Source: a virus. From it: a stretch of DNA of 27,596 nt. The translations under genes and the position numbers were made by a program. The stretch lies in IMG/VR virus record IMGVR_UViG_3300033144_004189, positions 1 through 27,596 of that record. One strand, written 5' to 3'. Below, in pieces: positions 1-27,596 of this stretch. Within the stretch, counting starts at the first letter, position 1, and the number at the start of each line of letters is the position of its first letter. The notes beneath the pieces are model-generated. The model did no database searches, was not told the DNA's origin, and saw nothing but the letters and a program-made list of their open reading frames with translations.

Positions 1-2
1 AA

Positions 3-62
3 TACATTAATGAGAATGGTCTGAATAAATATATGAAGCTTGTTCCTAATGAGCAGCAGTAA
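3..62 (+). CDS. C-terminal end of an unknown plus-strand gene (partial)
   Basis: The frame beginning at base 3 is open from the left edge and reads about 19 residues ending in NEQQ before a TAA at 60-62. Its stop lies 14 bases inside the next gene, which starts at 49. That close overlap is typical of the packed genes here and is the main reason to treat it as the tail of a real gene. Too little is visible to suggest a function, and the frame could be open by chance. Confidence 0.45.
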   Translation, partial: YINENGLNKYMKLVPNEQQ

Positions 63-348
63 TCCAGATGACAGTCTGATCGTGGGTGCAGAGCCTGCGA
101 TCAGAACTCCTGTCAAGCAGTCTGACAAAGTGGAGTGTGATAAGATCGCTTTCACTGAATACAAAGTAGAAGGTCAGCCCGATAAGGTTCTACTGCAAGG
201 CGTGTATTACCTGCCTTTAACATTTCAACAAGTCAAAGAGAAGATGGTTATACCAGAAGCTCGGAAGAAACAGCATGATGAATTTGCTAAGCGTGCTGAA
301 ATAATCTTTAACAAAAAAGTAAAGTATATTCGGAAGAAAGTAAAATGA
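49..348 (+). CDS. Hypothetical protein, 99 aa
   Basis: I do not recognise this family. The frame could begin at a TTG at 40, but the ATG at 49 (MSSSNPDDSL) is the more usual start. The N-terminal third is polar. The middle is probably a beta-rich segment (EYKVEGQPDKVLLQGVYYLP), and the C-terminus is a strongly basic helix ending KKVKYIRKKVK. No signal peptide or membrane segment is visible. It overlaps the next gene by four bases (ATGA), so the two are probably translationally coupled. The middle segment weakly resembles the start of the 195-aa neighbour (EG..VL..G.Y.P), hinting at a shared small fold. It belongs to an operon converging on the late genes. Confidence 0.65.
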   Translation: MSSSNPDDSLIVGAEPAIRTPVKQSDKVECDKIAFTEYKVEGQPDKVLLQGVYYLPLTFQQVKEKMVIPEARKKQHDEFAKRAEIIFNKKVKYIRKKVK

Positions 349-932
349 GCAAAGAGACTCCACAAAAATATAGATGGGTTACTCAGAAGGAAGTAATCAG
401 AGAAGGCGACCAGGTTCTTGTCCATGGCGAGTATCAACCTGTTGCTGTAGATTTAATCGGTCAAGTGATTGACTTTATTAATCCTATCAGAAGACCTGTT
501 ACCCAGGACAATGAAGACATCTGTGATATCATTGATGATAAAGCACAGTTTGATGAAGGTAACGGCAATGAGTATTGGGTAGAGGTTGATGCCGACACTC
601 CAACAGGTAGAGCAATGCCTGTTGCTGATGCAGAGAAGCAAGCAATGGGATACTACGCATATCGGACACCAGATGGTGTATGGAGAAACGCTCACAATAA
701 AGAGATTGTTGTTACTCCTTCATGGTATCTAGCGCAATGGCCTGACTTTCCAGGCGAGAATGAACCTGAGCTTCCAACTAAAGTTTATAATGAAGCTGAA
801 GCAACTTCCGAAAAGGTAGCGGATTCATCTGACTACAAAGAACGCTACATGCTATTGAGGCTGCAGCTGCTCAAGACTGCTGACACCATGAAGCACCTCG
901 TTGAAGTAATAGAACAAACCGTAACAAAGTAA
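345..932 (+). CDS. Hypothetical protein, 195 aa
   Basis: Function unknown. The protein is acidic and soluble with no membrane segment. The first 40 residues contain REGDQVLVHGEYQPV, which faintly echoes the preceding 99-aa protein. The middle holds several aromatic-rich stretches (YYAYRTPDGVWRNAH; WYLAQWPDFPGE) suggesting a compact beta-rich domain. The last 40 residues, from about YKERYMLLRLQLLKTAD, look like a single amphipathic helix that could mediate oligomerisation. The start overlaps the previous gene (ATGA) and the stop overlaps the next start (TAATG), so it is the middle gene of a coupled trio. Coding status is well supported by length, packing and composition. Confidence 0.75.
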   Translation: MSKETPQKYRWVTQKEVIREGDQVLVHGEYQPVAVDLIGQVIDFINPIRRPVTQDNEDICDIIDDKAQFDEGNGNEYWVEVDADTPTGRAMPVADAEKQAMGYYAYRTPDGVWRNAHNKEIVVTPSWYLAQWPDFPGENEPELPTKVYNEAEATSEKVADSSDYKERYMLLRLQLLKTADTMKHLVEVIEQTVTK

Positions 933-1459
933 TGGCCTTAAAAAGATACGAAACCCTTAATGCTACCCATGTAATCAACGCAAACACTGACCGTGTTTAT
1001 GTAGCAGAGTATAACTCATGGGAGAAAATTGATCCTAAGCTACATGGATTGATGTATGAAGCATCAAGCTATCCACCAATGCGTAGAGAGTTCACTATCG
1101 TTGGAAAGGAAAAGGTTGAGTATCCTGAGAAGAAGAAGGAAGACAAAAAGAAATTCGACCTTCGCAAATTAAAAGAACCAAAGAAGATATTAATCAGGTA
1201 TGGTGGTAAGCAGCTCGCAGTTGACTTCCACCCTACCAGGTTCGCTCCATCTAAGGAGTTTATATATATGTCATTCTATGGCGGTGATGGCGGTTTCTTT
1301 GGTGAATGGGTATCAACTAATGACCTTGAGAATTGGATCATCGAATACCTGAAGCAGCAACAACTAAGAAGGCTGCAAAGAAGAAGAAAGCTACTCGGTC
1401 AAAGACTCAGCAATAGCTTTTCTAGTTTTAGGCGCTGTCGCAAACAGAGCATTGAATAA
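932..1459 (+). CDS. Hypothetical protein, 175 aa, with suspect 3' end
   Basis: Unknown function. Residues 1-60 look like an ordered domain. A charged linker rich in Lys and Glu follows (EKKKEDKKKFDLRKLKEPKK), then a second ordered block with the aromatic-glycine run YMSFYGGDGGFFGEW. The last 35 residues of the annotated frame are an odd Gln/Arg/Ser-rich tail overlapping the convergent 1638-aa gene by 69 bases. In the -1 frame the same DNA, from 1349 on, reads a Lys/Ala/Thr-rich tail (EAATTKKAAKKKKATRSK) ending at a TAG at 1414-1416, which overlaps the convergent gene by only 26 bases. A one-base indel or a frameshift near 1330-1350 is therefore plausible. It starts at a TAATG junction with the previous gene. 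Confidence 0.6.
   Translation: MALKRYETLNATHVINANTDRVYVAEYNSWEKIDPKLHGLMYEASSYPPMRREFTIVGKEKVEYPEKKKEDKKKFDLRKLKEPKKILIRYGGKQLAVDFHPTRFAPSKEFIYMSFYGGDGGFFGEWVSTNDLENWIIEYLKQQQLRRLQRRRKLLGQRLSNSFSSFRRCRKQSIE
1384..1423. terminator. Possible weak bidirectional terminator between convergent operons
   Basis: Inverted repeat AAAGCTA (1387-1393) and TAGCTTT (1414-1420) with a 20-base loop that holds a small inner GTC-AAA-GAC stem. On the plus strand it is followed by TTTTCTAGTTTT, on the minus strand by a pyrimidine-rich stretch. The minus-strand stop codon lies in one arm and a plus-strand TAG in the other. The stem is short and AT-rich, so the call is tentative. Confidence 0.3.
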
Positions 1460-4400
1460 TCCTATCGCTGGATCTAAGAGTTTTGTTTGTGGCAGTGCTG
1501 CTGTTCCAGTAACAATCGCAGGAGCCACTGTGATCTTATATATTCCCTCTAGGATCTTCTGATTCGATCTCTCTGTAGACTCACCCTCATTGATGGCCTG
1601 AACTCCACGCATGATGTCACCAAGCGACTGTAATGTGTATCCAGTAGAAGCACCGATGATGCTATTTGAAAGGTCCCTTCTGTATTTTAATCCTGACCAT
1701 GCCTGGACTAGATTATCTGCAGCTCCAAAGAAGCCTGCTCTCGATGCAGCCATACTCCAAAACTGACCATTCTCCATCATCTCTTCAAGTCGGTCTTCAT
1801 CTGCTAATCCTTCACGGACCATAGCAATTGCAGCAACACCAGCGTAAGTGGTCATTACAGGTAAGATAGAGATCATCGCCATTGCAGCCCTTTCGGATGC
1901 GTTAAGCTCTTCACCGTGGATCTTACCGCGTGCAGCAGCGATGACTCTCTTTCCGACCAAACCTAAAATATTCTTTTGATATGCGTAGGCAAAGGAAGTC
2001 AAACCGAATATGATCTTACCAACTGGATTGTTAGCGAGCATCGGTTTATCTGTTGCCTTTGGATTCTGGATCGTCTGATCAATAAAGCGTGCGATGGCAG
2101 TGCTATACATTTTGCCATACTTACTATCACCGATGTTCTGAAGGTCAGGTATAGTATCCTGAGAAGCCAGCCAGTTCTTGAATCCATCCATCTCTGACTC
2201 AGGAATACCAAGCGATGATAGATTGATTTTGTTCAGCTTCGAATGACCGCGTATGGATGCCATCAGGAATGCATGTCCACGGACACCAGCAGATATACGT
2301 GAAGCTCTATCAAGAGCAGCCATACCTGATATCTGGAAGGCTCTGTTCGCCAAGCGTTGTCTGCCTGGTGAGTCGAACACATCATTGTATTTGTTGGTGA
2401 AAGTAATTTGGTCCATGCCTGCAGCGATGATACCAAGTGACTCGAATAGTGATGCCCACTCTTTACTGTCACCTCTGCCAAGTAAGGCTTTCATGCTACC
2501 GCCTAAAGCAAGCAATGAATCCTTTGCTGATCCAGTTCTTATACCAACATTCAAAGGCTCACCCATAGCATTGAAGGACGCTCTTGTGAGAAGCGTTACA
2601 ATCATCACAGTATTGAACCATCCAAGTGTAGCATTGACTGCTGATGGTAGATTAGGATTACCCTTACCCATACCTGCAGCAACACGGACTGCTTTAAAGA
2701 ACTCGCGTGCTTCATCATCAGGAACACCTGCTGCCTTCATCGCATTGAGATCATCAAGCATAAACTCACCGTTCTTACCAAATGCTCTTACCTGCTCAGC
2801 GTGCAGCGATGCCTTACCAATGTATTCCTTAACGATACGTACTGGGTCAGTGTCCATGAAGTCAGATAAATACTTCTCAACCACTAAAGGTGGAAGCGAT
2901 CTTGTCTTCAGGAAGTTGCTACCCGATGCCATTTCAAAGTCGTTGTTATTGTCGAAGGTCAAAGTCTTCCATAACTCCATTGCCTGCTCTGCAGGATTTA
3001 GATTCTTTGCCTGGTCCATCTCAATGTCCAGGTCAGGAGTAGGCTGGCCTTGCTGAGCATCAATATCTGATTGGATACGATTAACCAGGTCAGTCTGAAG
3101 CTCTTCATACATCTTGGTTGCTTGATCGACAAATTCCTTCTGTCCATCCTGCACCTTCTGAGTGTCATAGATTCTTTGGAAGTAATTCTCAACAAAACCG
3201 ATTGGTGCTGCACGCTCATAAAGCTTCTTAAGTTCAGTCTCTAATCCCTGGCGCTCAGAGCTTCTACCCTTCTGCTTGCGAAGCTTAGCTAAAGTGTCCA
3301 TGTCTGCAGCGATCTCCTTACGGATACGCATAGCATCAGGTGATAGCTTGTCTTCTAATGCACCGATCTTCCAAAGGTTTCTGTTCATTCGATTGAATAC
3401 CACAGTGAACTCATTACCCATAACTCTTCTCAATTCATTAAGCTTGAGATTGATCTTTTTATTATAGGCTTCGAGTGTCGCTTTATTGATATGGTCACGC
3501 ATCGCTGTGTATATCTTGCGAATAGTATTAACAAGTTCATTGAGTCCAGGTTCACCCTCGATCTTCTTACCTTCAATGATTGCTTGCCTAACCGCTGCAT
3601 TCTGCTCTGCAGTTAACATACTCTTAACACCCTTAATAAATTTGTTCTTTGCTAATACTCTCTGTAGAGCTGCACCAAATACATTAGCAACAATCTGAGC
3701 TTCACGCTCAATACCATTACCCTCATTAAAGTCAGTGCCTACAGATGTCAGGTTGAAATTCTTTCGCATGAGGTCGGCACCTTCTTTAGAACCATGCTTC
3801 TTCTCTGCGCGTCTGATATGCCAGTTCATTACTGATGATGTAGCGAAGAACATGCTATGTATGCCACGTGCCAGGATAGTTCCACCATCCGCAGTACGCA
3901 CAATACCATTCTTAACCATCTCAGTGAATCCACGCTTCGCTTTATTTACTGCTGGCTGAACATGGATTAAATCACCTGAGTCTTTGATGTCCTTCTTTGC
4001 ATTCTCGATACGGCCTACATTCTGTGGACCCTGAGCATCGTTATCATCTAAGATACCAGGTTGAACTTCTGGTGACTTTAAAATCAATGGAGCTTCTGTT
4101 GGCTCCTGGTATGGACGCAAGGTAGGATCATTGTAAACCCGATCAGTCATACCCTGCATAGCCTTAGTAGTCTTTGGCTTCTCATCCTGAACTGGAAATT
4201 TAACGAGCTTCTTTTTAGGTTTACCCTTGTTGTTGCGCTTGCCTTGACGCGCACGCTCTATCTGCTTTTGCCTTGATTTGGATATTGGTGGTGCGTCCTT
4301 GCTCCTTTTCTCGGCTTCCTGTTCAGTAAGCTTATCTGCCACTTCTCCTGCACGACCCTCAGTAACACCTGCAGCTGCCTCTTCCTCAAGACGAGTCGCC

Positions 4401-6307
4401 TGGTCGGAATCCAGTTCTTCTCTAATACTTGCTTGATCTTCTTCGCTGGGAGTTCTTCTGTCGATCTTTTGTCTACGTTTTGCATTTGGGGTTTGTTGTG
4501 ATGGTTTACCTTTACGCTTCATTACAGCAGCACCTTCATTCAGTGCCTTCTCAAGCAAGGTATTTGAAATATCCTTACCGCCTATGAGTCCTTTGATCGC
4601 ATCAACAATCTTCTGGAATAGGTTCTTCTCAGTGCCTTCGACTTTGATGCCAGCCAATTGATTCTGGAACTCTACATTACTGAATAGCTCAGCAAGGAAC
4701 TCATCAATATTAGATAGCGCGTTCTCGTTACCACCTGGAACATTCAGTGCCTCACTCGCATTAAGTGCAATGCGTGCCTGAAGGAAGCTATCAACCAGGT
4801 TGCGAATAGGCTCTGATACAGTCTTGTCATTACGCACCGCTTCCAGGTTCTCCAAGTATTGAACTGGTGAAAGATTCTCAGTCTGAGTTCTGATGCTTTC
4901 TGGTAGCTCCTGGCTAGTCAGAGCGTGGACAAACTCATGTATGGATACTTCCAGGTTCTCACCGACAGGAGATAGGAACACAGTATTGGAATCAACATCG
5001 TAGAATCCAGCTGCATTTCCCTCTCCTTCTTTAAGACCAAATGCTCTGTTGGCCTCTTCCTGGGTTATAAATTTAACTGCTGCTTGTAATCCAAGCTTGT
5101 TTCTAGCGATCTTACGAATGCCACTTATTAAATTGTTAGAGTCTACATCCTGAACTGTTTTACTTAGAGAGTCCAATACAGATGAAACGGTTGCAGTACC
5201 CTTCGATATCTCATTGCGAGTATCATCTGGTATAGGCTGAGTGTTTAAAGGCTGCAGATCAGAATCCGTTTCTGCTTCTGTGATAGGCTGAAGGTTTGAT
5301 TCCTCTGTCTCTACATTGATTCCATCTAAAGGCTGAAGATTTTTCTCGTCAGTTTCAGTATTGATATTGCCTGTAGCTGTAGGCTGAGTAGCAGATCCAA
5401 TAGCGATCTCACCAAGACCAGGTATGATTTCAGCAATCGCTTCAAGTGTGATATCACCTGGCGAGAACTCCTGACCAGAAAGCTTCTGAGCTGTTGCTTC
5501 ACCTGCACCACCGAATCCAGCTTGTGCAAATGTTTCACCAAGTCCACGTAATGCCATCTCGCCTCTTCCAGCTCCACGCTTAAGCGCCCTAACAGGTCGA
5601 GTTATACGGCCTGCTGTTCCACCTGATAGCGCATCAAATATACCAACACCTATAGCTCTATTCTTAGCGAACTCTGTTGCCTCTGCTGACACTTCTGGAT
5701 CAGACAGGAACTCTTCAAGCTCTACAGGATCTGATATGTTTATGCCTTGCTCTCTTGCAAATTCCAAAACAGATAATCCAAACTCTGTAGAAGCTGATCC
5801 ACCACCAGCACCAGCAGCAATAACCAATGGAGCTACAGGCGCTGCAGGAGTGAACACAGATAATGCTCCCAATCCTGCAAGTCCGATTGATGGAAGGGAT
5901 GTAACGAGACTTTCCGCTACTGTAGATCCTACCGCTTTAGGATTTGTTAATGCAGCAACAACAGCGTCACCAAAGTTTTCAGCTGAACTGATTTCATTTA
6001 ATCCTGCTATAGTATCATCATCTGCAGCGAACCTCATCTTGTCTCTCTCAGCATCAGCGATGTCTCGTGCTGCACCAGCTATATCCTGACCAAAGAAAGG
6101 AACATCTTTCAATGCGGTAGCCTGCAGGACATTCAAAGCTTGCCTTGAATTAGCAGCACCTCTCATTAGTGGAGCAGCACTGCTATCCTCTACAAAGATT
6201 AAATCATCAGAAGGTAAAGGCTGAAGTCTGGATTCATCCGTGACAACTGGTATATTGCCTATCGGTTGAAGCTTAGATTCATCTGTGACTGTTCTTATGG
6301 ATGACAT
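1391..6307 (-). CDS. Very large internal virion / DNA-ejection protein with zinc-peptidase-like motif, 1638 aa
   Basis: This is the last and largest gene of the late operon, in the place of T7 gene 16, and probably one of the virion proteins injected with the DNA. It is likely a multi-domain protein. The N-terminus carries a repeated TDExxLQPL motif (residues 7-32, again 317-354) around a hydrophobic Gly/Ala-rich segment (about 131-172). HEFVH at 457-461 matches the zincin HExxH signature, and the later DEFLAELFSN (535-544) could supply the third ligand. A basic Lys/Arg-rich linker (about 600-700) leads to long helical regions and a C-terminal part with hydrophobic stretches (around NPVGKIIFGLTSFAYAYQKN and the region after it) that could contact the host membrane. 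No transglycosylase motif was seen. The start overlaps the upstream stop (TAATG). The ejection role is inferred from size and position; the peptidase idea from the motif alone. Confidence 0.8.
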   Translation of the reverse strand: MSSIRTVTDESKLQPIGNIPVVTDESRLQPLPSDDLIFVEDSSAAPLMRGAANSRQALNVLQATALKDVPFFGQDIAGAARDIADAERDKMRFAADDDTIAGLNEISSAENFGDAVVAALTNPKAVGSTVAESLVTSLPSIGLAGLGALSVFTPAAPVAPLVIAAGAGGGSASTEFGLSVLEFAREQGINISDPVELEEFLSDPEVSAEATEFAKNRAIGVGIFDALSGGTAGRITRPVRALKRGAGRGEMALRGLGETFAQAGFGGAGEATAQKLSGQEFSPGDITLEAIAEIIPGLGEIAIGSATQPTATGNINTETDEKNLQPLDGINVETEESNLQPITEAETDSDLQPLNTQPIPDDTRNEISKGTATVSSVLDSLSKTVQDVDSNNLISGIRKIARNKLGLQAAVKFITQEEANRAFGLKEGEGNAAGFYDVDSNTVFLSPVGENLEVSIHEFVHALTSQELPESIRTQTENLSPVQYLENLEAVRNDKTVSEPIRNLVDSFLQARIALNASEALNVPGGNENALSNIDEFLAELFSNVEFQNQLAGIKVEGTEKNLFQKIVDAIKGLIGGKDISNTLLEKALNEGAAVMKRKGKPSQQTPNAKRRQKIDRRTPSEEDQASIREELDSDQATRLEEEAAAGVTEGRAGEVADKLTEQEAEKRSKDAPPISKSRQKQIERARQGKRNNKGKPKKKLVKFPVQDEKPKTTKAMQGMTDRVYNDPTLRPYQEPTEAPLILKSPEVQPGILDDNDAQGPQNVGRIENAKKDIKDSGDLIHVQPAVNKAKRGFTEMVKNGIVRTADGGTILARGIHSMFFATSSVMNWHIRRAEKKHGSKEGADLMRKNFNLTSVGTDFNEGNGIEREAQIVANVFGAALQRVLAKNKFIKGVKSMLTAEQNAAVRQAIIEGKKIEGEPGLNELVNTIRKIYTAMRDHINKATLEAYNKKINLKLNELRRVMGNEFTVVFNRMNRNLWKIGALEDKLSPDAMRIRKEIAADMDTLAKLRKQKGRSSERQGLETELKKLYERAAPIGFVENYFQRIYDTQKVQDGQKEFVDQATKMYEELQTDLVNRIQSDIDAQQGQPTPDLDIEMDQAKNLNPAEQAMELWKTLTFDNNNDFEMASGSNFLKTRSLPPLVVEKYLSDFMDTDPVRIVKEYIGKASLHAEQVRAFGKNGEFMLDDLNAMKAAGVPDDEAREFFKAVRVAAGMGKGNPNLPSAVNATLGWFNTVMIVTLLTRASFNAMGEPLNVGIRTGSAKDSLLALGGSMKALLGRGDSKEWASLFESLGIIAAGMDQITFTNKYNDVFDSPGRQRLANRAFQISGMAALDRASRISAGVRGHAFLMASIRGHSKLNKINLSSLGIPESEMDGFKNWLASQDTIPDLQNIGDSKYGKMYSTAIARFIDQTIQNPKATDKPMLANNPVGKIIFGLTSFAYAYQKNILGLVGKRVIAAARGKIHGEELNASERAAMAMISILPVMTTYAGVAAIAMVREGLADEDRLEEMMENGQFWSMAASRAGFFGAADNLVQAWSGLKYRRDLSNSIIGASTGYTLQSLGDIMRGVQAINEGESTERSNQKILEGIYKITVAPAIVTGTAALPQTKLLDPAIGLFNALFATAPKTRKAIAESLTE
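5246..6289 (-). repeat. Five copies of a TDExxLQP(L/I) peptide motif in the 1638-aa protein
   Basis: Two copies lie at residues 7-32 (VTDESKLQPIG, VTDESRLQPLP; nt 6212-6289) and three at 317-354 (ETDEKNLQPLD, ETEESNLQPIT, TDSDLQPL; nt 5246-5359). Similarity is also visible in the DNA, which reads GGCTGAAG or a close variant at the LQP codons. The copies bracket the hydrophobic N-terminal domain. Confidence 0.7.
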
Positions 6308-7869
6308 TATCTAACTAAAGGACCAGGTGTTTGTGGAAATTCATTTAAGAACATTTGAATGACTTCATCTCTGACCTCATCTCCTGTCTTAATTACTTTG
6401 CTTTTACCACGACCACCTCTTGTCCGATCTCTAAAATCTGCGTTCTGTATAGTTTCAAATGCAGCTAGGATATCATTCAACTGCTCTTCTTCAGTTTTGT
6501 TTACACGCTTACGACCTCTCGGACCTACGCTTTTGGTTTGCCTTCTGGCAACATCAACTGATCTTTTAACATCTGAAGGTAGATTGCTGAAGAATCCTGT
6601 TTTGATTCGCTCGATTTCTTCACCGATATCTGGTGACTCTTCACCTTCATCAATGGTTTTATTGCCAGGTTTATCAGGAAAGAAAACAGAATTACCATCT
6701 TCATCTAATCTCTTTTGACCAGGTATAGGCACCTTCTTTCCGTCAATCATTTCAAACTTGAAAGCCTTTTCACCAACCCTCTTTGAATCAAGCTCAGCCT
6801 GATCTGTTAATACCAGGTTGTCATCAAACCAAAGGAATCCGTCTTCAACTCTAGTCAACTGATTAATGACCTGCTCCCATGCGCCAGTTGGTGTAGCGCC
6901 ATTAGCAAGCAACTCTTCAGCAGCAGTGCGAAGGAATAAGAAGTCATCATCTTCGATATCCATTTCCATAGTGCCTATCACTTGACGACCTAGAACCTCC
7001 ATGTCTTCGCTGGTTTGAGTTGTGACCTTTTGCCTTTGACCTTTCGCAATAGCACCCTTAGTAATTTCTGTTAGTCTGCTTTGAGCGCCTTTAAGTTTCT
7101 CAAGGTTCTCTCTTCCTTCAAAGTCTCTGTCTTGCTCAGCTTTCTTTTCTTTCATGGTGCGATCAGATGCATCATCGAGCTTCTGCTTCTCAGCCATAGC
7201 AGCTTTGATTGTTGGAGCTAACTGTCTAATCCTTGGATCATCAGATAGTGCTGCAATATTTAAGAAATTATTAACGAACTCTTGTGTCTTTGCAGGATCA
7301 GGTGAGTTTTGTAAAGCATCGACCGCTGTTCTGAATACGCTCTGCTGAACCGCAGGGATATTCACTTGGTTTACAGTTTCAGTACCCATTGGAGCTTGCG
7401 CTGGCAATCCTTTGATAGCTTCAGTGAATCCTTCTGGTAAAGTAAACTGAGGTGGATTAGCACCGCTTAAATCAAGCGCCTCATCAGACATGAATGCTGG
7501 CTCAATAAAGTCACCGATGTTTACATCAGATTGAATTGGTGCGCGTATTCCTTCAGGAATTGGAACCTGCCTGTCAACCTGCATCATAGTAGGGTTAAGT
7601 AGTATATCTCCTAATGATGCGCCAGTGCTTGAAGCTATGTCTCTAAGAGCAGCAGCATCCATATCTGCCTTCTCTTGTTTAGCCATCTGCATGTCTATCA
7701 GGTTTAGATTTCTACGCTTAAGCGCATTGTTAAGCCTTGCTTCTTCACGAATCAATTCGTTACGTGGCTTTGCTGCCTGGAATTGTAAGAACGCTGTTCC
7801 AAGGTCAGCGATGCTTGCACCGATATCTGGATTGCGAAAGCTTGTGTTTCTGAATCTGCCTGTTGCCAT
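6307..7869 (-). CDS. Putative internal virion protein, 520 aa
   Basis: Lies between two small MC-starting proteins and the giant ejection protein, the place of T7 gene 15, so an internal-core or ejection role is the best inference. The N-terminus (MATGRFRNTSFRNPDIGASI) and the following 80 residues are helical and rich in Ala, Arg and Lys. A long charged helical stretch around residues 230-280 (KAEQDRDFEGRENLEKLKGA) could form a coiled coil, and the C-terminal half is charged and soluble. No enzyme motif was recognised. A good Shine-Dalgarno (AAAGGA) precedes the ATG, and the stop overlaps the next start (TAATG), implying coupled production with the 1638-aa protein. Assignment is by position and composition. 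Confidence 0.7.
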   Translation of the reverse strand: MATGRFRNTSFRNPDIGASIADLGTAFLQFQAAKPRNELIREEARLNNALKRRNLNLIDMQMAKQEKADMDAAALRDIASSTGASLGDILLNPTMMQVDRQVPIPEGIRAPIQSDVNIGDFIEPAFMSDEALDLSGANPPQFTLPEGFTEAIKGLPAQAPMGTETVNQVNIPAVQQSVFRTAVDALQNSPDPAKTQEFVNNFLNIAALSDDPRIRQLAPTIKAAMAEKQKLDDASDRTMKEKKAEQDRDFEGRENLEKLKGAQSRLTEITKGAIAKGQRQKVTTQTSEDMEVLGRQVIGTMEMDIEDDDFLFLRTAAEELLANGATPTGAWEQVINQLTRVEDGFLWFDDNLVLTDQAELDSKRVGEKAFKFEMIDGKKVPIPGQKRLDEDGNSVFFPDKPGNKTIDEGEESPDIGEEIERIKTGFFSNLPSDVKRSVDVARRQTKSVGPRGRKRVNKTEEEQLNDILAAFETIQNADFRDRTRGGRGKSKVIKTGDEVRDEVIQMFLNEFPQTPGPLVR

Positions 7870-7892
7870 TGTCTTTCCTTTCGATTAAATTC

Positions 7893-8585
7893 TTACGGGT
7901 TTAAGAAGAAGTTACCACCTGGTCCTAATGGTCCTGATGTCCCTGTTGGTCTTGCTCCTGTTAAAGCGATCTCACCGCCACTCATACCGCCACTTATTGC
8001 TGTGCTTAAGCCTGTCTTGCCAAGCTTAAGCAGTGCGTCACCTAATGGACTCTCCGCGAGTCTCTGAGCGTTTGCTACTTCACCAGGTAATAACCCTGCT
8101 GAGATGGCCTGGTTGCGTCCTATGATGTCAATTAACTGCTGATTAGTCATACGTCTAAGGTTGCCGAATCCAAGCGCCTGTGAGCCACTAGAGAAGTTTG
8201 CGAGCGCCTTAGCGAAATCACCTGCCTCTTTGCTTGCCTGAGCTGATTGTCTTGCAAACTCTTTACCAACTACTGTAGGTGCCGACTTCTCAGTGAATGA
8301 GGTTGCAACTGGCTTACTGTCTATCAGGTCAGCAACAGTCTCAAGATTCTCATCCTGAAGGTTCGTCTTCTTCTCATCAAAGTTCTTAGGTGCAAACTGG
8401 TTTAAGGTATCAAGCGCTTTGCCACTTGCCTCTTCTCTTAGTCTGCGCTGCCTTTCTGTTTCAGCATCTATTCTTCTGGCTGCTGCCTTGTCAGCTTTCT
8501 TATCTGCCGATACCTTGGCTGCAGTGCCTGCTGCCGTTGATGCTACACTTGCTGCTAATAATGCTGCTTCTGCTCCTGTACACAT
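7893..8585 (-). CDS. Putative internal virion protein, 230 aa (MC-starting)
   Basis: Begins MCTGAEAALLAASVASTA, an Ala-rich hydrophobic start followed by a Lys/Ala-rich helix. Many podovirus ejection proteins begin with Met-Cys and an Ala/Gly-rich segment (T7 gp14 starts MCW). The middle is Ser/Ala/Lys-rich, and the C-terminus is Gly/Pro-rich and probably flexible (GPTGTSGPLGP-like composition). The length is close to T7 gp14 (about 196 aa). A strong Shine-Dalgarno (TAAGGAG) precedes the ATG. It sits directly after another MC-starting gene, so the two may form an ejection-protein pair. A role in membrane passage is inferred from the family analogy and the hydrophobic start. Confidence 0.65.
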   Translation of the reverse strand: MCTGAEAALLAASVASTAAGTAAKVSADKKADKAAARRIDAETERQRRLREEASGKALDTLNQFAPKNFDEKKTNLQDENLETVADLIDSKPVATSFTEKSAPTVVGKEFARQSAQASKEAGDFAKALANFSSGSQALGFGNLRRMTNQQLIDIIGRNQAISAGLLPGEVANAQRLAESPLGDALLKLGKTGLSTAISGGMSGGEIALTGARPTGTSGPLGPGGNFFLNP

Positions 8586-8595
8586 AACTTACTCC

Positions 8596-9423
8596 TTAGC
8601 TTATTACCTTACCCGAACCTTGTTTGCGAGAAAATATTGTTGGTTGTGCGAATGGATCTGATTGTTGTCTTAAAACATCAGAGCCCACTGATAGTCCTAC
8701 ATCAAATACTGCACCCAATGGCTCAAAGGTATCAGTCGCACTCGCGCTCTTGACAGCATTCACTGCTGCATTGGCTGCCGATGCGGTATTACCTGTGGCC
8801 TCAAGCTGAGCGATGATACCAGTTCTGGCTTTTTCCAGGTCTGCTATACGCTGCGCTCTAATCTCCTTAGCTCTAGTTGCTGCACGTGATAACGCTTCAC
8901 CTCGTTGCCTCTGAAGGTCTGCAAACTTATCTGCTGCTACCGATGATTCAAGTGAACCTCTACGCGCTAATTGCTGCGTGAGCTTTCCATTAGATGTTTC
9001 AAATTGTCTCTCGATCTCAGGAGTAGCGAATGCCAGGAATGCTGATTCTACTTCATCGAGGAATGAACTGTCATCGAAGTTAAATGATCCACGTCTTGCA
9101 CCTTCACGAAGGATCTCTCTACGAGCAGACTTAGGATCAAAACTTTCGCCATCTTGCGCTACAAAATCGCTTCTGTTTTCTCCTGTTGCCAGAACAAGGT
9201 CCTCTAAGTCTTTCTGAAAATTAGAATCTGGCTGAGTTAATTGTACGGCTCTAGCAGGATCAGCAAATAACGCTGGCCTATCACTACCTTGAACTAGGTT
9301 GCCGAATATACGATTAACCTCATTAATTCCTACCTGAGTCTGAAACTGACGATCATCCTCTTCTTGCCTTCTGCGTTGTTCAGCTTGTTCAGCTCTTTTA
9401 GTATCACCACCACCTGCGCACAT
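8596..9423 (-). CDS. Putative internal virion protein, 275 aa (MC-starting)
   Basis: Begins MCAGGGDTKRAEQAEQRRRQ, the Met-Cys-Gly-rich start followed by an Arg/Gln/Glu helix often seen in podovirus ejection proteins. The body is mostly helical and charged, with a run around residues 155-215 (QQLARRGSLESSVAADK and onward) of coiled-coil character. The Gly/Ala/Ser-rich C-terminal third is less ordered. No catalytic motif was seen. It has a strong Shine-Dalgarno (TAGGAGA) and is followed after ten bases by the 230-aa MC-starting gene. The shared start style suggests the two occupy related places in the virion, but clear sequence homology beyond the first residues is not evident. Confidence 0.65.
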   Translation of the reverse strand: MCAGGGDTKRAEQAEQRRRQEEDDRQFQTQVGINEVNRIFGNLVQGSDRPALFADPARAVQLTQPDSNFQKDLEDLVLATGENRSDFVAQDGESFDPKSARREILREGARRGSFNFDDSSFLDEVESAFLAFATPEIERQFETSNGKLTQQLARRGSLESSVAADKFADLQRQRGEALSRAATRAKEIRAQRIADLEKARTGIIAQLEATGNTASAANAAVNAVKSASATDTFEPLGAVFDVGLSVGSDVLRQQSDPFAQPTIFSRKQGSGKVIS

Positions 9424-9435
9424 AATATTTTTCTC

Positions 9436-9891
9436 CTATAATGTTTTACGGGCTAAAAACCCAATCTTTTTAAATCCAAATTTAGCAAGGAAGCTCATGT
9501 ATCTTTCATCCACTATACCTGCAGATGAACCAACATTGCAGTGCTTAGCACCGCGCTCCTTTGACCATGTTACAAAACTATCTAATAACTGAGCAGCTAC
9601 CTTTAATCCCCTGTGTTCAGGAGTAATGTATAGCGCTAAGTCTGAGGTGATCTGATCGTCACCGAAAAATGTAGGAACACAAAGACCACCCATCATTCCA
9701 ACTACAAGGCCATCGTCTGTCTCTGCAACAGCCATGTAATAAAACGGATCTTCGTGAAGTGAGTAATCTACAATGTTCTGAATCTTCTGGTGATCATAAT
9801 CAAGTGAATTAAAGTTACTCTCTTGATGCATTTCGTAGCCTAGTTCAGCCACGCGTTCCTTATCATGTATATTTGCAGGTCTAATTTTCAT
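9436..9891 (-). CDS. GNAT-family N-acetyltransferase, 151 aa
   Basis: A complete GNAT domain. The N-terminal beta-alpha unit is MKIRPANIHDKERVAELGYE. The central strands AVAETDDGLVVGMMGG and SDLALYITPEHRG lead into motif A, with the acetyl-CoA pyrophosphate loop HRGLKVAAQLL at about 93-103. A C-terminal half carries YMSFLAKFGFKKIGFLARK. About 150 aa is the usual length. Family knowledge: these enzymes move an acetyl group from acetyl-CoA to an amine; the substrate cannot be read from the sequence. It overlaps the nozzle gene by four bases (ATGA) and precedes the ejection genes, so it is made late. A target among virion or host proteins is inference. Confidence 0.85.
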   Translation of the reverse strand: MKIRPANIHDKERVAELGYEMHQESNFNSLDYDHQKIQNIVDYSLHEDPFYYMAVAETDDGLVVGMMGGLCVPTFFGDDQITSDLALYITPEHRGLKVAAQLLDSFVTWSKERGAKHCNVGSSAGIVDERYMSFLAKFGFKKIGFLARKTL

Positions 9892-11612
9892 CCTTGAGGT
9901 CCTTGGTCGAAGTGAATTAATACGCGTCCTATCTTTGCAGGTCCATTCCCTCTGCTAACAAATCGCAAAGAGATATGAGTTGAAATTCCTTGGATCGCTA
10001 TCTTTGGTTTCTTGAATGTAGAATCAATGATTGTAGCTACCTTTCTTTCCTTAGTCTCATCGCGTGTATCCTCAGCAATATAAACATCCCACTCACCTTC
10101 ACATGCTACATCAAGACCAATAATCTTCTTATCCCTAGAAGGATCGCCTGCATCAATATATGGAAAGCGTGCGTTTACTTGCCTGTCATCATAAGCGTCA
10201 TTCAATGGACCACCAAGCTGATAGATGTTATCACCTGATCGAGCAATCACAGATAGATCCCTTTGGTCGAAGTATTCAACAACGAAGTCTACCTTTGATA
10301 CAGTCCATGCTGACACCTTGTTTCCAGGGAATAAGCTGAATATAAAAATCTCATCATCAATCGAGAGGAAGTATCTACCAGTTAAAGGATCTGTGATGCC
10401 TTGTGCATTTGGCACTGAGTTCGCTTTCTCAAGTATTAAGTCTCTGATCAATGGATCAATCGCAGTTCCAATGTCTGATACATTTGCTGACCTAGAAGAG
10501 TCACGCGCTCTCAGAGAACGGATGCCTGATCTATCAAGGAATGCAGTGTCGTTACCAAATGGAACAACTGAGCGTGGAGCAAGGGTGCCTACCTGCTTCA
10601 GTGTTTCATTCTTAACATTCAGCTCTTCATCAGGATCAAGACTCCATATCTGGATATTCTGATTACTGAATATTGCGTAACGATCTACATACTCAGCGAT
10701 AGCCAGTAGCTGCTCTGAACCTGCAGAATGATTTGAAAGGTTAATGAAGCCAGCACCTACACCAGTATTAGGGTCCCACTCGGTAGGCTTATCAATATTC
10801 GAGAAGTGAAGCAGAGACTCTGACAATGCATACATCTTCTCATTGATTGTCTTCACGTACGTTCCAGGCTGAAATACTCCACCAGGATTATCAATACCAC
10901 CAGCGAATGTAGGCTGGATGACATTGGTTGTTAAAGTTGAGGCATTCACTGCTAGTGTTCTGCCATTGGCTGCAGTCCCTGGAAGGTCTGCTCTTACTAT
11001 CACACGTGGTCCATCAGGAACAGCGATGTAATTAGGTGAGGAAGTATTGCCGTTTATATTAGCAGCGACATCAGATGCAGTAGTAATAAGATCTGTATTA
11101 AATGCCACAGATCCTGATAGTGTTTCCACTCCGTCCACCGTAACAGACGTAATGCTACCAGAAGTGCCACCAGTAATTTCAAATACGGCAGAAGCCCTTC
11201 CATCAACCCATCCAGTAACTTCGTTGCCATCATAGAAATGAACGATTGTTCCATCATCATATTGCGCGACTACATACATTAGGCCATCGAATAAATCAAC
11301 AGACAGGATATTAATCATGTTGAGTGAACCCTTCTGTAATCTATTGTATTGAACCTTCTGTGGAATACCACCTGGTTCTGGATCACTACCGAACACATGG
11401 GTAAACACATGGGTAACATCTCTGATCTGCTTCAGTCCAAACGTACCAGCAGGAAGCCTGAATATTCTTTCCCATGACTTCAGCTTCTGAAGCTCACCAC
11501 CTTCATTGATAACGCAATTGTCAGCTTCAAGCAATGATCCAGGCAGAGTAGTCTCGCGCATGTTGCGAGCATCTAATCCACCTTTAGTGTCCTGTATAAC
11601 AAGTGTTGGCAT
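9888..11612 (-). CDS. Putative tail nozzle / tail tubular B-like protein, 574 aa
   Basis: Follows the adaptor gene and precedes the ejection genes, the position of T7 gene 12 and P22 gene 10. The N-terminus (DTKGGLDARNMRETTLPG) resembles the opening of podovirus nozzle proteins, which start by describing a gene-wide beta propeller. The sequence is strongly beta-rich with many Gly/Asp turns, several short blade-like repeats and hydrophobic strands (GLMYVVAQYDDGTIVHFYDG; YAIFSNQNIQIWSLD; GRYFLSIDDEIFIFSLFPG). No catalytic motif was seen. The inferred role is to form the distal hexameric nozzle that closes the tail. It starts at a TAATG junction with the adaptor gene and ends in an ATGA overlap with the acetyltransferase. 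Confidence 0.7.
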   Translation of the reverse strand: MPTLVIQDTKGGLDARNMRETTLPGSLLEADNCVINEGGELQKLKSWERIFRLPAGTFGLKQIRDVTHVFTHVFGSDPEPGGIPQKVQYNRLQKGSLNMINILSVDLFDGLMYVVAQYDDGTIVHFYDGNEVTGWVDGRASAVFEITGGTSGSITSVTVDGVETLSGSVAFNTDLITTASDVAANINGNTSSPNYIAVPDGPRVIVRADLPGTAANGRTLAVNASTLTTNVIQPTFAGGIDNPGGVFQPGTYVKTINEKMYALSESLLHFSNIDKPTEWDPNTGVGAGFINLSNHSAGSEQLLAIAEYVDRYAIFSNQNIQIWSLDPDEELNVKNETLKQVGTLAPRSVVPFGNDTAFLDRSGIRSLRARDSSRSANVSDIGTAIDPLIRDLILEKANSVPNAQGITDPLTGRYFLSIDDEIFIFSLFPGNKVSAWTVSKVDFVVEYFDQRDLSVIARSGDNIYQLGGPLNDAYDDRQVNARFPYIDAGDPSRDKKIIGLDVACEGEWDVYIAEDTRDETKERKVATIIDSTFKKPKIAIQGISTHISLRFVSRGNGPAKIGRVLIHFDQGPQG

Positions 11613-12409
11613 TACGGATTCTGTCTAACGTATTTCAGTCTAAACGAGTTTAGGGTTTGTCTTCGTGGTCGCGAGCGTTGATCAATGTCAGTACCCATTA
11701 AGAATGGATCTGTCTTCTTCATGCGACCTGTTAGCTTTCTAAAATATTTGGTAGCTCTAGCATTCAAAGTCTCAGCATCTTCTTTAGCATACTTTGGTGC
11801 AAAGCTCGCTGCAGTTAGCAGCACGATTAAATCTCCATCGAGAGTTGAGTAATGATCGTTCTCTGTAAATGGATTCAGGTTTTTAATTCCTTCAAATCTG
11901 ATGAAGCGATCACCATCAGTGTTTCGATCAGGATCAAATGTTTCCTCTGAAGGTGGATCTGTGATTGGCAGATAAAGGCTACCATTAGATGCAGGAGTAG
12001 GCCATACTTCAAACTGAAGATTGTCATTGGTCTGCTCTCTGTGGAAGTCCCACTGAAGGATTGGATCTTGTCGCTGATTCCTTTCACTGTCGCGGAATAC
12101 AAACGATTGTCTGTCGATTCCGAATGATAGCGGTAGGTATATGTTGTTAAACTTATATTCAGCTTTGTAGATACGGTCTGCATCGAGGTCATCGGGGAAC
12201 GCATAGTAGCGCTCCCCTGCCCTCATTGCTTTATATCTATATACTTGAAGGTGCGCCCAATCCACATCGAACCACAACTCATGCTGAATGCGCTTAGCTT
12301 TCAGTTTGATAGTGCGTTCAAGGTCAATGCCCAGGTTAGGGTCAAGAGCCATTCCTAGCTCTGCTCTGACTTCTTCTACTATCTGTCCTAATTGTATTTC
12401 GTTTGGCAT
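11612..12409 (-). CDS. Putative head-tail adaptor (tail tubular A / gp4-like), 265 aa
   Basis: The N-terminus (QIVEEVRAELGMALDPNLGID) and the following helical block with HELWFDVDWAHLQVYR match the general style of adaptor proteins in short-tailed phages, which sit between portal and nozzle. The middle is beta-rich with many aromatic residues and the C-terminus is basic (KYFRKLTGRMKK; RSRPRRQTLNSFRLKYVR). Length is near the T7 gp11 range (about 200) and somewhat longer. A Shine-Dalgarno (AAGGTGA) precedes the ATG. The nozzle gene starts in its stop codon (TAATG), so the two connector proteins are probably made in a fixed ratio. The family call is moderate: position is strong, sequence match is by eye. 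Confidence 0.7.
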   Translation of the reverse strand: MPNEIQLGQIVEEVRAELGMALDPNLGIDLERTIKLKAKRIQHELWFDVDWAHLQVYRYKAMRAGERYYAFPDDLDADRIYKAEYKFNNIYLPLSFGIDRQSFVFRDSERNQRQDPILQWDFHREQTNDNLQFEVWPTPASNGSLYLPITDPPSEETFDPDRNTDGDRFIRFEGIKNLNPFTENDHYSTLDGDLIVLLTAASFAPKYAKEDAETLNARATKYFRKLTGRMKKTDPFLMGTDIDQRSRPRRQTLNSFRLKYVRQNP

Positions 12410-12438
12410 TGGTTCACCTTATATTTTTAAATTGTAGC

Positions 12439-12906
12439 TTAATCGACTTTCGCTACTGGCTTCTTTGGAACATCAGGAGATGAACCCTTATCTGCAGTCT
12501 TAGTTACAGTGGACTTCTCTTCCTTGATTGCTTCCTTCTCTGCATCAGTAACGATGTCGGCTTTACCGTTCTTCACTGGAACGATGTTACCTTTTTCGTG
12601 TGGCTTAGGTGGCGCAAGCTCGTAAGGAATCTTGGCTTCTTCAAACGTCTTTGGAAGAGTTGGAATAGCACCAGGAAACAACTTCTCTGCCACATTCTTA
12701 TTTGGCTTATTATACATCTGCGCCAAGCGAGACTTCTCTTCAGATGGATCTCTGCCTTCAGCGTTGCCTGTTACAACAACTTCATTCACGGCATGATCAC
12801 CGTGTAGAGACTTCAGGAGAATAACCTGAGCTGGCGTTACATTATTTACTAGGACCTCGTTGTTACGATTTCCTGCGAGTTGGACTTTGCATTTAGCTAA
12901 TTGCAT
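12439..12906 (-). CDS. Hypothetical protein between capsid and adaptor genes, 155 aa
   Basis: Unknown family. The N-terminal 50 residues look ordered (MQLAKCKVQLAGNRNNEVLV, then VTPAQVILLKSLHGDHAVNEV), with alternating strands and a short helix. The last 60 are Lys/Glu/Pro/Thr-rich and probably disordered. The position between capsid and connector suggests a head-decoration, head-completion or capsid-linked role, but nothing in the sequence proves it. It is separated from the capsid gene by a hairpin terminator, so it is likely made at a lower level than capsid. Its leader is AT-rich without an evident Shine-Dalgarno (AAATAAATATAAATCAA before ATG). Confidence 0.7.
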   Translation of the reverse strand: MQLAKCKVQLAGNRNNEVLVNNVTPAQVILLKSLHGDHAVNEVVVTGNAEGRDPSEEKSRLAQMYNKPNKNVAEKLFPGAIPTLPKTFEEAKIPYELAPPKPHEKGNIVPVKNGKADIVTDAEKEAIKEEKSTVTKTADKGSSPDVPKKPVAKVD

Positions 12907-12935
12907 TTGATTTATATTTATTTGTTTTGTTCTGG

Positions 12936-12971
12936 AAAAAGTGAGTAGAGGGAATTAAACCCCCTACCCAC
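12936..12971 (-). terminator. Intrinsic terminator downstream of the major capsid gene
   Basis: On the minus strand, GTGGGTAGGGGG (12971-12960) pairs with CCCTCTACTCAC (12952-12941) across a 7-base loop, a 12-bp stem with two G-U pairs, followed directly by five T. It lies 12 bases past the capsid stop codon. The placement parallels the T7 terminator after gene 10 and would let capsid be made in excess of the downstream connector genes. Confidence 0.8.
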
Positions 12972-12983
12972 AGGTTAATTAAT

Positions 12984-14054
12984 TTACGCGATTTCCAATA
13001 CAGCGTGAACATTGAAACGATTAAAGACAATCGCTCCTGACCATGTTACGGCCTTGTTCATTACGTACTGGTCTTCAGGACGCGCTGGTGCGTGTGTAGC
13101 GAAGTCATCACCCTCTAACGGACGCAACTGGAAGTGGCGCTCGTCCATGATGTAACAGAACTTCGTACGGTCAGTTCCACCGATAGTGTCATCGAGTGTT
13201 GGATCGTAGATGAAATCTACACCCTTCCAACGAAGACCACCAACAGAAACGTCACCGCCACCGCTGAAGCCATCCAAGCTGTAGTTACCGTTAGCTCTGA
13301 ACTCAGCTTCCATTGCTTGAAGGAAGTCAGAACCACAGTATGCCACAGAAGGCTTACCACGGAAACGCATAAGCTGACGCATGATGATCTGAATGTTTGT
13401 GATCAGTTCACCACCGTTAGCAGTGTTTGATGTTAGGACATTACCATTAGCAGTAGTGAAAGCAAGGTTACGCCAGAAAGCGTTGCCTGCCACAGAGCGG
13501 TCAATACCTGCTACTGTGCCTACTGATGGAACGTCAGTGATTAGACCTGTGATACCAAGGATGTCTGTAGGTGATGCAGTTCCGTTCTCCCAGTATTGGA
13601 GATTAAGAGACTCGATCATACCTTCAGTCATGTCATCCATCTTGTCGTCAAGTAGGTCAGTTAGACGCTGCTTGTCTGAGTCAGATGCCTTGGATGCGTT
13701 AATACCCATGTCAGCATCAGTGACGATGAAACCTGCTTGGTGAAGCTCAGTTCTTGTCAACTGAATACCTGCGTGATACTCACGCCATGTGTATTCTGCC
13801 TGTTGGATACGATTAGTGTCACCGTAGGTAACAACGTCATCGTTTGTGAATGATGTGAATCCGATTTGGAAGTCACCACCCTTAACTTGGACGGTGATCA
13901 CATCACGACCTGCTGCGAAAGTACGCTGACGCGCACGCATACGTTTCAAAAGTGGACGGTCCTGAATTGACGATTCGATAGCATCCCCTCTGATATGGTG
14001 CTTCAGCGTAGTGTTAATTATGTTTTGGAGCTTTGCTCCCGATAATGCTGGCAT
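12984..14054 (-). CDS. Major capsid protein, 356 aa
   Basis: Directly follows the scaffold gene and has the size and composition of an HK97-fold capsid protein. The N-terminus holds a helical arm (QDRPLLKRMRARQRTFAAG) followed by strands ITVQVKGGDFQIGF. A long spine-like helix (DSDKQRLTDLLDDKMDDMTE) and Gly-rich loops such as DGFSGGGDVSVGG follow, and the end returns to strands (MNKAVTWSGAIVFNRFNVHA). About 416 copies per capsid would be typical of such phages, so high expression is expected. The leader is A-rich without a clear Shine-Dalgarno, and a strong terminator follows. The order portal, scaffold, capsid makes the call safe, although the exact capsid family is not determined by eye. 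Confidence 0.85.
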   Translation of the reverse strand: MPALSGAKLQNIINTTLKHHIRGDAIESSIQDRPLLKRMRARQRTFAAGRDVITVQVKGGDFQIGFTSFTNDDVVTYGDTNRIQQAEYTWREYHAGIQLTRTELHQAGFIVTDADMGINASKASDSDKQRLTDLLDDKMDDMTEGMIESLNLQYWENGTASPTDILGITGLITDVPSVGTVAGIDRSVAGNAFWRNLAFTTANGNVLTSNTANGGELITNIQIIMRQLMRFRGKPSVAYCGSDFLQAMEAEFRANGNYSLDGFSGGGDVSVGGLRWKGVDFIYDPTLDDTIGGTDRTKFCYIMDERHFQLRPLEGDDFATHAPARPEDQYVMNKAVTWSGAIVFNRFNVHAVLEIA

Positions 14055-14091
14055 TTTATATCTTTATTTTATGGTTCTTACTTATGAAAGA

Positions 14092-15180
14092 CTAACCTAG
14101 TTCCGCATCAATGATGTCCTTAGTGGACTTGAATTGTTTCTTGGCTTTGCCTTTCTTTTTAACGGTGCTCTTCTTAACCACTTTGCGCTTCTTCTTTGAC
14201 GGACCAAAACCCTGAAGTGACTGAGTCACGTCAGCATAGATACCATCTAGGAATTTACCGAAAATTGCTGCCTTTGGTTTCCCATTAGTAGCAAACTCGG
14301 CTCTCATTGCGGTTAATATGAGCTTCTTTTTTCTCGCGAAATCAGGATCGGTTTTGAGTTTCTGCTTCTCCCAATTGTTCGCTGCTTCCTTGCGTAACAA
14401 GTCTTCCTGCTGTTCAGCTTCAGATTTTGCTACAGAAGTATCAGCTTCCTTTTGGTTTTTAAGCGCCTTGATTTCAGCTTCCTTCTTCTGAATGACCTTT
14501 GCAGCTTCTTCAGTAATTTCACCTTCTTCGACCTGCTTCCTGAGTTCAGGAGATAGCACGTGTCCAGAATCTACTAAGAGTTCTTGAACCATCGGTTGAA
14601 TCATCTTCAGAGCCTCAGCTGGGTTCTGATCCTTAAGGATTAGAAAGCTAGTGAAGTCCTTCATATTCTCCGCACCTATTGCGTTGACTGTGTCCATGAT
14701 TGGCTGCTGAGTTTCGAGCTGATTCTTCAATTCAGAAACCTCAGCCTTATACTCGTTCTTTTGATCTATCAGTTTCTTGAAGCGAGGGTCCTTGTGGTAC
14801 TCTTCAGATTTCTCATCAAGTTCCTCAGTGTCCTCTTCCTCTTCACCCTCTTCAGATTCGTCTTCAGTGTCTTCTGTTGAATCTTCGTCCTCATCGTCAT
14901 CTTCATCAGAGTCATCCTCTGAATCGTCTTCATCCTCTGAGTCAGAATCATCTTCATCTTCGTGGGTTTCCTCTTCCTGATCGGGGCCATCCTCCCCGTT
15001 GTCATCGGCAGTATTACCTTCAGCCTCACCGTCAACCTCATCAAGCAGATCGCTTACGAGATCGAGTGAAGTTTCTTCTCCTACTACTTTTGATTCATCA
15101 CCTGACGTGGATGATGCATTAGCGTCATTTTCAGTTCCAGCAGATGACGAGTCTGCATTGTTGTTAGCGTCTTTGCTCAT
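14092..15180 (-). CDS. Scaffolding protein, 362 aa
   Basis: Lies between portal and capsid genes and has the typical charge pattern of an internal scaffold: residues about 48-127 are almost entirely Asp, Glu and Ser, the middle (about 140-290) is helical with coiled-coil stretches (VSELKNQLETQQPIM; AAKVIQKKEAEIKALKN), and the last 38 residues are strongly basic (KKKRKVVKKSTVKKKGKAKK) before a short acidic end. In phages such as P22 the basic C-terminal segment binds coat protein. It is expected to guide shell assembly and then leave or be degraded. No protease domain is visible. The length is a little above T7 and P22 scaffolds (about 300 aa), explained by the acidic tract. Confidence 0.85.
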   Translation of the reverse strand: MSKDANNNADSSSAGTENDANASSTSGDESKVVGEETSLDLVSDLLDEVDGEAEGNTADDNGEDGPDQEEETHEDEDDSDSEDEDDSEDDSDEDDDEDEDSTEDTEDESEEGEEEEDTEELDEKSEEYHKDPRFKKLIDQKNEYKAEVSELKNQLETQQPIMDTVNAIGAENMKDFTSFLILKDQNPAEALKMIQPMVQELLVDSGHVLSPELRKQVEEGEITEEAAKVIQKKEAEIKALKNQKEADTSVAKSEAEQQEDLLRKEAANNWEKQKLKTDPDFARKKKLILTAMRAEFATNGKPKAAIFGKFLDGIYADVTQSLQGFGPSKKKRKVVKKSTVKKKGKAKKQFKSTKDIIDAELG

Positions 15181-15222
15181 AATATTTATATTCTGATTTT
15201 TTGTTTTTGTTTTGAGAAATTG

Positions 15223-17310
15223 TTATGCGAGGGATTGATTGCCACCTGGAATATTAACGGGTAGCGCACCCCCTTGTGCGTTTGGATCTGTTGCAGGATT
15301 ACCTGTCGATGGTTGAATCTGTTGATTCATTGCAACGATAGATGGTAGATCCTCATCAAAGAAATCATTAATGTCATGGTTCGCATCGAGTGTCTTAAGG
15401 ATCATGCTCGCAACCTTCTTAGGTTTGAATCCTGGCACTTGAACGATCAATGGTGTAGCACGCTCGATCTTACCAAGCTCTGCTGCAGCATTTGGCTTAC
15501 CTGATGAACCAGCTTCGATACCAAGCTCAAACTCAGACTCGATGGTTGAATCAGGAAGGTCAGGCCATACTGCTCCTGGTCCAACGATCTCCTGAACGGT
15601 TTCCAGGTTAAGTTCCTTCAGCATCACCTCTAATGATCCACGTGCGATATCACTTAGGAAATCATCAAGCTCATCAACATGGCTCGATATAGTGGTCTGA
15701 GATGCGCTCTGAGAGATTGATGTCTCTGTAGCACTCGCGCCTGATGTAGCACCAAGTAGAGCTTCCTGAACACCAAGAGTAAGCTCCACGTCATCCACGA
15801 TATGATTAGTAACGTAAAGATTTGGGTCCACTCCTGGCGTTGGTATAGGCTGCAAAAGATCCTCAATCCGTTGACCAGATGTTAATCCCTTCATTGGAAG
15901 CACTGAGAATGCTGGGTGATTTCTCAGTAGTGCCACGTCTTCATCATCAAGACTACCATCAACGTATGCGAGTTTGGGTCTTGCAGCTCTTCTATGTTCG
16001 CTCAGACCCTGGCGAGACTTATTAAACTCGTTTTGCATTGGTGCCATAGTCTCGATGTCTGAAGGTCCGTAAATTGAATCTTCATCCTCGATTGAACTTG
16101 GACAGTAAGAATAAATTGGGAAGAAGCGCTGAAGCCTTACATTTGGCTCGCGTGGCTCTTCACAGAAATTGTTAAAGCCAGGAGTGACAGTATACATCAA
16201 ACCAGTTGGCTTATGGTAGTATTCGTAAACCTTGACAATCTCCTGTTCGATGAACTCCTGCTGTGAGATATCTTCATCGTAATTGTCTTCAATCGCTTTT
16301 TCTAATGTGAATGTTGTGGCACCAGCCTCTTCAAAATCGAAACCGTAAATCTCCGAAGCAGTGTCAGGCTCGAAGTGAAACTCTTCTGCAATCCAATCAG
16401 CACCAACAAAACCATTAAGGTTAGTGCAATTCGGGTCAACTTTAACACTCGTACTGGTAGGGAATCCATACGTTAATCCTTCACTTAAAATAATCTCTTC
16501 TTGTTGCTCAAGTTGCTTTAGTCCTAGTCGCAACTCTTCAATCTCAGCATCTCCTTCATTTACTTCACCTTTCTCGATCTTATCAGCAAGATGCTCCAAA
16601 TGAGCAAGTCGAGCGCGATGGTCATTTATCTGTGATTGAACTTGTGGACTGTGAGCCATGTCACGCTGGAAGTCTACCTTAACATAACCAACGAAATTAG
16701 TAAGCATACGCTTGATAGTCTGCTTCAGGTTCGTTTTGAAGTTAGGCTCTGCTTCACCAGTGTAATACTCCATAAGGATCTCTGCAGTCTCACCGACTTT
16801 ATTGATCATGTTCTTACGAAGCGTTCCTCTTTCATAATCCTTGAGTAATGCTACATCATTAGGATCTGCAGGAAGTCCTGCCTGGGCGCGTTGCTGTATA
16901 TTAGCAAGCGCCATCTGAAGGCTTTCCATTTTACCATCCCATAGAGCGTAGTATAATCTTCTCTTAGCCTTTGCAACGAAAGTAGGATTACGCGCATACA
17001 TCACAGATGTTGTCTGATGAATGTAGCGTCTTGAAATATTTGCTGTGTAAAAAGACTTTGGAGTATGCTCATCGCGTCCGTTTTTCACCTGGAACATATT
17101 ACGCTTCATCTGGTCGAACACAGGCTGGAACATACGCTCAGACTTCTCGATGTCTTCAAGTATCTTCTTGACCAGGTTCTCACGCTGAGGTGGCACGTTT
17201 CGCAAATCTTCGCGGTCATCCTTGTCACCTTCTCTACTACCTAATGCCTTTGGAGCAGTAGATGGTTTGTCTTCCCTTAACGGTCCTAGTATTCCTAAAT
17301 CCTTAGTCAT
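15223..17310 (-). CDS. Portal protein, 695 aa
   Basis: Follows terminase by two bases and precedes the scaffold, the usual place. The N-terminal part is helical (NLVKKILEDIEKSERMFQPV). Residues about 215-275 form a charged heptad-like stretch (HRARLAHLEHLADKIEKGE). The middle contains the portal-like FFPIYSYCPSSIEDEDSIYG followed by the long helical wing region (MAPMQNEFNKSRQGLSEHRR). The region around ATETSISQSASQTTIS and EALLGATSG is typical of stem and crown areas of large portals. The Gly/Pro/Asn-rich C-terminal tail is probably disordered. A modest Shine-Dalgarno (AGGA) is visible. Expected role: dodecameric ring at the packaging vertex that binds terminase and the adaptor. Confidence 0.85.
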   Translation of the reverse strand: MTKDLGILGPLREDKPSTAPKALGSREGDKDDREDLRNVPPQRENLVKKILEDIEKSERMFQPVFDQMKRNMFQVKNGRDEHTPKSFYTANISRRYIHQTTSVMYARNPTFVAKAKRRLYYALWDGKMESLQMALANIQQRAQAGLPADPNDVALLKDYERGTLRKNMINKVGETAEILMEYYTGEAEPNFKTNLKQTIKRMLTNFVGYVKVDFQRDMAHSPQVQSQINDHRARLAHLEHLADKIEKGEVNEGDAEIEELRLGLKQLEQQEEIILSEGLTYGFPTSTSVKVDPNCTNLNGFVGADWIAEEFHFEPDTASEIYGFDFEEAGATTFTLEKAIEDNYDEDISQQEFIEQEIVKVYEYYHKPTGLMYTVTPGFNNFCEEPREPNVRLQRFFPIYSYCPSSIEDEDSIYGPSDIETMAPMQNEFNKSRQGLSEHRRAARPKLAYVDGSLDDEDVALLRNHPAFSVLPMKGLTSGQRIEDLLQPIPTPGVDPNLYVTNHIVDDVELTLGVQEALLGATSGASATETSISQSASQTTISSHVDELDDFLSDIARGSLEVMLKELNLETVQEIVGPGAVWPDLPDSTIESEFELGIEAGSSGKPNAAAELGKIERATPLIVQVPGFKPKKVASMILKTLDANHDINDFFDEDLPSIVAMNQQIQPSTGNPATDPNAQGGALPVNIPGGNQSLA

Positions 17311-17312
17311 AA

Positions 17313-18896
17313 TTAAAATCCTGCACCTGCTTTTTTAAGTTCTTTTCTTCTTAATTCCCTTCTGCGAGTTTCTTTAAACTCACCGAAAGTGCCTCTTTTG
17401 AATTTCTCCTTGTACCCCGTATGAGGTTTTTTGCCGACCTGCTGCGCAAGCTTTAGTCCGATCAAGGATAAAGCATCAACGAAATCATCGAATCTGCTAC
17501 CACCACCAAATTTTAAAATCTGATTCTGCGCATTGCCGAACCAGTGAGCGTTTCTTGGAAAGTAAACCTTACCCATAGCCATATAACCTTTTATTGACTG
17601 AGCGCGTTGCTCTTTATTCTGAGTAGGTGTTACTTCATCTATCGCTGCAAAAACGCGTTCTTCGCGCATTCTCTTGAATAGGAACGGACCAATGGACTTT
17701 GATATCTGTCCTTTCTCAGCCCACCATGTAATCGGCTTCCATCTATTAATGAGGTCCAGCTGAGCTTCAACAACTTTGTCAGCAGGAAGCTTATGCCACC
17801 AACAATCGAGAATCCAAATATTGTCATGCTGATCAACACCGACCACAAGATGAACGGTGCTATCATTATGCTGATTTGTAGAAACCGCAAAGTCGCTTGA
17901 TGCGTAGATTCTGAGTTGGTCATGAGGTGGCTCATCTCCTATCTTATACTCCTTGATAGATTCTGCGGTGAAAAATACACCATCATCGGGAGTAGGGTTC
18001 TGTTGCTGTAGGCAAGAAAAACCGCGTGGGTCCTGCCTGCGCATTCCTTCAAGAAATTCTTTACCGAACTTGGTAGGCCATAGAGGTTCACCATACTCTC
18101 TGCCCATTGGATCTGTATCTTCATCATCACAAAGAGCAGGTATTCTAACGTAGTCCCACTTCGCTGCTTCAGTAGGATCGTAGTTAGGACTGTCAGGATC
18201 AAGCAAACGACCAATAAGGTCATTGTCACTCCATCGAGTCATAATGATAATGATAGCAGCCTGGTCATTCATCAGACGCTGTGTAGCGACCTTATTATAC
18301 CACTGCCAGCATTGCTCCATTGTAGTAGGACTTGTGGCTTCCACGTCATCCTTAACCAAGTCATCAACGATAAATAGATGCGCACCCTTACCACCAGTAG
18401 GACCACCTCTACCAACGAAAATGCCGACACCACCCTGTTCAGTTTGGATACGGTCTTTCGCCTTACCACCTTTACGAAGCTTCACATCACTGAATACTTC
18501 CTGGTAGCGCTTGGTTGCCATGGTATGATTCACATCAATACCACACTCCTTAGAAAGCTCACCACCGTATGTTGCGTAGATTACGTGATCATTAGGATGA
18601 TGGCCTAAATAAAATGGAATGAACTTCTTTGCTGCAGATTCTGTCTTACCGTTACGAGGTGGCATAGAAAGAATCATTCGCTTCTTCAGTCCTAGATTAA
18701 TTAAATCGAGCTTCTTACAAATCAACTCATGGAATGGCTGAGCATCATATGTAGTTTTATTGTAGTCATCAGAGTCAGCAGGATCAGGAAACATCAACTT
18801 GATAAAGTCGAGGTAACTTCCCTTTGCACGCTTACATGACTGCAGTTGATATGCCTGCTGCAGTCTTTGTTGCATGTCCTGTTCTTTTGTACTCAT
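17313..18896 (-). CDS. terL: Terminase large subunit, 527 aa
   Basis: ATP-driven DNA packaging motor with a nuclease domain. The N-terminal ATPase has a Walker A loop MPPRNGKTES at 78-87, a Walker B strand LFIVDDL at 174-180 and the following IIIIMTRWSDNDL at 215-227, which fits motif III. The C-terminal RNase H-like nuclease is suggested by ASSDFAVS (Asp335), the WAEKG Glu394 and the late FDDFVDALSL (Asp470-474), typical acidic residues that bind metal. Length is normal for the family. The gene starts four bases inside the receiver-domain gene upstream and is followed by the portal. No small terminase subunit is recognisable next to it. Confidence 0.95.
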   Translation of the reverse strand: MSTKEQDMQQRLQQAYQLQSCKRAKGSYLDFIKLMFPDPADSDDYNKTTYDAQPFHELICKKLDLINLGLKKRMILSMPPRNGKTESAAKKFIPFYLGHHPNDHVIYATYGGELSKECGIDVNHTMATKRYQEVFSDVKLRKGGKAKDRIQTEQGGVGIFVGRGGPTGGKGAHLFIVDDLVKDDVEATSPTTMEQCWQWYNKVATQRLMNDQAAIIIIMTRWSDNDLIGRLLDPDSPNYDPTEAAKWDYVRIPALCDDEDTDPMGREYGEPLWPTKFGKEFLEGMRRQDPRGFSCLQQQNPTPDDGVFFTAESIKEYKIGDEPPHDQLRIYASSDFAVSTNQHNDSTVHLVVGVDQHDNIWILDCWWHKLPADKVVEAQLDLINRWKPITWWAEKGQISKSIGPFLFKRMREERVFAAIDEVTPTQNKEQRAQSIKGYMAMGKVYFPRNAHWFGNAQNQILKFGGGSRFDDFVDALSLIGLKLAQQVGKKPHTGYKEKFKRGTFGEFKETRRRELRRKELKKAGAGF

Positions 18897-19228
18897 TTTA
18901 ATATCTCATCAATTTTAGATTTCAAATTACTTTTATCAATTACATCAGTAAATTCATCGCAGGTCTTCTTATCGGGTAAGTGACCTGTAACCAAATATAC
19001 TGGAATTGTCAGATTTATTTCATCTACAATTTTAAGTACGTCCTTTGCTGTTTTAAGACCCATATAAAAGTCAGTGAAGACCGCCTCGATGTCGTCATCA
19101 GATTCTAAGATACTCTTAGCTTCCTTTGGTGAGGATGCATAAATAGTCTCTACATGCGCGTATTCCTTGACGTGGTATTCCCACATCTTCTGGTCGTGCA
19201 TTAAATCATCTATGACAAGTATCTTCAT
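18893..19228 (-). CDS. Stand-alone CheY-like response-regulator receiver domain, 111 aa
   Basis: A complete receiver fold and nothing else. The first strand MKILVIDD ends in the acidic pair Asp7-Asp8, strand 3 AVFTDFYMG carries the phospho-acceptor Asp53, strand 4 VYLVTG has the switch Thr81, and the strand-5 position DVIDKSNL has the conserved Lys98, followed by Ser rather than the common Pro. Family knowledge: such domains accept phosphate from a histidine kinase and change partner binding. There is no output domain, so it would act by protein contact, perhaps competing with host regulators; that role is inference. It overlaps the membrane-protein gene (TAATG) and terL (ATGA), so it is made with the late genes. 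Confidence 0.85.
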   Translation of the reverse strand: MKILVIDDLMHDQKMWEYHVKEYAHVETIYASSPKEAKSILESDDDIEAVFTDFYMGLKTAKDVLKIVDEINLTIPVYLVTGHLPDKKTCDEFTDVIDKSNLKSKIDEILK

Positions 19229-19605
19229 TAAGCCATTAATTTATCGAGCCACCCAAACTCTTTTGCTGCCCAAATTATGAAGCCCAAAACAAACATTCCT
19301 TTCCAGGCGTATTGCTCAAGCTTACCAGTTCTGGCATCCTGCTTCTCAAGAGTCTTATCCTGCTCCTGGTCCTTTTGAATAAGACCCTTAACATTCAAAT
19401 CCTTGTTACCGAATAAAACCAAATGACTATCTTTTTGGAGTTCTTCAAGAGCCTTCAAGCTCTTGTTGATTCCGTTTATCATAGTCTGTTGGTTGTCGAG
19501 CGTTTGCTTCATCAACACTATATCTTTCCCCATAGATTTATCCTGCTCGAACAAGAGAGATATCTGACTGTTTCTATCAGGTGGTATTTCATCTTCGTAT
19601 GCCAT
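19228..19605 (-). CDS. Coiled-coil protein with C-terminal membrane anchor, 125 aa
   Basis: Residues 1-100 are charged and helical, with heptad-like segments (MKQTLDNQQTMINGINKSLK; KDQEQDKTLEKQDARTGKLE). One hydrophobic segment follows at about 102-115 (GMFVLGFIIWAA), then a short polar end, so the chain is probably anchored in the inner membrane by its C-terminus with the coiled coil on one face. This layout resembles XhlA-type lysis accessory proteins and is next to a holin-like gene, so a lysis role is likely but unproven. It lacks an N-terminal signal, so it is not a typical inner spanin. It overlaps the downstream receiver gene (TAATG). Confidence 0.65.
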   Translation of the reverse strand: MAYEDEIPPDRNSQISLLFEQDKSMGKDIVLMKQTLDNQQTMINGINKSLKALEELQKDSHLVLFGNKDLNVKGLIQKDQEQDKTLEKQDARTGKLEQYAWKGMFVLGFIIWAAKEFGWLDKLMA

Positions 19606-19617
19606 ATTCCAACGTCA

Positions 19618-20061
19618 TTAATATTTCCTTACCTTCATTGCTCCTACGCCAAAATGGAAGAAGATGATTGAGATAACGCTATGTGATACATAAGGCGGTA
19701 ACACAAAACCATCAGCAGTCACGGTTTCTACACCGCCACCAGAAGTCCATAATCCAAATAAGTATTCCTTGATAGGAACTTCATAAAGATAGGATACTGA
19801 TACGCCATCACTCCAAGATGCTAATACCAAACCAAGAAATGCTACCGCCACAACACACAGGACTATAAACCTGCGTGAGAATGAATCAGTAACTCTCTTC
19901 GCTGCAGAATCAGCAGAGTCATCTTTACCCTGAGTTCGCTTTAACGCTAAGTCTACCATAGAAGACATATTGGCCTGTTCCTGCGCCTTGTAGCGCATAT
20001 ACGCGCCAGCGATAGCAGATACAGCGCCTGTGATTACTTCTGATGGTAGCGAGTCAAGCAT
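19618..20061 (-). CDS. Putative holin-like membrane protein, 147 aa
   Basis: I start it at the ATG at 20061, inside the TAATG stop-start overlap with the preceding gene, rather than 17 codons earlier. Three hydrophobic stretches are visible: a weak one at 6-22 (PSEVITGAVSAIAGAYM), a clear one at 65-82 (FIVLCVVAVAFLGLVLAS) and a third at about 122-143 (PPYVSHSVISIIFFHFGVG). Basic residues (KRVTDSFSRR) lie before the second. The size and topology fit a three-segment holin of the gene-transfer-agent type, and the neighbour encodes an anchored coiled coil. No endolysin is next to it, so the holin reading rests on topology and context. Confidence 0.55.
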   Translation of the reverse strand: MLDSLPSEVITGAVSAIAGAYMRYKAQEQANMSSMVDLALKRTQGKDDSADSAAKRVTDSFSRRFIVLCVVAVAFLGLVLASWSDGVSVSYLYEVPIKEYLFGLWTSGGGVETVTADGFVLPPYVSHSVISIIFFHFGVGAMKVRKY

Positions 20062-20333
20062 TACTCTTCTTCTGTTATATTGATAGCAGCAGGTATTTTG
20101 CTTTCTAACCAATCAACGGTTCCGTTATAACCAGCAACATTAGTGATGATAGCAGGGGCTTCTCCACATGTTTTGTTATCTTCATATGCAGACTGGTTTT
20201 TATAAAGGCATACATTGACATTAACACTTATGATTTCGTCTAAGTCTTCAGGATTACGAATGATTCGCTCACCGCCTGAGATTCTTGCTTTTGTGGCAAC
20301 AAAGTCACCGCCTATATCTACATTTACGTCCAT
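20061..20333 (-). CDS. Hypothetical protein, 90 aa
   Basis: Unknown family. The first third is beta-rich (MDVNVDIGGDFVATKARISG), followed by a basic patch (GGERIIRNPED), more strands (IISVNVNVCLYK) with one Cys, then a second Cys in NKTCGEAPA. The C-terminus is acidic (INITEEE). No membrane segment or signal peptide. It is the first member of the TAATG pair with the holin-like gene. The leader TAAACAATAAAAAATC is AT-rich without a clear Shine-Dalgarno. Gene reality rests on the tight packing and the coupled start downstream. Confidence 0.65.
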   Translation of the reverse strand: MDVNVDIGGDFVATKARISGGERIIRNPEDLDEIISVNVNVCLYKNQSAYEDNKTCGEAPAIITNVAGYNGTVDWLESKIPAAINITEEE

Positions 20334-20346
20334 GATTTTTTATTGT

Positions 20347-20817
20347 TTAATTATATTCGGAAGCAACATATAAAGCTATATCTGCTTGTATCTTATCAAA
20401 AAGTTCTTGAGTTAATGGAGACTCTACAACTACATCAACCAAATCAATTTGAGCAGTTATCCAATGGCCTTCATTTAGACTTACAACGACTTCCTTAAGT
20501 TTTTTTTCTATCTCAACTATTTGAGTCATTGGATTTCCAACAGGATCTGATAAGTGCATAAGAGTTAAGTCAGCAGTAATGTCATCGACATAGTCCTTAC
20601 CTCTAGGTCTATGCTTTTTCTTGTATTGATCCTTGATTGCCCTCTTTGTTAAATCAGGTAAAGTAACAGCTTCCACTGTTGCTGTAGCATCCTCTGAACA
20701 CTCATATTCTGGATCTACCTCATCTACATTATCCTCAAATTCATACTTCCAGTTCTTGCCTGTTGAAGCAAATGTATCTTCTGGATTAAGCTTTCGGCAT
20801 TCGTATCTTACTCTCAT
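20347..20817 (-). CDS. Hypothetical protein, 156 aa
   Basis: Unknown family. An N-terminal beta-rich part with two Cys (MRVRYECRKLNPED; EYECSEDATATVEAV) is followed by a basic helix (LTKRAIKDQYKKKHRPRGKD) and a C-terminal half rich in hydrophobic strands and helices (QIVEIEKKLKEVVVSLNEGH; AQIDLVDVVVESPL). No membrane segment or signal. It lies 13 bases upstream of the 90-aa gene and two bases downstream of the YkgJ-like gene, within the same tight cluster. The role cannot be inferred beyond being a late, non-membrane protein. Confidence 0.7.
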   Translation of the reverse strand: MRVRYECRKLNPEDTFASTGKNWKYEFEDNVDEVDPEYECSEDATATVEAVTLPDLTKRAIKDQYKKKHRPRGKDYVDDITADLTLMHLSDPVGNPMTQIVEIEKKLKEVVVSLNEGHWITAQIDLVDVVVESPLTQELFDKIQADIALYVASEYN

Positions 20818-20819
20818 AA

Positions 20820-21284
20820 TTAGTCCGTTAAACGATTATACAGTGCTTGGTGAAGTAATACTTTACCATGTGTTTGAAAGTTTCTTTTTAGGCGATTCTC
20901 TAATGGCGCTATCAAAACTTTAGTTATATTCTTTTTTCCCTTTGATGTATCGCAATTCTCAGAAGGTGAATTAACTATCATCCTTCTGCACATCATTGGT
21001 CTGTCTTCATAAACCGAACATTCACCATTCTTAAGAAATACACATGACTTTTCAGAGTTTCCCCAATCTCTTACTTGAGACTCTAATTTATGAATATTAA
21101 TAGAATCGCTATGCTTTAGGAATAATATCTCAACCTCTTCAGGTAAACATGCTACATGTTGATGACAACAAAAGCTACAACCCTTGCCACAAGATATAGG
21201 ATTACCTTTCTTGTCGTAGTGATCTACTACTTGATCCACCATCTCATCGGTGAACTCACGCTCTACTGATATTTTTAACTTCAT
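20820..21284 (-). CDS. YkgJ-family cysteine-cluster (putative Fe/Zn-binding) protein, 154 aa
   Basis: Cys residues follow the YkgJ/UPF0153 pattern: CGKGCSFCC at 32-40, Cys46, then CVFLKNGECSVYEDRPMMC at 81-99 (Cys81, 89, 99) and Cys111. The pattern CxxxCxxCC followed by C-x7-C-x9-C is characteristic of this family, described as a zinc- or iron-chelating, possibly Fe-S, protein whose biochemical role is poorly defined. The rest is charged and helical. The start overlaps the fibre-associated gene by four bases (ATGA) with GGAGG right at the ATG. It is unusual among fibre and lysis genes; whether it serves phage protein maturation, redox handling or the host is inference. Confidence 0.85.
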   Translation of the reverse strand: MKLKISVEREFTDEMVDQVVDHYDKKGNPISCGKGCSFCCHQHVACLPEEVEILFLKHSDSINIHKLESQVRDWGNSEKSCVFLKNGECSVYEDRPMMCRRMIVNSPSENCDTSKGKKNITKVLIAPLENRLKRNFQTHGKVLLHQALYNRLTD

Positions 21285-21703
21285 CCTCCGTTAAACTCAA
21301 GTTTGGCTAAGTTTACTGTTGTTTTCTTTTTGTTATCGTCTGTATTCAAAGCTTGAACTTCAAAAGTAGCTGGACCTGCAGGAAGGTTGCTTACTGTCGG
21401 ATTAAACTCAGTAAATGATCCTGATGTAATCCCTGTCTCTTCGCAGATGGTTTGAGCATTAGTAATATCTTGAATCCTAACATTTCCTGTTTGCCCATTA
21501 ACCTTTGCAGATATTATTGATTTAGATGTTTGGATACCAAAATTACTATCTTTGCCTGGAAACTGAAAGCTATGAAGCATTTCATAAGTTCCAGATTTTG
21601 TAATTTCTTCTTCCATCTCGGAGTCCACTTCCCAATAGATCCCGTTTACAAATGTGACATCGGTGCCTTGTGAATTTAATTGTTTATGATGTTTTGTTCC
21701 CAT
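21281..21703 (-). CDS. Hypothetical beta-rich protein, likely fibre-associated, 140 aa
   Basis: Function unknown. It starts MGTKHHKQLNSQGTDVTF, sharing TKHHK near its N-terminus with the preceding 176-aa protein. The remainder is beta-rich and Asn/Thr/Gly-rich (SIISAKVNGQTGNVRIQD; AGPATFEVQALNTDDNKKKT) like small accessory domains in phage tail fibres. Two Cys-free halves appear separated by a Gly-rich turn, with one Cys at ICEETG. A Shine-Dalgarno (AGGGA) precedes the ATG. It lies between a fibre-type gene and the YkgJ-like gene and overlaps the latter (ATGA). A receptor-binding accessory or fibre chaperone are possibilities. Confidence 0.65.
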   Translation of the reverse strand: MGTKHHKQLNSQGTDVTFVNGIYWEVDSEMEEEITKSGTYEMLHSFQFPGKDSNFGIQTSKSIISAKVNGQTGNVRIQDITNAQTICEETGITSGSFTEFNPTVSNLPAGPATFEVQALNTDDNKKKTTVNLAKLEFNGG

Positions 21704-21704
21704 T

Positions 21705-22235
21705 TTAAATCCCTAATAGTTTATTAATAAGCTGGTAGATTTCTTGATGGACCTCTTGCTCGGTTGTTGTTCTAACGTATGGATGCGGAATGTCCCCTCG
21801 ATTAACTTGAAAATTCCAGAAATTAAAAACACCTGGACCCCCTGTTTTATTAATGTCCAAGAAATCACTATTTGTTCCAGATGTTATAGTCTCGCAAAAG
21901 TATTGCCAGGTAGATGTAGCTGTTATATTTGAGCTGTTCACTCCATCATGTAAGTCAAAATTTAAATTACCGTTTCCAGATACCAGGCGAATCCATCCAC
22001 ATACTGTATATTCTGTGCTATCTAATGTATTTAACATAGACTGCCGAATAATAATTCCATTTCCGTTAGCAGTCACCGTATCAGCAGTCAGAGATCCATC
22101 TGGTGCAGTTGCGTTATTTCCAACTACAGATGAATTTGACGTAGGATCATCCCATACAGCATCAGAGAAATTACTGGACTGAGCCAAGTAATTCTCTGCG
22201 ACTGAAATTATGGATGACTTGTGATGCTTTGTCAT
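21705..22235 (-). CDS. Putative fibre-associated jelly-roll (CBM-like) protein, 176 aa
   Basis: The body carries the pattern NYLAQSSNFSDAVWD, then TAPDGSLTADTVTANGNG and QSMLNTLDSTEYTVCGWIRL, a layout common in carbohydrate-binding-type jelly-roll domains attached to phage tail proteins (the 'N-F-A-W ... APDG-T-AD' style). It starts MTKHHKSSIISVAENYLAQS, sharing KHHK with the next gene, and ends in an acidic helix (TTTEQEVHQEIYQLINK) that could be a coiled trimerising tail. No membrane segment. Two bases separate it from each neighbour. The likely role is receptor or surface-glycan contact near the large fibre, inferred from the domain style and the position. Confidence 0.65.
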   Translation of the reverse strand: MTKHHKSSIISVAENYLAQSSNFSDAVWDDPTSNSSVVGNNATAPDGSLTADTVTANGNGIIIRQSMLNTLDSTEYTVCGWIRLVSGNGNLNFDLHDGVNSSNITATSTWQYFCETITSGTNSDFLDINKTGGPGVFNFWNFQVNRGDIPHPYVRTTTEQEVHQEIYQLINKLLGI

Positions 22236-22237
22236 TA

Positions 22238-24466
22238 TTAAGTAGTTTTAAGTTTACCCTCAAAGAAGACTCTTACTGTATGCTGTGAGTGAGTTGATGC
22301 AGTTGTTACATCAAAACTAATCCACTGAGTTCCGTCTTCATTCAACAGACTATCGTTCTTCTCTCTTTGATCTGGCGCTGTCTTACTTGCTGCCATCTGA
22401 GATATTGCTGTGTAATAATCATCGTCACCACCACCAGCGTCATCGCCTGTTCCTGTTCTATAAAACATCTGCGCTCCATCAAATGTGATATTCTCATTAA
22501 TAACATCAACCCTATCATTTAAGAAGGTTGTATTCGCTGGGAATTGACCTGCGAAGTTATGCACTAATGTTAGAGATGCTGTTCCATAGCTTGTAGGAAT
22601 AAGATTATTGGTCGCTCTGAAATATGTTCCAGTATTGTTGTTAGGTGCTCCGACATTCGCAAAGTCACCATCAGATGCTCCTGTAATCTGGTAGACTGCT
22701 CCACCATCTACATTGCCTGAATTTTGAGTATCACCTACAGCTTTAGTGGCATCAATTACTTGAGACGATACAACACTGTTGGTTCCTGCTTGGCGATCAA
22801 GGTTTGCACCAGTGTTATCTTCAGGTGCTACTATATGGAAACCTCTCATGAGAATTGTGTTCTCAATCCCATTATCCATATTATCACCAATCGCAATCGC
22901 ACGTGTTGCAAGAGACTCAGCAGCGAAACCTATTGCTATGCCACCAATTGTAGTCGCTCTAGTCTCAGCACCAACAACTGTTGTGAAAGCTTGAAGGGCT
23001 CTAGCATTGTGACCGATAGCTACAACGCGCTCTGTGTTGTTACCTTGTCCAGCCAAGTGACCTATAATTACTGATTGGAAACTTACTGCACCAGTTGCAC
23101 CAGCTTGAGGTCCAATAACAACCATGTCTGCACCTTCTGCAGATGATACTGTTCCGATAGCGATTGATCGTGCGTTTACTGCTCTTGCTCCTTGTCCAAT
23201 AGCAATAGCATGAGTCAATCCTACTGCCACCCCACCAGCATCAGCATCTTGACCCATTGCGATACAGTGCGCATTTCTGGCGATAGGTGATGTTCCAATA
23301 CCATCGTCACTGCCTAATGCAATAGATGCAACTCCAAGTGCTCTTGCACCGTTGCCTACTCCATTATGAGCACCAATCGCAGTTGCGCCTTGAGCGGTAG
23401 CATCCGAAAAGGCACCAATAGCTATAGCGTTAACTCCAGTTCCTTCTGCTTGCTGACCGATGCCGATACCAAAAAGACCTGTTAATGTAATACCCCAACC
23501 AATAGCTATACCACTGGTTCCAGACTTGCAACCGTTGCCACCAATAGCAATACCAGAATTTGCGCCTGCGAAAGAATTTTGACCAATAGCGACACCAGCG
23601 CCACCTGCACTAGATGTAGTTGCGCCAAATCCAAGAGCAACAGCACCAACAGTATTTGCATCAGCACCAACTCCAATAGCAATACTTTCGTTTCTTGCAG
23701 CCAAAGAGTTTCTACCAACAGCAATTGAGTCATCGCCTTGAGCGCCACGAACTGCATTACCCCACTCAGAGCCAATAGTAACTGAATTAGCGCCTAGATT
23801 ATTTAAAGCTGCAGCACCAGTAGTTTCTTTCGCGCCAGCTATAAGCGCTGATGCTGGGTGATTACCTGCTGGCTGATTGGCAACTAAGTTACCCCATTGA
23901 AATACTGGTCCACCAACAAGTCCTGTTAATGCAGCGCCTGTGACTTTTCTTTTAGCAAAAGCATCTGATGCACTTTCAATAACGAAAACATCGGCTGCAT
24001 CAATTGTTGCCTTATTTGTTATTCCGTTAATTTCTGCTCCTACATTTACGTGAAGAGCGTGCTGGTCAAACTTAAGATCGAATCCGAATACCAATTGTCC
24101 TGTGAGGTCCCCACCGTTATCTTCAACAAGTGTAACTCCATAGGTTACATATGTTCCATTGTCTGTGATGGAAGTAAGCTCCCACTTCTGATAAATGTTA
24201 GAATCAACCTTATCACGAATATTAAAAATATCTTTCGTGCGTGGATACTCAAGTAATGCCTCTTTGACATTCTTACCTTTTGAGTCAATCGCACTGACGT
24301 AAATATTGCCTGCTGTGTTTTGAGGTGAAGCATCCCAAACAATTTGACCATCGCCAGGTGGCGGTGTTGTTCCAGGTCCTACTTCTGCACCAAACGAAGG
24401 TATTGAGCCAGCGCCACCACCGCCTGCTCCTACCAAAAGTGCATCTCCTATAATTGGTGCGCCCAT
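22238..24466 (-). CDS. Large tail fibre with YadA-head-like repeats, 742 aa
   Basis: The N-terminus is Gly-rich (LLVGAGGGGAGSIPSFG), then a predicted beta region (residues 40-210). Residues 228-528 hold about 21 copies of a short motif ending in a hydrophobic-hydrophobic-x-hydrophobic-Gly block (SIAIG, AIAIG, GVAIG) spaced about 14 residues apart, the hallmark of the left-handed beta-roll head of trimeric autotransporters such as YadA. The C-terminal part (about 530-742) has Asn/Thr/Gly-rich strands. Expected to be a trimeric adhesin reading the host surface. It has a clear Shine-Dalgarno (AAGGA) and lies downstream of the collar fibre. Family knowledge: such repeats bind surface structures; the target here is not known. 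Confidence 0.8.
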   Translation of the reverse strand: MGAPIIGDALLVGAGGGGAGSIPSFGAEVGPGTTPPPGDGQIVWDASPQNTAGNIYVSAIDSKGKNVKEALLEYPRTKDIFNIRDKVDSNIYQKWELTSITDNGTYVTYGVTLVEDNGGDLTGQLVFGFDLKFDQHALHVNVGAEINGITNKATIDAADVFVIESASDAFAKRKVTGAALTGLVGGPVFQWGNLVANQPAGNHPASALIAGAKETTGAAALNNLGANSVTIGSEWGNAVRGAQGDDSIAVGRNSLAARNESIAIGVGADANTVGAVALGFGATTSSAGGAGVAIGQNSFAGANSGIAIGGNGCKSGTSGIAIGWGITLTGLFGIGIGQQAEGTGVNAIAIGAFSDATAQGATAIGAHNGVGNGARALGVASIALGSDDGIGTSPIARNAHCIAMGQDADAGGVAVGLTHAIAIGQGARAVNARSIAIGTVSSAEGADMVVIGPQAGATGAVSFQSVIIGHLAGQGNNTERVVAIGHNARALQAFTTVVGAETRATTIGGIAIGFAAESLATRAIAIGDNMDNGIENTILMRGFHIVAPEDNTGANLDRQAGTNSVVSSQVIDATKAVGDTQNSGNVDGGAVYQITGASDGDFANVGAPNNNTGTYFRATNNLIPTSYGTASLTLVHNFAGQFPANTTFLNDRVDVINENITFDGAQMFYRTGTGDDAGGGDDDYYTAISQMAASKTAPDQREKNDSLLNEDGTQWISFDVTTASTHSQHTVRVFFEGKLKTT
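22883..23785 (-). repeat. Coding repeat: YadA-type SIAIG head motifs in the 742-aa fibre
   Basis: About 21 degenerate repeats of 9-24 residues (most about 14), each with a four- or five-residue hydrophobic block closed by Gly. The DNA is repetitive too (CCAATAGC-type words), so slippage or recombination between copies could vary fibre length. Confidence 0.75.
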
Positions 24467-24476
24467 GTCTTATCCT

Positions 24477-24788
24477 TTATCTTGGGTTTAATCCAAATTC
24501 AACTCCTGCACCGCTTGCTGTTCCTGTAAATTGACAGCGAACTTTACATGCAGAAGAACTGAAGTTTCTGACTTGCAGGTCTACGTTAAATTCTATTTGA
24601 ATACCATCAAGGTCAGTCATAGGAATCCAGTTGTTTCCACCGTCATAACTGACTTCAAAGACACCGCTGCCTCCGTTGAATGCTCCTGCACCACCAGAAG
24701 ATTGCGCATCTCTTTCGTGTAAAGTTATTGTCCCATCTCCACCAGGCCAATCAAGTGCGGGTGAAGGTCCTGCATTTATAATTCTCAT
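24477..24788 (-). CDS. Hypothetical small beta-rich protein between two fibre genes, 103 aa
   Basis: Unknown family. A Gly/Asp-rich N-terminal region (MRIINAGPSPALDWPGGDG) is followed by a strand-rich body (GSGVFEVSYDGGNNWIPMTD; QIEFNVDLQVRNFSSSACKV), which has two Cys in CKVRC. The pattern of a Gly-rich exposed loop and short strands suggests a small beta-sandwich, possibly a fibre accessory or joining domain. It sits between the collar fibre and the large fibre, with short gaps and no clear Shine-Dalgarno. A single-domain structural role is the most likely reading but is not shown by any motif. Confidence 0.6.
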   Translation of the reverse strand: MRIINAGPSPALDWPGGDGTITLHERDAQSSGGAGAFNGGSGVFEVSYDGGNNWIPMTDLDGIQIEFNVDLQVRNFSSSACKVRCQFTGTASGAGVEFGLNPR

Positions 24789-24814
24789 ATTTAGTATTGG
24801 TTATTAATTATTGA

Positions 24815-26293
24815 TTATTTGAGTCTGATTATCTTCTCGACCACGGTATATGGATTCAAATGATTGATATTGTTTTGTGTTACTGATCCACCATTTACTG
24901 AGACTGATGGAATTGATACATTAAATCCTACCGATGCATTTTGTGCTGTATTGAAAAGTGTAGGTCTATTTACTGTGGTTGTATTACTTGCTACACCATA
25001 TACTTCAATTTGACCTGCTCCTGGTCCCTGCGTTGGAACTGGATGATCATGCTGAGGAACACCTGATTGATTTGATGCCAATGCGCCAACAGGAGAACTC
25101 GTTGAGCTTGTAGTCGCGCCAACAACGGTTGCTGAAACATTATGAGTCTCTGCGCCACCCTTATCACCTAAAGTATTATTTGCTGAAATATTACCAACGC
25201 CAGCATCAGGTGTAACAAGGAATGAACCTCTTAAATCTGGAATTAAAACGATATCCAGGTTATCAAAGTCTTCTGTTCCCACATTACCCCATCTCTTCTT
25301 GAATATGTCGAATGCAGTTTTATATTCGTCATCCTCGAAAGTAGCACCAGAACCAGGCTTTCCAATTGTTTGACCAAGTGGAAATGCCAAAGATCCTGCA
25401 GGTGCAGTCGCAGGAAGAACATCATCATACCAATCAACGCCACCGCCAATTGGAATTTGTGAAATATTAAATGCGAGCTTATCTTCAGTGATGGTATCAT
25501 CAGCAATCTTTGGACCAGTAACAGATCCATCTGCAAGCTCTGTTGTCCCGATACCGCCTTGCTCAATAATCTTAAGCTTTCTATTGATACCCCAAAATAC
25601 ATTTCCTGCTTGTGGTGGAACTTGGAAGGTGATATTCGCTCCTGTAATCTGGTATGCAACACCAGGCTGAAGTATTACATCTTGAATAGAAATAGTTGTC
25701 TGCTCTTCATCAGCAACAGATCGTGGGAGAGTATTTACTGTTAATGGAAATACTGTTTGAGCGCCATCAAACAATGAGCTGATGTCATCAAACGGCTCCA
25801 TTACAGCAGTGCCTACATTTTCCGCTTCACCAATCTCAACACTAACAACCGCACTAGCTGGAAAATTAGTACTATGAATAATAGAACTTCCATCGGTTGC
25901 AGTTATATTTCTTGGATCGGTTTTCTCTCCGTTAATATAAAGTTGAATTGGAGCGCCAGGTGTGTAGGTCAACTCTTTGCCTGTAGCATCAGCTCCTGTT
26001 AAAGTATTTGTCGGTGCGCCTATGTCGTAAACATATTCATCGACCACCGTGTTAGTTAAGCATCCTAATTTAGTTAAAGCTTCACCACTTAATTGATCGC
26101 AACCTACTGATCTGTTTTCTAATCGACCATCATCTCTTTGAATTAAATCAAGGCATGTTTGGGTTTCAGTGATCGCCTGCTTAATAGCGTTAAGCTCCAA
26201 ATCAACCTTATCCCCTGGTAGCGGATTAGATGGATTCTGAGTCTGATAGTTAGTGAAATCAAACTGTCTTCCGTATCCAGTAGGCGTTGGCAT
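24815..26293 (-). CDS. Tail fibre with podovirus adaptor N-terminus and collar-like C-terminus, 492 aa
   Basis: The N-terminus GYGRQFDFTNYQTQNPSNPL and the following LELNAIKQAITETQTCLDLI, DDGRLENRS segments resemble the virion-binding part of podovirus fibres, which attach to the nozzle. The middle is strand-rich. The C-terminal third contains GSFLVTPDAGVGNISANNTL, His-rich turns (HNVSATV; PQHDHPVP) and the ending HLNPYTVVEKIIRLK, in the style of collar domains of phage tails. A Shine-Dalgarno (AAGGA) precedes the ATG. It is the first recognisable structural gene after the control region. The N-terminus probably anchors the fibre, with the collar part nearer the host. The call rests on pattern, not a database search. 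Confidence 0.8.
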   Translation of the reverse strand: MPTPTGYGRQFDFTNYQTQNPSNPLPGDKVDLELNAIKQAITETQTCLDLIQRDDGRLENRSVGCDQLSGEALTKLGCLTNTVVDEYVYDIGAPTNTLTGADATGKELTYTPGAPIQLYINGEKTDPRNITATDGSSIIHSTNFPASAVVSVEIGEAENVGTAVMEPFDDISSLFDGAQTVFPLTVNTLPRSVADEEQTTISIQDVILQPGVAYQITGANITFQVPPQAGNVFWGINRKLKIIEQGGIGTTELADGSVTGPKIADDTITEDKLAFNISQIPIGGGVDWYDDVLPATAPAGSLAFPLGQTIGKPGSGATFEDDEYKTAFDIFKKRWGNVGTEDFDNLDIVLIPDLRGSFLVTPDAGVGNISANNTLGDKGGAETHNVSATVVGATTSSTSSPVGALASNQSGVPQHDHPVPTQGPGAGQIEVYGVASNTTTVNRPTLFNTAQNASVGFNVSIPSVSVNGGSVTQNNINHLNPYTVVEKIIRLK

Positions 26294-26295
26294 AA

Positions 26296-26781
26296 TTAAT
26301 CCTTATCTGTTCCGATTACACCTCTTGTTTCGCGATCAATCTTTCTTGCCTTTAATGACTCAAGACCTTTCTCGAAACTCTCAATAGCAGACTTATTATA
26401 ATCTGATGGCAGTTTTGAATCCAGATACTTAAGGCGATCAAGCGCCAACTCTATCACTGAATCTACTGATGCGCCATTTGGAACTTGTCTACCTTCTGGC
26501 TGATCTTCTGTATCTTGGCCTCTTGGACCATTCTGCCATGCTATATTAATACCAAGTCCTGCAGAAACTCCACCTGTAGGATTGCCTGCAGCATCCTCAG
26601 TATAAGCGGTTGTTTTTGGGCGTTGGTGGTGTAATTCAATAAAAGCCTTACGCGATGCCTTCCTGTCTGCTCGCTTTTTCTTGCGATCATTCTCAAGCTT
26701 TACTGCTCTCTGGTGTTGTTTTGCTCTGAATGCAGCTTCACGCTCTGCATTCTGATCGGCAAGTGTCTTTTTCTTCGCCAT
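26296..26781 (-). CDS. Basic helical protein with RGVxGT-type C-terminus, 161 aa
   Basis: I start it at the ATG at 26781 (MAKKKTLADQNAEREAAFR). A TTG 18 codons upstream is less likely, since those residues would run into the operator region. The first 55 residues are a very basic Ala/Lys/Arg helix. The middle is Gly/Asn/Pro-rich and flexible. The last 55 contain two helices (SVIELALDRLKYLDSKLP; KSAIESFEKGLESLKARKID) followed by DRETRGVIGT. That ending is like many small phage proteins with an Acb2/Tad1-type hairpin, but I cannot confirm it. It is the first gene of the late operon, three bases from the collar fibre. A DNA- or RNA-binding role for the N-terminus is another possibility. Confidence 0.7.
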   Translation of the reverse strand: MAKKKTLADQNAEREAAFRAKQHQRAVKLENDRKKKRADRKASRKAFIELHHQRPKTTAYTEDAAGNPTGGVSAGLGINIAWQNGPRGQDTEDQPEGRQVPNGASVDSVIELALDRLKYLDSKLPSDYNKSAIESFEKGLESLKARKIDRETRGVIGTDKD

Positions 26782-26823
26782 GGGATTGTGTATTAAGGTT
26801 ATTATGTATCCGTTATACACCAC

Positions 26824-26852
26824 CCAATACGGCAATATTTGCCTACTGTCAA
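26824..26852 (-). promoter_or_regulatory. Candidate promoter between two operator palindromes
   Basis: On the minus strand a perfect TTGACA (26852-26847) is followed after 17 bases by TATTGG (26829-26824), a weak -10. The 13-bp palindromes at 26831-26843 and 26854-26866 flank the -35 box, so a bound protein would block or recruit polymerase. It would drive the 161-aa gene and the fibre genes. The -10 match is poor, so confidence is low. Confidence 0.3.
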
Positions 26853-27013
26853 CGGCAATATTTGCCGATGGTAATATTTTCCTAGGGTTTATCCCTTACG
26901 GCAATACTTGCCGATATTACGTAACCTACACGCGTTGAGCAGGATCTGTAACTTTATCGAATTTAATACGCTTTGTTCCACGTGGAACTTTTTGCCTACA
27001 GGCAATATTTGCC
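26831..27013. repeat. Array of GGCAATATTTGCC palindromes (operator- or iteron-like)
   Basis: Copies at 26831-26843, 26854-26866 and 27001-27013 are identical; 26900-26912 differs by one base (GGCAATACTTGCC); 26870-26882 differs by two (GGTAATATTTTCC). The arms GGCAA and TTGCC are exact inverted repeats around TAT. I saw no further copy in the rest of the window. The array suggests binding of a dimeric regulator or initiator protein. Confidence 0.85.
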
Positions 27014-27117
27014 GATCTGGGTCGCTTCCTGCGATCAAATGGCTTAAGAAAAAATATCGGTGGCGGTCTTCTGGTGGCACCTTCACCATGGATTTCAGCT
27101 AGTGTTTTGATGTTCAT
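26926..27117 (-). CDS. Doubtful small basic reading frame, 63 aa
   Basis: An ATG-started frame MNIKTLAEIHGEGATRRPPP followed by an Arg/Lys-rich body ending DPAQRV. It lies wholly within the control region and contains the parS-like palindrome (encoding VPRGT) and one operator palindrome (encoding ANIA). It has no visible Shine-Dalgarno and follows right after a terminator. It may be a real small DNA-binding protein, but a fortuitous frame in regulatory DNA is at least as likely. Confidence 0.25.
   Translation of the reverse strand: MNIKTLAEIHGEGATRRPPPIFFLKPFDRRKRPRSANIACRQKVPRGTKRIKFDKVTDPAQRV
26974..26989. promoter_or_regulatory. parS-like site TGTTCCACGTGGAACT
   Basis: A perfect 14-bp palindrome (GTTCCACGTGGAAC) inside a 16-mer. 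Established knowledge: bacterial chromosomal parS sites, bound by ParB, have the consensus TGTTTCACGTGAAACA with variants such as TGTTCCACGTGGAAC. The match here is 13 of 16 to the consensus and 15 of 16 to the fully symmetric variant. No ParA or ParB gene is in the window, so host ParB would be the candidate partner. Confidence 0.6.
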
Positions 27118-27123
27118 AGGTAT

Positions 27124-27164
27124 AAAAAAAGGGATTACCGCTATCCAGGCAATCCCTTTCTTAT
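27124..27164 (-). terminator. Intrinsic terminator downstream of the 89-aa gene
   Basis: AAAGGGATT (27128-27136) and AATCCCTTT (27151-27159) form a 9-bp stem with a 14-base loop in which CC and GG can pair further. On the minus strand the stem is followed by a run of T (TTTTTTT including the stem end). It separates the 89-aa gene from the late control region. The plus-strand side has a weaker T-rich tail. Confidence 0.8.
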
Positions 27165-27182
27165 TGATAACCGACTGTAAAA

Positions 27183-27452
27183 TTACTTTATAGACGCTTC
27201 CTCGTCTGCATCATACTTAGATACACCGCCTTGGATTTGCTGCATAACTTTACCAATTCTCATTCGAGCATCCTCAAGATGTCGATATGCGAGCATCACA
27301 TTAGCGCACATCTCAGAATGTTGTCCATTGAACTCTTCTAGCTCATGCGTGATAAATGGTAGGCTCTTAAGCTTTAGAACATCTTTAGAAAGCTCCTTAA
27401 CTGCCAGCCTAGATTTAGCGCATTCTTTTTCAATTTTCTCTTTAGAGGTCAT
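27183..27452 (-). CDS. Small helical protein, possibly Acb2/Tad1-hairpin-like, 89 aa
   Basis: All-helical and charged: MTSKEKIEKECAKSRLAVKE, a hydrophobic-polar middle, then NVMLAYRHLEDARMRIGKVM, a short Gly turn (QGG) and an acidic end. The pattern AxxxLExAxMxxGKV recalls the second helix of Acb2/Tad1-type hairpin proteins, small phage proteins of about 90 aa that bind cyclic-nucleotide signals and so block CBASS or Thoeris defences. That assignment is by eye and uncertain. A strong Shine-Dalgarno (TAAGGAG) precedes the ATG and an intrinsic terminator follows its stop, so it ends a transcript upstream of the late operon. Other possibilities are a small regulator or an uncharacterised coiled-coil protein. 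Confidence 0.8.
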   Translation of the reverse strand: MTSKEKIEKECAKSRLAVKELSKDVLKLKSLPFITHELEEFNGQHSEMCANVMLAYRHLEDARMRIGKVMQQIQGGVSKYDADEEASIK

Positions 27453-27492
27453 AATTCTCCTTACTTACCTAAGTTTATATTTGCTATTTGTT

Positions 27493-27596
27493 TTATTTAT
27501 GTGGTCGCTCCTCTACCTCTACACCCTCGCCAATAATAGCATGGCAAGCGTCTTCAGATAGGAAGAAATCTTCATTACCCATGAAACTTTGAAGTG
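27493..27596 (-). CDS. Partial unknown gene at the right edge
   Basis: The minus-strand frame open from the right edge reads LQSFMGNEDFFLSEDACHAI and on to VEERPHK before a TAA at 27495-27493. It could be the C-terminus of a longer gene or a small protein starting at the ATG at 27582. It lies upstream of the 89-aa gene on the same strand, with a gap of about 40 bases. Function unknown. Confidence 0.5.
   Translation of the reverse strand, partial: LQSFMGNEDFFLSEDACHAIIGEGVEVEERPHK

Follow-up and report, generated by a model that had tools for sequence, protein, structure and literature searches.

A predicted zincin-like metallopeptidase domain in a giant, probable ejection protein of a podovirus-like phage

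Introduction

The kind of domain treated here has been known since 2017, when Iyer et al. described the MPTase of polyvalent proteins in a paper that sets out 12 clades (PMC5512222). That paper also mentions the domain of phage N4, as does the preprint on the structure of N4, and the protein reported below is a new member. In other phages such domains often escape notice or are annotated as cell-wall enzymes. The polyvalent-protein MPTase resembles our case in its core, where an HExxH helix and a Glu helix follow a helix and three strands, and in its setting, since it occurs in giant phage proteins that are probably injected and whose genes lie close to those of the virion (PMC5512222). It differs in that no second enzymatic domain was detected in our giant protein. 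The C1 domain of the N4 virion RNA polymerase (vRNAP, gp50; 9pnr, 11gp), as presented in the accessible text of PMC12633501, likewise combines HExxH with a later Glu in an ejected giant and is homologous to our domain (~1e-26), whereas the protein reported here is less than half as long and has no detected RNA polymerase domain. According to the accessible part of PMC8472413, the vRNAP of Pectobacterium phage CB1 has the same C1 domain.

Internal virion proteins of the phiKMV type (phikF77 ORF37 and possibly 9sfn_G) and the PhiM1-type TEP (gp48, 8vb2) carry the same domain by profile comparison (3e-34 and 0.0057) and are also encoded late in the structural module. They differ in belonging to phrog_342, to which our giant protein has no match, and in that several records, as well as the PhiM1 authors in the accessible text of PMC11440229, speak of an endolysin or exotransglycosylase. 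T7 gp16 shares the position and the presumed role as an ejection protein, but it has an SLT transglycosylase domain and no zincin match.

The literature searched, parts of it in excerpt, names no zincin for internal virion proteins of the phiKMV and PhiM1 types; the supplement of Iyer 2017 may include them. A review of ejection proteins (PMC8954989) and a further paper (PMC10386132) contain no mention of protease, zinc or peptidase, and two other papers, in their accessible sections, mention a metallopeptidase as a separate gene or protein only.

Results

A giant protein that closes the structural module

The window, meaning the whole stretch of DNA analysed (27,596 bases), covers a virus record from end to end, and that record is possibly a fragment. 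Its podovirus-like structural module lies on the minus strand and runs from the terminase large subunit through a portal candidate, a 362-aa acidic protein and the major head protein to 155-, 265- and 574-aa proteins, a GNAT, 275-, 230- and 520-aa proteins and, at its end, the gene of the giant protein. The features that bear on the argument are as follows.

17313..18896, minus strand: terminase large subunit (phrog_38, 9.9e-102)
15223-17310, minus strand: portal candidate (weak match, 0.0067)
12984..14054, minus strand: major head protein (phrog_9953, 3.7e-51)
9436..9891, minus strand: GNAT acetyltransferase within the structural module (Pfam 6.4e-07; phrog_1249 3.1e-24)
6307..7869, minus strand: 520-aa protein at the position of the 'putative injection protein' of Rhizobium phage RHph_N65, a likeness of position only
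1391..6307, minus strand: giant protein of 1638 aa that closes the structural module and is probably an ejection (internal virion) protein
1457..3085, minus strand: aa 1075-1617, the C-terminal region of the giant protein, to which the giant of Microcystis phage Mae-Yong1326-1 aligns

Residues 1148-1449 of the giant protein match the virion structural protein family phrog_30152 (2e-19). The only other PHROG match is a weak one to phrog_12027 (0.062), and none was found to phrog_342, the family of T7 gp16-like internal virion proteins. By tblastn, the C-terminal region aligns with the Mae-Yong1326-1 giant (27.0%, 1e-47), and aa 1147-1528 with a structural protein of Pseudomonas phage KPP25 (23.6%, 1e-20). 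Six exact peptide patterns found no close whole-protein relatives in IMG/VR. A first, sequence-only reading of this DNA had placed the protein among ejection proteins, and the gene order and the similarity of its C-terminal part to virion structural proteins of phages support this. Going by gene position and homology rather than experiment, we conclude that the giant protein is probably packaged in the virion and ejected with the DNA. Pfam, PHROGs and NCBIfam name no second enzymatic domain in it, and long stretches are without any match; it is therefore filed here as the bearer of an MPTase domain only, the zincin being the sole domain recognised there.

A candidate zincin-type active site

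The sequence-only reading had proposed that HEFVH, with a third ligand in a DEF motif about 75 residues downstream, forms a zincin-type active site. Both motifs are present, HEFVH (nt 4925-4939) being the sole HExxH in the 1638-aa protein and the glutamate of the DEF motif, E536 (nt 4700-4702), lying 75 residues past H461.

4481..5146, minus strand: zincin-like metallopeptidase domain, aa ~388-609 (~220 aa), delimited by the profile alignment range and the AF2 model
4925..4939, minus strand: HEFVH, aa 457-461, with the predicted zinc ligands H457 and H461 and the predicted general base E458, invariant in 15/15 proteins
4676..4705, minus strand: DEFLAELFSN, aa 535-544, with E536 as the predicted third zinc ligand, invariant in 15/15 proteins

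For DEFLAELFSN, the coordinates were calculated from the first position of the ORF. The range first given for the site was 8 nt short, since its low coordinate, 4684, falls within this motif.

A tblastn search with the whole giant protein against 50,697 phage records matched 37 of them, 20 of which are P. putida phages whose matching proteins align with aa 411-615 or 428-615 and are named 'internal virion protein with endolysin domain'. The domain by itself (216 aa, E up to 1) matched 297 phage records. Among the matches listed, many of which are weak singly (E 0.01-0.8), are internal virion proteins of the phiKMV and PhiM1 types, virion RNA polymerases of the N4 type and one crAss-like protein named by its depositors 'putative RNAP associated protein fused to zincin protease'. 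We aligned the window protein with proteins from 14 of the 297 records, chosen for spread before their motif was known. Only H457, E458, H461 and E536 are invariant in these 15 proteins, and the next best columns reach 13/15. Sampling by tblastn is less biased than sampling by motif patterns, yet it is still drawn to conserved stretches.

A second alignment (A3) combines the window with 23 IMG/VR loci. These loci were found partly or wholly by patterns that contain HExxH, so the presence of this motif in 24/24 rows is partly built in, as it is in all 31 loci printed; the loci left out of the alignment lie on the same contig or are near-identical copies or short pieces. E536, which is absent from every search pattern, is kept in 23 of the 24 rows, and the remaining one (L026) has Asp. 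The window is itself one row of the domain profile, and its own profile score is thus obtained by construction. No named domain of Pfam, PHROGs or NCBIfam was found in aa 388-609; the family that comes closest there, PF20573 ('putative metallopeptidase'), reaches 0.13 and does not pass its cut-off.

HExxH can also arise by chance in an unrelated helical protein. T7 gp16 has HERLH at aa 559 and scores -1.2 bits against the zincin profile, so we take its motif to be such a case. Shuffling the giant protein, which has only 11 His, however, gave HExxH in just 0.475% of 20,000 shuffles. The longer pattern, in which E[FWYLIM]xAE lies 60-90 residues past HExxH, was composed after the sequence had been seen and arose in 0/20,000. 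Conservation weighs more than these counts: domain-wide homology and the four invariant residues in 15 aligned proteins led us to reject a chance motif, which we find hardly credible. We conclude from these comparisons that aa ~388-609 are a zincin-like metallopeptidase domain, as first proposed, with H457, H461 and E536 as predicted ligands and E458 as the predicted base.

Solved relatives and predicted fold

A phmmer search of the PDB with the window protein alone found nothing, and the link to solved proteins thus rests on a profile. Built from 14 rows (the window and 13 loci), it matched the 1337-aa 'internal virion protein' 9sfn_G at 3.3e-34, N4 vRNAP sequences at 6.2e-27 to 7.2e-26 and, weakly, PhiM1 gp48 (8vb2) at 0.0057; the matches to gp10 of 23sg (0.061) and lethal factor (0.11) were not significant. 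A 4-row profile gave 4e-11 for 9sfn_G, 4.1e-13 to 7.7e-13 for N4 vRNAP and 5e-7 for PhiM1 gp48. The printed alignment shows HEAVH and the matching Glu in 9sfn_G. Since phikF77 ORF37 shares both its length of 1337 aa and HEAVH, 9sfn may come from a phiKMV-type phage.

An AF2 model of aa 381-600, computed from a 24-row alignment (mean pLDDT 74.3, pTM 0.72), has a helix at model positions 10-25, strands at 31-33, 54-57 and 62-65 and helices at 72-87 and 154-163 (DSSP). The first of the latter two holds HEFVH (77-81) and the second E536 (156). This order of a helix, three strands, the HExxH helix and the Glu helix is that of the core described by Iyer et al. (PMC5512222). The sequence-only reading had named, as one ground for refuting it, a predicted structure that keeps the ligands apart; the model bears on this indirectly, with its HEFVH and E536 helices standing in zincin order.

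Foldseek against the PDB returned 0 matches below 0.001. The best was N4 vRNAP (0.056), ranks 1-8 were N4 vRNAP and lethal factor entries, and most lower rows were unrelated folds. Against BFVD it returned 13 matches below 0.001, the best of which carries no name (2.2e-6); they include internal core proteins of Ralstonia phage RSB3 (4.5e-5) and Pseudomonas phage Ab05 (1.4e-4). In VIA, every Z was below 8 (best 6.9), a range that the tool calls common. The model aligned with 8vb2 (Z 6.9, rmsd 3.7, 108 aligned), the putative metal-dependent hydrolase 3dl1 (Z 6.9, rmsd 4.0, 147 aligned), lethal factor 6zxj (Z 6.7, rmsd 5.1, 141 aligned), PPEP-3 (Z 6.3, rmsd 4.8, 150 aligned), PPEP-2 (Z 6.3, rmsd 4.7, 142 aligned), ArdC (Z 4.9, rmsd 3.3, 60 aligned) and N4 (Z 3.8, rmsd 5.4, 166 aligned). 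Most VIA rows are zincins, and a mycobacterial regulator (6cz6, 6cyy) is ranked among them at Z 6.3.

Sibling phages at the same position

Rhizobium phage RHph_N65 is the top-ranked record for the terminase (45.6%) and the second of three for the head protein, and its gene order is similar, with a GNAT, a 'putative injection protein', a 708-aa protein and then a putative lysin. The 520-aa protein of the window has no significant sequence match to that 'putative injection protein'. The 708-aa protein, which occupies the position of the giant, has no HExxH and no clear similarity to the window giant, so the zincin is not indispensable in the lineage; a 496-aa protein of the same phage is also without HExxH. 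The Mae-Yong1326-1 giant carries HELGH (at 954) and HEWAH, and its matches to zincin profiles are weak (4.6, 5.5 and 11.7 bits), the best stretch in the 11.7-bit case, 1046-1115, lying beyond HELGH. The KPP25 protein carries HESMH, which may or may not be a counterpart of the zincin motif. Taken together, the missing HExxH in RHph_N65 and the weak similarity in Mae-Yong1326-1 suggest that the zincin domain is probably an exchangeable module. Loss of the motif in relatives had been named as grounds for giving up the zincin assignment. All four residues are kept in 14/14 proteins fetched by similarity, but HExxH is absent from the same-position protein of RHph_N65.

Repeats in the N-terminal part

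The giant protein begins with a short repeated motif that recurs before the zincin domain.

6215..6307, minus strand: N-terminal tandem motif, 2 copies of VTDESxLQP, with a score reached by 0/300 shuffles
5240..5362, minus strand: three further degenerate copies of the VTDESxLQP motif, upstream of the zincin domain

Giants often begin with a short motif repeated twice, which differs between lineages, and others open with a short DG..FPDGT-type segment (judged by eye). Of 24 giant N-termini, taken from the first Met, 13 have p <= 0.05 when each is compared with 300 shuffles; L002/L003, L009/L013, L040/L045 and L043/L048 look like related pairs, which lowers the number of independent cases. At the stringency used, repeat matches in the 11 stretches searched fell in the giant only, the exception being L050, where loose matches lie in other frames. 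In the window, the portal candidate and a 492-aa protein contain less strict LQP strings. Our guess is that the N-terminal repeat could be a docking or packaging signal.

The endolysin label

T7-like ejection proteins at this position were said in the sequence-only reading to carry a transglycosylase as a rule. This applies to T7 gp16 (SLT in Pfam, 1.7e-31) and fails for the zincin-bearing T7-type relatives tested, 0/3 of which show SLT. CB5 gp51, ErraM gp36 and phikF77 ORF37 have none in Pfam at 0.1 and match the zincin profile at 36.7, 55.3 and 124 bits, and CB5 and phikF77 keep HExxH and the Glu. All four proteins match phrog_342, T7 gp16 from profile position 4 and the others from positions 192 (CB5), 140 (ErraM) and 169 (phikF77). 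In phikF77 ORF37, aa 415-563 also match a virion RNA polymerase phrog (6.1e-17). These matches suggest that 'internal virion protein with endolysin domain', a name copied widely, is a misnomer for at least the proteins of CB5, ErraM and phikF77, in which a zincin was found in place of a transglycosylase; 'with endolysin domain' belongs to the family's name and seems to have been inherited from it.

For PhiM1, the accessible text of PMC11440229 describes TEP residues 268-528 as 'endolysin/exotransglycosidase-like', based on BLASTP and DALI. The zincin profile matches the gp48 chain at 374-513, which overlaps this region, and CB5 gp51, with 1263 aa like PhiM1 gp48, has HEAAH at 381. A transglycosylase too diverged for Pfam may nevertheless be present.

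If the domain cut wall peptides in place of the T7 gp16 transglycosylase, it would open the cell wall, a role that we consider rather improbable given that the related solved folds are protein-cleaving zincins and that the 574-aa protein, with a weak phrog 'amidase' match (0.013), could be a separate wall enzyme. The giant protein has no SLT match in Pfam up to E 1. A wall-cutting role would fit the three relatives that have a zincin and lack the SLT of T7 gp16, as well as the finding that none of the 18 window proteins scanned with Pfam has a recognised peptidoglycan hydrolase domain. The accessible text of the PhiM1 paper proposes wall degradation for the corresponding region but also describes a separate lysozyme-like domain in the OEP (PMC11440229), and the N4 authors, in a figure legend of PMC12633501, place the C1 domain in the cytoplasm after ejection.

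Activity and timing

E458 is not a ligand, and its invariance favours catalysis over a structural metal. The same residue bears on whether the domain is a dead enzyme that kept the fold and lost the chemistry, serving as a structural or docking module. Such a role recalls the corresponding PhiM1 domain, which is inserted in the TEP hub and may guide DNA, according to the accessible text of PMC11440229; we hold it to be decidedly improbable for the giant protein, in which, as in 14/14 relatives, the predicted base is conserved just as strictly as the ligands.

An active zincin could cut its own giant, readying it for packaging or freeing the C-terminal part; possible sites are, for example, a charged linker past aa 600 and the surroundings of the LQP repeats that precede the domain. 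Self-cleavage of this sort has been suggested by Iyer et al. for DdrB of phage P1, a protein processed prior to packaging, and is among the options they list for N4-like proteins (PMC5512222). In the giant protein, a stretch that looks charged and of low complexity by eye follows the domain, and three motif copies precede it. Iyer et al. (2017, PMC5512222) state, however, that N4 vRNAP enters the virion unprocessed, and the accessible text of its structure paper reports no evidence of degradation (PMC12633501). For PhiM1, the model of gp48 in the particle before ejection covers 1103/1263 residues, on both sides of the domain, which lies inside the chain (PMC11440229, accessible part); a nick in a disordered loop is possible. 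As N4 vRNAP is unprocessed and the PhiM1 protein is modelled through the domain, cutting before packaging is unlikely in these two phages, and we regard self-processing of the giant protein as unlikely too.

The accessible text of PMC7552054 reports that phiKMV phages trigger cleavage of the host RNA polymerase alpha subunit. We rejected the zincin as the simple answer to which protease is involved, since the GNAT Rac brings about the cleavage when expressed in the absence of the phage (PMC7552054), although the structural module of the window has a GNAT as well.

Discussion

We favour a protease that acts after ejection, given the unprocessed or modelled relatives, the cytoplasmic placement of the N4 domain and the invariance of E458. 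Taken as a whole, it is probable that the giant is an ejection protein at the T7 gp16 position with a zincin-like protease acting after ejection. The giant protein would be packaged in the head and exit via the tail at infection, H457, H461 and, from a later helix, E536 would hold zinc, and E458 would activate water. The likeliest target of the protease would then be a host protein of the envelope or the cytoplasm, or a partner in the DNA-entry channel. We infer zinc binding, proteolysis, packaging in the window's phage, the post-ejection timing and the substrate.

More tentatively, an injected zincin might replace or supplement the gp16-type wall cutter across unrelated short-tailed phages and cut a host protein at DNA entry. 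This reading, which we think possible but doubtful, would take in T7-type relatives (phiKMV, PhiM1), N4-type phages, a crAss-like phage and the window's phage. If true, these phages would share an overlooked first strike that is delivered with the genome and is in part annotated as an endolysin. An unannotated giant phage protein is thus linked to a family of domains of which some are solved, and candidate active-site residues are named. If the protease is active, its substrate in early infection would be directly testable in laboratory phages such as N4 and the P. putida phages.

Domain content of the internal virion proteins

Three internal virion proteins of the T7 gp16-like family phrog_342, encoded by viral loci compared with the window (L049:4101-7892, L001:4567-9144 and L056:1762-5775), carry the predicted zincin metallopeptidase domain, and a match to SLT, the transglycosylase domain of T7 gp16, is absent from all three. 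Their label "with endolysin domain" therefore looks inherited from T7 gp16. In a further compared locus, the protein L026:2401-3192 has an Asp in place of the third-ligand Glu; the rest of its zincin is conserved.

Other proteins encoded in the window

The structural module includes an acetyltransferase, and three further proteins are listed with it.

9436-9891, minus strand: GNAT acetyltransferase within the structural module
18893-19228, minus strand: 111-aa protein that overlaps the start of the terminase gene, with weak response-regulator-type matches under Pfam's cut-offs
20820-21284, minus strand: CxxCxxCC protein with a putative zinc- or iron-chelating domain (1.3e-07)
22238-24466, minus strand: protein of 742 aa in which Pfam recognises YadA head repeats (2.4e-13)

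The YadA-repeat protein is perhaps a tail fibre or spike. Rac, a GNAT encoded by phiKMV-like phages, is described in PMC7552054 as triggering cleavage of the host RNA polymerase alpha subunit.

N-terminal motifs of the giant proteins

Giant ejection-type proteins often bear tandem copies of a short motif at the extreme N-terminus, with a sequence that varies between lineages. Five degenerate copies altogether occur in the window giant.

6215-6307 and 5240-5362, minus strand: VTDESxLQP-type repeats

By shuffling, the tandem motif reaches p <= 0.05 in 13 of 24 giant N-termini, namely the window and loci L002, L003, L006, L009, L013, L038, L039, L040, L043, L045, L048 and L050. Another type of N-terminal segment, of ~35 aa and spotted by eye (xxxDGxxxxFPDGTxxxxI), occurs at the N-termini of L005, L015, L020 and L022 and in a protein of Rhizobium phage RHph_N65 (L064:8757-10883). 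The tandem motif of the giants is possibly a docking or packaging signal.
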